Assembly: GCF_900170025.1 (NCBI RefSeq)
Contig: NZ_FWEX01000006.1
Span: 452,501 to 516,500, forward strand
From: Nitrospira sp. ND1
GTDB lineage: Bacteria > Nitrospirota > Nitrospiria > Nitrospirales > Nitrospiraceae
DNA: 64,000 bases
Reading direction: 5' to 3'
Of the stretch, positions 1 through 64,000 are shown one piece after another. Each line of letters begins with the position of its first letter. Position 1 is the stretch's first letter. Both the position numbers and the translations under genes were made by a program. The notes under the pieces are model-generated. The model did not search any database, was not told where the DNA came from, and was given only the letters and a program-made list of their open reading frames with translations.

Positions 1-1
1 T

Positions 2-931
2 TTATTCGGTCGCATGTTCGCCATGCCTCCGCGTGAGACAAATTACTTCACAGAAAACAAAAAATTCTACGTGGTGAATTACTCAGACTCCCCTTTTAAC
101 GTCTCTCGCGAGCTTCGACAAGACGAATGGCGCCTCTCGGTGAAGGGAGAAGTGAAGAAACCCCTGTCTCTTGGCTGGCGAGAGCTATTAAACCGCAATA
201 ACTTCGAGCAGATCTCTACTCTCATGTGCATCGATACATTACCCGGAGGCGATAGCCTCGGGAACGCACGCTGGAGGGGGATTTCCCTCAAGAAACTCCT
301 ACAGGAAGCGGAGATCGATGAAGAAACCACACGTGACATTGTCTTCCGCGGAGCGGACGCCTACGACGATAGCATTCCGCTGACGCGCGCCATGCAGGAT
401 GATGTGATGCTCGCGTTTCTCATGAACGGCGAGAAGTTACCGAAGGAACACGGCTTTCCGCTGCGCCTATTGGTACCTGGACTCTACGGCATCAAGAATG
501 TGAAATGGATTGTGGAAATCGAGGCCTACGCCGGGGATTATCGAGGTTATTGGCAACGAAAAGGGTGGACCGATGACGCCACCATCAAGACATTTTCACG
601 CATTGACTCCCCCGGACACTACCAGACGCTACGCGGCCCCGAGCAGCGATTCCGCGGAATTGCCTTTGGCGGCCCACACTCCATCAGCCGAGTGGAAATC
701 AGCCTGGATGCCACGAGAACGTGGGATTCCTGCGAGATTGAAACGCCGATGTCGCCCTATTCATGGGTCATTTGGAACTACACTTGGCGCCCCTCGAAAC
801 GGGGCAAGTACCAGGTCGCCGTTCGCGCGATCGATAGCAAAGGGCAACCTCAGATCGCCGAACTCATTCGACCGCAGCCGGCCGGATCGAGCGGACTACA
901 CACGATTGTTGCGGACGTGGAAAGCCTCTAA
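2..931 (+). CDS. Molybdopterin-dependent oxidoreductase, sulfite oxidase/YedY type (5' truncated)
   Basis: The reading frame is open to the window edge, so the N-terminus, and probably a signal peptide, lies outside. Counting from the first ATG (position 14), Cys72 in LMCIDTLPGGDSLGNARW is the likely molybdenum-ligating cysteine of the sulfite oxidase family; the following GGD-x-x-GNA-x-W is typical. The last 100 residues resemble the Mo-co dimerisation domain of plant-type sulfite and nitrate oxidoreductases (SISRVEISLD, YSWVIWNYTW). The family carries out oxygen-atom or two-electron redox chemistry, usually in the periplasm. The substrate cannot be told from sequence. The next gene is convergent, with 66 bases between. 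Confidence 0.85.
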   Translation, partial: LFGRMFAMPPRETNYFTENKKFYVVNYSDSPFNVSRELRQDEWRLSVKGEVKKPLSLGWRELLNRNNFEQISTLMCIDTLPGGDSLGNARWRGISLKKLLQEAEIDEETTRDIVFRGADAYDDSIPLTRAMQDDVMLAFLMNGEKLPKEHGFPLRLLVPGLYGIKNVKWIVEIEAYAGDYRGYWQRKGWTDDATIKTFSRIDSPGHYQTLRGPEQRFRGIAFGGPHSISRVEISLDATRTWDSCEIETPMSPYSWVIWNYTWRPSKRGKYQVAVRAIDSKGQPQIAELIRPQPAGSSGLHTIVADVESL

Positions 932-997
932 CCGAGCAGTCGTTTAAGTACGTAGTTCTACACTCATACGCACGTCCAATTCCCGACATCGGCAATC

Positions 998-2095
998 TTA
1001 CCGCGCAAACGACAATCCAAGACCAGAGCGGCCGTAAAAGACGGTACCCGCAAGACAGCCGCCTCTGCCGAACATAAGCGGCGGCTCGCACAGATCATAT
1101 TCAAGCAAATGCGTCCCCACTGCCCCCTCCTGCGCGATCAGGATGTCGCGGTACCGGTCCGCCACAACCAGCGCTACTCTGGTGAGGATGCTAGTCTCCC
1201 CTACTTGCGCGCCAACAACGATCGGAATACCTGCCGCCTTCGCACGCGCGGCGACCGTGCATGCTCTTAGCAGACCGCCCATCTTGGAGACGCGAATATT
1301 TAGAATCCACAAGGAAGGCTCGCCTTCAATCAACGGAAATTGACCCACATTCACAAAACTCTCGTCCAGAATAATCGGCACGCCACAGTGCCGGGAGAGT
1401 GCCCGACACCCCTCGTAATCGCCGACCCGCAGCGGCTCTTCCAGAGCGGTAAATGAGCCCTGTAAGCTCTGAATATACTCGCAGGCTTCATCCACGCGGT
1501 GCCAGCGATTGTTGGCATCAAGCCGCACGCGAAGGCCTGGTGTGCCCGCAGCCGTGAGCGCCGCTACACGCTCACGATCGGCATCCAGATCGCCCATGAC
1601 CTTGAGCTTGAAATCGATAAACCCTGCGGCAAGATACTGTCGCAGCTGTTTCTCGAACGAGGAAAACTTTTCCCCGCCTAGTACCGCCGAGTACCGAAAT
1701 GGCCCGGACAACGGCGTGCCGCCAAGCACCACTTCAATCGGCTGTTCCAGCTCTTTTCCCAATAAATCCAGGCAGGCCGTTTCAACCGCGCACCAGGCCG
1801 CCGGATTGCGGTCGATCAGATCAGCATGCGCGGTTCCCCACGTCTGCAGATCATCCATCGATGAACATGTCATCCATTCGGCCCGGTGGCTGCGGAAAAA
1901 CTCCTGGGCACTAGCCACGGTTTCGCCCGTTACGTACTGCCGCGGACAACCTTCTCCCATCCCCACCAAGCCACGAGCAGACTCTGCGCGAACCAGCACC
2001 GCCTCGGTCTTGGCTCGTGTAGCCGAGGCATGCGTAAAGACCTGCCGGAAGGGGATCTCTAAGGATGTCATGGTCAAGCTACGCATGCGCATCAC
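998..2095 (-). CDS. Enolase-superfamily enzyme, dipeptide epimerase / muconate-lactonising subgroup
   Basis: 365 residues with the full enolase-superfamily catalytic set: the K-x-K acid/base motif (FKLKVMG), metal ligands in RLDANN, LEEP and LDES, and a second base lysine in RVSKMGG. This layout matches L-Ala-D/L-Glu epimerases and o-succinylbenzoate synthases of the MLE subgroup. It is the last gene of a four-gene operon. The start is GTG in the GTGATG that overlaps the stop of the GH3-type gene; the ATG three bases later is equally possible. With no menaquinone genes beside it and an acyl-adenylating enzyme next door, epimerisation of a dipeptide or N-acyl amino acid is more likely than OSB synthesis. 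The specificity is inference. Confidence 0.85.
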   Translation of the reverse strand: MMRMRSLTMTSLEIPFRQVFTHASATRAKTEAVLVRAESARGLVGMGEGCPRQYVTGETVASAQEFFRSHRAEWMTCSSMDDLQTWGTAHADLIDRNPAAWCAVETACLDLLGKELEQPIEVVLGGTPLSGPFRYSAVLGGEKFSSFEKQLRQYLAAGFIDFKLKVMGDLDADRERVAALTAAGTPGLRVRLDANNRWHRVDEACEYIQSLQGSFTALEEPLRVGDYEGCRALSRHCGVPIILDESFVNVGQFPLIEGEPSLWILNIRVSKMGGLLRACTVAARAKAAGIPIVVGAQVGETSILTRVALVVADRYRDILIAQEGAVGTHLLEYDLCEPPLMFGRGGCLAGTVFYGRSGLGLSFAR

Positions 2096-3741
2096 GTCAT
2101 CACCTCCCCATGCCGCTCAAAATCGAAGGTGGAATCATGGGCGTATTGGAGGCGAATGAGCTTGAACTGCGCCTCGCGCTGCCCCTTGCTGACGCAATGT
2201 TGCCGATAGACATCCCCGGTTCCAGGACGCAACTGGAGGACGTGAATCGGCTGCAGCCGCCCACTTGCACGCTTGGCCTTGAATTCGATATTCATCGACG
2301 AGAGCCGCTCCTCCACGAGGATTCCCAGATCACCCAGTGACGAGGCATGTTCTAGACACAGGGTGTAGCGAGAATTCTCGACGTCGGCCAACATGACAAA
2401 AAATTCCGAGCTCAGCCCACGCGCGATCAGAACCTGCCCCACGGCCTCGGTGACCTGATGTTCATAGAGCTTTTCCCCCGTGATATTGGTCACACCCTTC
2501 CCTTTTTGGACAAAGCGGATCGTGGGCGTCCGATTGAAGTACCCCGTCACTTCAATGATATCGTTCATCGCATACCGGTACAGACCGTTCCTGGTTGTCA
2601 CAATCACGGTGTATTTCCGGCCCGCCTGCAGCTGCTGGAGCAGGACCAGCTCAACATCTGATGCTTCGTCTCCAACCTCCACAAACTCAAACAAATTATC
2701 CGCTAGGGTCGGCACACATCGGTTGTTGAGCACGTCCACATTCACCGTCCCCAAACATTCGCTCGAGAGATAGCCCATTTCAATAATCCTGGTCTGTGGC
2801 GACAACAGCGACCCTAGTTTGGGTATCAGTACCGCACAATTTCCACCAGTCCACGTCACCACGGCCCGCAAGTTCGGCCAGAGCGTCGCACAATCCAGGG
2901 CCTCCTCTTGCCCGATGAACACCCGAAGCTGTGACAATCTCGTTGAACTGATTGGAAGCTTCTCAAATGGCGGCAGACAACCCCCTCGCGTCTCGCCGGA
3001 CAACGCCTCCAGCAGTAGCGCATACTCCCCGCGAATCACCTCCAGCAATTTCAGAATCGTCGACGGATTAGGTGTGGCCAGCACTGAAAGAGAGGAATCC
3101 GCCAGCGCTCGGACTGCGATATTGAAATAGCGCTGCCGATAATCCGACGCTGCGGATTCGCCGCCCCGAAGTATGCTTTTTCTCCGAATGGCGGCTGGCA
3201 AACAATCGAACATCAAGCCCGACATCGATCCGAACGGGGTGCCGCCAGGCAAGTGGCCCTCGATGGTTTGCCCGCTGATCACCAGCACGCGACCTTGGTA
3301 GATGGCCGGCACTCCCTGCCATTGCGCATAGGCACACAGGCCCTGATAACGGCGTATCGCTTCGACCGTTTGCGGGAGGATCGGGATGTTCTTCGGCACT
3401 CCCGTCGTCCCGCTAGTTTGCGCAAAGAGGATGGGCTGGCCGGAGGTAAGAAGCGGCTCCCTGCTCTTTTCCTGCACCTCAATGGCAGGCCGCAGGTCTT
3501 CGTACGTACACACCGGCACCTCGCTGGCAAACTCCTCGTACCTGCGCAAGGACCCGAACCGATGCTTGCGCCCAAAGGCCGTGCCGGCTTGTCGCGCCAG
3601 AATATCCCGAAGCGCAGCCTGCTGAGCCAGCTCCGGGCAATGGGTATGGGCAATAAACGGATTCCAATCGCGATACTTCGTAAGGGTCAGTGAGAGCGAC
3701 AAGGCAGGATCATGGAGAAATCTCAACATCCCGGCTCTCAC
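2092..3741 (-). CDS. GH3 auxin-responsive-promoter family protein (acyl-adenylating amido synthetase fold)
   Basis: 549 residues. The ATP/AMP-binding signature TSGTTGVPK lies at residues 109-117, followed by the GH3 hallmarks TWTGGNCAVLIPKL and RYAMNDIIEVTGYFNRTP. Plant GH3 enzymes adenylate a carboxylate and join it to an amino acid; bacterial members are common but mostly uncharacterised. GTG start, overlapping the upstream sterol-desaturase-like stop by four bases (GTGA); an in-frame ATG lies 12 bases further in. The coupling to a dipeptide-epimerase-like enzyme suggests that an N-acyl amino acid or peptide amide is made here (inference). The family call is firm; the reaction is not. Confidence 0.85.
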   Translation of the reverse strand: MRAGMLRFLHDPALSLSLTLTKYRDWNPFIAHTHCPELAQQAALRDILARQAGTAFGRKHRFGSLRRYEEFASEVPVCTYEDLRPAIEVQEKSREPLLTSGQPILFAQTSGTTGVPKNIPILPQTVEAIRRYQGLCAYAQWQGVPAIYQGRVLVISGQTIEGHLPGGTPFGSMSGLMFDCLPAAIRRKSILRGGESAASDYRQRYFNIAVRALADSSLSVLATPNPSTILKLLEVIRGEYALLLEALSGETRGGCLPPFEKLPISSTRLSQLRVFIGQEEALDCATLWPNLRAVVTWTGGNCAVLIPKLGSLLSPQTRIIEMGYLSSECLGTVNVDVLNNRCVPTLADNLFEFVEVGDEASDVELVLLQQLQAGRKYTVIVTTRNGLYRYAMNDIIEVTGYFNRTPTIRFVQKGKGVTNITGEKLYEHQVTEAVGQVLIARGLSSEFFVMLADVENSRYTLCLEHASSLGDLGILVEERLSSMNIEFKAKRASGRLQPIHVLQLRPGTGDVYRQHCVSKGQREAQFKLIRLQYAHDSTFDFERHGEVMT

Positions 3742-4613
3742 ACTGTCTGCTTATCAAGGCCGGGGGTAAATGGCGCAGCCATTTGATCTAGAAAACCACG
3801 AGGGTACTGCCGATTCACCAAGCCTAGCGCACCCACCGACCCGTCAGCTGGCAGGTAACGGGACCCGAACACAACATCCCAGACAATCAAATGATTGCCG
3901 TAATTGTGATTCGACTCCTCCTTCTGCATGGAATGATGCCATCGATGCAGTTCCGGTCCACTGACCACATAATTCAGCCATCCCAGCCGCACATCCGCGT
4001 TGGAATGCTGAAAGAACCCGTTCACGGCGTACCACACGAAGTACAGGCCCAACACGTCTTCCTGGACGCCAAGCGCGAGGAACGGCAGCGCATCAAAGAC
4101 AAATTGGAGGCCCTTGTCGATGGGATGAAATCGTCCCACGTTGAGCGTATAGAGCCGCTGCGGCGCATGATGCACCGCGTGAACGCGCCAGAGAGGCTCC
4201 CACTCATGGCTGAGCCGATGCAGCCAATAGCGCAGGCCATCGACGATCAGCACCATCAACATCGTCTGCGTCGGAACCGGCCAGTCATGCGGCCACCACA
4301 CAGACATACCCCAGCCCCGTCCGTGGAGAACATCAAAGATTACAAACACCGACGCCGCCGCCAAGGCCTTCGGCAGGATGATATGCACGAGTGCCAGAAA
4401 GGTCGAATCCTGAACGACCTCAACCCGCGACGGCCGCCAGTCAGATCGATAGGGCAACGTCGCCTCCAGCGCCATGATCAGCAACGTCCCGAGCGTGACC
4501 GGTAGATAGGTCGCCGGCAGCACCCCCGTGCCCATGTGAAACAGCACAAGATTGCCGATTACGCAGGCCAGCAAGATTGAGGGATAGGCCCCATATCGAA
4601 GCAGAAGGATCAC
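3738..4613 (-). CDS. Sterol desaturase / fatty acid hydroxylase family membrane protein
   Basis: 291 residues with several hydrophobic helices and the di-iron histidine clusters of the family: HRLSHE, HAVHHAPQ, FFQHSNAD and HRWHHS. These enzymes hydroxylate or desaturate lipids or sterol-like substrates at the inner membrane. GTG start in a four-base overlap with the preceding membrane-protein gene, and it overlaps the GH3 gene downstream in the same way, so the four genes are almost certainly one transcript. The product may hydroxylate the acyl chain handled by the GH3-type enzyme (inference). Confidence 0.88.
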   Translation of the reverse strand: MILLLRYGAYPSILLACVIGNLVLFHMGTGVLPATYLPVTLGTLLIMALEATLPYRSDWRPSRVEVVQDSTFLALVHIILPKALAAASVFVIFDVLHGRGWGMSVWWPHDWPVPTQTMLMVLIVDGLRYWLHRLSHEWEPLWRVHAVHHAPQRLYTLNVGRFHPIDKGLQFVFDALPFLALGVQEDVLGLYFVWYAVNGFFQHSNADVRLGWLNYVVSGPELHRWHHSMQKEESNHNYGNHLIVWDVVFGSRYLPADGSVGALGLVNRQYPRGFLDQMAAPFTPGLDKQTV

Positions 4614-5089
4614 GCCGCACCTTCCGAGACTGGTGCGACCGAACAGGATCCGCTTGCCGTATGAAAGGAGCCACTGACGAGCAGGAAACTAGCCAGCACC
4701 AGATGAAATAACGTCGGTACAATGGCGCCGAACCAAAAATGATTCGGTGCGACGGTGAGCCCAATCAACAGCCGAATCCCCATCACGACGAAGTAGACCC
4801 ACCCCAGCACCAGGAGCAGCCGGCCCTTTTTCCCTGAAGGGACCACGGTCCCGGACAGAAAACTCCACACGACACGACCGCAAGCGACAAGAATGATCAA
4901 TTGGAGCGAAACGAGCAGCGGATACGGAAGCGCTCCGCTCTGCCAGGTTTCGAATGGCGGCAGCGAGGTAACCGGCGAGTAGGCTTGAATCAGCTGTGCC
5001 GCCACACGGAAGAAGAACAGAAGCAGCAGCCCGAGTAGCAGCCAACCATAGGGGTGAGAGATTCGCCGGCCTGACGATGCATCAGCCAT
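4610..5089 (-). CDS. Small integral membrane protein, first gene of the GH3/desaturase operon
   Basis: 159 residues with about four hydrophobic helices (YGWLLLGLLLLFFFRVAAQ; PLLVSLQLIILVACGRVVW; LLLVLGWVYFVVMGIRLLIG; VPTLFHLVLASFLLVSG). I do not recognise a family. ATG start; the stop overlaps the next start by four bases. It may be a membrane partner of the hydroxylase, but only gene order supports that. About 210 bases upstream are free of genes and should hold the operon promoter; I could not pick one out. Confidence 0.7.
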   Translation of the reverse strand: MADASSGRRISHPYGWLLLGLLLLFFFRVAAQLIQAYSPVTSLPPFETWQSGALPYPLLVSLQLIILVACGRVVWSFLSGTVVPSGKKGRLLLVLGWVYFVVMGIRLLIGLTVAPNHFWFGAIVPTLFHLVLASFLLVSGSFHTASGSCSVAPVSEGAA

Positions 5090-5302
5090 GGCCCCCTTAT
5101 TCTATGTCGCATCCAAGTGCAGACAAGAAAAAAGAGATTCTTCAGAGGATTCAACCTAGGGTTTGGGGGCTGGTCCAGAGGTGCGAATGAGTGCAGGACA
5201 CGCAGGATCGTCGGAGAGAAGGAGAACGGTCGCACAGGGAGACGCCATGCGCTCCATCGTTCGCATCGATGGGGTAAGACTGGGCCTGCGCACACGCCGG
5301 CC

Positions 5303-5845
5303 CTACCGGCCGGCGTCCATACGGGCATTAGCAAAGGTGTTTGCAAAGAGCTCTACCATCGCACGCACCCCTTTTCGGACGGCATCGGAGACTTCGTCCC
5401 TCGGCCCGTACCCGAGAATCGCTTGATTCCACAGGCTCCCCGGCGTTTTTTGTGCAGTGTACGACCCCGCGTTACAGTCTACGTGATAGGCGGCAATATA
5501 CTGTTCGCCCACCGTCCAGACCTCGCAAGTAAAAAATCCAAGCTGGTTGAGCCGCTCGGGAGCGTCGGAAGAAGGACCACTGGACGATTCGAGCGCAATC
5601 CCCGGCACCTTATTGAGCAGCGTCGCCCTCGTCACATCGGTCAACTCCGCTCCATTGATGCCAAGCTTCTCAGCCGTTCCCTGGGTTTGCACTTCAACCG
5701 CCACGAACTTTTTAATGTGTCGCATATCGGACAATGGCACGGACTCCGGATTGGCACCCAGCGCAGATACGGTCGGCAGAAGACCGATCCCACACAGCAC
5801 CAGCAACAAGGACACCCTGCCCACGGCGATTGTCTGTGACCTCAT
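5303..5845 (-). CDS. Secreted protein of unknown function
   Basis: 180 residues from the ATG at 5845, which follows a good Shine-Dalgarno sequence (GAGGGGAG) and begins a typical signal peptide (MRSQTIAVGRVSLLLVLCG, likely cut after VSALG). The frame is open further upstream, but that stretch has no secretion signal and runs into the DUF302 gene, so I reject the longer form. The mature part has two cysteines (FFTCEVWTV, YHVDCNAG) that could form a disulfide. No family recognised. Same strand as the DUF302-like gene, 182 bases upstream. Confidence 0.65.
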   Translation of the reverse strand: MRSQTIAVGRVSLLLVLCGIGLLPTVSALGANPESVPLSDMRHIKKFVAVEVQTQGTAEKLGINGAELTDVTRATLLNKVPGIALESSSGPSSDAPERLNQLGFFTCEVWTVGEQYIAAYHVDCNAGSYTAQKTPGSLWNQAILGYGPRDEVSDAVRKGVRAMVELFANTFANARMDAGR

Positions 5846-6027
5846 CGTCACTCCCCTCGTTCGACTCACAGCATTCAACGCTTCCACCCTCCTCACGCCC
5901 TCATCTGAGATCCTTCCGATCAATCCATGCTCTGGAACTTCAGCATCACTCCATGATTCAGCGACAATGCGGCCCATCTTAATCCTCTTCAACTCTTTTT
6001 CCAACGCACGGCTCAACAATCCCGCCA

Positions 6028-6489
6028 CTACTCCACCGCCCGCTCCAGCAGGGTCCCAACCGGATCGAGTCTGGCCGCCAACTCTGCCGCTAATCCGTGC
6101 CGCACCGGCAAAAGCGCAGGAGCATTGTACGTGAGCCATACTCGGCCGACCTGGTCTTGCCATGCCAAGGCCTTCATCGGCAAATCGATGGCCACCGTGG
6201 GAGCCGCCAGCATGAGCGCCGTGCCGCCTCTGGGATTACCAAAGAGCAGTAATTCCGTAGGGGGCATTTCCAACCCGACCTTCCGCGCCTCGTCCGCATG
6301 ATTGATGCGAGCGAAGAGAAGCATTCCCTTGTCGGTGACGGCCCGTGCGATCCGATCGATCGTCTCAGCAACCGTATAGTGACTTTGCTTTGTCACAAGC
6401 GTGTCGTCGGCATGAGCTGGGGACATACGGACTAAGAGCCCCAGCAGGACGCCACACAGACCGACGATGATCCGATCACAAGTGTTCAT
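6028..6489 (-). CDS. Exported DUF302-domain protein
   Basis: 153 residues: a signal peptide of about 27 residues (ending SPAHA), then a DUF302 domain with its typical phrases (YTVAETIDRI, LFARINHADEA, PPTELLLFGNPRGGTALM, PTVAIDLPMKALAW). DUF302 proteins are widespread periplasmic or cytosolic proteins without a settled function. The Shine-Dalgarno sequence AAGGAGG is 7 bases from the ATG, and its first bases lie in the arm of the palindromic repeat at 6503-6607, so the repeat sits right in the leader of this gene. Confidence 0.85.
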   Translation of the reverse strand: MNTCDRIIVGLCGVLLGLLVRMSPAHADDTLVTKQSHYTVAETIDRIARAVTDKGMLLFARINHADEARKVGLEMPPTELLLFGNPRGGTALMLAAPTVAIDLPMKALAWQDQVGRVWLTYNAPALLPVRHGLAAELAARLDPVGTLLERAVE

Positions 6490-6502
6490 GTGAGCTGCCT
6501 CC

Positions 6503-6607
6503 TTAACCCGGACTATTCATGAATACCTGCTCCGGCGTCCGATCCTCTCGCCCGGCGAGGCTTGTCTCGGACGCCTCGCGAGAGCATTCATGAATAATCC
6601 GGGTTAA
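6503..6607. repeat. 105-bp palindromic element (REP/MITE-like)
   Basis: The terminal arms are 22 bases each (6503-6524 and 6586-6607), begin TTAACCCGGA, contain TATTCATGAAT and match at 21 of 22 positions as inverted repeats. Inside is a second perfect stem (GGCGTCCGA at 6534-6542 with TCGGACGCC at 6567-6575) and a third short one (CTCGCC/GGCGAG at 6547-6559). It has no coding capacity. It lies between rluE and the DUF302-like gene. Nested symmetry of this kind is typical of mobile intergenic palindromes; copy number elsewhere cannot be seen here. Confidence 0.8.
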
Positions 6608-6632
6608 CGCCCTGCCATCAGGTACGCCTCTC

Positions 6633-7220
6633 TCAGGAATAACCATAAATCTCAGCTGTCTCTGCTTTCGTAAGTTCTCGCCACTCACCGGGCAGGAGCG
6701 CCCCCAAGAAAATCGGGCCGATCGCAACCCGCACCAGTCGCAATGTCGGATGGCCTACCGCTGCCGTCATCCGTCGAACCTGGCGATTCATGCCTTCGCG
6801 CAGAGTGAGCTCCAACCATGCGGTGGGCACATGCTTTCGGAATCGAATGGGCACTGGCCGCTCCGGGATCTGAGGCGCTTCCAGCAACAGACGAACCCGA
6901 GCAGGCTTCGTGCGTCTTCCGCCGACCACCACCCCTTGTTGCAGGCGCTCCACGGCAGCCGCATCGGGGATACGCTCAACCTGTACAAGATAGACTTTGG
7001 GAAGATGGTGCTCGGGATCGGTAATGCGATGGGCTAACGCCCCGTCCGAAGTCAGCAGCAGCAGGCCTTCGCTATCCCGATCCAATCGACCGGCCGCATA
7101 GACGCCAGACACATCGATGTAGTCGCCCAGGGTCTGACGCCCCTCCGGATCGGTAAAGCAAGGCAGCACATCGTAGGGCTTGTTGAACACCAGCGTGCGG
7201 GCAGTGCGGTGAACCGTCAT
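6633..7220 (-). CDS. rluE: 23S rRNA pseudouridine synthase, RluE type
   Basis: 195 residues from the ATG at 7220; an in-frame GTG at 7283 would add 21 poorly conserved residues. It has the RsuA/RluB/E/F core motif GRLDRDSEGLLLLT with the catalytic Asp, and RluE-specific phrases: LVFNKPYDVLPCFTD near the start and GMNRQVRRMTAAVGHPTLRLVR near the end. RluE modifies one uridine in domain V of 23S rRNA. The N-terminal S4 domain of RsuA is absent, as in RluE. The stop lies 25 bases from the palindromic element. Confidence 0.88.
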   Translation of the reverse strand: MTVHRTARTLVFNKPYDVLPCFTDPEGRQTLGDYIDVSGVYAAGRLDRDSEGLLLLTSDGALAHRITDPEHHLPKVYLVQVERIPDAAAVERLQQGVVVGGRRTKPARVRLLLEAPQIPERPVPIRFRKHVPTAWLELTLREGMNRQVRRMTAAVGHPTLRLVRVAIGPIFLGALLPGEWRELTKAETAEIYGYS

Positions 7221-7349
7221 CAGAACGGGACTCTCCGTATCGCCGCAATCCTTCGCCTCATCACAGAAGTGGACGGACAGCACCGCAACACGATGAAGGA
7301 GTGCGTGTGACGAATGACCAGTAACGAGGGACCTATCGCGGCACCGCGA

Positions 7350-7967
7350 CTAATCAAGTCGCCGGAAGCGCGCGGAGTATTCCTCATGAGGAACCGGTGT
7401 GCTGAAGAAGGCGGATTTACTCTGATTCATGATGCGGGTCTTGACGAGCAGACTTCCGTCCCCTTCCAGAGTCAATTCCTGTGCGATGTCGGAAATGTTG
7501 CGGAGGGGCTCTTCGGCTACCCCGCCTTCCGAGCGGGTCCGGTGAATTCGGATCTGATTGCGATCGCAGGTGACCCGATCCTCCGGCTGTAGATCCAATT
7601 GATGGGCCGTGATGGCGCCATCAAACCGGTTGACCAGTTCCAGGGTGTCCTCATGGACCAATTCCACGCGCACGGCCTCCTGCGCGAGATCCGCAGGCAC
7701 CGCCACGCCCAGCATGGCATTCAAGGTGAGCTTGTTGTCCCGGTTCCGGTAAAAATTCATCGTGCCGGGGAGTGGCTCTCCCTGAAGCTCATACGTTCCG
7801 CCGATCTTGGGACATTCCGGCCACGCCAGGCTCGGCTTCAAGGTCGGAGGGAGCGGCGTTCCCGGTGACTGACAGCCGGAGAGGCTAAGCAGCCCCGCCA
7901 ACGCCAGAACAATAAAACGCGCCCGAGTTGGGGCTTGTCGATGCATCGGGTTGGTCACAGTGGTCAT
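7350..7967 (-). CDS. Lipoprotein of unknown function
   Basis: 205 residues. The N-terminus has basic residues, a hydrophobic stretch (FIVLALAGLLSL) and a lipobox LSGC with the lipidated Cys near residue 32. The mature protein is mostly polar with a predicted beta-rich pattern (GTYELQGEPLPGTMNFY, DNKLTLNAML). No family recognised. Start codons at 7967 or 7946 both leave the lipobox intact; neither has a clear ribosome binding site. Confidence 0.65.
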   Translation of the reverse strand: MTTVTNPMHRQAPTRARFIVLALAGLLSLSGCQSPGTPLPPTLKPSLAWPECPKIGGTYELQGEPLPGTMNFYRNRDNKLTLNAMLGVAVPADLAQEAVRVELVHEDTLELVNRFDGAITAHQLDLQPEDRVTCDRNQIRIHRTRSEGGVAEEPLRNISDIAQELTLEGDGSLLVKTRIMNQSKSAFFSTPVPHEEYSARFRRLD

Positions 7968-8262
7968 GGAATGAGTCTAGCGAAGCGACCGTTGGCCTGT
8001 CTAGTCCGATTATGCAGGCTCATCTGGACAACCAATCCGGTGCGTCAACGTGAGACAATCAGCTACCGCCCAGCACGGAGGCGCAGGCTGAGGCCCTGCA
8101 CTCACGCCCACTGCCAGCACCACAATCGACGAACGGCTTATGAGTATTGCGCGTTAGGGACACCCCAGGCTTGCTCAAGTATGACAAATGTGGTTCCATC
8201 AGCGTGCCCTCATAGTCCTCGACGAGACGTTACGAGCCTGATATTCACCAAGGAGTCCTGCC

Positions 8263-9129
8263 ATGCGATGGGAAGGTCAACGCGAGAGCCGGAACATTGA
8301 AGATCGTCGAGGGATGGGTGCGGCCAGGTCCGGCGTAGGCCTTGGATTAGGGGGCATCGTCCTGGTCCTCGCCGTGAGCTTCCTGACCGGAACCAATCCC
8401 CTGACGCTGCTCAACTTGCTCAACGGCGTCCAGGAAATCACCCCGCCATCCGAACCGGAGCGCCCGAGCCCGAAGGGTGCACCGCGTGACAGCCTCGGCA
8501 AATTTGCCTCCGTGGTTCTGGCCGACACCGAAGACACCTGGCGAGTTCTGCTCCCTCGATTGGGCAGTACGTATGAAGATCCTCAGATGGTCCTCTTCAC
8601 CGGCACAGTACGATCCGCCTGCGGCACCGCCTCGTCCGCCGTGGGCCCGTTCTACTGTCCCGGCGATCAGAAGGTCTATCTGGATCTTTCCTTCTTTGAC
8701 GAAATGGCCCAGCGACTCGGCGCGCCCGGCGACTTTGCCCAGGCCTATGTCATCGCGCACGAGATCGGGCACCATGTCCAAAACCTGCTCGGCATTGCGG
8801 GGAAAGTCACCCGACTTCAACAACGTGGCTCGACGGCAGAGCATAATGCGCTCTCCGTGCGCATGGAATTGCAGGCCGATTGTTTTGCTGGCGTATGGGG
8901 CTACCATGCCCAGCACAACCGAAACCTGATCGAAGCAGGCGATTTCGAGGAAGGACTGCGAGCTGCCGCCGCAATCGGTGATGACCGGCTTCAGAAGATG
9001 GGGCAAGGCCACGTACAGCCGGAAAGCTGGACCCACGGGTCATCCGAACAACGCATGACCTGGTTGCGGCGCGGTCTCCAGTCCGGCGATCCCAACAACT
9101 GTGATACCTTCTCCGGCGGGCGCACCTAG
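8263..9129 (+). CDS. Neutral zinc metallopeptidase, YpfJ family
   Basis: 288 residues: an N-terminal segment (MRWEGQRESRNIEDRRG) typical of the YpfJ/KPN_02809 family, one transmembrane helix (residues 28-42), then a large outside domain with the zinc motif HEIGHH at 166-171 and the conserved ELQADCFAGVWG further on, the usual site of the third ligand. Ribosome binding site AAGGAG is about 10 bases from the ATG. Substrates of this family are unknown; it is probably a membrane-anchored periplasmic peptidase. The 295 bases upstream are gene-free and hold no other feature I can name. Confidence 0.88.
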   Translation: MRWEGQRESRNIEDRRGMGAARSGVGLGLGGIVLVLAVSFLTGTNPLTLLNLLNGVQEITPPSEPERPSPKGAPRDSLGKFASVVLADTEDTWRVLLPRLGSTYEDPQMVLFTGTVRSACGTASSAVGPFYCPGDQKVYLDLSFFDEMAQRLGAPGDFAQAYVIAHEIGHHVQNLLGIAGKVTRLQQRGSTAEHNALSVRMELQADCFAGVWGYHAQHNRNLIEAGDFEEGLRAAAAIGDDRLQKMGQGHVQPESWTHGSSEQRMTWLRRGLQSGDPNNCDTFSGGRT

Positions 9130-9237
9130 TTCCGCCACACTTCGTGAGCAAAACGAGTTCCTGACCGGCTATCTCCTCTCAGCCGGCGCAGCCACTGGCG
9201 ACATATTTATGGGGAATCCCCAAAAACCGGCTGGTCA

Positions 9238-9792
9238 TCAAAACCCGATACTGATCCCGCCGCCCGACCGGCTTCCGCCCCCGAAACCGACGCCGCCGAA
9301 CACGTTCCACCAAGGTCCGATCACCCGGCGGTCATCCACCTGCCTGGAATCCCATCGATGCAGATGCTTCACATCCAGCGTCGGAAAACGATAGTCCGCC
9401 TCATCTATTTTTTCGACCGCCGCGCCCGTAATTTCGCCGACAATCGTCACCCTGGTGCCGTCCGTCATCGTGGCCGGATCGAGGAACTCTTTCTGAAGCG
9501 CCAGGAACCGCCCTTTCGACTCCATGCGGTCGGTTACTGGCCCCTGCTCGTCATCGAGCGGGAGCTGCAGCACCTCCAGTTGAGTACCACCCTTCATGGC
9601 TTTCGCCTTGAGCACTTCACCGGCCCACACTACGACCTTCCCGCGATAAGAATCGGGGGCTTCCAAGACCTGACTGAACGTCACGGCCTTATCGACTTGC
9701 GGCTCAAGCGATTCGGGAATGACCGACGTCGCGCAACCGGCGGCCACAGCGAGCAGGCCTAGTATCAGATACTGTCTTGTGCCTAGCAGCAT
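9238..9792 (-). CDS. Slp-family outer membrane lipoprotein
   Basis: 184 residues from the ATG at 9792, with lipobox AAGC (lipidated Cys about residue 19). The frame is open to 9885, but that extra part has no secretion signal. The body matches the Slp/YeaY family: VTFSQVLEAPDSYRGKVVVWAGEVL, then a conserved E/D-rich stretch and VTIVGEITG. The C-terminus is Gly-rich (FGGVGFGGGSRSGGG), often seen in environmental members. Slp proteins are outer-membrane starvation or acid-stress lipoproteins in enterobacteria; the role here is unknown. Confidence 0.8.
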   Translation of the reverse strand: MLLGTRQYLILGLLAVAAGCATSVIPESLEPQVDKAVTFSQVLEAPDSYRGKVVVWAGEVLKAKAMKGGTQLEVLQLPLDDEQGPVTDRMESKGRFLALQKEFLDPATMTDGTRVTIVGEITGAAVEKIDEADYRFPTLDVKHLHRWDSRQVDDRRVIGPWWNVFGGVGFGGGSRSGGGISIGF

Positions 9793-9948
9793 GAGCTCAG
9801 TATAGCGCCCGTCGCAAGAGGATGCCACGGCGGAATCTCCCCTCGACCTGACGTTCGCCATCACTGACGCACGACCACATTTCATCCGCTCCGGCCTCTA
9901 GGCTATACTGCATCTCTGACGACATCCTCACGAAAGGAACGGTTCCCT

Positions 9949-10983
9949 ATGTCGCGTTCGTCACTCGATTACGTCAAACAGATTGTGCGGGGTTCGCTCG
10001 GTATGATGGCCGCTGTGAGTCTGGCCACAGGCCTCTTCACGAACGAGGCGGCAGCCATCGAGGCCACGATGCTGGAGCGCGCCAAACTGGCCACCATCGG
10101 TGTCCTGGAGGACACGCAAGACCAACGCACACCGGATAAACCGGGCAAGATTCTGGTGCGTGGAACCGGCTTTCATCTCCGCGACGGCTACATTGTCACC
10201 GCCCGCCACGCAGCGGAAAAGCAAGATGTCACGACCGGCACCGTCATCCAAAAACAGATCCACGTCCTGACCACCGACCTCCATGAAATCCCCGCCGATC
10301 TTGTCGGCGACAGCGCGTTCATGGACGTCGTGGTCTATCGCGTCGCTGAAGCCCATCGCGCGAAGTTGCGCGCAACGGTCCCCTTTGCCTCCGGCGACGT
10401 GCAACCGGGGCAAGAAGTCTTCACCGTGGGCTACCCCATGGGCTGGGGCCCGACTATGTCGTTCGGACACCTGGGCAATACGAACACCTTCCTCCAGACC
10501 GTGGACACCAGATTGATTCAAGCCGACGTGGCCGCGTGCAGCGGCAACTCCGGTGGCGGCCTCTTCAACGACAAGGGTGAAGTGGTCGGCATCATGCACG
10601 CCATCATCCAGACCGAACGGGACGACTCGACCGCGCATTGCAGCCGCATGGCCTTTGCCATTCCCGCGATGCTGGCTGAACGGATCGTCACCGCCGCTCT
10701 GGACGGCAAGCCCATGGCCTTCTCGAAGATGGGCATTCACATGGTCGCCGTGAAAGACGGCACCAGGTGGCGCATGGCGGTGAAAGACGTGATGGAACCG
10801 GCCAAGTCCGCGGGCATTGAAAAACACGACATCATCATTGCCGTCGATGATACCGATATTCAGGATGCCGCACATTTAAAGAACTATTTGATCGAACGAA
10901 CCAAGCCCGGGCAACAAGTCAGCGTCAAGGTCCGCCGCATCGATACCAATCTGACCTTTACGGTAACGCTGGCAGGTGGATGA
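9949..10983 (+). CDS. Periplasmic trypsin-like serine protease with PDZ domain (HtrA/DegP-like)
   Basis: 344 residues: a signal peptide or anchor to about residue 36, then a chymotrypsin-fold domain with His87 (TARHAA), Asp126 (AFMDVVVY) and Ser201 (SGNSGGGLF), then one PDZ domain (about 245-335; AGIEKHDIIIAVDDTDIQDAAHLKNYL). The triad is complete, so it should be active in envelope protein quality control. One PDZ rather than two makes it closer to DegS than to DegP. Shine-Dalgarno GAAAGGAAC is upstream of the ATG. The stop is only 9 bases from the convergent ABC ATPase gene. Confidence 0.88.
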   Translation: MSRSSLDYVKQIVRGSLGMMAAVSLATGLFTNEAAAIEATMLERAKLATIGVLEDTQDQRTPDKPGKILVRGTGFHLRDGYIVTARHAAEKQDVTTGTVIQKQIHVLTTDLHEIPADLVGDSAFMDVVVYRVAEAHRAKLRATVPFASGDVQPGQEVFTVGYPMGWGPTMSFGHLGNTNTFLQTVDTRLIQADVAACSGNSGGGLFNDKGEVVGIMHAIIQTERDDSTAHCSRMAFAIPAMLAERIVTAALDGKPMAFSKMGIHMVAVKDGTRWRMAVKDVMEPAKSAGIEKHDIIIAVDDTDIQDAAHLKNYLIERTKPGQQVSVKVRRIDTNLTFTVTLAGG

Positions 10984-10992
10984 TCCAACCTG

Positions 10993-11790
10993 TTACGACA
11001 GGCCAGGCAGGGCTTGATACCAGCCGTTGGCTTGGGCGAGCACGATGGGACGGTCAAAGAGGGTGCTGATGCGGTCGTCGGTCAGCAGGTTTAGTTTCGG
11101 GCCGTCGGCCAGTATTTTGCCCCCCTTCAGAAAGATCACGCGATCGATCTCCGGTGGGATTTCGTGCAGATGGTGGGTCACAAGCACAACGGTCTTGCCT
11201 TTATGAATCTGTGTGCGCACGAGGTCCAAGTACTGGAAGCAGGATTTGAGATCGAGCCCGCTGGTCGGTTCATCCAGGACAAGAACCGGCGGGTCGTGAA
11301 CCAAGGCTCGCCCAAGAAGAAACCGCCGCTGCTCCCCTGTCGAGAGCTGCCCGAAGACACGCGTGGCGAACGATTCGATGCCTAGCTCCCGCATCACCGC
11401 ATCTGCCCGGCTTACCTGGTCTCGCGTAAACGTCTGATGGTCGTAAGTGTCGTTACTGGCGTAAAAGCCTGAGAGGACGACATTGCGCCCCTCGGCACAA
11501 ATCAAATAATCCCGCTGCAGATCGTAAGAGACGATGCCCAGTTTCTTGCGCACATCCCACACGCTCCAGCGTTCCTCACCGAAGAGCCGCGTGCGCGTCT
11601 CCTCTAAAGCAAGAGGATGAACTTCACCGGATAACAACTTGAGGAGCGTAGACTTGCCTGCCCCATTGGGGCCGAGAATGGCCGCAGGTTCGCCCGCATT
11701 GAGCCGAAAGGAGAAATCGGAAAAGACGCGGGTCTCGCCCCGGTACACCGTGGCATGTTGAATGTCGAGAATCGGGAAAGGGATCGCCAT
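10993..11790 (-). CDS. ABC transporter ATP-binding protein (stand-alone)
   Basis: 265 residues with Walker A GPNGAGKST, signature LSTGEQRR, Walker B VLVLDEP and the switch His in VTHHLHE. The family looks like the ModF/YnjD-like or iron-type ATPases with a single nucleotide-binding domain. No permease lies next to it, so its membrane partner or target is unknown. It is the last gene of the long minus-strand run from 23042; rnhA is 42 bases upstream. Confidence 0.85.
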   Translation of the reverse strand: MAIPFPILDIQHATVYRGETRVFSDFSFRLNAGEPAAILGPNGAGKSTLLKLLSGEVHPLALEETRTRLFGEERWSVWDVRKKLGIVSYDLQRDYLICAEGRNVVLSGFYASNDTYDHQTFTRDQVSRADAVMRELGIESFATRVFGQLSTGEQRRFLLGRALVHDPPVLVLDEPTSGLDLKSCFQYLDLVRTQIHKGKTVVLVTHHLHEIPPEIDRVIFLKGGKILADGPKLNLLTDDRISTLFDRPIVLAQANGWYQALPGLS

Positions 11791-11832
11791 ACAACAGGTT
11801 GGATGCTGACTGCGTAAGCTAGTGCATATTCA

Positions 11833-12303
11833 CTAGAACAGGCCCTGTCGCGTACCGCCGACCGTCTTCCCGGCCCGGCGAGACTGTTCAAGCCCGGCAC
11901 GTGCCAGTGCGTCCACCCGTTCGTTGTCCGGATGACCGTTGTGACCCCGCACCCAGTGCCATTCCAGCTTGTGACCGGAAGCGAGCGTATCGAGTCGGCG
12001 CCACAAATCCTCATTCTTCACCGGCTCTTTGCCGGCGGTTTTCCACCCGCGCCGCTTCCAGCTATGAATCCATTCGCTGATCCCCTTTTGCACATACTGC
12101 GAATCGGTGTAGACGCGCGCCTCCACCGGCTGCGTGAGCGACTGCAACGCCTCAATGACGGCAAGCAGTTCCATGCGGTTGTTCGTCGTGGCCGGATCTC
12201 CGCCGCACATTTCCGTTTCGGCGTTGTCTATGCGCAGTAAAGCCCCCCAGCCACCAGGTCCTGGATTCCCGCTGCAGGCCCCGTCGGTATAGATTTCGAT
12301 CAT
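11833..12303 (-). CDS. rnhA: Ribonuclease HI
   Basis: 156 residues, the normal length. Catalytic acids are in [18 protein letters not shown] (Asp), [10 protein letters not shown] (Glu), VYTDSQYV (Asp) and the C-terminal ERVDALAR (Asp), with the family phrase [12 protein letters not shown]. It degrades the RNA strand of RNA-DNA hybrids. ATG start; 134 bases separate it from aroC upstream. Confidence 0.95.
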
Positions 12304-12437
12304 TGGCTCAGAGTCCTCTTCTGTTCATCATCAGGTACCATGACCGACAGGTCGCCCGCCGCTCAAGAAGCACCTTCCGCCGATCACACACACGAGTCAG
12401 ACCGAAGACGACTCGGCTTCGCAGGATCAGGCTTGAT

Positions 12438-13574
12438 CTATGCGTTTGGTTTCTTACTCACCGGAACAGCACCATACGGTGAAGAACTCGGAATCTTTGG
12501 CGTCGCCGTCTCCACATCGGCGTTTTGCGCGCGATGCAAGAGTGCGTGATCCATCAGCACCAGGGCCATCATGGCTTCAGCAATCGGCGTGGCCCTGATA
12601 CCGACGCAAGGATCGTGACGCCCATTGGTTTCGAGGGTCACCGGGTTGCCCTGCTTGTCGATGGAACGTCGCGGAATACGGATGCTTGATGTCGGCTTGA
12701 TGGCGATGGTCACGACCACATCCTGCCCGGTGGAAATACCGCCGAGAATGCCGCCGGCATGATTCGTCACAAACCCTTCAGGCGTGAGTTCATCGCCATG
12801 CTCCGAACCCCGCTGCGCGACCGAGGCGAACCCTGCGCCGATCTCCACTGCCTTGACCGCATTGATGCTCATCATGGCGCCGGCCAGGTCAGCATCCAGC
12901 TTCGCATAGACCGGAGCACCCCACCCGACCGGCACATGCTCGGCCATGGCGGTAATCTTTGCGCCCACGGAATCGCCGGCCTTCCGCAACTCGTCCATGA
13001 ACGATTCAAGCTTCCCCACCACCTCGGCATTCGCCGAAAAAAATGGATTGGTGTCCACCGTTTCCCAGCTCTGAAAGGGAGCTTCGATCGGCCCGAGTTG
13101 ACTGAGGTAGCCACGGATGACAACACCGTGCTTTTCCTGCAACCACTTCTTGGCAATCGCAGCCGCCGCCACTCGCACGGCCGTTTCACGCGCCGAAGAT
13201 CGTCCCCCGCCGCGATGGTCGCGGATCCCGTACTTCTGCCAATAGGTGTAGTCGGCGTGGCCCGGTCGAAAGGTGTCGAGGAGGTTGCCATAGTCACGGC
13301 TGCGCTGGTCTTCGTTCCGGATCAAGAGGGCGATGGGCGTACCGGTCGTCTTGCCCTCGAACACCCCGGAAAGGATTTCAACCGTATCGGATTCCTGCCG
13401 CTGCGTGACGTGGCGTGAGGTGCCCGGCTTGCGCCGGTCGAGATCCCGCTGAATGTCTTCGGCGGATAGCGCAAGGCCTGGCGGACACCCATCCACCACG
13501 CAGCCGATCGCCGGTCCGTGGCTTTCGCCGAATGACGTGACGGTGAAGACTCGGCCCAACGTATTGCCGGCCAT
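12438..13574 (-). CDS. aroC: Chorismate synthase
   Basis: 378 residues, close to the usual length. Starts [20 protein letters not shown] and carries the family signatures [28 protein letters not shown] and [13 protein letters not shown]. It makes chorismate from EPSP using reduced FMN, the last common step of aromatic amino acid synthesis. The C-terminal tail after ALLHRAQ (about 30 residues, Ser/Pro-rich) is poorly conserved. It lies 18 bases downstream of aspS. Confidence 0.96.
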
Positions 13575-13592
13575 GGGTTGGATGACTCCTAC

Positions 13593-15356
13593 CTACTCGA
13601 CGAGATCCAACTTGATGCGCAACTCCTTCAATTGCTCGGCACTCACGCCGGAAGGCGCTTCGGTCAGCGGGCATTGCGCGCGTTGCGTCTTGGGAAACGC
13701 GATGACATCGCGAATCGAATCGGCGCCACCCAGCAGCATGATCAACCGGTCGAGGCCGAACGCAATGCCGCCGTGCGGAGGCGCGCCATACTCCAGCGCT
13801 TCCAGCAGGAAGCCGAACTTCGCTTGAGCCTGTTCCTTGCCGATCCCCAACAGATCCAGAATCCGCAACTGGATGTCGCTACGATGATTGCGAATGCTAC
13901 CACCGCCGATTTCGCTCCCGTTGAGCACCATGTCGTAGGCCTTGGCCCTGGCCTTCAACGGCTCCGTGTCGAGGAACGGCAGGTCTTCATCCATCGGCGC
14001 GGCGAAGGGATTGTGCATGAAGATATAGCGTTTCTCTTCCGGCGAATAGTCCAACAGCGGGAACTCCGTCACCCACAAGGGCTTCCAGGCTGTTTTGTCG
14101 ATGAGATTCAGTTCCTCACCAAGCAGCAGCCGGATTCGTCCCAAGACATCGTGCACGATGGCCGGTTTATCCGCGCCGAAGAGCACCAGATCGCCGGGCT
14201 TCGCTTCCGGCAAGGCCTCGGCAAAGGCCTTGGCATCGAGAAATTTGGCGATTACCGATTCTAACTGGCCGTCCGCAGTGACTTTCAACCAGGCTAGGCC
14301 TTTCGCGCCAAAACTTTTCGCCGTTTCACCGAGCGCGTCGATACGACTCCGCGCAATGGAGGCCCCTCCGGACACGATCAGCGCCTTGACGAGTCCGCCC
14401 TTGGTCGCCGCCTCCTTGAACACCTTGAATTGGCTTTTCGCGGCAAACGCCGTGACATCATGCAACGGCATGTCGAAGCGAAGGTCCGGCTTGTCCGACC
14501 CGTAGCGCCCCATGGCGTCGGCATAGGTCATCCGGGGAAAGGGCGTGGGCAACTGTACCCCGCCGGCATCCTTGAAGACAGAGACGATCATGTGCTCCAT
14601 GAGCGTCATGACCTGCTCACGATCCACGAACGACATTTCGAGGTCAATCTGGGTAAATTCAGGCTGGCGATCGTTACGAAGGTCTTCGTCGCGGAAGCAA
14701 CGGGCAATCTGGTAATACCGATCCACACCGCTCACCATCAACACCTGCTTGAACAGCTGCGGCGACTGGGGCAGTGCATAAAACATCCCCGGATTCACGC
14801 GGCTGGGCACCAGATAATCACGAGCGCCTTCCGGCGTACTTTTGGTCAACACGGGCGTTTCCACTTCCAGAAACTGCTCCGCATTCAAGAATGCCCGCAC
14901 CGCCTGCATGATCCCGTGACGCAATCCCAGCAACCGCTGCATCCTCGGGCGCCTGAGATCCAGATAGCGGTACTTCAATCGAAGAGACTCGGTGATCTCA
15001 ATGTCGTCCTCGATCATGAAGGGTGGCGTCTTGGCTTCGTTGAGAATCTCGACGGCATCCACGAACACTTCGATCTCACCGGTGGGCAGGTTCGGATTCT
15101 TGGACTCATCCGGCCTGGCCATCACCTGGCCGGTCACCGACACAACGCATTCGCTCCGCAAGGTATGTGCGGCTTGGTGGACCGCCGCATTCCGCTCGGC
15201 GTTGAACACCACTTGCGTCAACCCTGTTCGATCACGCAGATCGATGAACAGCACCATGCCGTGATCCCGGCGACGTTGCACCCATCCGTTCAACACCACT
15301 TGCTGACCGACTTGCGCCTTGGTCAATTCCCCACACCGATGGGTCCTGATCTTCAT
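13593..15356 (-). CDS. aspS: Aspartyl-tRNA synthetase
   Basis: 587 residues, full bacterial length: N-terminal OB anticodon-binding domain ([16 protein letters not shown]), class II core with motif 2 ([27 protein letters not shown]), inserted GAD domain around 290-410, and motif 3 ([15 protein letters not shown]). Whether it is discriminating or also charges tRNA-Asn cannot be decided without looking for asnS and gatCAB. The ATG overlaps the stop of the upstream RluB-like gene by four bases, suggesting translational coupling. Confidence 0.96.
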
Positions 15357-16615
15357 GCTCTTCTCCGCGTTGAGGGCCGCGATTTTCCAGCAGGGCCTCG
15401 TTGTCCCGGGCGCGAAGCTGACGATCCGCCGCGCCGCTTCTGTTGAAAGTTCTGACCAGGACCCGAGCGCCGAACCGTCATGCCCCGACCGGGGCCTTGA
15501 GGTTTCGCACCGGACCGGGGCCGCTGAAATCCTGCTCCAGGCTGAGTGCGCTGGGGGTTTTGGTCTGGCCCGGTCGGACGCGAGCCAGGGCCACGATCAG
15601 CCCCCTGCGGGATCGGACCAGCCTGAGTCCGTTGAAAACCAACCCCTTTGGCAGGACGACGAAATTTGGCACCTGGACTCATGGGCCGCCGCGTGGTTCC
15701 GCGACCTGAGCGTGAAGATTTCGCACTGGCCAGAGACCGTTGAGATCGCGGCCCCCGTTCGGAACGCTGAGCTTTTGGCCCACGCCCTGAACGCTCGGGC
15801 TTGGGAGGACGAGGCGGAGCCGGCTCCGTCGGCGGCATCCATCGAGTCGGTTTTCCGGACGCGTCCAGTTCCGGACGTTCCGCTCTGGCCACCCGATCCT
15901 CCACCAGATCCCGTAACCGATTCGCCTCGCGGTCGGTCAGGAATCGATATTCTCGCGGCGCCAAATCTCCCAAAAGCAACGGTCCCATGCGGACACGCAC
16001 GAGCTTAATCACCGAATGGCCCACCGCCTCGACCATCCGCTTCACTTGATGTTTCCGTCCTTCGTGAATCGTGACCTCAAGCCACGAATTGCTCTCAGCC
16101 TTGCTGACCTTATTCACCTTCGCCGGCGCCGTGAAGCCGTCTTCCAGCTTGACGCCTCGTTCAAGAGCTTCGATCTTCGCATCGTCGAGCACACCCTTGA
16201 CCTTGATCAAATAGGTTTTCGGAACATGGTAGCGGGGATGGAGCAGCGCCTGAGCCAGGTCGCCGTGATTCGTGAGCAACATGAGCCCTTCGCTGTCGAA
16301 ATCCAAGCGGCCGACAGGAAACACGCGCACGGTGACTCCGTGCAGGAGGTCCTTCACCGTGGGACGTCCCTCAGGATCATCCAGCGTGGACATGACGTTC
16401 TTGGGCTTGTTGAGGATCAAATACACATAGGGCTGCGCAGCCCGAAGATGTTTCCCATCGACTTTGACATGGTCGCGAGCGGGATCGACTTTGGTGCCGA
16501 GTTCCTTTACCACGCTACCATTGATCGTCACGCGCCCGGACGTGATCAACTCCTCGGCTTTGCGTCGCGAAGCCAGTCCGGTGCCGGCGATGAGTTTTTG
16601 TAGTCTGACTTCCAT
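15353..16615 (-). CDS. rluB: RluB-type pseudouridine synthase with long Arg/Gly/Pro-rich tail
   Basis: 420 residues. Residues 1-60 form an S4 RNA-binding domain ([21 protein letters not shown]), then the RsuA-family catalytic domain with [18 protein letters not shown] and [27 protein letters not shown]. The last 160 residues or so are disordered, made of imperfect R-G-P-Q-S units ([30 protein letters not shown]). Such tails bind RNA in related proteins; here it may help bind 23S rRNA precursor. The catalytic call is firm; RluB versus RluF specificity rests on similarity alone. Confidence 0.85.
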
Positions 16616-16659
16616 TTATCTCTATGCCTATCCTTCAGCCATCGTGAGGCGGATGAGAT

Positions 16660-16929
16660 TTACCGTGAGCGTGGCAGCATGTACCAATGTACTAGCCACA
16701 TCAGGCCCCATCCGATAATTGCAAAACTCACAGCGGTTACTATTCCGTACCTAACGCCCGCGTAGATCACCATCCCAAACCACAATATGCCGAGAATTGA
16801 ATCAATAATTCTTGAGAGGTTACCGTTTAGTCTCCAGTTAGCAGGAATCAAAAAAGATAATCCTGCAAACGACACCAGAAAGAGGGGGGAAATATTTTCC
16901 ATTTTAAAACGCGAAATGACTACTCCCAC
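16660..16929 (-). CDS. Small membrane protein of unknown function
   Basis: 89 residues with about three hydrophobic segments ([60 protein letters not shown]). It overlaps the 3' end of guaA by 10 bases; an internal ATG at 16902 would remove the overlap. Local DNA is clearly richer in A+T than its neighbours, which may point to recent acquisition. No family recognised. Confidence 0.5.
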
Positions 16930-18476
16930 TCAATTGTACTTGGAGGTTTTGAGCTGATGTCGTAGACGACCCGATTGACGCCTTTCACTTCATTGATGAT
17001 CCGACTCGACATCTTCCCCAGCACATCGCTCGGAATTTTGGCCCAATCGGCGGTCATGCCATCAAGGCTCGTGACCGCGCGGATGGCAATGACATATTCA
17101 TACGTCCGCTGGTCACCCATGACACCGACCGTCCGGATCGGCAGCAGGACGGCGAAGGCCTGCCAGATCTCTCGATACAGTCCCGCGGCGCGAATTTCCT
17201 GATCGACGATCGTTTCCGCCCCGCGCAGAATGGCCAGCCGTTCCTTGGTGACTGCGCCGAGCACGCGGATCGCCAGGCCGGGACCGGGAAAGGGTTGCCG
17301 CCAGATAATCTCATCCGGCAGGCCGAGCTCCTGGCCCAAGGCCCGCACTTCGTCCTTGAACAATTCACGCAGGGGCTCGACCAGCTTCAACTTCATTCTG
17401 GTCGGCAATCCCCCGACGTTGTGGTGCGTTTTGATCGTCGCCGAGGGGCCCTTGAAGCTCACGCTTTCGATGACATCGGGATACAACGTGCCTTGCACGA
17501 GGTATTTGATGCCTTTCAACTTTTTGGACTCGACCTCAAAATTCTTAATGAAGAGACGGCCGATAATCTTTCGCTTCCGCTCAGGGTCGGTCACGCTCTT
17601 CAGGCCCGTGAGAAACTGACTGGTGCGATCGAGGATCCGCATGTTCAGATGCATCTGCGACGCGAAGGTTTTCTCGACCTGGTCACGTTCACCGGTACGC
17701 AACACCCCGTTGTCGACGAAAATGCAGGTCAGTTGATCGCCGACCGCACGGTGCGTGAGCGCGGCCGCCACAGAGGAATCCACCCCGCCGCTCAAGGCGC
17801 AGATCACCCGCTCCGTCCCGACCTGTTGCCTGATCTGTTCAACGGCCGTGTCGACATAGGAGCGCATGGTCCAGGTCGGCTTGCAGCCGCAGATATCGTA
17901 AACGAAGTTCTTGAGGATCGTGGCGCCCTCGGTGGTGTGCGCCACTTCCGGATGAAATTGAAGACAGTAGATGCGCTGCCTGGCGTCGTGCCGCTTCATC
18001 GCGGCGATGGGAGAATTGTCCGTGTGTGCGATGGAGCGGAATCCTGGCGGCATCCGTTCGATGCGATCCCCGTGCGACATCCACACGACGGTAGAGCCCC
18101 GAGTCCCTATTCCCTTGAACAGATCCGACCGGTCATCGAGGGTCAGCTCAGCCCGGCCAAACTCGCGGTGCGGAGCCTTCTCCACTTCGCCGCCCTGCAG
18201 ATGCGTCACCAGCTGCATTCCGTAGCAAATCCCGAGAATGGGAATGCCCTGTTCGAAGAGTTGTTTGGATACCGAAGGAGCCTTTTTGTCGTACACGCTC
18301 GATGGTCCGCCGGATAACACGATACCCTTCGGACGGTAGGCTAATACCGTCGCGAGCGGCACGGTGCAGGGCAGGATCTGCGAATAGACCTGCGCTTCAC
18401 GGATACGTCGTGCGATCAGCTGCGTGTACTGGGAGCCGAAATCAAGGACAAGGATTCTATCGTGCCAGAGTTCCAT
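16920..18476 (-). CDS. guaA: GMP synthase (glutamine-hydrolysing)
   Basis: 518 residues, standard length. N-terminal class I glutamine amidotransferase with nucleophile Cys in GICYGMQ and catalytic His/Glu in [12 protein letters not shown]-pyrophosphatase domain with PP-loop [11 protein letters not shown]-terminal dimerisation domain ending [11 protein letters not shown]. Converts XMP to GMP. Immediately downstream of guaB in the same direction, separated by a repeat-containing gap of 91 bases. Confidence 0.97.
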
Positions 18477-18487
18477 GGAGATGTTTC

Positions 18488-18562
18488 CGTGAAGCGTGAA
18501 TCGTCGTTCGTCTAGTGAGGGGATCTGAATTGCGAGATACGCTTCACGAGAAACGTTTCACG
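18488..18562. repeat. Intergenic palindromic repeat (CGTGAAGCGT family), copy 1
   Basis: CGTGAAGCGT (18488-18497) is matched by its exact inverted copy ACGCTTCACG (18539-18548), followed by the related unit ACGTTTCACG. The gap between guaB and guaA is filled by this element. The unit GTGAAGCGT, the words CGTCGTTCG and GAGGGGAT, and the ACGTTTCACG end all recur in the same order between purB and nusB (53948-54020), so this is a dispersed family. Confidence 0.75.
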
Positions 18563-18567
18563 CGAGG

Positions 18568-20034
18568 CTATTCCCAATCGGTGCGATAGTTGGGAGCTTC
18601 TTTGGTGATGATGACGTCGTGCACGTGCCCCTCGCGGAGACCGGCCACTGTCTGGCGGATGAACGTCGCCTTCTGCTGCAAATCCGGGATGGTCTTACAT
18701 CCGCAGTAGCCCATGCCGGACTTCACGCCGCCCACCATCTGGTAGATATGGGGAGCCAGCAAGCCTTTGTAGGGCACCCGTCCCTCAATGCCTTCAGGAA
18801 CCAATTTCGGTGTCGGTCGTCCGCCCTGACCGTATCGATCGCCGCCCCCCCGTTCCATGGCCCCGATCGAACCCATGCCGCGGTACACTTTGTAAGTACG
18901 TGCCTGGAACAGCACCGTTTCGCCGGGAGCCTCTTCCGTTCCTGCCAGCAGACTGCCCAGCATGACCACCGAGGCACCGGCCGCCAAGGCTTTCGTAATA
19001 TCGCCGGAGTACTTAATCCCCCCATCGGCGATGACCGGAACACCCGATCCCGCCAATGCCCTGGCGCAGTCTGCAATCGCCGTCAACTGCGGCATGCCTG
19101 CGCCCGACACCATGCGTGTCGTGCAGATCGAACCAGGTCCTACGCCTACTTTCACCGCATCCACACCGGCCTTGACCAAATCCTTGGCCGCCTGGGCCGT
19201 CGCAATGTTGCCGGCAATGATGTCCAACTTAGGATGTGCTTTTCTCACCATTTTGACCGTATCCAGCACAGCCTGCGAATGCCCATGCGCCGTATCCACG
19301 ACCACCACGTCGACACCGGCCTTCACCAGTAACGCCACCCGGTCTGCGGTATCGGGTCCCACCCCCAAAGCCGCCCCGACCCGTAAACGACCGTGGGCAT
19401 CCTTGCAGGCATTGGGATACTTGATCCGTTTCTCAATGTCCTTAATCGTGATCAGGCCTTTGAGTTCAAATTGCTTGTTGACGACCGGCAGCTTTTCAAT
19501 TCGGTGCTCGTGCAGAATCTCCCTGGCCTTTTCGAGGCTGGTTCCCTCCGGAGCGGTGATGAGCTTATCGCGCTTCATCACCTGCGACACCTTCAGTTCC
19601 ATTCGCGTCTCAAAACGCAAGTCTCGATTCGTGAGGATCCCGACCAATTTACCCGACTTGGTCACAGGGATACCGGAAATCCGGTATCTGGCCATGAGGT
19701 CATGCGCATCACGGATGGTTTGATCCGGCGAAATCGTAATGGGATCCAGGATCATCCCGCTCTCAGACTTCTTCACCTTGTCGATTTCAGCCGCCTGATC
19801 GGTAGGAGAGAGCACACGATGCACGATGCCGAGTCCACCCTCTTGCGCCATTGCAATGGCCAATCGCGCCTCAGTCACGGTGTCCATGGCCGCGCTGACG
19901 ATGGGAATATTCAGCTGAATGTTTCGAGACAGGCGAGTACGGGTGTCGACCTCGCTCGGGAGGACCTGTGATTTAGCCGGTACCAAGACGACGTCGTCAT
20001 AGGTGAGCCCGAGCCGAATCTCCTTCTCTAACAT
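18568..20034 (-). CDS. guaB: Inosine-5'-monophosphate dehydrogenase
   Basis: 488 residues, usual length. Contains the two CBS domains inserted at about 95-205 ([44 protein letters not shown]), the active-site loop [13 protein letters not shown] with the catalytic Cys, and the flap region [20 protein letters not shown]. Oxidises IMP to XMP with NAD. The Shine-Dalgarno GGGAGAGGG lies in the 38-base gap behind the NHL-repeat gene, so the two may be co-transcribed. Confidence 0.97.
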
Positions 20035-20072
20035 CAGTCGCCACCCTCTCCCGGGCCTTTCGCCCGTTGCCC

Positions 20073-23042
20073 CTACACTCTCGTGGTTTTATCGACCTGC
20101 CCTAACTCTGCGGCGGCATCCGCCTCTTCCTGCAACCGCTCGCTGCCTTCATCCGCCGGCATGAATTGCTGCACCCGGGTGTTTCCGCTATCAACGGCGA
20201 ACACACTCCCCCGGGAATCCACCACGATGCCATACGGGAAGTTGAATTGTCCGTCACCACCGCCGAATCCACCCCACTGAGCGATAAAGTTGCCCTCACG
20301 GTCGAACTTCTCGACACGATGGTTGCCGGTATCCGTGACGTACACATCGCCCTGACCATCGACGGCAATGCCCCAAGGAGAGCGCAACTGTCCGGCTTCC
20401 TGCGCCAACGGGCTGCTGGCATGGCCGGCCTCGGAACTGCCGCCCCACTTGGTGAGCAACTGCGGCAATACGTTGGTGCTGGTATCGAACTTCTGCACGC
20501 GGTGATTACCCATATCGACGACATACACCGTGCCGTCGGCCTGATCTACGGCGATCCCGCGAGGGAAATAGAATTGACCGTCGCCGTTGCCGAAACTGCC
20601 CCATGACATGATGAACTCTCCGCTCATGTCGAACTTCTGCACTCTGAAGTTGGCGCTATCCACGACATAGATGTATCCGCGCACCCGATCGATCGCGATA
20701 CCCCATGGGGCATTGAACTGGCCTTCGCCGTTCCCTCGCGATCCGAACTTCATCAAATAGCCGCCCAGCTTCCCGTCGAACTTCTGCACGCGGTGATTGT
20801 TGGTATCCACCACGTAGACATCCCCCTTGGCATCGCAGGCGATACCCGTCGGGTTATGGAAGTTCGCATTGGCGGCGCCGAAATTCCCCCAGAGAATGAT
20901 GAAATTCCCCGTGCGATCGAATTTCTGGATACGGTTGTTCCCGTTGTCCACGACAAAGATCGACCCCTGTTGATCGATGGCCAGGCCATACATCGGCGCC
21001 ATGAATTCGCCGCCGTGCAACAACGACGCACCGCGACCAGGCTTGCCCCACTTGGAGACACAAAGATAGCCGGAGGTGTTGACGAGAATCGTCGCGCTCG
21101 CCGGGGTGGAGATATTGTTTCCAAGATCTTTGAACCAGACGATGACGGTCTTCTGCCCGTCCCCAGGAGACAGAATGAAGGGGATCGTTGCGCCGAACTT
21201 GATCGCCGGCGGCACCTCGACCCAGCCCGGCGTTCCCGCCATCGGGGTCATCGGGTTCTCTGAGATATAGTACGCCGCCACGCCGGTATCGAGGTCGGTG
21301 GCGGAAATCGTGACGACAATTTCAGGTGAGTTCGTCATAAACGCGCCGTGGTTGATCACCGCATACGGCGTCTGAGGAGCCGTGATATCGATCAGCACCG
21401 GCGTCGCGGACACTTCGTCCGACAATCCACTCTCCGTGCCGTCCTCATAGACCGCCGTCAGCGCGTAATAGTAGGCCTGGTCGTTGGTCAATCCCGAGTG
21501 ATTGTACGGACTGGTGACGCCCTCGATCTTGGTGCCGCCTTCCTGCGTCAGATTGGCCGAAGTATGAAAGTAGAGATTATAGGAGACCGCCCCAGGTACA
21601 TCCATCCAGCTCAAGAATGTTTCGGTATCTCCGGGCTTGATCGCCAGATTGCGGGGAATCGGGTACTCACTGACGGCTTGCGCACGTTCGCGCTCCGCCT
21701 TGCCACGGTCCAATTCTTCATCGGTCGGCACGTATTTGATGACCCGATGGTTACCGCTATCGACGACGTACACCGCCCCTTCTTTGTCCACGGCCACGCC
21801 GGAGGGAAAGTTTAACTGGCCCTCGGTCTTTCCACGATTTCCCCAGGCACAGAGGAAGGTCCCGTTTCCGTCGAACTTTTGAATGCGGTGGTTGCCCTGA
21901 TCGACGACATACACATTGCCCAAGGCATCGCAGGTCACGCCCCAGGGGGCTTTGAACTGGCCGGGACCGCTTCCTTCACGGCCCCACTTGGTCAAAAAGC
22001 TTCCGCGGGTATCGAACTTCTGAATGCGATTATTCCCTTCATCGGCCACATACGTATTCCCGACGAAGTCCACGGCCACACCGCGCGGGAAGAAAAAGGC
22101 CCCGTCGAAACTTCCATCCCGACCCCACTTCAACAACGGGGTTCCATCGCCCTTGAACTTTTGAATGCGGGCGTTGTTGGTATCGGTCACGTAAATATTG
22201 CCGTCCTGATCGGTGGTCACACCCCAGGGAGCGTCGAACTTATTCATGTCGGCCCCACGCCAGGCAAACCCGAACTTACCCCAGGCCTTCATGGGATTGC
22301 CGTCGGTGTCGAGGCGCTGCACGCGATTGTTTCCGGTATCGGCGACGTACACCTGCCCGTCCGAATTCGTGGTCAGTCCGCGCGGATAATAGAAGCCGCC
22401 TTCTGCGCTGCCGGCTTCGCCGCCCCAGCGACCGAGAAATTTTCCGTCTTTGTCGAATTTCTGGATGGAGTGATTATCGGTATCGGCCACGTAGATATTG
22501 CCGTCCTTGTCTACCGCAATACCAGTCGGAGAACTGAACTCGCCGTCCTCCACGCCCTCCTGCCCGATGATCTTGGCAATGAGGTAGGGAGCCGGGATCG
22601 CCATGACTTCCTGAGATTCGGGGCTCTCCCCCTTCTGCGTCACCACGGTCACGACATAGTGGTAGCACGTTCCGTTTGCCAAATCGTCATGCATGAAGGG
22701 CGACTGCGCACCTTCAATACATGTCCCCTTTTCCTTGGTCACGCCGATGACGGTTTTGAAATCTTCCGCGCTGGCGATGGGGCGAGTGAGTTCGGAGAAT
22801 TTAATCTGCACGCCCTTGGTGGTCATGAAATACAGGTTGTAATACATGGCCTCCGGCACAGCGTCCCAGGTAATCATCACCCGGCCATTTCCAGCTTGAG
22901 CGGCCACCCCAGTCGGTGCAGGAGGCAGGTCTTCCTCCTCAGCAACGGAGTCCCCGGCGCCCCACTCACTCTGACTTCCCTCCGCCGTGAGATACCGCCG
23001 GTCAAACCGAAACATTTCGTCGAGCAGCCAAGCCTTGATCAT
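20073..23042 (-). CDS. Large NHL-repeat protein with two six-bladed propellers and FN3-like domains
   Basis: 989 residues. Order seen: short N-terminus; FN3-like domain (about 42-150, [20 protein letters not shown]); six NHL repeats (about 165-440; units like [20 protein letters not shown]); second FN3-like domain (about 465-545); an Ig-like domain (about 550-660); six more NHL repeats (about 680-965); an acidic tail. Twelve repeats in two sets of six point to two beta-propellers. No signal peptide is visible despite the extracellular-looking architecture. ATG supported by GAGGAACACC upstream. NHL propellers bind proteins, RNA or ligands; the partner is unknown. Confidence 0.85.
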
Positions 23043-23360
23043 GGTGTTCCTCGTGGTACGAGATTGGTGAAGATTGGCGGATGTTTCAATAACTTAGATC
23101 GGCCAGTCTAACAAAGCGAAAAGAAGGGAGTCAAGGCAAGACCCGCGTGGCCTGGGACGCTCTGGAGGCTCTTCCGCTGATACATCGGCAACGGAGTCAC
23201 CGCGCCGACCAGAGCGTACGAAGCCGCGCGCTAGGCAGGGTAGGCATCCATCCCCCCAAAGCTGGATGGACGCATTTCTTTCGAATGTCATAGGCTCTGC
23301 ACTCTCGACGTTGGATAACAACGCGCGTGCCCGGTAAGATGAACCAATCGGAGGTGTACC
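23043..23360. other. Divergent intergenic region (318 bases)
   Basis: Lies between the divergent NHL gene and the secreted-protein gene at 23361. I see no supported gene. A possible plus-strand promoter is TTGGAT (23311-23316) with TAAGAT (23335-23340), spacing 18, followed by the ribosome binding site GGAGGTG just before the ATG at 23361. The 110-codon minus-strand reading frame at 23094-23426 has no family features. Confidence 0.4.
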
Positions 23361-23927
23361 ATGTGGCCAACACGACTTGTGCTCGCAACCCTCGCCGCGA
23401 GTCTGCTCCTTACTCCCAGCGTGCACGCGGTCGAGTCATCCCCTGTAGAAATGTGGGAATGCCCAGGCCCAGAGGGAACGATCCTCTACACCAACAAAGA
23501 GCGACCCGATTGTCAGGCCAAGGTCCTCAAAGCGCTCTCCGTTGTGCCCTCGCTACCCGATCTGCCACTCGCCCCTCCCAACGGTTCGACCTATCAGCCG
23601 ACCCCGAAAGCGAAAGATTTTTCATACGACACCCCCATCGGCGCCTTGCGCAATCTCTCCCAGATACCCGAGTCAGGACGCGACTGGTATGCGGGCAACG
23701 CCAGCGGCGGGTCGGTGCAGGGCGAAGTTTGCAGCATGTATATGGAATGGATTCATCTGAATCAGAACAGCCGTGGCGGTCACTTCTTCGGCACCGATCC
23801 GTCGTACGGCAGCAATCCGACGGCCCGAAACTGGTACACCCCGAGTTACTCATTCTATGACAACGCCCGATACGTCACCCTGTCACAGATCTTCGGCGCG
23901 GGTTTTGTTCCAATCGGTTGCCACTAG
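23361..23927 (+). CDS. Exported protein with DUF4124-like N-terminal motif
   Basis: 188 residues: signal peptide (cut likely after VHA, residue 23), then MWECPGPEGTILYTNKERPDC, which resembles DUF4124, a cysteine-paired motif common in secreted proteobacterial proteins. The rest is rich in Tyr, Asn, Ser and Gly and ends with a Cys two residues from the C-terminus. Strong Shine-Dalgarno GGAGGTGTACC. Function unknown. Followed by a hairpin terminator. Confidence 0.75.
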   Translation: MWPTRLVLATLAASLLLTPSVHAVESSPVEMWECPGPEGTILYTNKERPDCQAKVLKALSVVPSLPDLPLAPPNGSTYQPTPKAKDFSYDTPIGALRNLSQIPESGRDWYAGNASGGSVQGEVCSMYMEWIHLNQNSRGGHFFGTDPSYGSNPTARNWYTPSYSFYDNARYVTLSQIFGAGFVPIGCH

Positions 23928-23965
23928 GTGCTCGCAGCCGCGAACTGCTGCTGATCGTCAGACAC

Positions 23966-24015
23966 AAAAGGCCTTCGGGAAAACCCCCTTCACAGGAGTC
24001 TCTCGAAGGCCTTTT
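23966..24015. terminator. Bidirectional Rho-independent terminator
   Basis: Perfect 12-base inverted repeat AAAAGGCCTTCG (23966-23977) and CGAAGGCCTTTT (24004-24015) with a 26-base loop. T-runs follow on both strands, suiting the convergent genes on either side (23361-23927 and scpB). Confidence 0.85.
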
Positions 24016-24095
24016 ATGCATAACGACTGAAAAAGCGCCGGCGGCAATGCGGGGCGAATCTATCGGAGTCTTTGAGCAGACATTGCGACCAGCAG

Positions 24096-25013
24096 TCAGG
24101 ACTCTTCCGCGATATCGGCGACTACAAGGTCCCCTCCGGCCTCATTCTCCAGAACGAGTGACTCTGAAGTCTGCCCCGCTTCATCTGCCGGCTCAAGAAG
24201 AGCCACAGGCTCATCCATGCCTTCGGACAGCCCTTCGACGACCGCCTCTGTAGATTGCGTCACGGGCTCTCCATCAACTGCCACGACCTCATCAATCGGC
24301 AACATCGCCTGCTCAGATTCGCCCAACTCTTTGAACTCACGAAGCGGCGGCAGCTGAGATAAATCGCGCAACCCAAAATGTTCGAGGAAAAACTTGGTCG
24401 TCCCATACATGATCGGGCGGCCCGGCTCTTCCTTGCGGCCAACGATGCGCACGAGTTTTCGCTCCAGCAGCGTCCGAATAACCCCTGATGTTTCGACCCC
24501 TCGAATCTGCTCGACCTCCGCGCGAACGATCGGCTGCTTGTAGGCAATGATCGCCAGGGATTCCAAGGCTGAGCGCGAGAGTTTCGAGGGAGACTTTACC
24601 TTCTCCAACCGTTTGAGCCACGGGGCGAATTCGGCCTTGGTGACGATCCGGTAACCGCCGGCCACTTCAGCCAACTGCAGCCCGCGGCCTTCCTGCTCAT
24701 AGTCCTGAGCAAGGCTCGCGAGCGCCTGATCGACATCCTGCTTCGTAACCGCTCCGAGCAATGCCAAGAACCGTGTGACCGGAATAGGCTCGGCAGTCAC
24801 AAAGAGCAAGGCCTCGAGGATACCCTTCAGTGCGCGCATGTCGGACAGCGCAGAATCGGCCGCCGGGGCCGCCATGTCGTGGACAACGCCCTTGCCCGAC
24901 TCCGGCACCACCTCAACCGCATCGAGTGACGCAGTCGGCTCGTCAACCGGATCCCGCACCTCGATCGATTCCTCGATTGCCTCCTCCACGCCGGGACTCA
25001 TAGGTTCTTCCAT
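24096..25013 (-). CDS. scpB: Segregation and condensation protein B
   Basis: 305 residues. The winged-helix core (about 65-215) shows LKGILEALLFVTAEPIPVTRFLALLG, SRSALESLAIIAYKQPIVRAEVEQIRG and YGTTKFFLEHFGLRDLSQLPPL. It has an acidic N-terminal extension of about 60 residues and an acidic C-terminal tail of about 85 residues (ending VVADIAEES), both longer than in most ScpB proteins. ScpB with ScpA forms the kleisin module of SMC condensin. The start overlaps the end of scpA by 16 bases, with a GGAGGAG site ahead of it. Confidence 0.93.
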   Translation of the reverse strand: MEEPMSPGVEEAIEESIEVRDPVDEPTASLDAVEVVPESGKGVVHDMAAPAADSALSDMRALKGILEALLFVTAEPIPVTRFLALLGAVTKQDVDQALASLAQDYEQEGRGLQLAEVAGGYRIVTKAEFAPWLKRLEKVKSPSKLSRSALESLAIIAYKQPIVRAEVEQIRGVETSGVIRTLLERKLVRIVGRKEEPGRPIMYGTTKFFLEHFGLRDLSQLPPLREFKELGESEQAMLPIDEVVAVDGEPVTQSTEAVVEGLSEGMDEPVALLEPADEAGQTSESLVLENEAGGDLVVADIAEES

Positions 25014-25777
25014 TCAGACTCCTCCACTAGCTCCCCTTCCGCAACCGCTGAGAAGGCACGCGAGACAAGAATCGCCCCGAAAGTTTCACTCTGAAACACG
25101 CGCACGACCCTGATTCGAATCAATTCGAGCAGGGCCAGGAAGGTCACGATCACCACAAGCCGATGACTCGACTCCTCGAACAGCGCCGTAAAGGCCATGG
25201 ATTCATGCAGTTCCAGCGCCTCGATAATGGCGCTCATACGGGTGCGGACCGTGAGGTTGTCCGGAATGATTTCAACAAGTCGCTTGCCTGGATGGCGGGA
25301 CAAGACCCCCTGCAGCGCATCAACCAGATCAAAGAGGGAAATTTCGTCGAGCAGACTCTCGTCTTTCTTGACCTCGACCGGCGGACCGGGCTCGCGCGAA
25401 AACACATCCCGCCATAGACGTTCTTTATAGTCCAGCTGCGAAGCCGCCTCTTTGAACTGCTTATATTCGAGCAGTCGCCGGACGAGTTCTTCGCGCGGAT
25501 CGGGGCCGTCCTCCTCGTCCACCGCCACCTCGTCGACCGGCAACAACATCCGTGACTTGATATGCAGCAGGGTCGCCGCCATCACGAGGAATTCACCGGC
25601 CACAGCCAGGTTCAATTCCTTCATCACCGACAGATAGTCCAAGTATTGCTGCGCGATCAGCGCAATCGGAATATCGTAGATGTTGATTTCGTTTTTCTTA
25701 ATGAGGTGCAAGAGGAGATCGAGAGGACCTTCGAAATTCTCGATCTTGACTTGGTAGGGCAGTTCAGGTTGGTCCAT
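24998..25777 (-). CDS. scpA: Segregation and condensation protein A (kleisin)
   Basis: 259 residues, normal for ScpA. Starts YQVKIENFEGPLDLLLHLIKKNEINIYDIPIALIAQQYLDYL, the SMC-neck-binding kleisin N-terminus, with the C-terminal winged helix near VTFLALLELIRIRVVRVFQSETFGAI. Links the SMC heads and ScpB in chromosome condensation. Followed directly by scpB. Confidence 0.95.
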   Translation of the reverse strand: MDQPELPYQVKIENFEGPLDLLLHLIKKNEINIYDIPIALIAQQYLDYLSVMKELNLAVAGEFLVMAATLLHIKSRMLLPVDEVAVDEEDGPDPREELVRRLLEYKQFKEAASQLDYKERLWRDVFSREPGPPVEVKKDESLLDEISLFDLVDALQGVLSRHPGKRLVEIIPDNLTVRTRMSAIIEALELHESMAFTALFEESSHRLVVIVTFLALLELIRIRVVRVFQSETFGAILVSRAFSAVAEGELVEESEWKNL

Positions 25778-25875
25778 CAGGTACGAGAGGCTCCCTTGGC
25801 CAAAGTTTCAATCTTATACCAATTTATGGGGGGACCGGGCAAGGCTAAAACTATATGTTGTGGGTTCAACCAGGG

Positions 25876-27030
25876 CTACTTGGCCCTGATGATATAGACC
25901 AACAGCCCCAGCGCCATGACAAATAGGAAGATCGTGACGGCCTGGGAAAATGGAGCCGAGGCAGAAGCCGTAGGACCCGGCATCGTTGTGCTGACACGAG
26001 CGGTTCTGGTCAGCTGCGGTGTGCGCGCGAAGGTCGCCTGTGCGAGATCATCGGCCTGTTTAAATGCGGCATCGGAAAAGTCGGCCTGCGATCCGAATCG
26101 CGCGGAGGCAAACGTAGCCGGACGGTCGAAGATGGCGAACAGAAAAAATGCTTCCCGATCGAACTGAGACGAAGAGAAGTCGCACTTCGCACGGCAATGC
26201 GCACCGGAAAATCCTGTTCCGAGGTGAAATACCGCTCGCGAAAAATTTGCATCCTGCTCAAACACCACTTCCAGAAACTCAGTTAACCCCTGAAAGGTCG
26301 CCCCGCGAAAAATCGCCGGGCCGGCAAACACCGAGCGGTGAAATCGAGCGTGCGGGCCGAAATGCGTATCCGAAAACATGGCTCCCTGCGTAAATCGATC
26401 CTGAACAAAATAACTCTCCTGATGGAAGGTCGAATTCGATCCATCGACCAGGCCGAGAAACACGGTGCGCGAGAGGTCGACGAATCCGGCGAAATCCGTG
26501 TGCGCCAACACCACCGGTCCGGTGATCAACAGAAACCCGCTCTTGAGCCGGTTGACGATCCGTCCTTTCACCCTCGACTGCTTGATCACGAATGGCCCGC
26601 GGATGACATGCACCTCCTCGTCATTCAGCCCCTCAAGCACTCGACGGTCCTCGGGTGCCAGGTCGCCCACCGCACTCGCCTTCTGAGCCGGCAGCTCATC
26701 GAGGACCAGGTCGCCCTGAATCACGACTCCAGACAGGTCCAGCCCCTTTCCCGCCGCCAGCGCCCGCAGCAATTCTTGCGCGGATACGGCACGTGCCTCC
26801 CGCTCAGCCTCGGTACAGGTATTCGGTAAATGCAGGGTGAACACAGCCACTGCGCTTTTTACACCCGTCTCCGCGGCACATTCCGCGCGCAGTGCAACGG
26901 GGAGCAGCACCATTCCCCACAACACCCCTATTACGGCCCAAATGGGAAATCCACGAGGCCGAGAGGATCGGGATGATGATTCCACAAAACCTCTCCGAAC
27001 CAACCGAGAAACACATAACGGTGCGAACAC
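25876..27030 (-). CDS. Membrane-anchored pentapeptide-repeat-like protein
   Basis: 384 residues: N-terminal hydrophobic segment (WAVIGVLWGMVLLPVALRA, possible signal), a Cys-containing region, then about 30 imperfect pentapeptide units with A/S and F at regular spacing (DFAGFVDLSRTVFLG, RFHRSVFAGPAIFRGATFQG, NFSRAVFHLG), predicted to form a right-handed quadrilateral beta-helix, then a C-terminal transmembrane helix (VTIFLFVMALGLLVYIIRAK). GTG start supported by GGGGGAG five bases upstream. Function unknown; probably faces the periplasm. Divergent from the Lon-domain gene, 37 bases away. Confidence 0.75.
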   Translation of the reverse strand: MFAPLCVSRLVRRGFVESSSRSSRPRGFPIWAVIGVLWGMVLLPVALRAECAAETGVKSAVAVFTLHLPNTCTEAEREARAVSAQELLRALAAGKGLDLSGVVIQGDLVLDELPAQKASAVGDLAPEDRRVLEGLNDEEVHVIRGPFVIKQSRVKGRIVNRLKSGFLLITGPVVLAHTDFAGFVDLSRTVFLGLVDGSNSTFHQESYFVQDRFTQGAMFSDTHFGPHARFHRSVFAGPAIFRGATFQGLTEFLEVVFEQDANFSRAVFHLGTGFSGAHCRAKCDFSSSQFDREAFFLFAIFDRPATFASARFGSQADFSDAAFKQADDLAQATFARTPQLTRTARVSTTMPGPTASASAPFSQAVTIFLFVMALGLLVYIIRAK

Positions 27031-27067
27031 TTTACTCCCCCAATGCCTTTGCTACACTTCGACTCAT

Positions 27068-27748
27068 ATGTCCGCGATTACACCCGTGGTTCATACCAGC
27101 GGAGGCCGACGCTTCCTATGCACGGTCTTTGTCTGCACCGTTGTGCTACTCGCAACTATCCCGCGCGCCGGCGCAGAAGCGGTGGTCGAAGTCCCGATGC
27201 TCGCGGCGATCCAATCGAATAACCTCGGCGTGTTCGAAGTGCTCCTGTTGCGTTGGGATCACCGGCCAAGCCCCTCGCCCATGGAGCTGCAATGGCTGGG
27301 CGGCAACATCCGGCCCGGACAGACGAACCTCAGTTCCATGGTCCTTGCCTTTCAATATGCGCTCGCCCACACGCCACAGATCGATCATGCGGGAACGGTC
27401 AGTGCCATGGGCATCGCATACGCCGCAACCGGGACAGACGGCCCGAGCGCAGGGGCAGTGATGACGGTCGGATTTGCGGCGCTATTGAAAGGAGATCATA
27501 TCCGGCGAGGGATTGCCTTAACCGGTACGATTGCCAAGGATGGCACCATCGGACCCGTGGGCGGCATCCCCGACAAGATTCGTGCGGCAGCCCGCGAGGG
27601 TTATCGCACGATCCTGATCCCCCAAGGCCAGCGGGACGATCCGCGCTGGAACCTCAACCGGCTCGCCTGGGAGCTCAACGTTGAAGTCACGGAGGTCGCC
27701 ACAGTCGAGGAGGCCTACCGTCTCATGACCGGAGGCACACTCGAATAG
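27068..27748 (+). CDS. Exported Lon-type (S16) serine protease domain without ATPase
   Basis: 226 residues from the ATG at 27068, which gives a clear signal peptide (RRFLCTVFVCTVVLLATIPRA, cut near AGA). The longer upstream frame has no secretion signal. The body is a Lon proteolytic domain: Ser127 in GTDGPSAGA and Lys170 in GGIPDKIRAA form the Ser-Lys dyad, and GIALTGTIAKDGTIGPVGG is the hallmark loop. AAA+ ATPase and substrate-binding domains are missing, so it cannot unfold proteins by itself. Likely a periplasmic peptidase (inference from the signal peptide). Confidence 0.82.
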   Translation: MSAITPVVHTSGGRRFLCTVFVCTVVLLATIPRAGAEAVVEVPMLAAIQSNNLGVFEVLLLRWDHRPSPSPMELQWLGGNIRPGQTNLSSMVLAFQYALAHTPQIDHAGTVSAMGIAYAATGTDGPSAGAVMTVGFAALLKGDHIRRGIALTGTIAKDGTIGPVGGIPDKIRAAAREGYRTILIPQGQRDDPRWNLNRLAWELNVEVTEVATVEEAYRLMTGGTLE

Positions 27749-27775
27749 GAGTCTCGCGGTCGGTGGACGCCGCGG

Positions 27776-28228
27776 CTACGCTTCCACCCCCAACCCTTCG
27801 ACGATTGCCCGAAACTCCGCGTCCGTGAGACGATGCATGCCAAGACTAAGCCGCCGAGTCAATTCGGCCTGCGCCTCGATACCCAACACCCGCTGAAGCA
27901 GAGCCTGACAGTCCGGCGCATGACCCTGCCAACGCCGGAGCGGCGTGACCCGAACAAATCCATATCGGGCTTCTGTTCGCACCTCGTCCTTGAGCAATTC
28001 ATCCAGGGCTTGAAACGGCTGGACCGGTGAAGTAATCGTAAACTCCGCTCGAATACCTTCCTTCAGCACATACACCAGTCCGTGGGAGTCCTGCGCCAAA
28101 AACTTCTGGAGATTGTCGCGAATCAAGGCCGTGCAGAGACCCCAAATCCCGGCGCCAAGCTGCAGCTCGGCACTCTCCTGGGAGGTCCGTTCACGAAGGG
28201 CTCCGGCGATAAACAAAAAATGGCTCAT
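27776..28228 (-). CDS. Conserved-looking protein of unknown function
   Basis: 150 residues, no signal peptide or membrane segment. Contains HFLFIAGALRERTSQESAELQLGAG at the start and a helical, Leu/Arg-rich C-terminus (LTRRLSLGMHRLTDAEFRAIVEGLGV). No family recognised. ATG start; convergent with the Lon-domain gene, 27 bases apart. Codon use looks like that of a real gene. Confidence 0.55.
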   Translation of the reverse strand: MSHFLFIAGALRERTSQESAELQLGAGIWGLCTALIRDNLQKFLAQDSHGLVYVLKEGIRAEFTITSPVQPFQALDELLKDEVRTEARYGFVRVTPLRRWQGHAPDCQALLQRVLGIEAQAELTRRLSLGMHRLTDAEFRAIVEGLGVEA

Positions 28229-28439
28229 GAAATCTACAGGATCAGGATGATGGCCAGAAGCCGCTACCAGCGGAGCACCACAGCGACGGGCGCGAGGAAT
28301 CTTCCCCAGACAGCCCCAGGCCTGTCTGGACGGAGGTCACCATCAGGCCTGTTCAGTGGAGCCTTCACTGGCTAGGGAGCACGTGGCACAAAGAGGCATC
28401 AACCGAGCACAACCCGGTAAGCCACGACACCAACGTGGG

Positions 28440-29033
28440 CTAATTGTTGCGATACTCGTCTGCGTCGTCGAGGAGATCTTCCGACTTTTCCAGATAGTCC
28501 ACGTCGTCGTCTTCACCATCGAGTCCGAGTTCTTCTTCGATCTCTTCTTCGATTTCTTCCGACACATCCTCAAGGTCTTCCGCCATTTCCTCTTCGTCAT
28601 CGAGCTCCAGCGGTCGAGGCTCGGGCTCCACCTTCGCCGCCTTGCTGACCTCCGGCACTGGAGGCTTCGCAGGTTTCGACTCAGGAATCACGGCCGACTG
28701 TTCGACCGGAGGGTTGACCTTGGGGGGCGCAGGCTTGGGTTTGGGCTTTGCCGCAGGCTTGACGGCTTTCGGCGCCGGCTTCACCGCTTTGGAGACGGGC
28801 TTCGCCTTGGAAGGACGTTTGGCCGCTGCAGCCGGTTTTTGGGCCACTTTTCTTGCGGGCTTGACGACTTTCTTCGCGGCAGGTTTCCCCTTTACCGCTA
28901 CCGCCTTCTTGGCCTTCACAGGCTTCTTAGCTGCCACGGCTTTCTTCAGCTTCGTCGCCTTTTTCACCGCGACTTTTTTCGGCGGCGAGGCTTTGGCAGC
29001 AACGCTTTTCTTTTTCACGATTTTCTTCGCCAT
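28440..29033 (-). CDS. Histone H1-like Lys/Ala/Pro-rich protein with acidic C-terminus
   Basis: 197 residues from the ATG at 29033 (Shine-Dalgarno GAGAGGAGG, 7 bases away). Residues 1-110 are almost entirely Lys, Ala, Val and Pro (repeats such as KKAVAAKKPVKAKKAVA), like the C-terminal domain of histone H1 and bacterial Hc1/AlgP proteins. Residues 140-190 are strongly acidic (EEEMAEDLEDVSEEIEEEIE). The basic half should bind DNA or RNA; the acidic half could tune that or bind a partner. The long plus-strand reading frame opposite is an artefact of the repeats. Confidence 0.75.
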   Translation of the reverse strand: MAKKIVKKKSVAAKASPPKKVAVKKATKLKKAVAAKKPVKAKKAVAVKGKPAAKKVVKPARKVAQKPAAAAKRPSKAKPVSKAVKPAPKAVKPAAKPKPKPAPPKVNPPVEQSAVIPESKPAKPPVPEVSKAAKVEPEPRPLELDDEEEMAEDLEDVSEEIEEEIEEELGLDGEDDDVDYLEKSEDLLDDADEYRNN

Positions 29034-29302
29034 TCCACGTCCTCCTCTCAGGTCTTCAGCATGGCACGTCGGTGGTAAAGCGGCCTCCATCTAGCATGAA
29101 CAAGCGGGTTCTTGCAACCATCCTGCACCCACGGCTGACTGTGTCAGGCTGCAACGCTGTCGCGCCCCTGCAAGCATTCACATTCGTGCCGTCGGCGCCG
29201 CCCGGGCGCATCCAGCACGACCCGGCGTGTTCCTTCCTCCAGCCCAGGCGAATGCCTCCCCATAGGCCGACTGAATCCTTCCGTCGGGAACCTGTCTCTA
29301 TG

Positions 29303-29308
29303 TATAAT
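29303..29308 (+). promoter_or_regulatory. Candidate -10 box of the cupredoxin gene
   Basis: A perfect TATAAT preceded by TG (TGTATAAT), 33 bases ahead of the ATG at 29342. No convincing -35 box lies at the usual distance, so it may act as an extended -10 promoter. Confidence 0.4.
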
Positions 29309-29341
29309 AGATGTATATTGATTCACCGGAATGACGACGCT

Positions 29342-29716
29342 ATGAGCTGGAGACTGTTCTTCTTCGTATTGGCGACAAGCACCTTGATAGCCTGGCCGAC
29401 CTCTGCGACGCCACCGGCGACGCAAGTCCTGATGGACAGCGGATCACCCTATTATGTGCCTGCAGCTGTGACTGTAACCGCCGGCGGCGCCATCCGTTGG
29501 GAAAATCCAACGCCCACCCACCATACCGTGACCCACGATGCATGCCTTGAAGAAACCGGCCGTTGCGCCTTCGACTCAGGGGCCGTCGAACCGGGAGGAG
29601 CCTACACCATCCCAAGCCTGCCGCCTGGCCGTTACCCCTATCAATGCCGCATTCACCCCATTATGCGCGGCATGATTATCGTGACGGAGTCGCCGCTGCT
29701 TCCCTCGCAGACGTAG
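29342..29716 (+). CDS. Exported cupredoxin (plastocyanin-like)
   Basis: 124 residues: signal peptide (cut near TSATPP, about residue 22) and one cupredoxin domain. Type 1 copper ligands: His61 (THHTVTHD), Cys102, His105 and Met108 or Met111 (YQCRIHPIMRGM). The loop between Cys and His is short, as in small blue copper proteins. A periplasmic electron carrier is likely; nitrite oxidisers use many such proteins, but the partner cannot be read from here. The start was moved in from a longer frame because the ATG at 29342 begins a proper signal sequence. Confidence 0.85.
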   Translation: MSWRLFFFVLATSTLIAWPTSATPPATQVLMDSGSPYYVPAAVTVTAGGAIRWENPTPTHHTVTHDACLEETGRCAFDSGAVEPGGAYTIPSLPPGRYPYQCRIHPIMRGMIIVTESPLLPSQT

Positions 29717-29797
29717 CCACTCCTCCTCATCGAGGTTCTTGCACGTCAGCGCCGCGCTCGTGTAGGCTGCGGCTTTTCGTGCCTAGGACCTAACCAG

Positions 29798-31291
29798 ATG
29801 AAAGCTGCCGCAGCCATCCAAGAGCCCCTCACATTGAGCGGCGACACCCTCAACCTGCTTGCCTGGCGTATTCCCGACCTCGTAGCCTACCAGCACGCCT
29901 TCGACGAATGGTGGCTAGCGCCGCTCGACGACGACTTCCCGCTCGTCCGGCTCAATGCCGTCGGGATTGAAATGCTCACCTCCATGAACGGCCACATTAC
30001 GGTGGGCGCGCTCGTGGAGAAGTACGGGAATAAGATCTGCGGCCCGGACGGCCAGCCCGGGACCTGGCACCTGGCACGGTGGTCCACGCCCAATTATTCG
30101 CTGTGCTACTTCGGCACGGAGCCGCCCGGGGGCCATCGCCACAAGGCCAAATGGGACCTGCTCCTGCAGCAAATCCGGGAGAGCTGGTCGGGGCAGCAGG
30201 AGTTCGAAGGTGAGGAACACCTCGAAGATTTCCATGTCCACGAGTTGAAGGAAAGTGACCTGGAGGATGGCCACTTCGATCTGATCGAAACCACCGTCTC
30301 CCACCTCTTCCGGGAACCCTGCGAAGCCCTGGGCGGCACGACCTATGGCCGCCTGCTCATGCGCCAACTACGCCGGCTCGGCTGGTTCAAACCGAAGCCA
30401 AAAGTCATTGTCGAGATCGGTGGTGGATTGGGTTATGTCGCCCGCGAGCTAGGACAGGAACTACTGCCCTTCGAGAAACAAGGCATTCAATACATTTCGT
30501 TGGATGTCACGCGCCCGTTCCTGCAGCTCCAGACCAAACGCGCGAAGGCCGGCGGCTGGACCGGCACCGGCACCCATGCCAACGGCGAATGCCTGCCCTT
30601 TAGAGACAACTCCGTCGACCTCATCATCGACAACGAAAATATGGCCGACATGACGCCGGTGAAGCTCAGCCGCAAGGAGCTCACGGAAGGCACAGGCGAG
30701 ACCGCACAACATCAAGAAGCGCTGGATTGGATCAGGCGGCTGAAGGTGCCGCTTGAGAAGGAATTGCCCGAAGAAGTGATCTTCAATCTGGGACCGATGC
30801 GGTTCGTGGCCGAAGTCTGGCGGGTACTCAAGCCGGGCGGTCGGGCATTTCTCACGGAGTTTGGCGTCGAAGAAGGTTGGCCCGCCGCCGTGAAGCTCCC
30901 CCACCACACGGAATACGAGGTGCAGTACAACCACCTGCGACAAGCGGTACGTTGGCTTGGCTTTCAGGAGCGGTACCTGTCACTCCCGCAGTTTTTGCAG
31001 ATCAAGCCGGACACGAAAGTCCTCTGCACCGGCGCGGCCTATACGATTCAACGGTTCTGTCAGGGACTGGGGCAGAACTTTTCTGTGCGGGCCTACACGG
31101 AAAGTGAGCTCACCAAAACCCTGGGCGACATCCTCCCCAAGCTCCAAGGCTGCCACTACCACGACATCGCCGACCCCGCCTGGTTCGGCCTCATCGACTT
31201 CAAGGTGCTACTGCTGGAAAAGCCGGGCGGCATCCCCCAACCGACCTTCACCGAGCAGAAGAGCGGCCTCCGCTGGTATTCGCAGAGGTAA
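29798..31291 (+). CDS. Class I SAM-dependent methyltransferase with PqqD-like N-terminal region
   Basis: 497 residues. Residues about 45-75 (VRLNAVGIEMLTSMNGHITV) read like the PqqD/RRE fold, in which LN-x-x-G and a helix lead to a G-x-x-T turn. The middle (about 200-300) is a Rossmann methyltransferase: motif I VEIGGGLGYVARELG, acidic residue in ISLDVTRP, then LPFRDNSVDLIID, and later LKPGGRAFLTEFG. The C-terminal 100 residues look like an accessory domain. The substrate is unknown. The PqqD resemblance is by eye and moderate; if real, it suggests peptide recognition. Confidence 0.75.
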   Translation: MKAAAAIQEPLTLSGDTLNLLAWRIPDLVAYQHAFDEWWLAPLDDDFPLVRLNAVGIEMLTSMNGHITVGALVEKYGNKICGPDGQPGTWHLARWSTPNYSLCYFGTEPPGGHRHKAKWDLLLQQIRESWSGQQEFEGEEHLEDFHVHELKESDLEDGHFDLIETTVSHLFREPCEALGGTTYGRLLMRQLRRLGWFKPKPKVIVEIGGGLGYVARELGQELLPFEKQGIQYISLDVTRPFLQLQTKRAKAGGWTGTGTHANGECLPFRDNSVDLIIDNENMADMTPVKLSRKELTEGTGETAQHQEALDWIRRLKVPLEKELPEEVIFNLGPMRFVAEVWRVLKPGGRAFLTEFGVEEGWPAAVKLPHHTEYEVQYNHLRQAVRWLGFQERYLSLPQFLQIKPDTKVLCTGAAYTIQRFCQGLGQNFSVRAYTESELTKTLGDILPKLQGCHYHDIADPAWFGLIDFKVLLLEKPGGIPQPTFTEQKSGLRWYSQR

Positions 31292-31459
31292 CGTTCTGGC
31301 GATTCCTCAATTTCAGCACTAGGGGCCACTCAAGTGTGATCGCGATCCGACAGAGGGAAACCTTACGCTTTAACTGAGCCTTCAACTGAACAGAAGCCAG
31401 GATTGTCATTGATCCGCACGCGCTCAAAAATAAATCGAATGACTGAAAAAAAATAGCAC

Positions 31460-32410
31460 TTATCGACCACCGGCAAGATGTATCAGCACCCCTTCGCGCA
31501 ACCCCAAATCGCTGACCAGCAGACTCGACATCCCCAATGTCTCCATCACCGTGCGCAGGATGACCGCGCCGGCAGCAATGACGTCTTCCCGTCCACGTTC
31601 AAGCCCGGGCAGGCCTTCCCGTTGCGCCTTCGAACAACTGAGTAGCTGCAACTCCAACTGCTTCACCATATTTAGCGTTAGCGTGTAGTTGTGAATTCTT
31701 GCCGGCTCATAAGCAGGCAACTGCTGAACCATAGCGGCCAGCGCAGTGATGGTTCCTGCGGTGCCGACGAACATGACTCCTGGCGACCGTGGCATTGCTG
31801 CTATTGCGGCAGTGGTTTCCCGGCGCACCCAGTCGCGCGCTTCCTGCACCTCGTCTGGGGTCGGCGGATCACTGTGCAGTATCCGTTCGCTCAACCGCAC
31901 GACACCGATATCGATGGATCTCGCCAGCGTCGCCTGGCCGGGCCGGTCCAGAATAAACTCGGTGCTCCCTCCCCCGATATCCAACGCCAGCAGATCCGTC
32001 ACACCAGAGGGCAGGCCGGAACGGATACCAAGCATGGTTCGGCGGGCTTCCTCCTCGCCGGAAATGATCTCAACCTGGAACCCGGCTTCCCGTTGGACCA
32101 GGCCTAGGAACTCATCACGATTCCCGGCATCGCGCACCGCACTCGTCGCCACGGCCGTTGCCGCGTCAACATGATAGCCGTCGATGACCTGACGCCATTC
32201 TTTCAACGTGGCCACCACTCGTGCCATGGCATCGGGACGCAGCACACGCTCCCGATCCACCCCTTGACCGAGCCGGAGAATGCGTCGGTCAGATCGGAGC
32301 TCTCTCAACCCTCCGGCAGAGGTCAGTTCCGCTATGAGCAAACGACAAGTGAGCGTCCCGATATCGATACCGGCGAAAATTCGTGTGGGAGCAGTCGTCT
32401 CGGGGATCAT
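31460..32410 (-). CDS. Ppx/GppA-family exopolyphosphatase / pppGpp phosphohydrolase
   Basis: 316 residues from the ATG at 32410. ASKHA-fold motifs: FAGIDIGTLTCRLLIAE, the ATSAVRDAGNRDEFL segment, LALDIGGGSTEFI and the GTAGTITALAAM loop. At about 315 residues it is the short form, lacking the C-terminal HD-like domain of E. coli Ppx. It hydrolyses polyphosphate or the pentaphosphate alarmone; which one cannot be told. Confidence 0.9.
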   Translation of the reverse strand: MIPETTAPTRIFAGIDIGTLTCRLLIAELTSAGGLRELRSDRRILRLGQGVDRERVLRPDAMARVVATLKEWRQVIDGYHVDAATAVATSAVRDAGNRDEFLGLVQREAGFQVEIISGEEEARRTMLGIRSGLPSGVTDLLALDIGGGSTEFILDRPGQATLARSIDIGVVRLSERILHSDPPTPDEVQEARDWVRRETTAAIAAMPRSPGVMFVGTAGTITALAAMVQQLPAYEPARIHNYTLTLNMVKQLELQLLSCSKAQREGLPGLERGREDVIAAGAVILRTVMETLGMSSLLVSDLGLREGVLIHLAGGR

Positions 32411-32420
32411 CAACTGAGTC

Positions 32421-32747
32421 TCATTGACCTTCGACCGTGATGTCGTTCATTTCCAGCAGCAACTTGGTATGTTCATCTTGCAGTGTCCGCACCTGTTGCA
32501 TCAGGCGGGTGATTTCAGAATCGGACAGGATACGGTCTGCCGATTCACCACGATCGTGCAACGCAATCGTCCGTTCGCCGATGTCCCCGTGGAGATCGTC
32601 AAGCTGCTGATCCACCTTTCGCAATTCCAAGCGGTAGCGCAGTAGTTCGCCCTCTTCCAGCGCGCGCGTGGCGGCCTTGGCCGTGCCGTGCCGCAATGTC
32701 ACCCAGCCGGCCCGCAAATCGTGACTCAAGCGCTGCAACATTCCCAT
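32421..32747 (-). CDS. Small coiled-coil protein of unknown function
   Basis: 108 residues, highly charged and helical (ALEEGELLRYRLELRKVDQQLDDLHGDIGER; LMQQVRTLQDEHTKLLLEM), with heptad-like Leu spacing suggesting a coiled coil. Good ribosome binding site GGAGGGTGATCG before the ATG. It sits 10 bases ahead of the Ppx-like gene and 37 bases after recG, so is probably co-transcribed. No family recognised. Confidence 0.65.
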   Translation of the reverse strand: MGMLQRLSHDLRAGWVTLRHGTAKAATRALEEGELLRYRLELRKVDQQLDDLHGDIGERTIALHDRGESADRILSDSEITRLMQQVRTLQDEHTKLLLEMNDITVEGQ

Positions 32748-32784
32748 CGATCACCCTCCACCCAACCGGCAGTGTCCCAGCTGC

Positions 32785-35325
32785 TTAGCTCACATCTCCC
32801 AAGGCCAGCTTACCTCGCCAGCGACGAAACATCGCGGCCTTGAACGCCTGGTGCTGGGGTAACATCAGGCCCGGATCCTCTTCCAACAACGTCACGGCTT
32901 CCTGCCTGGCCTGCTCCAACAATTGCGCGTCCCGCACCAGATTCGCAGCTCGAAACTCCGGCACCCCCCACTGACGCAGCCCCAGAAATTCACCGGGGCC
33001 TCTGATCCGGAGATCTTCTTCGGCAATGACAAATCCATCGTTCGAGTTCACGAGCGCGGCCAACCGTTGTTGCGCATTGGAGGCATTCTGCTCCGGCGGG
33101 CCGTCACGGCTGACCCGCGTCCTGGCCTCTCGCGCGAGGTATGTGGCGATCAAAATACAGAGCGATTGATGTGCCCCACGCCCGACACGCCCTCGCAATT
33201 GATGTAACTGCGCCAACCCGAATCGTTCGGCATGCTCGATGACCATGACCGTCGCATTCGGCACGTCTACCCCGACCTCGATCACTGTGGTCGCGACGAG
33301 AACCTGAATCGTCCCGGCCTTGAAGGCCGCCATGGTGCGCTCTTTTTCCGCCGTCGGAAGCCGGCCGTGCAGCAATCCAACCCGCGCCTGAGGAAAGACC
33401 TCGCGCTGCAGGTGTTCCGCTCCCTGGATCGCCGCCTTGAGATCGACCTTCTCAGATTCCTCGACCAGCGGGTAGACGATATACGCCTGGCGCCCGGCCT
33501 TCAACTCATCTCCCACCAGCTGCCAGGTCTTGTGACGTTGCCCGTCGGTATAGAGCAATGTTCGCACCGGTTTGCGGCCCGGCGGCAGCATGTCGATCAC
33601 CGATACATCTAAATCCCCATAGACCGTCATGGCCAGGGTTCTCGGTATCGGCGTCGCCGTCATCACCAGCACGTCCGGTCGATACCCTTTCTCCAGCAAC
33701 GTCTTCCTTTGCAGGACGCCGAACTTATGCTGTTCATCAACAATCACCAGGCCAAGGTTCGCGAACCGCACCTTCTTTTGAATCAATGCATGGGTGCCGA
33801 TCGCGATCTGCGCAGCGCCGGACTCCAACTGCTTCAGCGTCTCGTTCCGGTCTTTTGCCTTCCCGCCGCTAGTCAGAAGCACTGCCTTCAACCCCACTGC
33901 CCTCAGCAAGGGGACAAGATTCAGATAGTGCTGTTCGGCCAGAATTTCGGTAGGGACCATCAACGCCGTCTGGCAGCCCGATCCACAAGCCATCACAAGG
34001 GCATGCAGCGCCACGACGGTCTTCCCGGACCCGACATCACCCTGCACCAGGCGATTCATCGGCCGCGAGGTCACCATGTCGGCTTGGATCTCACGAAACA
34101 CACGTTCCTGCGCGGAGGTCAGCGTAAAGGGAAGGATCTTCGCCAGTTGCTTCAGTTGCGCCACGTGAGGATTAAACCGAAATGATTTGAGCTCTTCCTT
34201 CATCTCCCGTTGGCGAAGCACCATGGCCGCCTGTAGCAGAAACAGTTCTTCAAACGCCAATCGTCGGTGAGCAGACGTCACCCCCTGATCCAGGGCGGCC
34301 AGATCCGTCTTCGGCAAGGGAAAATGCACGTGTTGAATCGCCTCGCCGATCGGCGGCAGCCGATGGCACGCACGGACAGACAGAGGCAGTACCTCCTCTA
34401 TGTCAGCCCCATACTCCGCCAGCAACCCCTGCATCAAAACTCGCATCTGACGTGACGTCCACCCCTTCGTCTCATGGTAGATCGGAACGATGCGCCCCAC
34501 ATGGAGTAACTCATCCTCGCCGCCGCTCAAGACTTCAAATTGCGTCGCTTCCAACCGCACATCGGTCCACCCACCCCGACCGGCCGCCACCCGCCCAGAC
34601 ATCATGACCCGCAGGCCTTCCTTCAACACATCTTCCAAGTATGGTTGATTAAAAAACACCGCGTGCACAGTCCCCGTTGCGTCCTGAACCGCCACATCGA
34701 GAATCGACAGCCGGCGAACGCGCGCACGCGTTGCCTCTGCCCGAGTGATCACGCCGCAAACGCTCCGTGTAGCCCCCGGCACAAGCTCGGCCACCGGCGT
34801 GATGACCGAACGATCTTCATAGCGCCATGGTAACGTCCACAAGGCCTGCTCGACAGTGCGCACGCCCAGCCGCTCCAGCAAGAGGGTTCGTTTGGGACCA
34901 ACTCCTTTTGCATATTGAATCGATAGCTCCCACAGCGGTCTGGCAGGACTGGACCGAACCGGTAAAGGTTGTACTTGGTTCTCCTTCGGAGGCCCCGCCG
35001 GCTGACTCACCGCTCGCGCGTCCCCTTGTAGGCGGCTGAGCAGCGCCAGCGCTTTCGTGAGCCGATCCTGCTGTTCGAGGGGTGTGAGCCGAGTGTGAAA
35101 GTCGACAAACAGGTTGCGTAGTGCGATCAGTTCCGTCTCCAGCGCTCGCGGATAGACTCGCTCGCCAAGAGTGCCAATTACCTGTTGCGACACAAAACGG
35201 TCAAGATTCCTGACCGCCGAGAGATGGGCGTACGCATCGCGACAAGCAAATTCAATCGGTCTGGTTACACGATGCAGGAAGGCTTGGAAAGGATCGTGAG
35301 AGTCGGCGGATTCAGGACGTGGCAT
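32785..35325 (-). CDS. recG: ATP-dependent DNA helicase RecG
   Basis: 846 residues from the ATG at 35325; a GTG at 35352 would add nine. Has an N-terminal extension of about 150 residues seen in some lineages, the OB/wedge domain (SVCGVITRAEATRARVRRLSILDVAVQD), helicase motif I GDVGSGKTVVALHAL, motif II IVDEQHKFGVLQRK, motif III TATPIPRTLAMT, motif VI QLRGRVGRGAHQSLCIL and the C-terminal RGPGEFLGLRQWG. Remodels stalled replication forks and Holliday junctions. Confidence 0.95.
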   Translation of the reverse strand: MPRPESADSHDPFQAFLHRVTRPIEFACRDAYAHLSAVRNLDRFVSQQVIGTLGERVYPRALETELIALRNLFVDFHTRLTPLEQQDRLTKALALLSRLQGDARAVSQPAGPPKENQVQPLPVRSSPARPLWELSIQYAKGVGPKRTLLLERLGVRTVEQALWTLPWRYEDRSVITPVAELVPGATRSVCGVITRAEATRARVRRLSILDVAVQDATGTVHAVFFNQPYLEDVLKEGLRVMMSGRVAAGRGGWTDVRLEATQFEVLSGGEDELLHVGRIVPIYHETKGWTSRQMRVLMQGLLAEYGADIEEVLPLSVRACHRLPPIGEAIQHVHFPLPKTDLAALDQGVTSAHRRLAFEELFLLQAAMVLRQREMKEELKSFRFNPHVAQLKQLAKILPFTLTSAQERVFREIQADMVTSRPMNRLVQGDVGSGKTVVALHALVMACGSGCQTALMVPTEILAEQHYLNLVPLLRAVGLKAVLLTSGGKAKDRNETLKQLESGAAQIAIGTHALIQKKVRFANLGLVIVDEQHKFGVLQRKTLLEKGYRPDVLVMTATPIPRTLAMTVYGDLDVSVIDMLPPGRKPVRTLLYTDGQRHKTWQLVGDELKAGRQAYIVYPLVEESEKVDLKAAIQGAEHLQREVFPQARVGLLHGRLPTAEKERTMAAFKAGTIQVLVATTVIEVGVDVPNATVMVIEHAERFGLAQLHQLRGRVGRGAHQSLCILIATYLAREARTRVSRDGPPEQNASNAQQRLAALVNSNDGFVIAEEDLRIRGPGEFLGLRQWGVPEFRAANLVRDAQLLEQARQEAVTLLEEDPGLMLPQHQAFKAAMFRRWRGKLALGDVS

Positions 35326-35487
35326 CCTGGAGCAGGATCGTACCACAGCCACCTTGACGGCTCAACGAGGGGACTTCTGCCGAATGGTAGCCAGTCGCAC
35401 AGACCCCGGCTGCTTTTTCAACTTCCCTTTGTCCGCTCCCGGCTCGGTGGTACAGTGAATTCGCGTAGGATTCACGGAAGGACACCT

Positions 35488-36930
35488 ATGTATCGACGCA
35501 ATATCAAACATATTCTCGGGCCTCTAGCCGTGTTGATCGGCATCTTTATTTTCTATCAAACCTGGCTGAAGCCTCGCTATTTCCACGACACACCGGCTCC
35601 ATCACCGCAGGTCATTGTCGAGGAAACCACCCCTGCGTCGAACGCTCCTGTGGCCCCATCGCAGGAACGTACCGCCCCGGAGATCAAACGGTCAAGGACT
35701 ATCGATCCCGTCAGCATTCCAGTTCCGAGACATCCCGAGCTGCTCGGAGCCATTCACGAAGAACTCGAGAAGCACAATATTGCCTTAGCAGAGACGAAAC
35801 TGGAGGAACTGCCGTCGTCGATCCTGACGGAATCCGCCACCAAGCGGCATGTTGCCATCTTGTGGAATAACCTCGGAATCATCCAGGAAAGAAGCGGGGG
35901 GACCGAAGTTTCCGTGAAAGCATTTAAGAAAGCGGTCGCGCTCGACCCCCAAAATCCGATTGCCCACCTCAATCTCGCCCATGCCTACTGGGGGTTGCGG
36001 GACCCCGCACTCACGGAAGATTTCCTCCGGAAAGTCGTGGCACTGTCTCCGGATGAGCCGTTCCCCCATGTTGCCTTGGCAGACCTGCTACAGGAGAAGG
36101 ATCACCTCCCGGAAGCCGGCAAACACCTCGCGCAGGCCCAGGAACGAATTAAGAAAGACCCCGGTCTTCAGTCTTATCTGAAGGCGGTCACGACGAAAGT
36201 ACATCGCGCCGAGAAGGTCGAGGATAAATTCTCGACGCACAGCAGCGTCCACTTCACCGTCAAGTACGACGGAGGTGACGACCCGGACACGTGGACGACC
36301 GTGCTGGATATTCTTGAAGAGGCCTATCGGGAAATCGGTCAGAAATTCAACTTTTTCCCGTCAAAGCCGATCATAGTCGTCCTGCACACAAAGAATCAGT
36401 TTCAAGGCGCCACGGGAAGCCCTGGTTGGGCGGATGGCCTGTTCGATCCCGTCCTTGGGCGCATTCAAATCCCAACCCAAGGCGCTGCAACGGATCGGGC
36501 TTGGCTGAGTCGAGTGCTTCGTCACGAATTTGTGCATGCCCTGATTCACGAGGAATTGGGGGCAACCGGTGGAATGATTCCAACCTGGCTGAATGAAGGC
36601 TTGGCAATGCAGCTGGCCGGTGATCCCTGGCAAGAGGTGACCAGCGTCACGCCCGGTGAGCACAGCCTGGTTCCTTTGACGGCGCTTGAGGGTAGTTGGG
36701 AGAGTCTGCCTGCGGAGAAGGTCAGTCTCGCTTATAGGGAGGCCAATGCCGCCACCCACTATCTCATTGAACGGTTCGGCATGCACAAGGTTCACGAGGT
36801 GCTGGTCCACCTGAAGGCCCGTCAGACAATTGCTGCCGCCATGCAGGATAGGCTGCTGCTGTCATACGATCACTTCCAGCAGCAATGGGCGGACAGTCTG
36901 GGCTCCACACTGGCTCAGCCAAAATCCTAA
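35488..36930 (+). CDS. Membrane-anchored TPR protein with gluzincin-type (MA clan) peptidase domain
   Basis: 480 residues from the ATG at 35488. Residues 9-24 form a transmembrane anchor, then a Pro/Thr-rich linker, then TPR units (about 80-230; NNLGIIQERSGGTEVSVKAFKKAVALDPQNPIAH shows the pattern). The C-terminal domain has HEFVH at 346-350 and WLNEGLAM about 20 residues on, the zinc-binding HExxH plus Glu of MA-clan peptidases. Probably a periplasmic, membrane-held metallopeptidase. Convergent with 36933-37841, with only two bases between the genes. Confidence 0.82.
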   Translation: MYRRNIKHILGPLAVLIGIFIFYQTWLKPRYFHDTPAPSPQVIVEETTPASNAPVAPSQERTAPEIKRSRTIDPVSIPVPRHPELLGAIHEELEKHNIALAETKLEELPSSILTESATKRHVAILWNNLGIIQERSGGTEVSVKAFKKAVALDPQNPIAHLNLAHAYWGLRDPALTEDFLRKVVALSPDEPFPHVALADLLQEKDHLPEAGKHLAQAQERIKKDPGLQSYLKAVTTKVHRAEKVEDKFSTHSSVHFTVKYDGGDDPDTWTTVLDILEEAYREIGQKFNFFPSKPIIVVLHTKNQFQGATGSPGWADGLFDPVLGRIQIPTQGAATDRAWLSRVLRHEFVHALIHEELGATGGMIPTWLNEGLAMQLAGDPWQEVTSVTPGEHSLVPLTALEGSWESLPAEKVSLAYREANAATHYLIERFGMHKVHEVLVHLKARQTIAAAMQDRLLLSYDHFQQQWADSLGSTLAQPKS

Positions 36931-36932
36931 GG

Positions 36933-37841
36933 CTATCGCAGCTTCGTCTGGTACGCGTGATGCCTCGACGCAGCGCTAAGATTCCAAGATGGAATGGCCT
37001 GGGGATGGGCACGAAGCTCCGGCTCGGTCGGAGACTCCTCAATGCGATCCAGTTGCTCGAACGAATCCTCCCATAACAGCGTTCCGGACGTGCGATCGTA
37101 GGTCCGCACAACCAAATCAAAAATATGTCCGATGGGGTCGCCGACCGGCCTGACGAACAGCCCACCGAATAACACCCCTTCGACCCGGGCCCGCTTTCGA
37201 ACCCCTGGGGCGAACTGATCCTGCCAGACAAGTCCGCCCGTGAAAGGATTTACGGCCCGAACCGAGAAGAGGGTCTGAAGTGGAATGGTGCTGGAAACCG
37301 ATACTTGTAGCGCCGATGTGCGGGTCGGGATGATCGTCGCGCTGGCTCTCGTCATCCCTCCTTCGCCCAATTTGAGCAAGTTCAGCTGCCCTTCCCAAAG
37401 AAACCGCCCCGTTTCTGCATCGTACACTCTCAACATAAAGACTGACTTCCCTTTAGAGTCAGTTCCAATGCCACCGGCAAAGATGCGCCCCTTATTCCCA
37501 TCATGTTCGGCGACGCCCTCTTCCTTCACGTTTACATCGAACGAATCCTCCGACAGGATGGCGCCTGTCGGCGCATCGTAAGTCCGTACCGTAATCATTG
37601 ACGACCCGGCCGCCTGAAACCCAAACCCGGCTGCTAACACTTCTGAATGATCGGCAGGCACTTGGGCCACGCCCTTCCCGCTAAATCCAGAAGCGGTTAT
37701 GCTGCCGGGAGATACGTGGGAGGGGGCAGCTGAGGAAAGGCCGGAAATGAGCACAAGCACACTCGTCGCCCACAAAGCTAACGCCAACCGTCGCTCCTTT
37801 GGTTGACGACCGAACCTTCTCGACCCTCTGCTTGATCGCAT
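36933..37841 (-). CDS. Exported repeat protein, possible PQQ-like propeller
   Basis: 302 residues from the ATG at 37841, giving a signal peptide (RRLALALWATSVLVLISGL, cut near SSAAP). The frame is open to 37946 but that adds a region without secretion features. Three or more units share the pattern V-R-x-Y-D-x-x-T/S-G-x-x-L-W-E-D (VRTYDAPTGAILSEDSF; LRVYDAETGRFLWEGQL; VRTYDRTSGTLLWEDSF), similar to PQQ-like propeller blades. Too few units for a full propeller, so it may be half of one or oligomerise. Function unknown. Confidence 0.6.
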   Translation of the reverse strand: MRSSRGSRRFGRQPKERRLALALWATSVLVLISGLSSAAPSHVSPGSITASGFSGKGVAQVPADHSEVLAAGFGFQAAGSSMITVRTYDAPTGAILSEDSFDVNVKEEGVAEHDGNKGRIFAGGIGTDSKGKSVFMLRVYDAETGRFLWEGQLNLLKLGEGGMTRASATIIPTRTSALQVSVSSTIPLQTLFSVRAVNPFTGGLVWQDQFAPGVRKRARVEGVLFGGLFVRPVGDPIGHIFDLVVRTYDRTSGTLLWEDSFEQLDRIEESPTEPELRAHPQAIPSWNLSAASRHHAYQTKLR

Positions 37842-38120
37842 TCCAAGAAGCCACCCAGCAATGCTCTCTGAAAATATATGTAGGGCCACGTGTGCCTCCC
37901 TGTGAGAGGCGGATTCTCGCTCGAATACCCACAGGCCGTAAATCACACAGCGGGCCGGGCTGGCCCCTCAAAGGTTGGGTACATGATCGCATCCTCAGGT
38001 GAGCTTGGACTTGCGGGGACAGGGGGATCCCTGGTGACGAGCCCCCAGACAAATCGCCTGGCATTAGAACCAGGGGCCAGGGAACTTGCGATGGGCAATC
38101 GCGGCAGTTATAGTGCCTCC

Positions 38121-38537
38121 ATGAAGGCATTTCGTCCGGTCATCACTCTGCTCGTTGCTCTGGTCGTGCTGGAAGGCCTTCTTTTTGAGGCAGGATCAGC
38201 CAACTCGCTGGCCACGATCCGGGACGGTATTTTGTTAGGGTTTCTGTTCGGGGTTCCGACACTACTGGTGGCGGGAATTCTCCTACTCCGTCAACACTGG
38301 GTCGTGATGGCAGCCGTCATGTACAGCACGATTGCCCTGGCACTCGATCTCTCTACAATTGTCCAGGAAGCAAGCCAGGCTTCCCCCCGCCCTCCGATCC
38401 TGGCACTGACACTCGGAAGCAGCCTGCTTAATTTTCTCCTCATGATCTTCGGGGGCCGGTGCGCGCTTTCCTTCCGGCCGGACGAATCGCCTCCAACACC
38501 CCCCCATCCCAATCTTCAGTCCCCTTCTTCATCCTAA
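38121..38537 (+). CDS. Small integral membrane protein
   Basis: 138 residues, four predicted membrane segments (VITLLVALVVLEGLLF; DGILLGFLFGVPTLLVAGILLL; WVVMAAVMYSTIALALDL; ILALTLGSSLLNFLLMIFGG) and a Pro/Ser-rich tail. I chose the ATG at 38121 because the longer frame has no coding character. The last 98 bases overlap the 3' end of the decayed methyltransferase on the other strand. No family recognised. Confidence 0.55.
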   Translation: MKAFRPVITLLVALVVLEGLLFEAGSANSLATIRDGILLGFLFGVPTLLVAGILLLRQHWVVMAAVMYSTIALALDLSTIVQEASQASPRPPILALTLGSSLLNFLLMIFGGRCALSFRPDESPPTPPHPNLQSPSSS

Positions 38538-39337
38538 GCGGCCTGATCCGCACAAACCCCGCCGCTCGAAGCCACTCGGCTGTTTCACTGAATGAATAGG
38601 TATTTCCCGCAGGTGTAACCAACAGCATACTCACGGCGAACAGGCTGGCTTCTTCGGGATAGAGGCCTTCTCGGTCGTGAAGAAATACATCCTGAATGAT
38701 CAGTCGTCCGCCGGGGGATAATGCAGAATACAATCGCCGAAACAGCGCCTGGTTTTCTTCCGCGGAATAGATATGGAGCACATTGGAATACCACACTACA
38801 TCATACTGACCCGGCTAGCACCTCATCCATAAAGTTGGGCGGCAGATAGGACAGCCGCTTCCTTGCCCTGTGTGTCGCAGCAATCTCTTTCGCCACATCC
38901 AAGGAGCGGTGATGCATCGCTCAGGTAAACCGACGCCGATACGCCAGCAAGTCCGGCTGATCGCGTTCCAGCGGACTCCCGGTTCGAACAACCCGCGCGA
39001 GCCGCGACCAATCCACCCAGTGACTCTGCAACAACTCAACGTAGGCTCCTCGGTATTTGGGATGCTTCGCATTCAACACCGTTGCGGAAAATGGGGTGTT
39101 ACGGTAGGCCTTCTCGCGCTTCCTCAACAATCCGCACATCGCAAGATTCCGACAAAGAATGTCCACCCCTCGCTCGCTCACATCAAGAGCCTGAGCAAGC
39201 TTCTGGATAGACCAGCTCCCCGATCCCATTGCGGTAAAGAGACTCAGCTCCGGCGCGGTGACAATCACACGCGGCAATCGGCAGGCAGCCAGGAGGCGAT
39301 GAAAGGTTTCAATACTGGTGATGGGAGGGCGCATCAC
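38440..39337 (-). pseudogene. Decayed plant-type O-methyltransferase
   Basis: Two recognisable halves. The 5' half (39337-38921) has the winged-helix dimerisation domain (SIQKLAQALDVSERGVDILCRNL). An in-frame TGA at 38921-38923 stands where family members continue R-A-M-H, and the frame continues after it. The SAM-binding motif I is missing between ATHRAR and KRLSYLPPNF, by comparison with the family's usual spacing. An extra G in the CCC at 38810-38812 shifts the frame just before GQYDVVWYSNVLHIYS. The 3' half has LSPGGRLIIQDVFLH. Three separate lesions make it a non-functional remnant. Confidence 0.8.
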
Positions 39338-39364
39338 GAGGTAACCCGGCTGAATTATCTCGTG

Positions 39365-39802
39365 CTATGGCTCAATCTTGAATAGATTCTGGCACCAGCG
39401 CACGGCAGCAAGGACCTCATCAAACCGCTGAAAGTCTACTGTCTTGTGGAACGTAATGGCGACATATTCGTCATTCATATCGGTCTGTTCCGCGAAGCCT
39501 GCCTTCAGAAGCGCAGGACGCTTCTTAGACACCGCAGGGCCCAGAAAATACTTGGCCTGTTTCGCCACTTCATCGGTACCCAGGTCTTCGGTTGTTCCAT
39601 CGCACATCAGACTCTTCACATCGTCCATGGCGATGCCGTGCTGGCAGAGGAGTTGCCCGTCCGACCGCACCTCCAACAGCCACCCATCATCCCCCAGATC
39701 AAGCGCCAAGGCTCCACCGGGCTCCAGCTCATAAAATTGCGGAACCGTACTCACCAGCCGTGCTCGAGCCTGTTCCCATGATGGAAGCGCGACGGCATTC
39801 AT
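39365..39802 (-). CDS. Protein of unknown function, last in redoxin-MBL-TPR operon
   Basis: 145 residues, soluble, alpha/beta-like, no signal peptide. Contains GGALALDLGDDGWLLEVRSDGQLLCQHGIAMDDVKSLMCDG and ends in RWCQNLFKIEP. No family recognised. The ATG overlaps the TPR gene's stop by four bases (ATGA), so translation is coupled. Confidence 0.65.
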   Translation of the reverse strand: MNAVALPSWEQARARLVSTVPQFYELEPGGALALDLGDDGWLLEVRSDGQLLCQHGIAMDDVKSLMCDGTTEDLGTDEVAKQAKYFLGPAVSKKRPALLKAGFAEQTDMNDEYVAITFHKTVDFQRFDEVLAAVRWCQNLFKIEP

Positions 39803-40623
39803 GCGCGTGACTCCCGAGGCTGGGGAGTCGGATCTTCGGCGCCTAGGCGGGCGCGAAGCCGTTCGAGGCGAGTCACATTCTCAGCTAATTTAGGGAGATC
39901 GTACTTACGGTCCATTCGCACCACCTGCTCCAGTAACTGAACGGCCATCTGCAGCTGACCCAAATCCTCATAACACTGGGCGAGAACATAACGGGCACCG
40001 CCTGTACGCAGTTCATCTCGGCTCCGCTCCGCGATTGATTGACTGGTATGACAACAAGCAATGGCGTCATCGTAGCGCTTTTGGATGGCAAAGGTTCGCC
40101 CCATCATCCGCCAGGCATCGGCGACGCCTCCTTGATTGTTGAGACGGCGCATGAGCACCAGAGACTGCTCATAGTACCGTAGCGCCTCTTCGAACTGGCC
40201 TGTTTCACGCGCCACCAGGCCGAGATCGGAAAACAGCACTGCCTTTCCCAGCTCGTCGTGTACCCGCGTCATGATATCGAGCGCCTCAAGGTAATAGGCT
40301 CTCGCACGATCCCACTCCCCGGCGTCGGCGCGGAGATTCCCCAGATTGGCCAGGGTCGTCCCAATGCCCTTCTCGTCACCCAAGACCTTCTGCAACTCCA
40401 GCACTTCCTGATAGTAGCTCTGAGCCGACTCACGGCGACCACTAACCGCGCAAATATTGCCGAGATTGCCCAAGGTCGCGCTCAAAGCGCGATGATCACC
40501 GGTCAGGCGATCACATTCCAGGGCCTTTGCATAACAGACGTAGGCATCCGTATAGTGCCCGCGCGCAAAATGCTCGTTGCCCTGACGGTTGAGTTCCTCT
40601 GAGAGTCCGTTTCGAAGGGCCAT
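39799..40623 (-). CDS. TPR-repeat protein
   Basis: 274 residues made of about six tetratricopeptide units (HFARGHYTDAYVCYAKALECDRLTG; TLGNLGNICAVSGRRESAQSYYQEVLELQ; DLGLVARETGQFEEALRYYEQSLVLMRRL), like the eukaryotic Rapsyn/LGN type. No signal peptide or membrane segment, so cytosolic scaffold. Third protein upstream of the MBL and redoxin genes; likely binds a partner from the same operon (inference). Confidence 0.8.
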   Translation of the reverse strand: MALRNGLSEELNRQGNEHFARGHYTDAYVCYAKALECDRLTGDHRALSATLGNLGNICAVSGRRESAQSYYQEVLELQKVLGDEKGIGTTLANLGNLRADAGEWDRARAYYLEALDIMTRVHDELGKAVLFSDLGLVARETGQFEEALRYYEQSLVLMRRLNNQGGVADAWRMMGRTFAIQKRYDDAIACCHTSQSIAERSRDELRTGGARYVLAQCYEDLGQLQMAVQLLEQVVRMDRKYDLPKLAENVTRLERLRARLGAEDPTPQPRESRA

Positions 40624-40629
40624 TGTTCC

Positions 40630-41226
40630 CTACGTCTGAAGGGCCTGCTCCACAGCCTGTTTAGCTCCGAATACGATGCTAGCGCCATCGCCCACAAGAA
40701 TCGAGTCGAAGTTATATTTCAACAATCGCCGGAGCCCGACTCTCGCATTCGTGATATCGCCATATTTTTCCGGAGCCAGGAGGCTCAAGCCTCCCGCCGG
40801 TTTGCCAATTAACGCATCGCCGACGATCAACACGCCCTTCCCCTGCTGAATGTACAACGCCGACTCACCCGGAGATTTTTGATCATTCAGGTGAATGACC
40901 CAAATACCGCCGGGCAACAACTCGCCATCCTTGAATGTCTTGGACGGCTTCACATCCATCTGCGCGACATCGGCCTCAGGCATTTGTAGTTGGCAACGAA
41001 AATCGGCCTGGTACGACGCCGCCTCACGAACATGATCACGGTTGGTGACAATGATGTAATCAAGGGCACCCTGGCGTCGAACAAATGTGTGGGCCTCGGC
41101 CGTCATCGGCGGAGGATCAACCAGAATCTTATGTTCCCCCACGTTGAGAAACAGCCCGTTAAAATCGAGCTGCTTGTCTTCTGAAAACCAGGACCATTGC
41201 CAAATACCGGGAAGGAGCTGTTTCAC
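40630..41226 (-). CDS. Metallo-beta-lactamase-fold protein with degenerate first metal motif
   Basis: 198 residues. The fold is suggested by GLFLNVGEHKILVDPPP, the strand-loop YIIVTNRDHVREAASY, SPGESALYIQQGKGVLIVGDALIG and ILVGDGASI. In place of HxHxDH it has TNRDH, keeping only the DH, so one metal site is probably lost. Similar TNxDHxR proteins exist in many genomes with no known activity. GTG start. Same operon as redoxin and TPR genes. Confidence 0.7.
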   Translation of the reverse strand: MKQLLPGIWQWSWFSEDKQLDFNGLFLNVGEHKILVDPPPMTAEAHTFVRRQGALDYIIVTNRDHVREAASYQADFRCQLQMPEADVAQMDVKPSKTFKDGELLPGGIWVIHLNDQKSPGESALYIQQGKGVLIVGDALIGKPAGGLSLLAPEKYGDITNARVGLRRLLKYNFDSILVGDGASIVFGAKQAVEQALQT

Positions 41227-41250
41227 TGATATCGCCTCACGTGGATGGGA

Positions 41251-41490
41251 TTACAACGCTGCCACCGCATCCTGGAGAGTCTTTGTAACCTTCGCACAGA
41301 TGCCGGCTTCGCTGGGAAGATCGACAATATCGTCTTCCGAGAGGGTAATGAACTTCCGATTCGGCCCCTTCGTGAGGGATATAAGGAACATGCTGTTTGT
41401 TGGCTTCGTCGGAATCACGACCTGAACGGTCTGATCAATACTCTGCACAACTTCCAGAAACTTCTGCTTTCCCTCTTCCCATTCGTCCAT
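41251..41490 (-). CDS. Small soluble protein of unknown function
   Basis: 79 residues (MDEWEEGKQKFLEVVQSIDQ...), with a likely beta-strand centre (TVQVVIPTKPTNSMFLISLTK) and helical ends. No family recognised. AGAGGA ribosome binding site seven bases ahead of the ATG. Lies 19 bases after the redoxin gene and 24 before the MBL-type gene, all on the same strand. Confidence 0.6.
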   Translation of the reverse strand: MDEWEEGKQKFLEVVQSIDQTVQVVIPTKPTNSMFLISLTKGPNRKFITLSEDDIVDLPSEAGICAKVTKTLQDAVAAL

Positions 41491-41509
41491 GGATGATCCT
41501 CTTTCCCCA

Positions 41510-42055
41510 CTACATGGTTCCTGCGCCGGCTGGAGTCGAAGCTGCCAACAGTTTTTCCACTTCCTGAATGATGACCTCGGCGCCCGCCAATTCCATATTG
41601 CCCACCCGCTGCCACCTGATCACACCGCGCTGATCGATCACATACACATTGGGAATGAACTTCCCACCGCCATACAGTTTGTCGGTGGTCTTATTCGGAT
41701 CGAGTAAATAGGGGTACGTCACCTTCACGGGAAAGGCACTCAAGAATTCGCCCACGCCCCGTTTGGAATCCCCCGACGAATTGACCCCGACGACGGCCAC
41801 ATTTTTCCCGGTCATCGCCTCATGGACCTTTTGCAGGTTGGTCCCTTGGGTCATACAGGGATCACAAATATGAAACAACCCGAGGACAACCACTTTCCCC
41901 TTTAACTGCTCAAGCGAAACAGCATCGCCTGTCACAGACGTCAACGAGAAGATCGGCGCCGGCTCGCCGACTTTAAAAAACCCGGCGGCGACTACAAGGT
42001 GGGCAGCCCACAGATGCACCAATACGATCGCAACCGCTACGAGAAGTCGCTTCAT
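41510..42055 (-). CDS. Exported thioredoxin-fold protein (TlpA/AhpC-TSA type)
   Basis: 181 residues: signal peptide (cut near VVAAG), then a redoxin domain with EPAPIFSLTSVTGDAVSLEQLKGKVVVLGLF and the redox motif C-D-P-C (Cys64, Cys67). A cis-Pro region follows near FIPNVYVIDQRG. Likely a periplasmic thiol-disulfide oxidoreductase, for example in cytochrome c maturation. AAGGAGGATCTG gives a strong ribosome binding site; this is the first gene of the operon. The 190 bases upstream contain a possible promoter (TTGCTC, 18 bases, TAGGAT, minus strand). Confidence 0.83.
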   Translation of the reverse strand: MKRLLVAVAIVLVHLWAAHLVVAAGFFKVGEPAPIFSLTSVTGDAVSLEQLKGKVVVLGLFHICDPCMTQGTNLQKVHEAMTGKNVAVVGVNSSGDSKRGVGEFLSAFPVKVTYPYLLDPNKTTDKLYGGGKFIPNVYVIDQRGVIRWQRVGNMELAGAEVIIQEVEKLLAASTPAGAGTM

Positions 42056-42245
42056 CAGATCCTCCTTCCTGGAACCAAGCCAATGATGGAGGCCAATGCT
42101 CCCTCGGCTGGTTCTCAGCAGTCACCAATCACTGCTGGTGATGCAGGCATCCTAGCATGCGTTTTTTTTCGGGAGCAACCACTTAGGGAGGCAAGCCATT
42201 TATCTATTGACGAAGGAGAAACGTTTCATGCCGGAAAACCCACGA

Positions 42246-43541
42246 TCAGCCGGAGCTCTGCAACCACCGCACGACTGCTTCACGCATCCGGACAGAAAGA
42301 ATCCATTTGGCGATAATCCGATGAAACGGCTTCAAACAAGTGGCCAGCATACGAAGTCGTCGTTGAACCCGGAACCAGGGCAACGAACGGGTGAGCACCT
42401 CTGCTTCCGCGCGACAGAGCGCGACCCCAAGTTTCCACCGCTCAAGCCAGGAGTCTTTGAGCGTCATGTACAGAGCCTCCGCACAATCTTCATCAATCCC
42501 ATGACGAGGATTCTTCAGCAGCTGCTTAGGCATCTTTCGAACGAGGACGGGGATATCTGCATCTGTCTCGATCTCCTGAAGTATCGTCAGTGGAACGGCA
42601 GTATCGAACAGACTGTGAGCCATCGCCAGGCCGAGCAGGACCAACCGTCGACATCTCCACTCGCCTGCCTGAAACAACACACGACTCCAATCTAACGCCG
42701 GCCGCCGACGCACGAGTTCCGCCACATCGCAGACCCACTTCAACTGCTCCCAGGCATGTTTTGCCCCATGCACGCAAAGAAGAATCAACAGATCCTCCGG
42801 GCAGAGGCCCATCACCGATTTTGTTGGTAAGTGAACAGGCTTCAGCCTTCCCCAAAACGCGCTCCGATCAAGCCGAAATCCGAAATGCCGGCGAGCCATC
42901 ATCCACTGAAGATCGACCGCAACAATGCCGTTTCGCCTCTGGAAAAAGTGATACGGCTCCCCTGACTCCTCCCCGCCTCCCATGTCCTGGCTGGTCAGTT
43001 GATACCCCTGAGACCATAAGACTTTCCGAGCTTGGGGAATCGCTCCCTGCTCAACAATCAAATCAATATCCGCACATTCCCGTAAACCTAGGTCGCCATA
43101 CGCCGTCTGTGCAAGCGTGACGCCTTTAAAGGGAATCGCCGTCACCCCCTTGGCCGCCAACGCATCGAGTAAGGTCACGAGTTCTTTAGCCAACAAGCTA
43201 TTTAAAAGAGCGTTCGCCTGATTGTGCCGACGAAAGGCTTCGTGAATGGAAGAAGGCACGGCAGCGGGACAAATTGTGACCAGATTGCGATACACTAGCG
43301 GCGCCACGCCATGGGCTCTGGACAGCTGCCAGACCAGCTCCCAATCAATTCCATCGTAGGCCAAATCTGCCACTTCGACTCGAACAAACTCACTCACCGT
43401 CGTTCGCGCACAGAGCGCAAGCAATCGTCCCTCCGCACGCATGAGGAACAATCCTGGCGCCGGTGTCGTCCCCTTACGCGAAATACCTCCAAGACGAGAG
43501 GAGCTCCATTGCGCGACGGTGGACCTTGGAAACTGTCCCAT
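42246..43541 (-). CDS. Nucleotidyltransferase-family protein (PF14907 type) in RiPP cluster
   Basis: 431 residues. The motif FKGVTLAQTAYGDLGLRECADIDLIV (residues 138-163; Asp158 and Asp160) is the active-site region of the uncharacterised nucleotidyltransferase family PF14907, which is found beside lasso-peptide and PqqD-type genes. The remaining sequence is helical (HGAKHAWEQLKWVCDVAELVRRRPALDW is a second conserved stretch). Only one base separates its ATG from the HprK-like kinase stop. In this setting it may attach a nucleotide or similar group to the peptide (inference). Confidence 0.8.
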   Translation of the reverse strand: MGQFPRSTVAQWSSSRLGGISRKGTTPAPGLFLMRAEGRLLALCARTTVSEFVRVEVADLAYDGIDWELVWQLSRAHGVAPLVYRNLVTICPAAVPSSIHEAFRRHNQANALLNSLLAKELVTLLDALAAKGVTAIPFKGVTLAQTAYGDLGLRECADIDLIVEQGAIPQARKVLWSQGYQLTSQDMGGGEESGEPYHFFQRRNGIVAVDLQWMMARRHFGFRLDRSAFWGRLKPVHLPTKSVMGLCPEDLLILLCVHGAKHAWEQLKWVCDVAELVRRRPALDWSRVLFQAGEWRCRRLVLLGLAMAHSLFDTAVPLTILQEIETDADIPVLVRKMPKQLLKNPRHGIDEDCAEALYMTLKDSWLERWKLGVALCRAEAEVLTRSLPWFRVQRRLRMLATCLKPFHRIIAKWILSVRMREAVVRWLQSSG

Positions 43542-43542
43542 G

Positions 43543-44583
43543 TCAGTTCTCTCTCCTTGCTTGCCGCTTCTCCAGAAGAGGCGTTACCAGCCATGGCAAC
43601 TCCATGACATCGCGTCCGAAGTGGAGTCGGTAACAATCTGCCTGCTCGACCAATCCCACAAGCGCTTGAAACTCCCGGCGCGCCACTTCGGTGTCATACA
43701 CCAGCAAGGAATGCGGAAGAATCATTTCCAATGCTACCTTCTTGGACAAGGGCTCCAGACAACTGTGCGAGGAATTGACCACCTCGGGAAAGAGGATCAC
43801 GCTGGGCTCGCAAGGCTGACCTAATGGCCCCGGATATACATCCTCAGCATGGAAATAGCTCTTGGGGACACCGGCATGAAGCACAGATGGCGGGGCCGCT
43901 CGCAGTTCTGGAAAGAACGATACGGTGTGATCAGTAACATTGATCTTGAGCGGATACGGGAGGATCTCCACACGCGTGCCGCTGATCCGAAAAAATGGGT
44001 GATCATCGGAAAGGTAACGATACCCTGCTCGCAGCAGGGATAGGAACGAGGTGGTTTTTCCCCGCCCACTGAAACCGGGAATCAGCACACCTTGCCCCTT
44101 GTGCTCCAGTGCGGTGGCATGAAACGTATACAATCCTCGCCGCTTCAGAAGTTCCGTCATGGCGAAATGGACAAAACTCGCCCGGATATCCGGCGCCATG
44201 GCCTCCGGTCTCACCAGATAGCCCCGGACAGATTGTGAGTCCCCATCAATCACGACAAGGCCCTCTCCATGAAAATCGGCAATCAATAGGCCGTTGTCTG
44301 AATAAATGTCGCACAACCATGTCGTCTTCCGATCAGGGTCGATCGCGAGGCCAGAACCGCTATACAACAATTTCGCTGAACTGGAAATCTGGACCGGAAC
44401 ATCCTCACATCGCTCGATCGCGTCGAACTCCATCCGCATGGGCTGAGCCGCAACGGTGTCGCGGTGAAAGTGACGGAGTAACGCCCAAACGGAATGTGCC
44501 AACTCGGACGAATTGGTGGTGAATTTCATCTCTATGCCATGGACGGAGAGTAGAAGTTCCTTCATTGTCGACGCCATGAACAT
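43543..44583 (-). CDS. HprK-like kinase in RiPP cluster
   Basis: 346 residues. C-terminal half resembles HPr kinase/phosphorylase: Walker A GFSGRGKTT (170-178), then YLSDDHPFF (about residue 190) with the catalytic acids, preceded by FHATALEHKGQGVLIPG. The N-terminal 150 residues differ from HprK. HprK-like kinases in lasso clusters (for example that of paeninodin) phosphorylate a serine of the precursor. The ATG at 44583 has AAGGAGAAGCGGTA upstream. It follows the precursor-like peptide gene, separated by a stem-loop. Confidence 0.82.
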   Translation of the reverse strand: MFMASTMKELLLSVHGIEMKFTTNSSELAHSVWALLRHFHRDTVAAQPMRMEFDAIERCEDVPVQISSSAKLLYSGSGLAIDPDRKTTWLCDIYSDNGLLIADFHGEGLVVIDGDSQSVRGYLVRPEAMAPDIRASFVHFAMTELLKRRGLYTFHATALEHKGQGVLIPGFSGRGKTTSFLSLLRAGYRYLSDDHPFFRISGTRVEILPYPLKINVTDHTVSFFPELRAAPPSVLHAGVPKSYFHAEDVYPGPLGQPCEPSVILFPEVVNSSHSCLEPLSKKVALEMILPHSLLVYDTEVARREFQALVGLVEQADCYRLHFGRDVMELPWLVTPLLEKRQARREN

Positions 44584-44639
44584 TACCGCTTCTCCTTTTC
44601 AGCCTTCTGCCCGTCGTCACTACCGCAGAGATGTGGGGC

Positions 44640-44670
44640 GAGCTGGCCGGTCTAGTTAACCGGCCAGCTC
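44640..44670 (-). terminator. Strong stem-loop after the precursor-like peptide gene
   Basis: GAGCTGGCCGGT (44640-44651) and ACCGGCCAGCTC (44659-44670) are perfect 12-base inverted repeats with a 7-base loop. No T-run follows on either strand, so it is more likely an RNA-stabilising or attenuating hairpin between the small peptide gene and the kinase gene than a full terminator. Confidence 0.65.
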
Positions 44671-44698
44671 CATGGCTCTCACTAGAGCACCTGGCATG

Positions 44699-44812
44699 TT
44701 ATATGGGTGTTCGATCCAGCACGCGGGACAACTGAATGGCCGTTACGTCGCGCAGCAACTCATGTTTCACGAGCGCCGGCTTGACGTATTCGGTCTTTAT
44801 CTGTTGCTCCAT
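44699..44812 (-). CDS. Candidate RiPP precursor peptide with lasso-type leader
   Basis: 37 residues. Leader pattern Tyr9-x2-Pro12-x-Leu14 ... Thr24 has exactly the spacing of the lasso leader Y-x2-P-x-L-x3-G-x5-T, with Glu18 in place of Gly. If cut after residue 25, as in known lasso peptides, the 12-residue core is IQLSRVLDRTPI. Its Asp8 lies where a lasso ring would close, but residue 1 is Ile rather than Gly. Ribosome binding site AAAGGAGGTGA is near-perfect, and its TGA is the stop of the PqqD-like gene. Too short to be called by size, but context and signals support it. Confidence 0.65.
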   Translation of the reverse strand: MEQQIKTEYVKPALVKHELLRDVTAIQLSRVLDRTPI

Positions 44813-44818
44813 TCTCAC

Positions 44819-44829
44819 TCACCTCCTTT
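44819..44829 (-). promoter_or_regulatory. Shine-Dalgarno of the precursor-like peptide, overlapping the RRE stop codon
   Basis: On the minus strand it reads AAAGGAGGTGA, complementary to most of the anti-Shine-Dalgarno, six bases from the ATG at 44812. The final TGA is the stop of the PqqD-like gene, so termination there delivers ribosomes to the peptide start. Confidence 0.8.
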
Positions 44830-45136
44830 CTGTGTGAAGTAATCCTTCCTGCTCCAGAAGCACAATCAACGCCAGCATATCGTCCTGCGCCTGCTGTTCA
44901 GACACATCAAACCTGGCACAGATTGCTGAGTGAATCTGCCGCAACGACTGCTCCCCTCTGCACAAATTCCAAATGGTTGATCCGACGACATTGAGCGTGT
45001 AATAGCGGCCGGAGTTCAGATTCAACAGCACACTTTCACCATCGAGAACCGTGCTGTGGACCTGTTCATCCTGCCTGGGAAATATTTCGGACAATTCGAG
45101 TTGAGGCTCACTCCACAGATGCACAGTGGCAGGCAT
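44819..45136 (-). CDS. PqqD-family peptide-binding protein (RRE; lasso B1-like)
   Basis: 105 residues. The PqqD fold pattern is clear: VLLNLNSGRYYTLNVVGSTIWNLCRG (about 36-61), then SLRQIHSAICARFDV and a final helix DDMLALIVLLEQEGLL. Stand-alone members of this family (lasso B1) bind the leader peptide and hand it to the B2 peptidase. An N-terminal extension of about 25 residues is less conserved. Ribosome binding site CAGGAGC precedes the ATG. The precursor-like gene starts six bases after its stop. Confidence 0.85.
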   Translation of the reverse strand: MPATVHLWSEPQLELSEIFPRQDEQVHSTVLDGESVLLNLNSGRYYTLNVVGSTIWNLCRGEQSLRQIHSAICARFDVSEQQAQDDMLALIVLLEQEGLLHTERR

Positions 45137-45509
45137 ATAGATGCTCCTGGTTCAGATTGCTGGGACATGTGACTGCTCCGATACCACCATTCGTTCTGAA
45201 ACCGATTTTTCCCCGAAGTCTTGGTCCCTCTACAAGCAAGCCGTGCACATCACTGCAAGACAAGGGCGAAACTATCGTCATCACGCTCGTTTCTCTATCC
45301 CCAGTGAGATTGGGCTCCACCTCCCTTTGGGGGATCCGGATTTTATTTTCATGAAGAACGGATGAAAAAAGCGTACGGATGGGGCCGCTAGTGGGTTTCA
45401 AAGCCGAACTTGTCAGCTTGATTCACACAGACGCACAGGAAAGACTCGATTCGCCCAGGCCCGCCAGGTCCAGTTGACCCCAAGAGAACGGTAATGTGCA
45501 GAGGAGGTC
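45137..45509. other. Gene-poor stretch between B2-like and RRE genes (373 bases)
   Basis: No gene I can support. A minus-strand frame of 97 codons (45108-45401) and a plus-strand frame of 74 codons (45141-45365) lack ribosome binding sites and family features. An unusual gap inside a compact cluster; it may hold a second promoter for the RRE-precursor-kinase part, or the remains of a lost gene. Confidence 0.4.
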
Positions 45510-45950
45510 TCAGGAGATGCGAGATGATTGAGTACTTGAGGAAACCAGGGATTGAGGGAAGGTAACCGTCACGGTAAACGATTGCCAGTAGGAGGACGGC
45601 TCAAGAAACTCATGACCCTCCAGCACCAGCCATGCGTGTCCCTCCAGCTGCTGATTGAGCTTCATCACTCCGCATTTGAATTGAACGGGGAGGCCGGCAC
45701 GGCGGGCGAAAAAAAATAGCGCTAACGCTCGAGGAAAACAATTCCCCTTCGGATTGTATGGAAACAGCGCGAGCCACCGATCCACATAATAGGCCACATC
45801 TTCCATCGCGTGCTCATCCGGATCGGCTGAAATCTCGCATACTAACCAGCCGAGCAATCGCCTGAGACTCGTCAGGCGGGACGCGATGCGGACCCCAACG
45901 ACCACAACACCAGTGGCAACGATCACTCGATACTTCCGAACCAGCGACAT
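45510..45950 (-). CDS. Lasso-peptide B2-like cysteine peptidase (transglutaminase-like core 3)
   Basis: 146 residues. The catalytic stretch GNCFPRALALFFFARRAGLP (Cys71) and EGHAWLVLEG (His105) match the PF13471 family, which cuts lasso leader peptides; the third residue would be Glu117 in FLEPSSYW, where lasso B2 often has Asp. N-terminal helix (VATGVVVVGVRIASRLTSL) is hydrophobic. It opens the cluster, 67 bases after purF. It normally works with the B1/RRE protein, which lies downstream. Confidence 0.82.
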   Translation of the reverse strand: MSLVRKYRVIVATGVVVVGVRIASRLTSLRRLLGWLVCEISADPDEHAMEDVAYYVDRWLALFPYNPKGNCFPRALALFFFARRAGLPVQFKCGVMKLNQQLEGHAWLVLEGHEFLEPSSYWQSFTVTVTFPQSLVSSSTQSSRIS

Positions 45951-46017
45951 GCCAATTAGTCTAGCAAGGCGCAGGAGGAAGTCCAGACGATCCTATGAAC
46001 CGGCGAGGACAACGATG

Positions 46018-47448
46018 TCAGCGCGGAGCTTCAAAGAGCCCTAGTTGGAGTTCTTCTGCCCGGGTAAAGGAGATAGGGTATTGTTCGGTAAAGCAGGCAT
46101 CGCAGTACTGCCCCGGAGTACCGGGAGCCGCCTTCACCATGCCGTCCAGGCTCAAGTAGGCGAGGCTATCCGCGGTGATGTATTTGCGAATCTCTTCGGT
46201 GGTATGGCTGGATGCGATCAATTCCTTCTTGGTCGGTGTATCGATGCCATAAAAACAGGGCGACACGATCGGCGGAGAACTAATGCGCATATGCACTTCT
46301 TTGGCTCCGGCATGACGCAGCATCTTGACGATTTTTCGGCTCGTCGTTCCCCGAACCAACGAATCGTCTACTACGACCACGCGTTTCCCTTCGAGGACTT
46401 CGGGAACGGCATTGAGCTTCACCTTCACCCCGAAGTGACGAATTGACTGCTCCGGCTCGATGAAGGTGCGACCCACATAATGATTCCGGATCAGTCCGGT
46501 TTCAAAAGGAAACCCCGACCCTTCCGAATAACCCAACGCCGCCGGCACCCCGGAATCCGGCACGGGAATCACGATGTCCGCATCAACCCGCGATTCTTGC
46601 GCCAATTGCCGGCCGAATGCCTTCCGGATGGAATAGACGGCTTTGCCTCCAAAAATGCGGCTATCAGGACGGGCAAAGTAGACATATTCAAACACACACA
46701 TGGCCGGCTTGGTTTGAGCGAATGGCTTATAACTGGTGACGCCCTGATGATCCAGTACCACCAACTCTCCCGGTTCGATCTCCCTTACATATTCGGCATC
46801 CAACAGATCGAACGCGCAACTTTCGGAGGCCACTATCCAGGCGTCACGAAACCGTCCCAGGCACAGGGGGCGAAATCCATGGGGATCGCGCGCGGCGACA
46901 ATGCCCTGATCGGTCATCAGAACCACTGAAAATGCACCGCGAACCTGGGTGAGCGAATCGATGACCCGGTCCAGCAGCGTATCCGCCCGCGAATGGGCGA
47001 TGAGATGGATAATGACTTCCGTGTCGGACGTCGATTGAAAAATAGCGCCATAGGCTTCCAGTTCACTGCGAAGCATGGTGGCATTGATCAAATTCCCATT
47101 GTGCGCCACGGCGAGGTTACCGAAGGCAAAATTGACGCTCAAGGGTTGCACATTCTTGAGCCCTGCCCCGCCCGCAGTGGAATAGCGGTTGTGCCCGATC
47201 GCCATCGTGCCGGGCAGACGTGCCAAGGCCTGTTGCGAAAAAATATCTGCAACAAGGCCCTGACCCTTTTCGACATAAAACTGTTCACCGTCGTTGGAGA
47301 CAATACCGGACGCTTCCTGTCCGCGATGTTGCAGCGCATAGAGACCGAGGTAGGCGAGGTTCGCGGCCTCTTTATGACCATAGATACCGAACACGGCACA
47401 TTCGTCGTGGAACTTATCGGGAGAAATCAGCGGTAATTCGTTGGCCAT
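46018..47448 (-). CDS. purF: Amidophosphoribosyltransferase
   Basis: 476 residues. A 16-residue propeptide is followed by Cys17 ([14 protein letters not shown]), the exposed N-terminal nucleophile after cleavage. PRPP-binding motif is [15 protein letters not shown]-terminal cysteines in SPCFYGID and [11 protein letters not shown] match the [4Fe-4S] ligands of the Bacillus-type enzyme, so it likely carries a cluster. First committed step of purine synthesis. Last pur gene of the run; purL lies 12 bases upstream. Confidence 0.96.
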
Positions 47449-47460
47449 GACGTCCGTATC

Positions 47461-49707
47461 CTAGTCCTGACCTAATGCACGAGGGATTGCCAATCCCCAA
47501 TGGGCATACAGTGCCGTCAATTCGAGATCGATTTTGCAGCCAGCCGCCCGCTGATCACCGTCTACTTGAATCACCAACCGGGCACCTCCGACTGTACCGA
47601 TCCGAGCGGCATGAACACCGGCCTCCCAGGCCGCATTTAAGACCCGCTCGGCCAGCTCCGCTTTCACGGAGAGCAGAATTCGCGATTGGCTTTCCCCAAA
47701 GAGCAGCGCATCTCGACGAAGACCATCAAGCGGCAATTGTACCACAGCCCCCAGTTGTTCAGCTGAACCCGAGATGCAACACTCCGTCAGCGCCACCGCC
47801 AATCCACCATCGGAACAGTCATGGGCCGACTGCACCAATCCATCGCGGATGAGTCGAATCGTGCAAGCCTGCACGGCTTTTTCAGTTTCCAGACTCAGCA
47901 AAGGCGGCGAACCCTGCTCCCGATGGTGCAAGACCTTCAGATACTCCGTTCCACCGAGATCTTCACGGGTCTGGCCCAGAAGAATGATCACATCGCCGCT
48001 TTCCTTGAACCACTGCGTCACGGCACGATCAGCGTCTTCGATCAACCCGACCATCCCGATCATCGGCGTGGGGTAAATCGACAGGTCATTCGTCTCATTG
48101 TACAAACTCACATTGCCGCTCACGATGGGCACATTCAACGCCTCGCAAGCATCCTTGAGCCCTTCAATCGCAAGTACGAATTGCCACATGACCTCGGGGC
48201 GCTGCGGATTGCCGAAATTCAGGCAGTCAGTCACGCCGATCGGCTGAGCTCCCGAGCAGGCCAGGTTTCGCGCGCATTCCGCAATGGCAATCTTGGCGCC
48301 CTCATAAGGATTCAAGAGACAATAGCGCCCGTTGCAATCGACGGACAACGCCAGCGCCTTATTCGTCCCCTTCACCCGCACCACCGCCGCATCCGACCCG
48401 GGACGCACCATCGTATTTGTTCTCACCATGTGGTCATACTGCTCATAGACCCATCGCTTACTGGCAATAGTCGGCGAATCCAGGAGTGCGAGCAATGCGG
48501 CATTAACGTCTTTGACGTCCGGCAAGGCATCGTGATTCAGCGCCTGCAACATTTCTTGATAGGCAGGCGGCGCACTAGGCCGGTCATATCGCGGACCGTC
48601 GTCGGCCAGAGCCTTGGCCGGAATCTCCGCCACCATCTGGCCGTTTTCTTTGAGGACGACCTTGCCCGTATCGGTCACCCGGCCGATCACGGCCACATCC
48701 AGATCCCACTTACGGCAAATCTTGATCACCTCGTCTTCACGACCGGCCTTCACCACCATCAACATCCGTTCCTGGGATTCCGAGAGCATGATCTCGTAGG
48801 GCGTCATCCCCGGTTCACGGCGCGGCACATCAGCCAACTCCAACTCTACACCCGTGCCTTCTCGCGAGGCCATTTCGCAGGCCGAACTCGTCAAACCGGC
48901 AGCACCCATGTCTTGAATGCCGACCAGGCAATCACCGGCCATCAGTTCCAAACAGGCTTCGAGCAACAGCTTCTCAGTGAACGGGTCACCGACCTGCACC
49001 GTCGGCCGCTTCTGAGCCGCTTGCTCATCGAACGAGTCCGAGGCCATCGTCGCGCCATGAATCCCGTCACGCCCGGTCTTCGAGCCGAAATAGATCACCG
49101 GGTTCCCGACGCCGGCCGCCTTACCCAAAAAAATCTTATCCTTCTTGGCAATTCCCAGACAGAACACATTCACCAAAGGATTCAGGGCATAGATGTCGTT
49201 GAAGACAATCTCCCCGCCGACAGTGGGTACACCCATGCAGTTGCCGTAACCGGCAATACCCGACACAACACCCTTGAGCAGATGGCGGGTATTCGCATTG
49301 TCCAATCCGCCGAATCGCAGCGAGTTCAACAACGCAATCGGCCGAGCGCCCATCGTAAAAATATCGCGTAGAATTCCGCCCACCCCCGTCGCCGCACCCT
49401 GGTAGGGCTCGATGAAAGAAGGATGGTTGTGAGACTCCATCTTGAACACCGCGCACAGACCATCCCCGATATCCACCGCGCCGGCATTTTCGCCGGGCCC
49501 CTGAACCACGCGCGGCCCCGTCGTCGGCAACTTCTTCAAGTGGATGCGGGAGCTCTTGTAGGAACAATGTTCGCTCCACATGGCCGAGAACATGCCCAGT
49601 TCGGTCCAGTTGGGTTCTCGCCCCAAGATCTCCAGGATCTTCTTATATTCGTCATCGCTCAGCTTATGCTGCTCAAGGATGGCTTTGGTAATGACCAGTG
49701 CGTTCAT
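47461..49707 (-). CDS. purL: Phosphoribosylformylglycinamidine synthase, PurL subunit
   Basis: 748 residues from the ATG at 49707 (a GTG nine bases earlier is possible), the small PurL type working with PurQ and PurS. Motifs: [15 protein letters not shown] near the start, [41 protein letters not shown] and [15 protein letters not shown]. Converts FGAR to FGAM with ATP. Translated just before purF. Confidence 0.96.
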
Positions 49708-49775
49708 GAATGACACATTCTCAATCGTAGGGGGTTACCGACAGTTCCGGAACCGCTACTCACGCGAACCGGCCG

Positions 49776-50498
49776 TCATACTCCGATCAACTTGGATTGC
49801 AATTCGGGCTTGCCGAACGAGCTCAACATCGACTGAAAGATCAGCCGCCCATCTTCATTGCCCAATATCGCTTCTGCACTGCGTTCGGGATGCGGCATCA
49901 TGCCCAGCACATTTCCATCCGCATTCATGATTCCGGCGATGTTATCCAGCGACCCGTTCGGGTTCGCATCGGGCGTCACCTTGCCGGCTGCCGTGCAGTA
50001 GCGAAAAATCACTTGTGCATTGGCTTTGATGCCGCCGAGCGTGACCGGATCGGTGTAATAGTTCCCGTCGGCATGCGCGATGGGAATCTTCAGCACCTGG
50101 CCGGACTCGCATTGATTCGTAAACCGTGTCGCCGCATTTTCCACCTTCACGTAGACGTCTTTGCAGATAAAATTGAGCGAGGTATTGCGCAGCATCACAC
50201 CTGGCAGGAGACCAGCCTCCAGCAGAATCTGAAACCCGTTGCAGATACCGATGACCAGGCCACCCTTATTCGCAAAGGCCTTCACGGCTCCCATCACCGG
50301 AGAAAACCGCGCGATGGCGCCGGTCCGCAAATAATCCCCGTAGGAAAACCCGCCCGGCAGCACGACCGCATCGAGCCCCGCGAGCAGAGTTTCCTTATGC
50401 CAGATCATCTCCACATACTGGCCGAGCACATCCTTGAAGATATACTGGCAGTCGTGATCGCAATTACTGCCGGGAAATACCACCACGCCGATTTTCAT
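49776..50498 (-). CDS. purQ: Phosphoribosylformylglycinamidine synthase, PurQ glutaminase subunit
   Basis: 240 residues. Class I amidotransferase: nucleophile Cys in [13 protein letters not shown] and the His/Glu pair in [10 protein letters not shown]. Starts [17 protein letters not shown]. Supplies ammonia to PurL. Lies between purL and the palindromic repeat at 50510-50590. Confidence 0.96.
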
Positions 50499-50509
50499 AA
50501 TTCTAAAGA

Positions 50510-50590
50510 GCTTATGGCCTATGGCAAATGGCGTATGATACGAGACAGGAACGAGGTCTCGGCCTCTGCCATCAGCTATAGGCTATAAGC
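50510..50590. repeat. Inverted-repeat element between purS and purQ
   Basis: 23-base arms at 50510-50532 and 50568-50590 (beginning GCTTATGGCC; inverted copy ends GGCTATAAGC) match at 19 of 23 positions; an inner GAGAC/GTCTC pair lies at 50542-50546 and 50556-50560. No coding capacity. It fills most of the gap between purS and purQ. Confidence 0.7.
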
Positions 50591-50599
50591 CATCTGCTC

Positions 50600-50839
50600 C
50601 TATCCGAGTTCGTACCGATAATCCTCGATCACCGTATTCGCCAGCAATTTTTCACACATCTGCTTCACCTGGGCATCCGCCTTGGCGCGGTCCGCTTCGT
50701 TCACGTCGACTTCCATGTACTTGCCGACCCGCACGTTTCCCGCATTCTTAAACCCGAGGGAGTCCAGCGCATGTTCGATCGCCTTCCCCTGCGGATCGAG
50801 AATTCCCTGCTTCAGCGTCACATGAATCTTGGCTTTCAT
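50600..50839 (-). CDS. purS: Phosphoribosylformylglycinamidine synthase, PurS subunit
   Basis: 79 residues from the ATG at 50839 (MKAKIHVTLKQGILDPQGKA), the canonical PurS start; the longer frame is an overlap with the gene before. Has the conserved LDSLGF and VRVGKYMEVDV stretches. PurS bridges PurL and PurQ. The ATG overlaps the stop of the upstream small membrane protein by four bases. Confidence 0.95.
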   Translation of the reverse strand: MKAKIHVTLKQGILDPQGKAIEHALDSLGFKNAGNVRVGKYMEVDVNEADRAKADAQVKQMCEKLLANTVIEDYRYELG

Positions 50840-51063
50840 TGTGCTTTTCCCACTTCCTGCTGTGCCTTGCAGACCCTCTGCACGTACTTCCTGATCCAAA
50901 AGATCACGCCGATGGTCCCGAGCCCTGCCAGCGACATCAGGACAAACGCCCAGCGCCAGGGGGATTCCTTGAGGTGATAGGCCATCATCGCCACCGTGGC
51001 CGCCCACACCAGAATCGCCGCCACCAGACCATAGTTCAAAAACAACTGGAGAAACCGGTTCAT
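50836..51063 (-). CDS. Small two-helix membrane protein within the pur operon
   Basis: 75 residues with two membrane helices (YGLVAAILVWAATVAMMAYHL; WRWAFVLMSLAGLGTIGVIFWIRKYV) and a basic, Gln-rich tail. No family recognised. It is translationally coupled to purS by a four-base overlap and lies seven bases after purC, so it is a fixed part of this operon. Confidence 0.7.
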   Translation of the reverse strand: MNRFLQLFLNYGLVAAILVWAATVAMMAYHLKESPWRWAFVLMSLAGLGTIGVIFWIRKYVQRVCKAQQEVGKAQ

Positions 51064-51070
51064 GCCGCCC

Positions 51071-51784
51071 CTATTCGCACACCCGCTTCAACACTTCCTG
51101 ATACGCCTCTTCGATTTTGCCCAAATCCTTCCGGAACCGGTCCTTGTCCATCGACTCTTTGGTCGTCTGGTCCCAGAACCGGCAGGTATCGGGGGAAATT
51201 TCGTCGGCGAGGATGAGTCGATTGTGAAAGACGCCGAACTCCAACTTGAAATCGACGAGCATCATCCGGCGTTCTTTGAAAAACGGCAGCAACACGGCAT
51301 TGATCTTGTGGCCCAGCTCGCGCATCTCCCGTAACACAGCCGGAGTCGCCACATTCAATAGGCGCAGGTGATCGTCGTTCACCAGCGGATCCCCCAACGC
51401 ATCGTCCTTATAGTAAAACTCGATGATCGCCGGGTCGATGGCCGCGCCTTCTTTGAGACCCAGCCGCTTGGCAAGACTCCCCGCAACGACGTTCCGGACC
51501 ACCACTTCGACCGGCACAATCGTCACTCGCTTGGTGAGCATCTCACGGTCGCTGACGCGCTCGATGAAGTGCGTCGAAATCCCGTGCTGTTCGAGAAGCC
51601 GGAACAGCCGCTCCGACACCTTATTGTTGACCACCCCTTTATCGACGATAGTCCCGCGCTTCTGCGCATTGAAGGCCGTGGCGTCATCCTTGAAATACTG
51701 CAACACCTGGTCGGGCCGATCAGTCGTGAAAATCTTCTTGGCCTTGCCCTCATAGATCATCGTGCCTGCTGGTTCGACGGTCAT
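51071..51784 (-). CDS. purC: Phosphoribosylaminoimidazole-succinocarboxamide synthase
   Basis: 237 residues, standard length. Motifs: YEGKAKKIFTT near the start, EVVVRNVVAGSLAKRLGLKEG and LVDFKLEFG with LILADEISPDTCRFWD. Joins aspartate to CAIR in purine synthesis. 15 bases after cld. Confidence 0.96.
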   Translation of the reverse strand: MTVEPAGTMIYEGKAKKIFTTDRPDQVLQYFKDDATAFNAQKRGTIVDKGVVNNKVSERLFRLLEQHGISTHFIERVSDREMLTKRVTIVPVEVVVRNVVAGSLAKRLGLKEGAAIDPAIIEFYYKDDALGDPLVNDDHLRLLNVATPAVLREMRELGHKINAVLLPFFKERRMMLVDFKLEFGVFHNRLILADEISPDTCRFWDQTTKESMDKDRFRKDLGKIEEAYQEVLKRVCE

Positions 51785-51799
51785 CCCTCTCTCCTTCGA

Positions 51800-52594
51800 C
51801 TACTGTGCGAACTTTTCCAGGATCTCATCCAGCGGACTCATCGTGCCCAGGAGGGTCGGATGTCCGAAGCGTCGATTGTGGCGGAATTCCTTCACCTGCT
51901 GCAGCGCCCGCACCAGATTGTGAAAGTCCTCCAACTTCTCTGTTTCAAAATAGGTGATGAAATCGACGTCGTCGAGACCCGTTGAATGATACAGTTTTCG
52001 TTTCACCGTCTTCAGATAGGGAAGCGCCGCCTGCGTATGCTCTTGCATCAGGGCGGTCCGTGCTTCCTGGTCCAGTCCCCACCATTCCGCGTCCTTCTTG
52101 ATAGGGATCACAATTGCGTACGGCCTGGAACCGGATTCGCCGTTCACCTGTAACTCTGTCTTCATGGATTCAGGGAAGCCGGCAACGTAGGTCGGCTTCT
52201 TGCTCACGCCATGAAGAAGTCCGCCTGAGGTGAGATGGCGTCCTAATCGAGTGCCCATGAATGCCGAGAGAAACTGCTGTGTGTCCGACAACGTCCGGGC
52301 ATGCACACGAAACATGAGATCGGCATGGTCGGATAACCCCCGGAGCAGATAGGACTCGACCAAAATCTTGCCGGACCACTGCTCGACTAATCCCTTAACC
52401 TCCGCTACCGAGATGACGCGCGACTCGCCCGGGAGGTCCCACCAATCATGGTCCATCTGGAAGGTCGCAAATGTGCCGTATACCCCCGGCTCTGTCAGAA
52501 GCTTCTCGCGATCAGCTGCGGAAACCGGCCAAACCGCGGCCAGCACCAGCAAACCGGCCAAGAGCCCGACTCGTACTGTCGACCGCAGGCTCAT
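51800..52594 (-). CDS. cld: Periplasmic chlorite dismutase
   Basis: 264 residues: signal peptide cut after residue 26 (VWPVSA/ADREK), then the long-chain, two-half chlorite dismutase fold. Haem-ligand His186 and distal Arg199 become His160 and Arg173 of the mature protein, the residues established for the N. defluvii enzyme. It splits chlorite into chloride and O2. The start overlaps the purB stop by four bases (ATGA) and purC follows within 15 bases, so a periplasmic detoxifying enzyme is made from a purine operon. Very high recognisability; function is firm. Confidence 0.95.
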   Translation of the reverse strand: MSLRSTVRVGLLAGLLVLAAVWPVSAADREKLLTEPGVYGTFATFQMDHDWWDLPGESRVISVAEVKGLVEQWSGKILVESYLLRGLSDHADLMFRVHARTLSDTQQFLSAFMGTRLGRHLTSGGLLHGVSKKPTYVAGFPESMKTELQVNGESGSRPYAIVIPIKKDAEWWGLDQEARTALMQEHTQAALPYLKTVKRKLYHSTGLDDVDFITYFETEKLEDFHNLVRALQQVKEFRHNRRFGHPTLLGTMSPLDEILEKFAQ

Positions 52595-53925
52595 GCCCGT
52601 TTCCTCCGTCGTCTGGCGGACGAAGCGCCGCTCGCTCCGAACACCCGGCGAAAGACTTGATCCAAATGTCGAAGGTAATAGGCCGGATCGAAACAGGCGG
52701 TGATTTCGTGCGGCTTCAAGTGGGTCGTGATGAACGGATCGCGAGCGACCAGTTCCTGAAACCCGACTCCACCTTTCCAGGCCGTCATCGCGTTGCGCTG
52801 GACCGCTTCGTACGACTCTTTGCGCTGGGCGCCCTTATCGATCAAGGCCAGCAGCAGTCGCTGCGAATAGACCAGGCCTCCGGTCAGATCGAGGTTGCGT
52901 TGCATCCGCTCGGGATACACAATCAGATTCTTCACCAGGTCGGTCACGCGTGCCAACATGTAATCGACCAGAATGGTGCTGTCCGGCATGATCACCCGCT
53001 CCACCGAGGAGTGGCTGATATCGCGCTCATGCCACAGGGCCACGTTCTCCAGCGCGGCCAGGCTATTGCCGCGTACCAGGCGCGCCAGGCCGCACAGATT
53101 TTCCGACGCAATCGGATTGCGCTTGTGGGGCATCGCCGATGAGCCCTTCTGTCCGGCGGAGAAATATTCTTCCGCCTCCAGCACCTCCGTGCGCTGCAGG
53201 TGACGAATTTCGGTGGCGATTTTTTCAATGGTCGCGGCCAGTAGCGCAAGCGCGGAGGCATAGGCCGCATGCCGGTCTCGCTGCACGATCTGGTTGGACA
53301 CCGGATCCGACGCGAGCCCCATCTTGGCGCAGACATATTCTTCAATTTCAGGGCCTTGATGCGCAAAGGTGCCCATGGCTCCCGAGAGCTTTCCTACGGC
53401 GATATCCTTGCGCGCCGCTTCGAGGCGCGTCCGGTGCCGGCAGGCCTCCTCATACCAAATCGCCAACTTGAACCCGAACGACACCGGCTCGCCATGAATG
53501 CCGTGCGACCGGCCTACCATCACCGTATGGCGATGCTCGAGTGCCCGTTTCTTCAGCACAGCAATCAACTCGTTCAGATCCTCGAGAATCAGATCGAGCG
53601 CTTCGGTCATCTGCACGGCCAGCGACGTATCGACGATGTCCGATGAGGTGAGCCCCATATGCAGGAACCGGTGCTCAGGTCCGACGGAATCCATCAGTGA
53701 TTCGAGGAAGGCGATCACATCGTGCTTTGTGACCTTTTCGATTTCGGCAATGCGCGCCACATCGATCTTGGCTTTCTTGCGAATCCGGGCGCTGGTCCCG
53801 CGCGGAATCTGCCCGCCACGCTCAAACGCAGCGCAGGCCTGCAACTCCACTTCCAGCCAGATTTCATACTTGTGTTGAAGGTCCCAGATGGCACTCATCC
53901 GCGGACGGGTGTATCGATCAATCAT
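52591..53925 (-). CDS. purB: Adenylosuccinate lyase
   Basis: 444 residues. Signature GSSAMPHKRNPIASENLCGLAR (fumarase/ASL superfamily loop with the catalytic Ser), TSSDIVDTSLAVQ and GRSHGIHGEP with the catalytic His. Acts twice in purine synthesis. Highly basic C-terminal tail (SSARRRRKRA). Shine-Dalgarno GAGGAAGAG. First gene of the pur-cld block. Confidence 0.96.
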   Translation of the reverse strand: MIDRYTRPRMSAIWDLQHKYEIWLEVELQACAAFERGGQIPRGTSARIRKKAKIDVARIAEIEKVTKHDVIAFLESLMDSVGPEHRFLHMGLTSSDIVDTSLAVQMTEALDLILEDLNELIAVLKKRALEHRHTVMVGRSHGIHGEPVSFGFKLAIWYEEACRHRTRLEAARKDIAVGKLSGAMGTFAHQGPEIEEYVCAKMGLASDPVSNQIVQRDRHAAYASALALLAATIEKIATEIRHLQRTEVLEAEEYFSAGQKGSSAMPHKRNPIASENLCGLARLVRGNSLAALENVALWHERDISHSSVERVIMPDSTILVDYMLARVTDLVKNLIVYPERMQRNLDLTGGLVYSQRLLLALIDKGAQRKESYEAVQRNAMTAWKGGVGFQELVARDPFITTHLKPHEITACFDPAYYLRHLDQVFRRVFGASGASSARRRRKRA

Positions 53926-53947
53926 CTCTTCCTCGTTATTCGTCGCT

Positions 53948-54020
53948 CGTGAAGCGTCGTTCGCTTAGGCAATCCAGAGGGGATGTCCCTCGAAAAACGT
54001 TTCACGTTTCACGCTTTACG
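53948..54020. repeat. Intergenic palindromic repeat (CGTGAAGCGT family), copy 2
   Basis: Begins CGTGAAGCGT (53948-53957), as copy 1 does, shares CGTCGTTCG and GAGGGGAT, and ends in ACGTTTCACGTTTCACG (53997-54013). The right end enters the nusB gene and encodes its last residues (VKRET) and stop codon. Confidence 0.7.
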
Positions 54021-54475
54021 CTGCTGTCGCTGCCCACCACCGGCAATTCGGGAAACGCGCGCTTCCGTTCCAACCGTGCATCCGACCCGAGCACCTTGTC
54101 GAGAATGCCGTTCACGAACTTGGAAGCCTCCTCGTCGCCGAAACTCTTGGCCAGTTCGATCGCTTCGTTCAGCGTCACCTTGGCCGGCACCTCGGGCACC
54201 TGCAGCAATTCAAAACAACCCATGCGGAGAATATTGCGGTCGATGATCGGCATCCGGCTCACCTTCCAATTGGTCGCATAGGTCCCGATCAGCGCATCCA
54301 GTTCCTTTTTGTTGGCCCGGACGCCGGCGACCAATCGCTCCGCGAATACCCGCAACTCCTCGGCCAAGGGATACTGAATCCAGAAATCGTCCAGCCAGGG
54401 GCCCGCCTGGCCATGAACGTCGTATTGAAAGAGAATCTGTACCGCCCGTTCACGGGCTTGATGTCGAGAGGCCAT
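54002..54475 (-). CDS. nusB: Transcription antitermination protein NusB
   Basis: 157 residues. Typical NusB start ([19 protein letters not shown]) and the C-terminal helices ([45 protein letters not shown]). With NusE it binds boxA of rRNA leader transcripts. The last few residues and stop are supplied by a palindromic repeat (53948-54020), so the tail is lineage-specific. Confidence 0.94.
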
Positions 54476-54488
54476 AGTGCAACGCCGG

Positions 54489-55031
54489 TCAGCGTTTCGG
54501 CCTCGCTGCCGATCGCCCGGCTCGTCGTGACGGGGTGGCCGGCTGCGGCGCCTCCCCGCTTCCTTCCTTTTTGAGCAGTCGCATCACATTGACCATTTCG
54601 ATCGCCGTTTTCGCCGCATCGGCGCCGCGATTCAGCTGCTCCGGATCGGCGCGCTCAATGGCCTGAGCCACGGTATCGGTGGTGAGGACGCCGAAGATGA
54701 CCGGGATATTCGAATCCATCGAGGCTTGCAGAATCCCTCGACTGACTTCGGTGCTGATGTACTCGAAATGCGGCGTATCACCACGGATCACTGCGCCGAG
54801 ACAGATCACCGCATCGAATCGACCGGACCGGGCAAGCTGGCGAGCCACGAGGGGAATTTCAAACGCGCCCGGTACCCGCACCACCTCGATGGCCTCGTCC
54901 GTCACGCCGGCCTTCGTCAGCGCCTTCACGCACTCCGTCAATAACCGGCTGGTGACAAACTTATTAAATTTGCTCGCCACGATGCCGAACGTCAGCCCCG
55001 TCGCGTCTTGGGAACCTTTGCGAAGCTTCAT
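54489..55031 (-). CDS. ribH: 6,7-dimethyl-8-ribityllumazine synthase
   Basis: 180 residues; about 25 more than usual because of a basic, Pro/Ala/Arg-rich C-terminal tail. Motifs: [42 protein letters not shown] and [16 protein letters not shown] with the catalytic His in the third. Makes the lumazine precursor of riboflavin. nusB follows after 13 bases, the usual ribH-nusB pairing. Confidence 0.95.
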
Positions 55032-55192
55032 GGAATGAGATAACGAGTCAGAGGTCTCATGGACTGTATGCGCCGAAGAAAGAGGGGGATCATACCTGGA
55101 AACGCCCTCAAATGGCTACACGTTTCAGGCCGTCGGCGCACGCATCTTTCCCACACGAGGATGACTCAGGATTGAGACCGGCTGGAGCGGCG

Positions 55193-56401
55193 CTAGACCT
55201 TTTTCAAGAGGTGGCCGAGCTTGGCTTTTTTGGTGCGGAGATATTTTTCGTTGTCGGCACGGGGGGCGATCTCGATCGGCACCCGTTCCACCACCTTCAA
55301 GCCGTAGCCTTCGATGCCGACAATCTTGCGCGGATTGTTGGTAATCAAGCGGATGCGGTGCAGCCCGAGCTGCACGAGGATCTGTGCACCGACACCATAG
55401 TCGCGCAGATCGGCCTTGAAACCGAGCTGCAGATTCGCTTCGACGGTATCGCTGCCGGAATCCTGCAGACCGTAGGCACGAATCTTATTCAGCAGGCCGA
55501 TCCCGCGCCCCTCTTGATTGAGATAGAGCAACACGCCCCGACCGTCCTTCTGAATGATCTCCATCGCCCGATGGAGTTGCTCACGACAGTCGCAACGCAA
55601 CGATCCCAGCACATCCGCCGTCAGACAACCGGAATGGACCCGGACCAGCATCGGCGTCTCGGCATCCACCCGGCCCTTCACCAGCGCAATGTGAGTCGCG
55701 CCGTCGATGTCATTCTCGAATGCAATCGCTTCAAAATCGCCGAAGGTGGTGGGCAACAACGCACTAGCGGCTCGCCGCACGAACGTCTCACGATGCATGC
55801 GGTACTCGATCAACGCCTTGATCGTGACCATTTTCAACTTGTGCCGCCTGGCAAACTTGGTCAGTTCCGGCACACGAGCCATCGTGCCGTCTTCGTTCAT
55901 GATCTCGCAGATGACGCCGGCCGGGTAGAGTCCGGCCAATCGTGCCAGGTCAACCGACCCTTCCGTCTGCCCTGCGCGCCGAAGCACCCCGCCGACTTGT
56001 GACTTCAGGGGGAAAATGTGACCGGGGCGCGCCAAGTCGCCCGGTGTGGAACGCGAGTCGATCGCGACATGAATGGTCGTGGCACGATCCGCCGCCGAGA
56101 TACCGGTGGTGATCCCTTTGCGAGCGTCGATGGAGACCGTGAACGCGGTGCCGAAGGTGGCCGTGTTCTCCGCCGCCTGCGGCGCCAACTGCAACTCCTC
56201 CACCCGCTCCGGAGTCAGCGCCAGACAGATGAGGCCACGCGCATGTTTGGCCATGAAGTTGACGGCGTGCGGCGTGACCTTGCCGGCCGCCATCACAAGA
56301 TCGCCCTCGTTTTCACGATCTTCGTCATCGACGAGGATGATGAACTTCCCCTTCTTGATATCCTTGATCGCGTCTTCGATCGAATTAAACGGTGTCGCCA
56401 T
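55193..56401 (-). CDS. ribBA: Bifunctional DHBP synthase / GTP cyclohydrolase II
   Basis: 402 residues. N-terminal RibB domain ([45 protein letters not shown]) and C-terminal RibA domain with zinc Cys residues ([21 protein letters not shown]) and [24 protein letters not shown]. Both active sites look complete. Supplies both precursors of riboflavin. ribH lies 161 bases downstream in the same direction. Confidence 0.96.
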
Positions 56402-56466
56402 AATCCCTCGATGGTGCAGGCCAGCCTGCTTCGGTGGCCCAGCTAACTCTTTTCAAACCACCCCTG

Positions 56467-57708
56467 TCAACGGGAAAAACCACCGGGGCTCGGGGCCTGC
56501 GCGACGGCCTGCGGACGCCACCGCAGGGCCGGAGCCACCGTCATCGCCGCGGCGGCACTCACGACCGCCAATCCCACGAACCCGAACAGGAACGTGCCCG
56601 TACTTTCCCGCAGCAACCCGAACCCGATGGGCACCAGGAACCCGCCGATCCCGCCGGCAGCGCCCACCAGGCCGGAGGCCAGACCGATGTCCTTTGGAAA
56701 CCACTCGGAGACGATTTGAAAAATCACCCCATTCCCGAACCCCATCACGGCAATCGTCACCACCAGCAATCCTACGGCCCAGGGTAAGGCCGGAAGCGAC
56801 CCCGCCAGCACCGTCATCAAAGCGAGTGCAATAAACACCCCGACCAGCACCGGCAGCCCGCCCCATCGATCCGCCACATATCCGCCGACCGGACGAATCA
56901 GACTTCCCGTGAATCCGCAGAGCGCGGCGATGGAACCACCGACGATCGGATCGCTCCCATACTGATCGTGCAACAACACCGGGAGAAAACTCGTCAGCCC
57001 GACGAATCCGCCGAACGTGACGCCGTAAATCATACAAAGCCAATACACCGACGGCACCCGCGCCATCGCCCAGGCCGCCTGCCACCAGGCCCCCTCTCCT
57101 GCCGTGCGCACAGTCGGCTCGCTCTGCACCACCGTGGTAAAGAGACCGATCGCGATCAGAATGGGGACGGCCATGATTCCGCACGCCCAGTGCCATCCGA
57201 GTGCCGTTTCCCATCGCGGAGCGAGCAGCAGCACCAACACGGTTCCGATATTTCCCGAGGCCACCAGGCCCAACACCAGACCTTGATGGGTCGCGGGATA
57301 GGCCCGGCTGGCCACCGGCATCGCCACCGCAAAACTCGCCCCTCCGGCACCAAGCAGGAGCGCAATGCCGAGGAGCTCCACATAACTCCGCCCTCCGAGC
57401 GCCGCCCAGATGACCGCGAGCAGTTGAAGACCCAGCACCAGCAGACCGGTCCGCTTCCCCCCATACCAGTCACAAGCCCAGCCGGCGGTAATTCGCAATG
57501 CCGCGCCGCCCAGCAACGGCAGTGCCACAAGTACACTCTGCTGGGTCGCGGTCAGCCCGAGTTCCTGTCCGATCGCCACGGCCAAGGCCCCGAACAACAG
57601 CCACACCATGAAACTCACGGTGAGATGCAACCAGGCGCCGGCCAGGGTCGGCCAATGCCCGCTGCGCAAGGCTACCCCCAACGTGCTGAGGCTCATCAAC
57701 GACTTCAT
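56467..57708 (-). CDS. MFS transporter of the nitrate/nitrite (NarK/NNP) family
   Basis: 413 residues from the ATG at 57708; a GTG at 57759 would add 17 hydrophilic residues. About 12 membrane segments. NarK-family marks: GWACDWYGGKRTGLLVLGLQ after helix 2, GASFAVAMPVASRAYP, GLVASGNIGTVLVLLLAP and FGNGVIFQIVSEWFPKDIGLASGLVGAAGGIGGFLVP. In a nitrite oxidiser it would move nitrite or nitrate; direction and substrate are not readable. Divergent from the sigma factor gene. Confidence 0.85.
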   Translation of the reverse strand: MKSLMSLSTLGVALRSGHWPTLAGAWLHLTVSFMVWLLFGALAVAIGQELGLTATQQSVLVALPLLGGAALRITAGWACDWYGGKRTGLLVLGLQLLAVIWAALGGRSYVELLGIALLLGAGGASFAVAMPVASRAYPATHQGLVLGLVASGNIGTVLVLLLAPRWETALGWHWACGIMAVPILIAIGLFTTVVQSEPTVRTAGEGAWWQAAWAMARVPSVYWLCMIYGVTFGGFVGLTSFLPVLLHDQYGSDPIVGGSIAALCGFTGSLIRPVGGYVADRWGGLPVLVGVFIALALMTVLAGSLPALPWAVGLLVVTIAVMGFGNGVIFQIVSEWFPKDIGLASGLVGAAGGIGGFLVPIGFGLLRESTGTFLFGFVGLAVVSAAAAMTVAPALRWRPQAVAQAPSPGGFSR

Positions 57709-57911
57709 TCCGCGCCGGCTGTGTCCATGCCATCCGTGTGGTTTTTCAGCATCATCCACGCACTATACGAGGCGCGATTTCAGAGACGCAAGGGACCCGC
57801 GGACGAGCCGGCCTATCACGTTGTTGCCTGGTACCCGACATCTGGTATAGTCAGCCCTTGCTCGGAATTCATGATGCGCGTCCTGGCTGGTAGCCCACAG
57901 TTTCAACCCCT

Positions 57912-58934
57912 ATGACACAGCGCAAACACACGCACAACTCGGATTCTCACGCAGACCTGGACGAAGACACCGACGCCATCGAACCCGAGGCCCTTGAGCC
58001 GACGGACGAAGAGGTCACGGAGGAACATGACGCAGCCGGCCACCAGCCGTCGAAGGAACCGCAGGAGGCCCCGCTCTCAACCTCCCTGGTCCCGGTCACC
58101 ACGCTCCAGCAATACCTGACAGAAATCCGTCGTTATCCCTACCTGAGCAAAGAAGAAGAACTCCGGCTCTTCGAGGAATATCAGCTCAGGGGCAGTCGCG
58201 ATGCGGCCATGAAGCTCATCCTGGCCAACCTGCGGGTCTCCGTCTCTATTGCGTCGGAGTACCTCCATACCGGCGCCGACCACATGGATTTGATTCAGGA
58301 AGGCAACGTCGGCCTGCTCCAGGCGATCAAAAAATTCGACCCCACGAAGAACGTCCGCTTTTATGCCTACGCGGCCTGGTGGGCAAGGGCCTACATTCTC
58401 CGGTACCTGCTGAATACCTACCGATTGATCAAAGTCGGCACGACTCAGGACCAGCGCAAGCTCTTCTACAATCTGAAAAAGGAAAAGGCCAAGCTCGAAC
58501 GGGAAGGCTTCGCGCCGGACAGCAAACTCCTGGCGGATCGCCTCAACGTGCGCGAACGCGATGTCATCGAAATGGATCAACGGCTGGGCAGCTGGGAACT
58601 GTCGCTCGACCAGCCCATCGGCCAGGAAAACGATGGAACGCTCATGGATATCCTGCCGGCGCATGAGCAGCCGGCAGACGAACGACTGGCCGATACCCAA
58701 CTCAAAGCGCTCTTCCGGCGGAAGCTGGCCGAATTTACGAAGACCCTCGATGAACGGGAAGAAGACATCCTGCGTAACCGCATCCTCTCCGAGACACCGT
58801 TGACCCTGGAAGACATGGGCGCCAAATACGGCATCACCAAGGAACGCACCCGGCAGTTGGAGGCGCGAATCATCAAACGCCTCCGCGACTACATCAAGAA
58901 GGATGTAAAGGACTTTGACCGCCTTCGGATGTAG
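57912..58934 (+). CDS. rpoH: RNA polymerase sigma factor, RpoH (heat-shock) type
   Basis: 340 residues. An acidic N-terminal extension of about 55 residues, then region 1.2 (TTLQQYLTEIRRYPYLSKEEE), region 2 (HMDLIQEGNVGLLQAIKKFDP...AYAAWWARAYILRYLLN) and region 4 (TLEDMGAKYGITKERTRQLEARIIKRL). The RpoH-specific box (TTQDQRKLFYNLKKEKAKLE) between 2.4 and 3 is present. groES-groEL lie about 1.9 kb downstream, and are its likely targets. No clear ribosome binding site before the ATG. Confidence 0.88.
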   Translation: MTQRKHTHNSDSHADLDEDTDAIEPEALEPTDEEVTEEHDAAGHQPSKEPQEAPLSTSLVPVTTLQQYLTEIRRYPYLSKEEELRLFEEYQLRGSRDAAMKLILANLRVSVSIASEYLHTGADHMDLIQEGNVGLLQAIKKFDPTKNVRFYAYAAWWARAYILRYLLNTYRLIKVGTTQDQRKLFYNLKKEKAKLEREGFAPDSKLLADRLNVRERDVIEMDQRLGSWELSLDQPIGQENDGTLMDILPAHEQPADERLADTQLKALFRRKLAEFTKTLDEREEDILRNRILSETPLTLEDMGAKYGITKERTRQLEARIIKRLRDYIKKDVKDFDRLRM

Positions 58935-58935
58935 G

Positions 58936-60474
58936 ATGGCGACCTTCTTCAGGATCGCCATCGCCGGCTTCCTACTGGCGGTGGTCGGCGAAACCGTTTC
59001 ACCCGTCCGCTCACTCGCCGACTCTCCCATTACCCGGGAAAATACCCGACCGGGCGGTACCGACTGGATCCTCACCGACCCAGCCGGCCATGAGGTCGAA
59101 GGGTATGCCTCAGCCACCAGCATCCAGCGCGGGGACAAGCTCCACTTCTACATCCACAGCACCGACCCACGTATCACCGTCGCCATCTATCGGATGGGTT
59201 GGTATGCGGGCGCCGGAGCCCGGTTGGTCCAAGGCGGCATTTCGCTGCCGGGAGTGCGACAGCCGATGCCGTCGGCAGACCCGGTGACCGGACTGATCGA
59301 ATGCGATTGGCAGGTGTCGTACACGCTGAACACGGCAACGGACGACCCGGGTGAATGGCTGAGCGGCGTCTACCTCGCCAAGTTGACCGGCACGAGCAGC
59401 GGCAAACAAAGCTACATTATCTTCGTCGTCAGGGAAGACGACCGGCCGGCCGACTTTCTGTTTCAGTCCAGCGTCACAACATTCCAGGCCTACAACAACT
59501 GGGGCGGCAAATCGACTTACCCCTCGAACAGCCGCGATGAACAATGGGCGCGGAAAGTCTCGTTCAACCGTCCCTATGCCGCCAGCCAACACCCGCGGGG
59601 CGCCAGCGGAACCGGAGCGGGAGAGTTCCTGACCGCCATGTCGATCCACCCGACCCGCTCCCTCTCGACCGCCGGGTGGGAATACAACATGGTCCGTTGG
59701 CTGGAGCGCAATGGCTACGACGTCACCTACAGCACCGATATCGACACCCATAGCCGACCAGATTTCTGGAAGGGCCACAAGGCCTGGCTGTCGGTCGGCC
59801 ACGATGAATACTGGTCCGATGAAATGCGACGCCATGTGGAGGCGGCCCGCGACCAGGGCCTGGGACTCGGCTTCCTTTCCGCCAATACCTGTTACTGGCA
59901 AATCCGGCTCGAACCCAGCCCCCTCACGACTGAACCCAATCGGACCATGGTGTCCTACAAGGAGGTGGCTCTGACGGAGGATCCCTATGCCTTGGATGGC
60001 GATCCGTCCAACGACCACCTGATCACCGTTCAATGGCGCGACCAGCCGCTGAACCGACCCGAACACAAGCTACTCGGCGTGATGTTCGAGACCGTCCCGG
60101 TGGACGGAGATCTCGTCATCACCCGCCCCTCTCATCCGCTGTTCAGTGGCATCCCTTTGCCCCCGGACCATCGCCTGCCCGGCCTGTTGGGATACGAGAT
60201 CGACCGGGCATTCCCCGACGGGCCGGCGAAGCTGGAGATCCTTGCCCATTCTCCCCACCAGCGGGATGGACAGGTCGTGTATGGCGATATGACCCTCTAC
60301 CAAGCCCCGAGCGGGGCCCACGTGTTTGCGACAGGAACCATCCAGTGGAGTTGGGGCCTGGACGATTACAATGCGCCGGCACTGCGAACCGCCCGTACCA
60401 GTGAGGCCGCCCAACAGATCACCCGCAATATCCTGGAGCTGCTGGCTCGGAAGACCCTCTCGGCTGCCCAATAA
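58936..60474 (+). CDS. Exported protein related to N,N-dimethylformamidase large subunit
   Basis: 512 residues: signal peptide (FRIAIAGFLLAVVGETVSP, cut near SLA), a beta-sandwich N-terminal part (about 30-150), then a domain resembling the C-terminal part of dimethylformamidase: QAYNNWGGKSTYP, YDVTYSTDIDTH, VGHDEYWSDEMRRHVEAARDQGLGLGFLSANTCYW. Dimethylformamidase is an iron amidohydrolase; whether the catalytic residues persist needs structure modelling. The ATG lies one base after the rpoH stop, so the two are co-transcribed. Substrate unknown. Confidence 0.75.
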   Translation: MATFFRIAIAGFLLAVVGETVSPVRSLADSPITRENTRPGGTDWILTDPAGHEVEGYASATSIQRGDKLHFYIHSTDPRITVAIYRMGWYAGAGARLVQGGISLPGVRQPMPSADPVTGLIECDWQVSYTLNTATDDPGEWLSGVYLAKLTGTSSGKQSYIIFVVREDDRPADFLFQSSVTTFQAYNNWGGKSTYPSNSRDEQWARKVSFNRPYAASQHPRGASGTGAGEFLTAMSIHPTRSLSTAGWEYNMVRWLERNGYDVTYSTDIDTHSRPDFWKGHKAWLSVGHDEYWSDEMRRHVEAARDQGLGLGFLSANTCYWQIRLEPSPLTTEPNRTMVSYKEVALTEDPYALDGDPSNDHLITVQWRDQPLNRPEHKLLGVMFETVPVDGDLVITRPSHPLFSGIPLPPDHRLPGLLGYEIDRAFPDGPAKLEILAHSPHQRDGQVVYGDMTLYQAPSGAHVFATGTIQWSWGLDDYNAPALRTARTSEAAQQITRNILELLARKTLSAAQ

Positions 60475-60642
60475 TCGGGATTTCGCCTTCCTTCTGACTC
60501 CGACTTGAGCCCTTGGCGCAACCTTGCGGCGAGCTTTTCCCAAATATAGTGAGAAGACTCAGAAGCATGCTCTAGAGAATCAACAGCTTAGGGGCCATTA
60601 TCCCATTGCATCTCACTGTAGAATAATTTTATAGTCCATCCA

Positions 60643-60671
60643 TTGACTTGCCTCTTGCTAGCGCTATCTAT
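60643..60671 (+). promoter_or_regulatory. groES: Candidate groES promoter
   Basis: TTGACT (60643-60648) and TATCTA (60665-60670) or ATCTAT (60666-60671), spacing 16 or 17. It looks like a housekeeping-type promoter; no good sigma-32 consensus (CTTGAA ... CCCCAT) is visible nearby. Confidence 0.4.
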
Positions 60672-60711
60672 GTCTCGGGTTTACTGCAGGTAGCCCTTGC
60701 GGTAACACGTC

Positions 60712-60731
60712 AAAGCTGATTTACCAGCTTT
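60712..60731 (+). promoter_or_regulatory. Hairpin in the presumed groES leader
   Basis: Perfect inverted repeat AAAGCTG (60712-60718) and CAGCTTT (60725-60731) with a six-base loop, 54 bases ahead of the groES start. It could be an operator for an unknown repressor or an mRNA structure. Confidence 0.35.
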
Positions 60732-60784
60732 CACACAACTGTACATTAGGGCCTCGACGCTCATCACCAGAAGGAGGATTCGGT

Positions 60785-61087
60785 ATGGCTACGGAAGCGA
60801 AAGACAAGAAGTCCACGGCTGCGAAGAATTTTCAGCCGCTCGGTGACCGTTTGTTCGTCACCTACACTGAGGAAATGGAACGGACCTCCGGCGGGATCTA
60901 TGTCCCTGACTCTGCCAAGGAAAAGCCGCAGCGGGGTATCGTGCAGGCCATCGGGAAGAAGGTCGAGAACATCAAGGTCGGCGACCAGGTATTGTTCGAC
61001 AAGTATTCCGGCAGCAAGCTTCGGATCGAAGACGAAGAGTGCCTCATCCTCAAGGAAGAAGACATTCTCGGTATCTTCACCAACTAA
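60785..61087 (+). CDS. groES: Co-chaperonin GroES
   Basis: 100 residues. Conserved QPLGDRLFVTYTEEMERTSGGIYVPDSAKEKPQRG with the mobile loop, and DQVLFDKYSGSKLRIEDEECLILKEEDILGI at the end. Caps GroEL. Excellent Shine-Dalgarno AGGAGGATTCGGT. groEL follows after 59 bases. Confidence 0.97.
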   Translation: MATEAKDKKSTAAKNFQPLGDRLFVTYTEEMERTSGGIYVPDSAKEKPQRGIVQAIGKKVENIKVGDQVLFDKYSGSKLRIEDEECLILKEEDILGIFTN

Positions 61088-61134
61088 TTCAGTCTGACCC
61101 CCAAACACCTGATAAACGACTACTAGACGATTAA

Positions 61135-64000
<2,866 letters not shown>

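Follow-up and report, generated by a model that had tools for sequence, protein, structure and literature searches.

A RiPP-type locus of the genus Nitrospira that probably directs the synthesis of a short linear phosphopeptide without a lasso cyclase

The locus described here occupies positions 42246-45950 of a window of 64,000 nt, the whole stretch of DNA that was analysed, from contig NZ_FWEX01000006.1 of Nitrospira sp. ND1. On its minus strand follow, in this order, the genes for a B2 peptidase, a PqqD-type RRE, a 37-residue precursor peptide, an HprK-like kinase and a PF14907 protein (Table 1), all five of them real, intact and arranged as an earlier note on this DNA had claimed. The neighbours named in that note, purF and a redoxin gene, flank the five-gene locus throughout the genus Nitrospira and in one sister genus, where the same order recurs with neither cyclase nor exporter. 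The placement between purF and the redoxin gene is also found in closed genomes, e.g., that of Ca. Nitrospira defluvii; since these show identical junctions, a misassembly with a cyclase gene lying just outside it was rejected. Furthermore, in kinase-bearing genomes the ORFs of the locus have no internal stop and its genes are under purifying selection (median dN/dS 0.13-0.25), which, together with the genus-wide synteny, indicates a conservation beyond chance. Between purF and the redoxin gene the peptidase gene is that of B2, and neither a further gene-sized ORF nor a gene for a SipW-like SpI peptidase was found there.

Table 1. Features of the locus, with positions in the 64,000-nt window
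Feature	Position	Strand	Observations
PF14907 nucleotidyltransferase-like protein (PsmN/LppN type)	42246..43541	-	PF14907 231 bits
HprK-like peptide kinase (P-loop GFSGRGKT, SDD motif)	43543..44583	-	TIGR04352 53.9 bits, cut-off 200; median dN/dS 0.13; only kinase of this type in the 4.45-Mb genome
GC-rich conserved RNA hairpin, precursor-kinase gap	44640..44670	-	8/11 pairs with two-sided changes; 0/500 shuffles equal; 95.7% of cells paired
Precursor peptide, 37 aa, MEQQIKTEYVKPALVKHELLRDVTAIQLSRVLDRTPI	44699..44812	-	leader YVKPALVKHELLRDVT, core (A)IQLSRVLDRTPI; median dN/dS 0.25
Discrete RRE (PqqD family)	44819..45136	-	PF05402 66.8 bits; only copy in the genome
Non-coding element, conserved, upstream of RRE	45289..45312	-	genus-wide, including three kinase-less genomes that retain the RRE; single genome copy
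B2-type leader peptidase (transglutaminase-like cysteine peptidase), Cys71/His105	45510..45950	-	PF13471 71 bits; NF033537 (lasso B2) 49.8 bits, cut-off 33; only copy in the genome; median dN/dS 0.25

The B2-like nature of the peptidase, as well as the Cys71 and His105 singled out in the earlier note, is borne out by the profile matches and by the presence of both residues in 17/17 B2 sequences, while a comparison with solved structures gave no match. The family profile of the RRE scores 54 bits with PbaB1 (9x90), 52 bits with TbiB1 and 28 bits with LppB (9x8z); by profile score, the Nitrospirota RRE is thus nearer to the lasso RREs than to that of the linear polyphosphorylated peptides considered below. 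The AF2 model of the kinase (pLDDT 89.7) has its structural matches in the PEPCK/HprK superfamily, and the P-loop and SDD motifs are conserved. The protein recalls the HprK-related kinase A (TIGR04352) of the HPr-rel-A system, although its score lies far under the curated cut-off; a plasmid search with the kinase returned weak, partial matches only. By analogy, the PF14907 protein could possibly act as a glycosyl- or nucleotidyl-transferase on a phosphate.

In the precursor, cleavage is predicted either after the Thr of the leader or after Thr-Ala, so that the invariant Ser of the core would be Ser5 or Ser4, respectively. This Ser stands at T+5, followed by Arg at T+6, in 24/24 distinct genus-type precursors, and at T+4 in 43/43 precursors of the exporter-bearing sister type. 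Genus cores are 9-14 residues long, contain this single invariant Ser in an internal position and share a conserved AIxLSR segment, whereas the C-terminal residue varies among relatives, five of which carry tandem precursor pairs. Altogether, precursors with an RRE-binding motif occur in 93 distinct forms beside RRE and kinase genes among the collected loci. A second precursor in the gap between B2 and RRE (ORF 45108-45401) was considered and rejected: the alignment of the relatives' DNA reveals a short conserved element only, with length changes and low identity, which we take as the mark of no conserved frame.

A lasso core begins with a residue whose amine serves as donor, usually Gly, and bears an Asp or Glu at positions 7-9, followed by a threaded tail. 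With either cleavage site, Gly1 occurs in 0/24 distinct genus-type cores, and an Asp/Glu at 7-9 with a tail of six or more residues likewise in 0/24. As these cores are unable to form a lasso ring, the name “lasso cluster”, close to that used in the earlier note, is better avoided; what holds of that description is a toolkit of lasso type, with B2 and discrete RRE present and the cyclase absent.

Neither a cyclase nor a dedicated exporter was found in the 64-kb window, in agreement with the earlier note, and the absence of the cyclase is conserved: a cyclase-type protein is missing at 96/97 kinase-bearing loci, while at the exception (L073) a complete asparagine-synthase-like protein is encoded at a distance of about 4 kb. 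At the level of the 4.45-Mb genome, the exporters found are generic and MsbA-like (≤31% identity to the relatives' exporter), and four class-II asparagine-synthase-like proteins are encoded, all far from the locus. In addition, an ATP-grasp ligase acting in trans was rejected, since a profile of the relatives' graspetide ligase family, searched against the ND1 genome, found nothing at E 1e-3.

The genes of the locus tend to disappear jointly. The intact kinase has been lost in 7/29 genus genomes, in two of which both kinase and B2 persist as visible remnants; the five others have also lost B2 and precursor, and their PF14907 proteins show an altered form of the active-site motif that kinase-bearing genomes retain (FKG..LRECADIDLIV). 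The PF14907 ORF is nonetheless intact in 29/29 genomes, including the seven without an intact kinase, and may therefore have another role. In the kinase tree, the stripped type, devoid of cyclase and exporter, constitutes one well-supported clade and has therefore persisted across many speciations. In sister genera, the purF-redoxin site accommodates exporter and ATP-grasp genes between B2 and RRE. Clusters of these genera that share the kinase, the RRE and the leader also encode two TIGR04187-like ligases, a pair akin to that of graspetides (MvdC/MvdD, TIGR04187 type); the ND1 genome has no ligase of this kind.

The nearest known system is that of the Linear Polyphosphorylated Peptides (LPPs), published in May 2026 (Popov et al., 2026; PMC13381572). 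It is cyclase-free and combines a discrete RRE, an HprK-like kinase whose phosphorylation target is a core Ser close to the cleavage site (Ser3, with the cut at Thr-1) and an NTP transferase with a SipW-like signal peptidase, an MsbA-like exporter and precursors of 35-200 aa; as reported, it is restricted to Bacillota (PMC13381572). The Nitrospirota set shares the missing cyclase, the discrete RRE, the HprK-like kinase and the NTP transferase. Furthermore, against the LPP leader consensus YxxPxVLxHQxIxFETxxS (PMC13381572), the register is shared at Y1, P4, H9, [E/Q]10 and T16. The FE before T is, however, DV or DI in Nitrospirota, and the Ser falls at position 21 in the genus, 20 in the sister type and 19 in LPPs, i.e., the Thr-Ser distance in the genus exceeds that of sister clusters by one residue and that of LPPs by two. 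Moreover, a B2 cysteine peptidase replaces the SipW-like one, the core has only 9-14 residues, and genus-type loci do without the MsbA-like exporter that sister genera possess. The phospholasso peptides of the paeninodin/pseudomycoidin type also resemble the set in B2, discrete RRE, HprK-like kinase and NTP transferase; they differ in having a cyclase, WxxP instead of YxxP, a core able to form a ring and, in the paeninodin type, a C-terminal Ser in place of an invariant one near the core N-terminus. With the publication of the LPPs, the idea of a cyclase-free RiPP type, proposed in the earlier note, has ceased to be new; novelty remains in the phylum, in B2 taking the place of a signal-peptidase-like enzyme, in the extreme shortness of the core, in the lack of an exporter and in the sister clusters, where ATP-grasp ligases are combined with the chassis.

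The locus is probably a RiPP-type operon of the genus Nitrospira making a short linear phosphopeptide, a Nitrospirota variant of the cyclase-free phosphopeptide RiPPs. From gene content, conservation, selection, the missing cyclase, ligase and exporter, the constrained core and the joint gene loss, we infer phosphorylation, an order of steps, a cleavage site, a chemistry for PF14907 and a biological role. The RRE would bind the YxxPxL leader of the precursor and present it to the kinase, which would transfer phosphate, perhaps more than once, to the invariant Ser found a few positions past the leader Thr. B2 would then cut at Thr or one residue after it, releasing a core of some 12 residues in which no ring would be formed; cleavage with phosphorylation, an alternative fate in the earlier note, is in our judgement the likeliest one. 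Decoration of the phosphate with a sugar or a nucleotide may fall to the PF14907 protein, as it is said to fall to PsmN in pseudomycoidin. This last step is a guess, given that deletion of lppN brought no change in the LPP study (PMC13381572).

A lasso pathway served in trans by a cyclase encoded elsewhere, the other option of the earlier note, would accord with a B2 and an RRE of lasso type and with the four asparagine-synthase-like proteins. Nevertheless, all four start with MCG (intact glutaminase) and match the asparagine synthase model (422-473 bits, cut-off 267), whereas they miss the cut-off of the NCBIfam lasso-cyclase model (175-310 versus 525 bits), a threshold that is not decisive, as Chloroflexota proteins adjoining B2 and RRE genes also fall short of it. 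With no dedicated protein, no suitable core among the 24 and every relative without a cyclase, we reject this pathway as highly improbable. The exporter and ATP-grasp genes that sister genera hold at the same site, as well as the loss of the kinase, could rather suggest a decaying relic of a larger cluster (with exporter, and with or without ATP-grasp ligases) that yields no product now; this is unlikely in view of the intact ORFs of kinase-bearing genomes, the selection acting even on the precursor, the covariation of the hairpin and the single clade of the stripped type.

It is scarcely credible, in turn, that the genes are unrelated neighbours and the short ORF no precursor: short ORFs do arise by chance and the PF14907 ORF is kept without the other genes, but the peptide with its RRE-binding motif recurs in so many forms next to genes for RRE and kinase, and disappears along with these. 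A closer variant of the phosphopeptide reading, differing in destination, is that of an intracellular regulator or signal, phosphorylated and cleaved. The lack of an exporter at genus-type loci, and of any closely related protein in the genome, leaves a secreted product unexplained, and the very short core with its conserved AIxLSR would suit such a role. Variable C-terminal residues and tandem precursors, however, resemble RiPP diversity, and the generic MsbA-like exporters could serve; we regard this variant as rather unlikely, though the least improbable of the alternatives.

If the phosphopeptide reading is true, cyclase-free phosphopeptide RiPPs extend from Bacillota to Nitrospirota, a phylum of nitrite oxidisers, with a B2 of lasso type, and the chassis of RRE, B2 and kinase operates independently of a lasso cyclase. 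The short core with its single invariant Ser makes the key prediction easy to test. The ATP-grasp sister clusters would offer a natural series for RiPP classes that exchange modifying enzymes while retaining the leader. A bolder and decidedly tentative proposal is that Nitrospirota possess a kinase-first RiPP family of their own, in which the chassis (leader, RRE, B2 and HprK-like kinase) would occur alone or else be paired with either an exporter or graspetide ligases, giving bare phosphopeptides in Nitrospira, intracellular where the exporter is lacking, and phospho-graspetide hybrids in sister genera.

Two non-coding elements accompany the genes. For the hairpin, a lone sub-threshold Rfam match to PtaRNA1 (22 bits versus 47) was taken as chance and that identity rejected. 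The element upstream of the RRE gene, with no match in an Rfam search, is possibly a promoter or a regulatory site.

The five minus-strand genes lie between purF and the redoxin gene where the earlier note had placed them, and the Cys71 and His105 that it assigned to the B2 peptidase are present and conserved among relatives. One B2, one PqqD and one kinase of the locus type occur in the entire genome.

Features of the locus (positions in the window)
Feature	Position	Strand	Remarks
purF	46018-47448		one flank of the locus
B2	45510-45950	-	PF13471 71 bits; lasso B2 NF033537 49.8 bits
Conserved non-coding element CAATCTCACTGGGGATAGAGAAAC	45289-45312	-	upstream of RRE gene
RRE	44819-45136	-	PqqD PF05402 66.8 bits
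Precursor	44699-44812	-	
Conserved GC-rich hairpin	44640-44670	-	directly 3' of precursor gene, before kinase gene
Kinase	43543-44583	-	HprK-related kinase A 53.9 bits, under that model's cut-off
PF14907 protein	42246-43541	-	PF14907 231 bits
Redoxin gene	41510-42055		other flank of the locus

Of 198 relatives, 72 gave a match in the kinase search, some of these matches being weak; among good genomes the count was 61 of 144. The kinase-bearing loci contain near-duplicates from two genome collections, and counts of distinct precursors (93 collected) are the safer figures. A genome-collection scan found the family nearly confined to Nitrospirota; beyond these it gave one contig from Methylomirabilota, another labelled Nitrospinota, and distant kinases in Chloroflexota. 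The lack of cyclase and exporter noticed earlier is a trait conserved across Nitrospira and a single sister genus (the genus type), where the order is purL-purF-B2-RRE-precursor (one or two)-kinase-PF14907-redoxin, also in closed genomes such as Ca. Nitrospira defluvii (FP929003, L126). The whole purF-redoxin interval is visible in 16 of the 18 loci, since contig ends cut L047 and L050.

As to a cyclase acting from elsewhere, which the earlier note had allowed for, the genome does encode four complete asparagine-synthase-like proteins; it also has generic exporters. All four pass the asparagine-synthase model and fall under the lasso-cyclase cut-off, which is not decisive because it is also missed by cyclase-like proteins of Chloroflexota that are encoded close to B2 and RRE; the closest exporters share at most 31% identity with the relatives' exporter, and the genome gave no match to the relatives' graspetide ligase family. 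The precursors themselves bear on this reading. Those of the genus type (n = 24) present, with few exceptions, the leader YxxPxLxxHELLRDVT, followed by AIxLSR and a variable end, with Ser and Arg at the fifth and sixth residues after the leader Thr (T+5, T+6) in all 24. Cleavage at neither site leaves a genus-type core with Gly1, and in none of these cores does an acidic residue at 7-9 precede a tail of six residues; by what is currently known of lasso cores, this rules out a lasso fold. Separately, in four Chloroflexota loci (L149, L152, L153, L156), which are possible lasso clusters, B2 and RRE occur with an asparagine-synthase-like protein and a distant HprK-like kinase.

The window kinase was modelled with AlphaFold2 (pLDDT 89.7); its nearest solved folds are HPr kinase and PEP carboxykinases, from the superfamily that includes HprK. 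All 17 kinase sequences compared keep the P-loop glycines and the SDD motif, and the P-loop Lys is replaced by Arg in L070 only, an orphan kinase (L070:8450-9472) between purF and redoxin near which no RRE or precursor was found.

Cyclase-free phosphopeptide RiPPs have already been published as Linear Polyphosphorylated Peptides (LPPs), encoded by a SipW-like peptidase, RRE, HprK-like kinase, NTP transferase and exporter; the kinase LppK adds several phosphates to core Ser3, and LPPs and paeninodins are stated to be restricted to Bacillota (Popov et al., 2026, PMC13381572). In pseudomycoidin, PsmK phosphorylates and PsmN attaches a hexose to the phospho-Ser (reviewed in PMC9266682). Judged by its genes, the window locus would follow the LPP logic; however, peptidase type and exporter, two LPP-defining features, differ, and lasso RREs match its RRE profile with a higher score than LppB does, so that we do not file it as an LPP. 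What stands of the "new RiPP type" proposed earlier is thus a new variant of this published group, neither LPP nor lasso, and we found no description of the Nitrospira locus in the open-licence literature. For the window locus, phosphorylation is presumptive, as are the site of cleavage, the chemistry of PF14907 and any biological role.

No ORF of the genus-type loci has an internal stop, and median dN/dS (Nei-Gojobori, pairs not independent) is 0.25 for B2, 0.22 for RRE, 0.25 for the precursor and 0.13 for both kinase and PF14907, compared with 0.07 and 0.02 for the flanking redoxin and purF. An intact kinase is absent in 7 of 29 genus genomes, all seven of which keep the PF14907 ORF, and the protein may therefore also have another use. 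G001 and G020 retain B2 and kinase remnants, G020 also a precursor fused to kinase sequence. In the other five (G002, G009, G018, G024, G026) the PF14907 motif FKG..LRECADIDLIV is changed, mostly to F(H/R)G..EDIELIV; it is intact in kinase-bearing genomes, a pattern that connects the active site of PF14907 with the kinase. Five kinase-less Nitrospira loci (L160, L161, L162, L163, L165) carry a PF14907 ORF with altered catalytic motif; three retain the RRE, with FHRL replacing YYTL, and L163 has two transposase-like ORFs (~4090-5130) between purF and the RRE gene. Four genomes from other genera have purF right beside the redoxin gene, with none of the locus genes between.

Sister genera present two richer clusters: type a (RRE-precursor-kinase-PF14907-B2-exporter) and type b (B2-exporter-two ATP-grasp-like proteins-RRE-precursor-kinase-fatty-acid-hydroxylase-like-PF14907, the exporter absent in some), adjacent in two genomes (L061, L063). 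On the kinase tree the genus type (100/99) and type a (100/100) each form one clade; type b requires three changes, compatible with ancestral gain or with loss of the ATP-grasp genes. Precursors were sorted by scripted sequence rules, approximate especially for type b: all 43 type a precursors have Ser at T+4, and most of 24 type b ones have TGxKYxEK or TGGxS. Eight type a cores would satisfy a simple Gly1-plus-acidic test, and their loci also lack a cyclase. The second type b ATP-grasp protein matches graspetide maturases below cut-offs (TIGR04187 126 bits, MvdD 104 bits), the first weakly; these clusters may belong to graspetide groups 33 and 39, described with a transglutaminase-fold protein (PMC13097080). 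Ten loci (L059, L060, L061, L062, L063, L064, L065, L072, L076, L077) join RRE, B2 and HprK-like kinase to a graspetide-type ATP-grasp pair, with TGxKYxEK in many cores and fatty-acid-hydroxylase-like genes in several.

Finally, the hairpin covaries, showing both-side changes in 8 of 11 pairs, a value reached in 0 of 500 shuffles. The non-coding element 5' of the RRE gene occurs just once in the genome and is also present in three kinase-less genomes with RRE.
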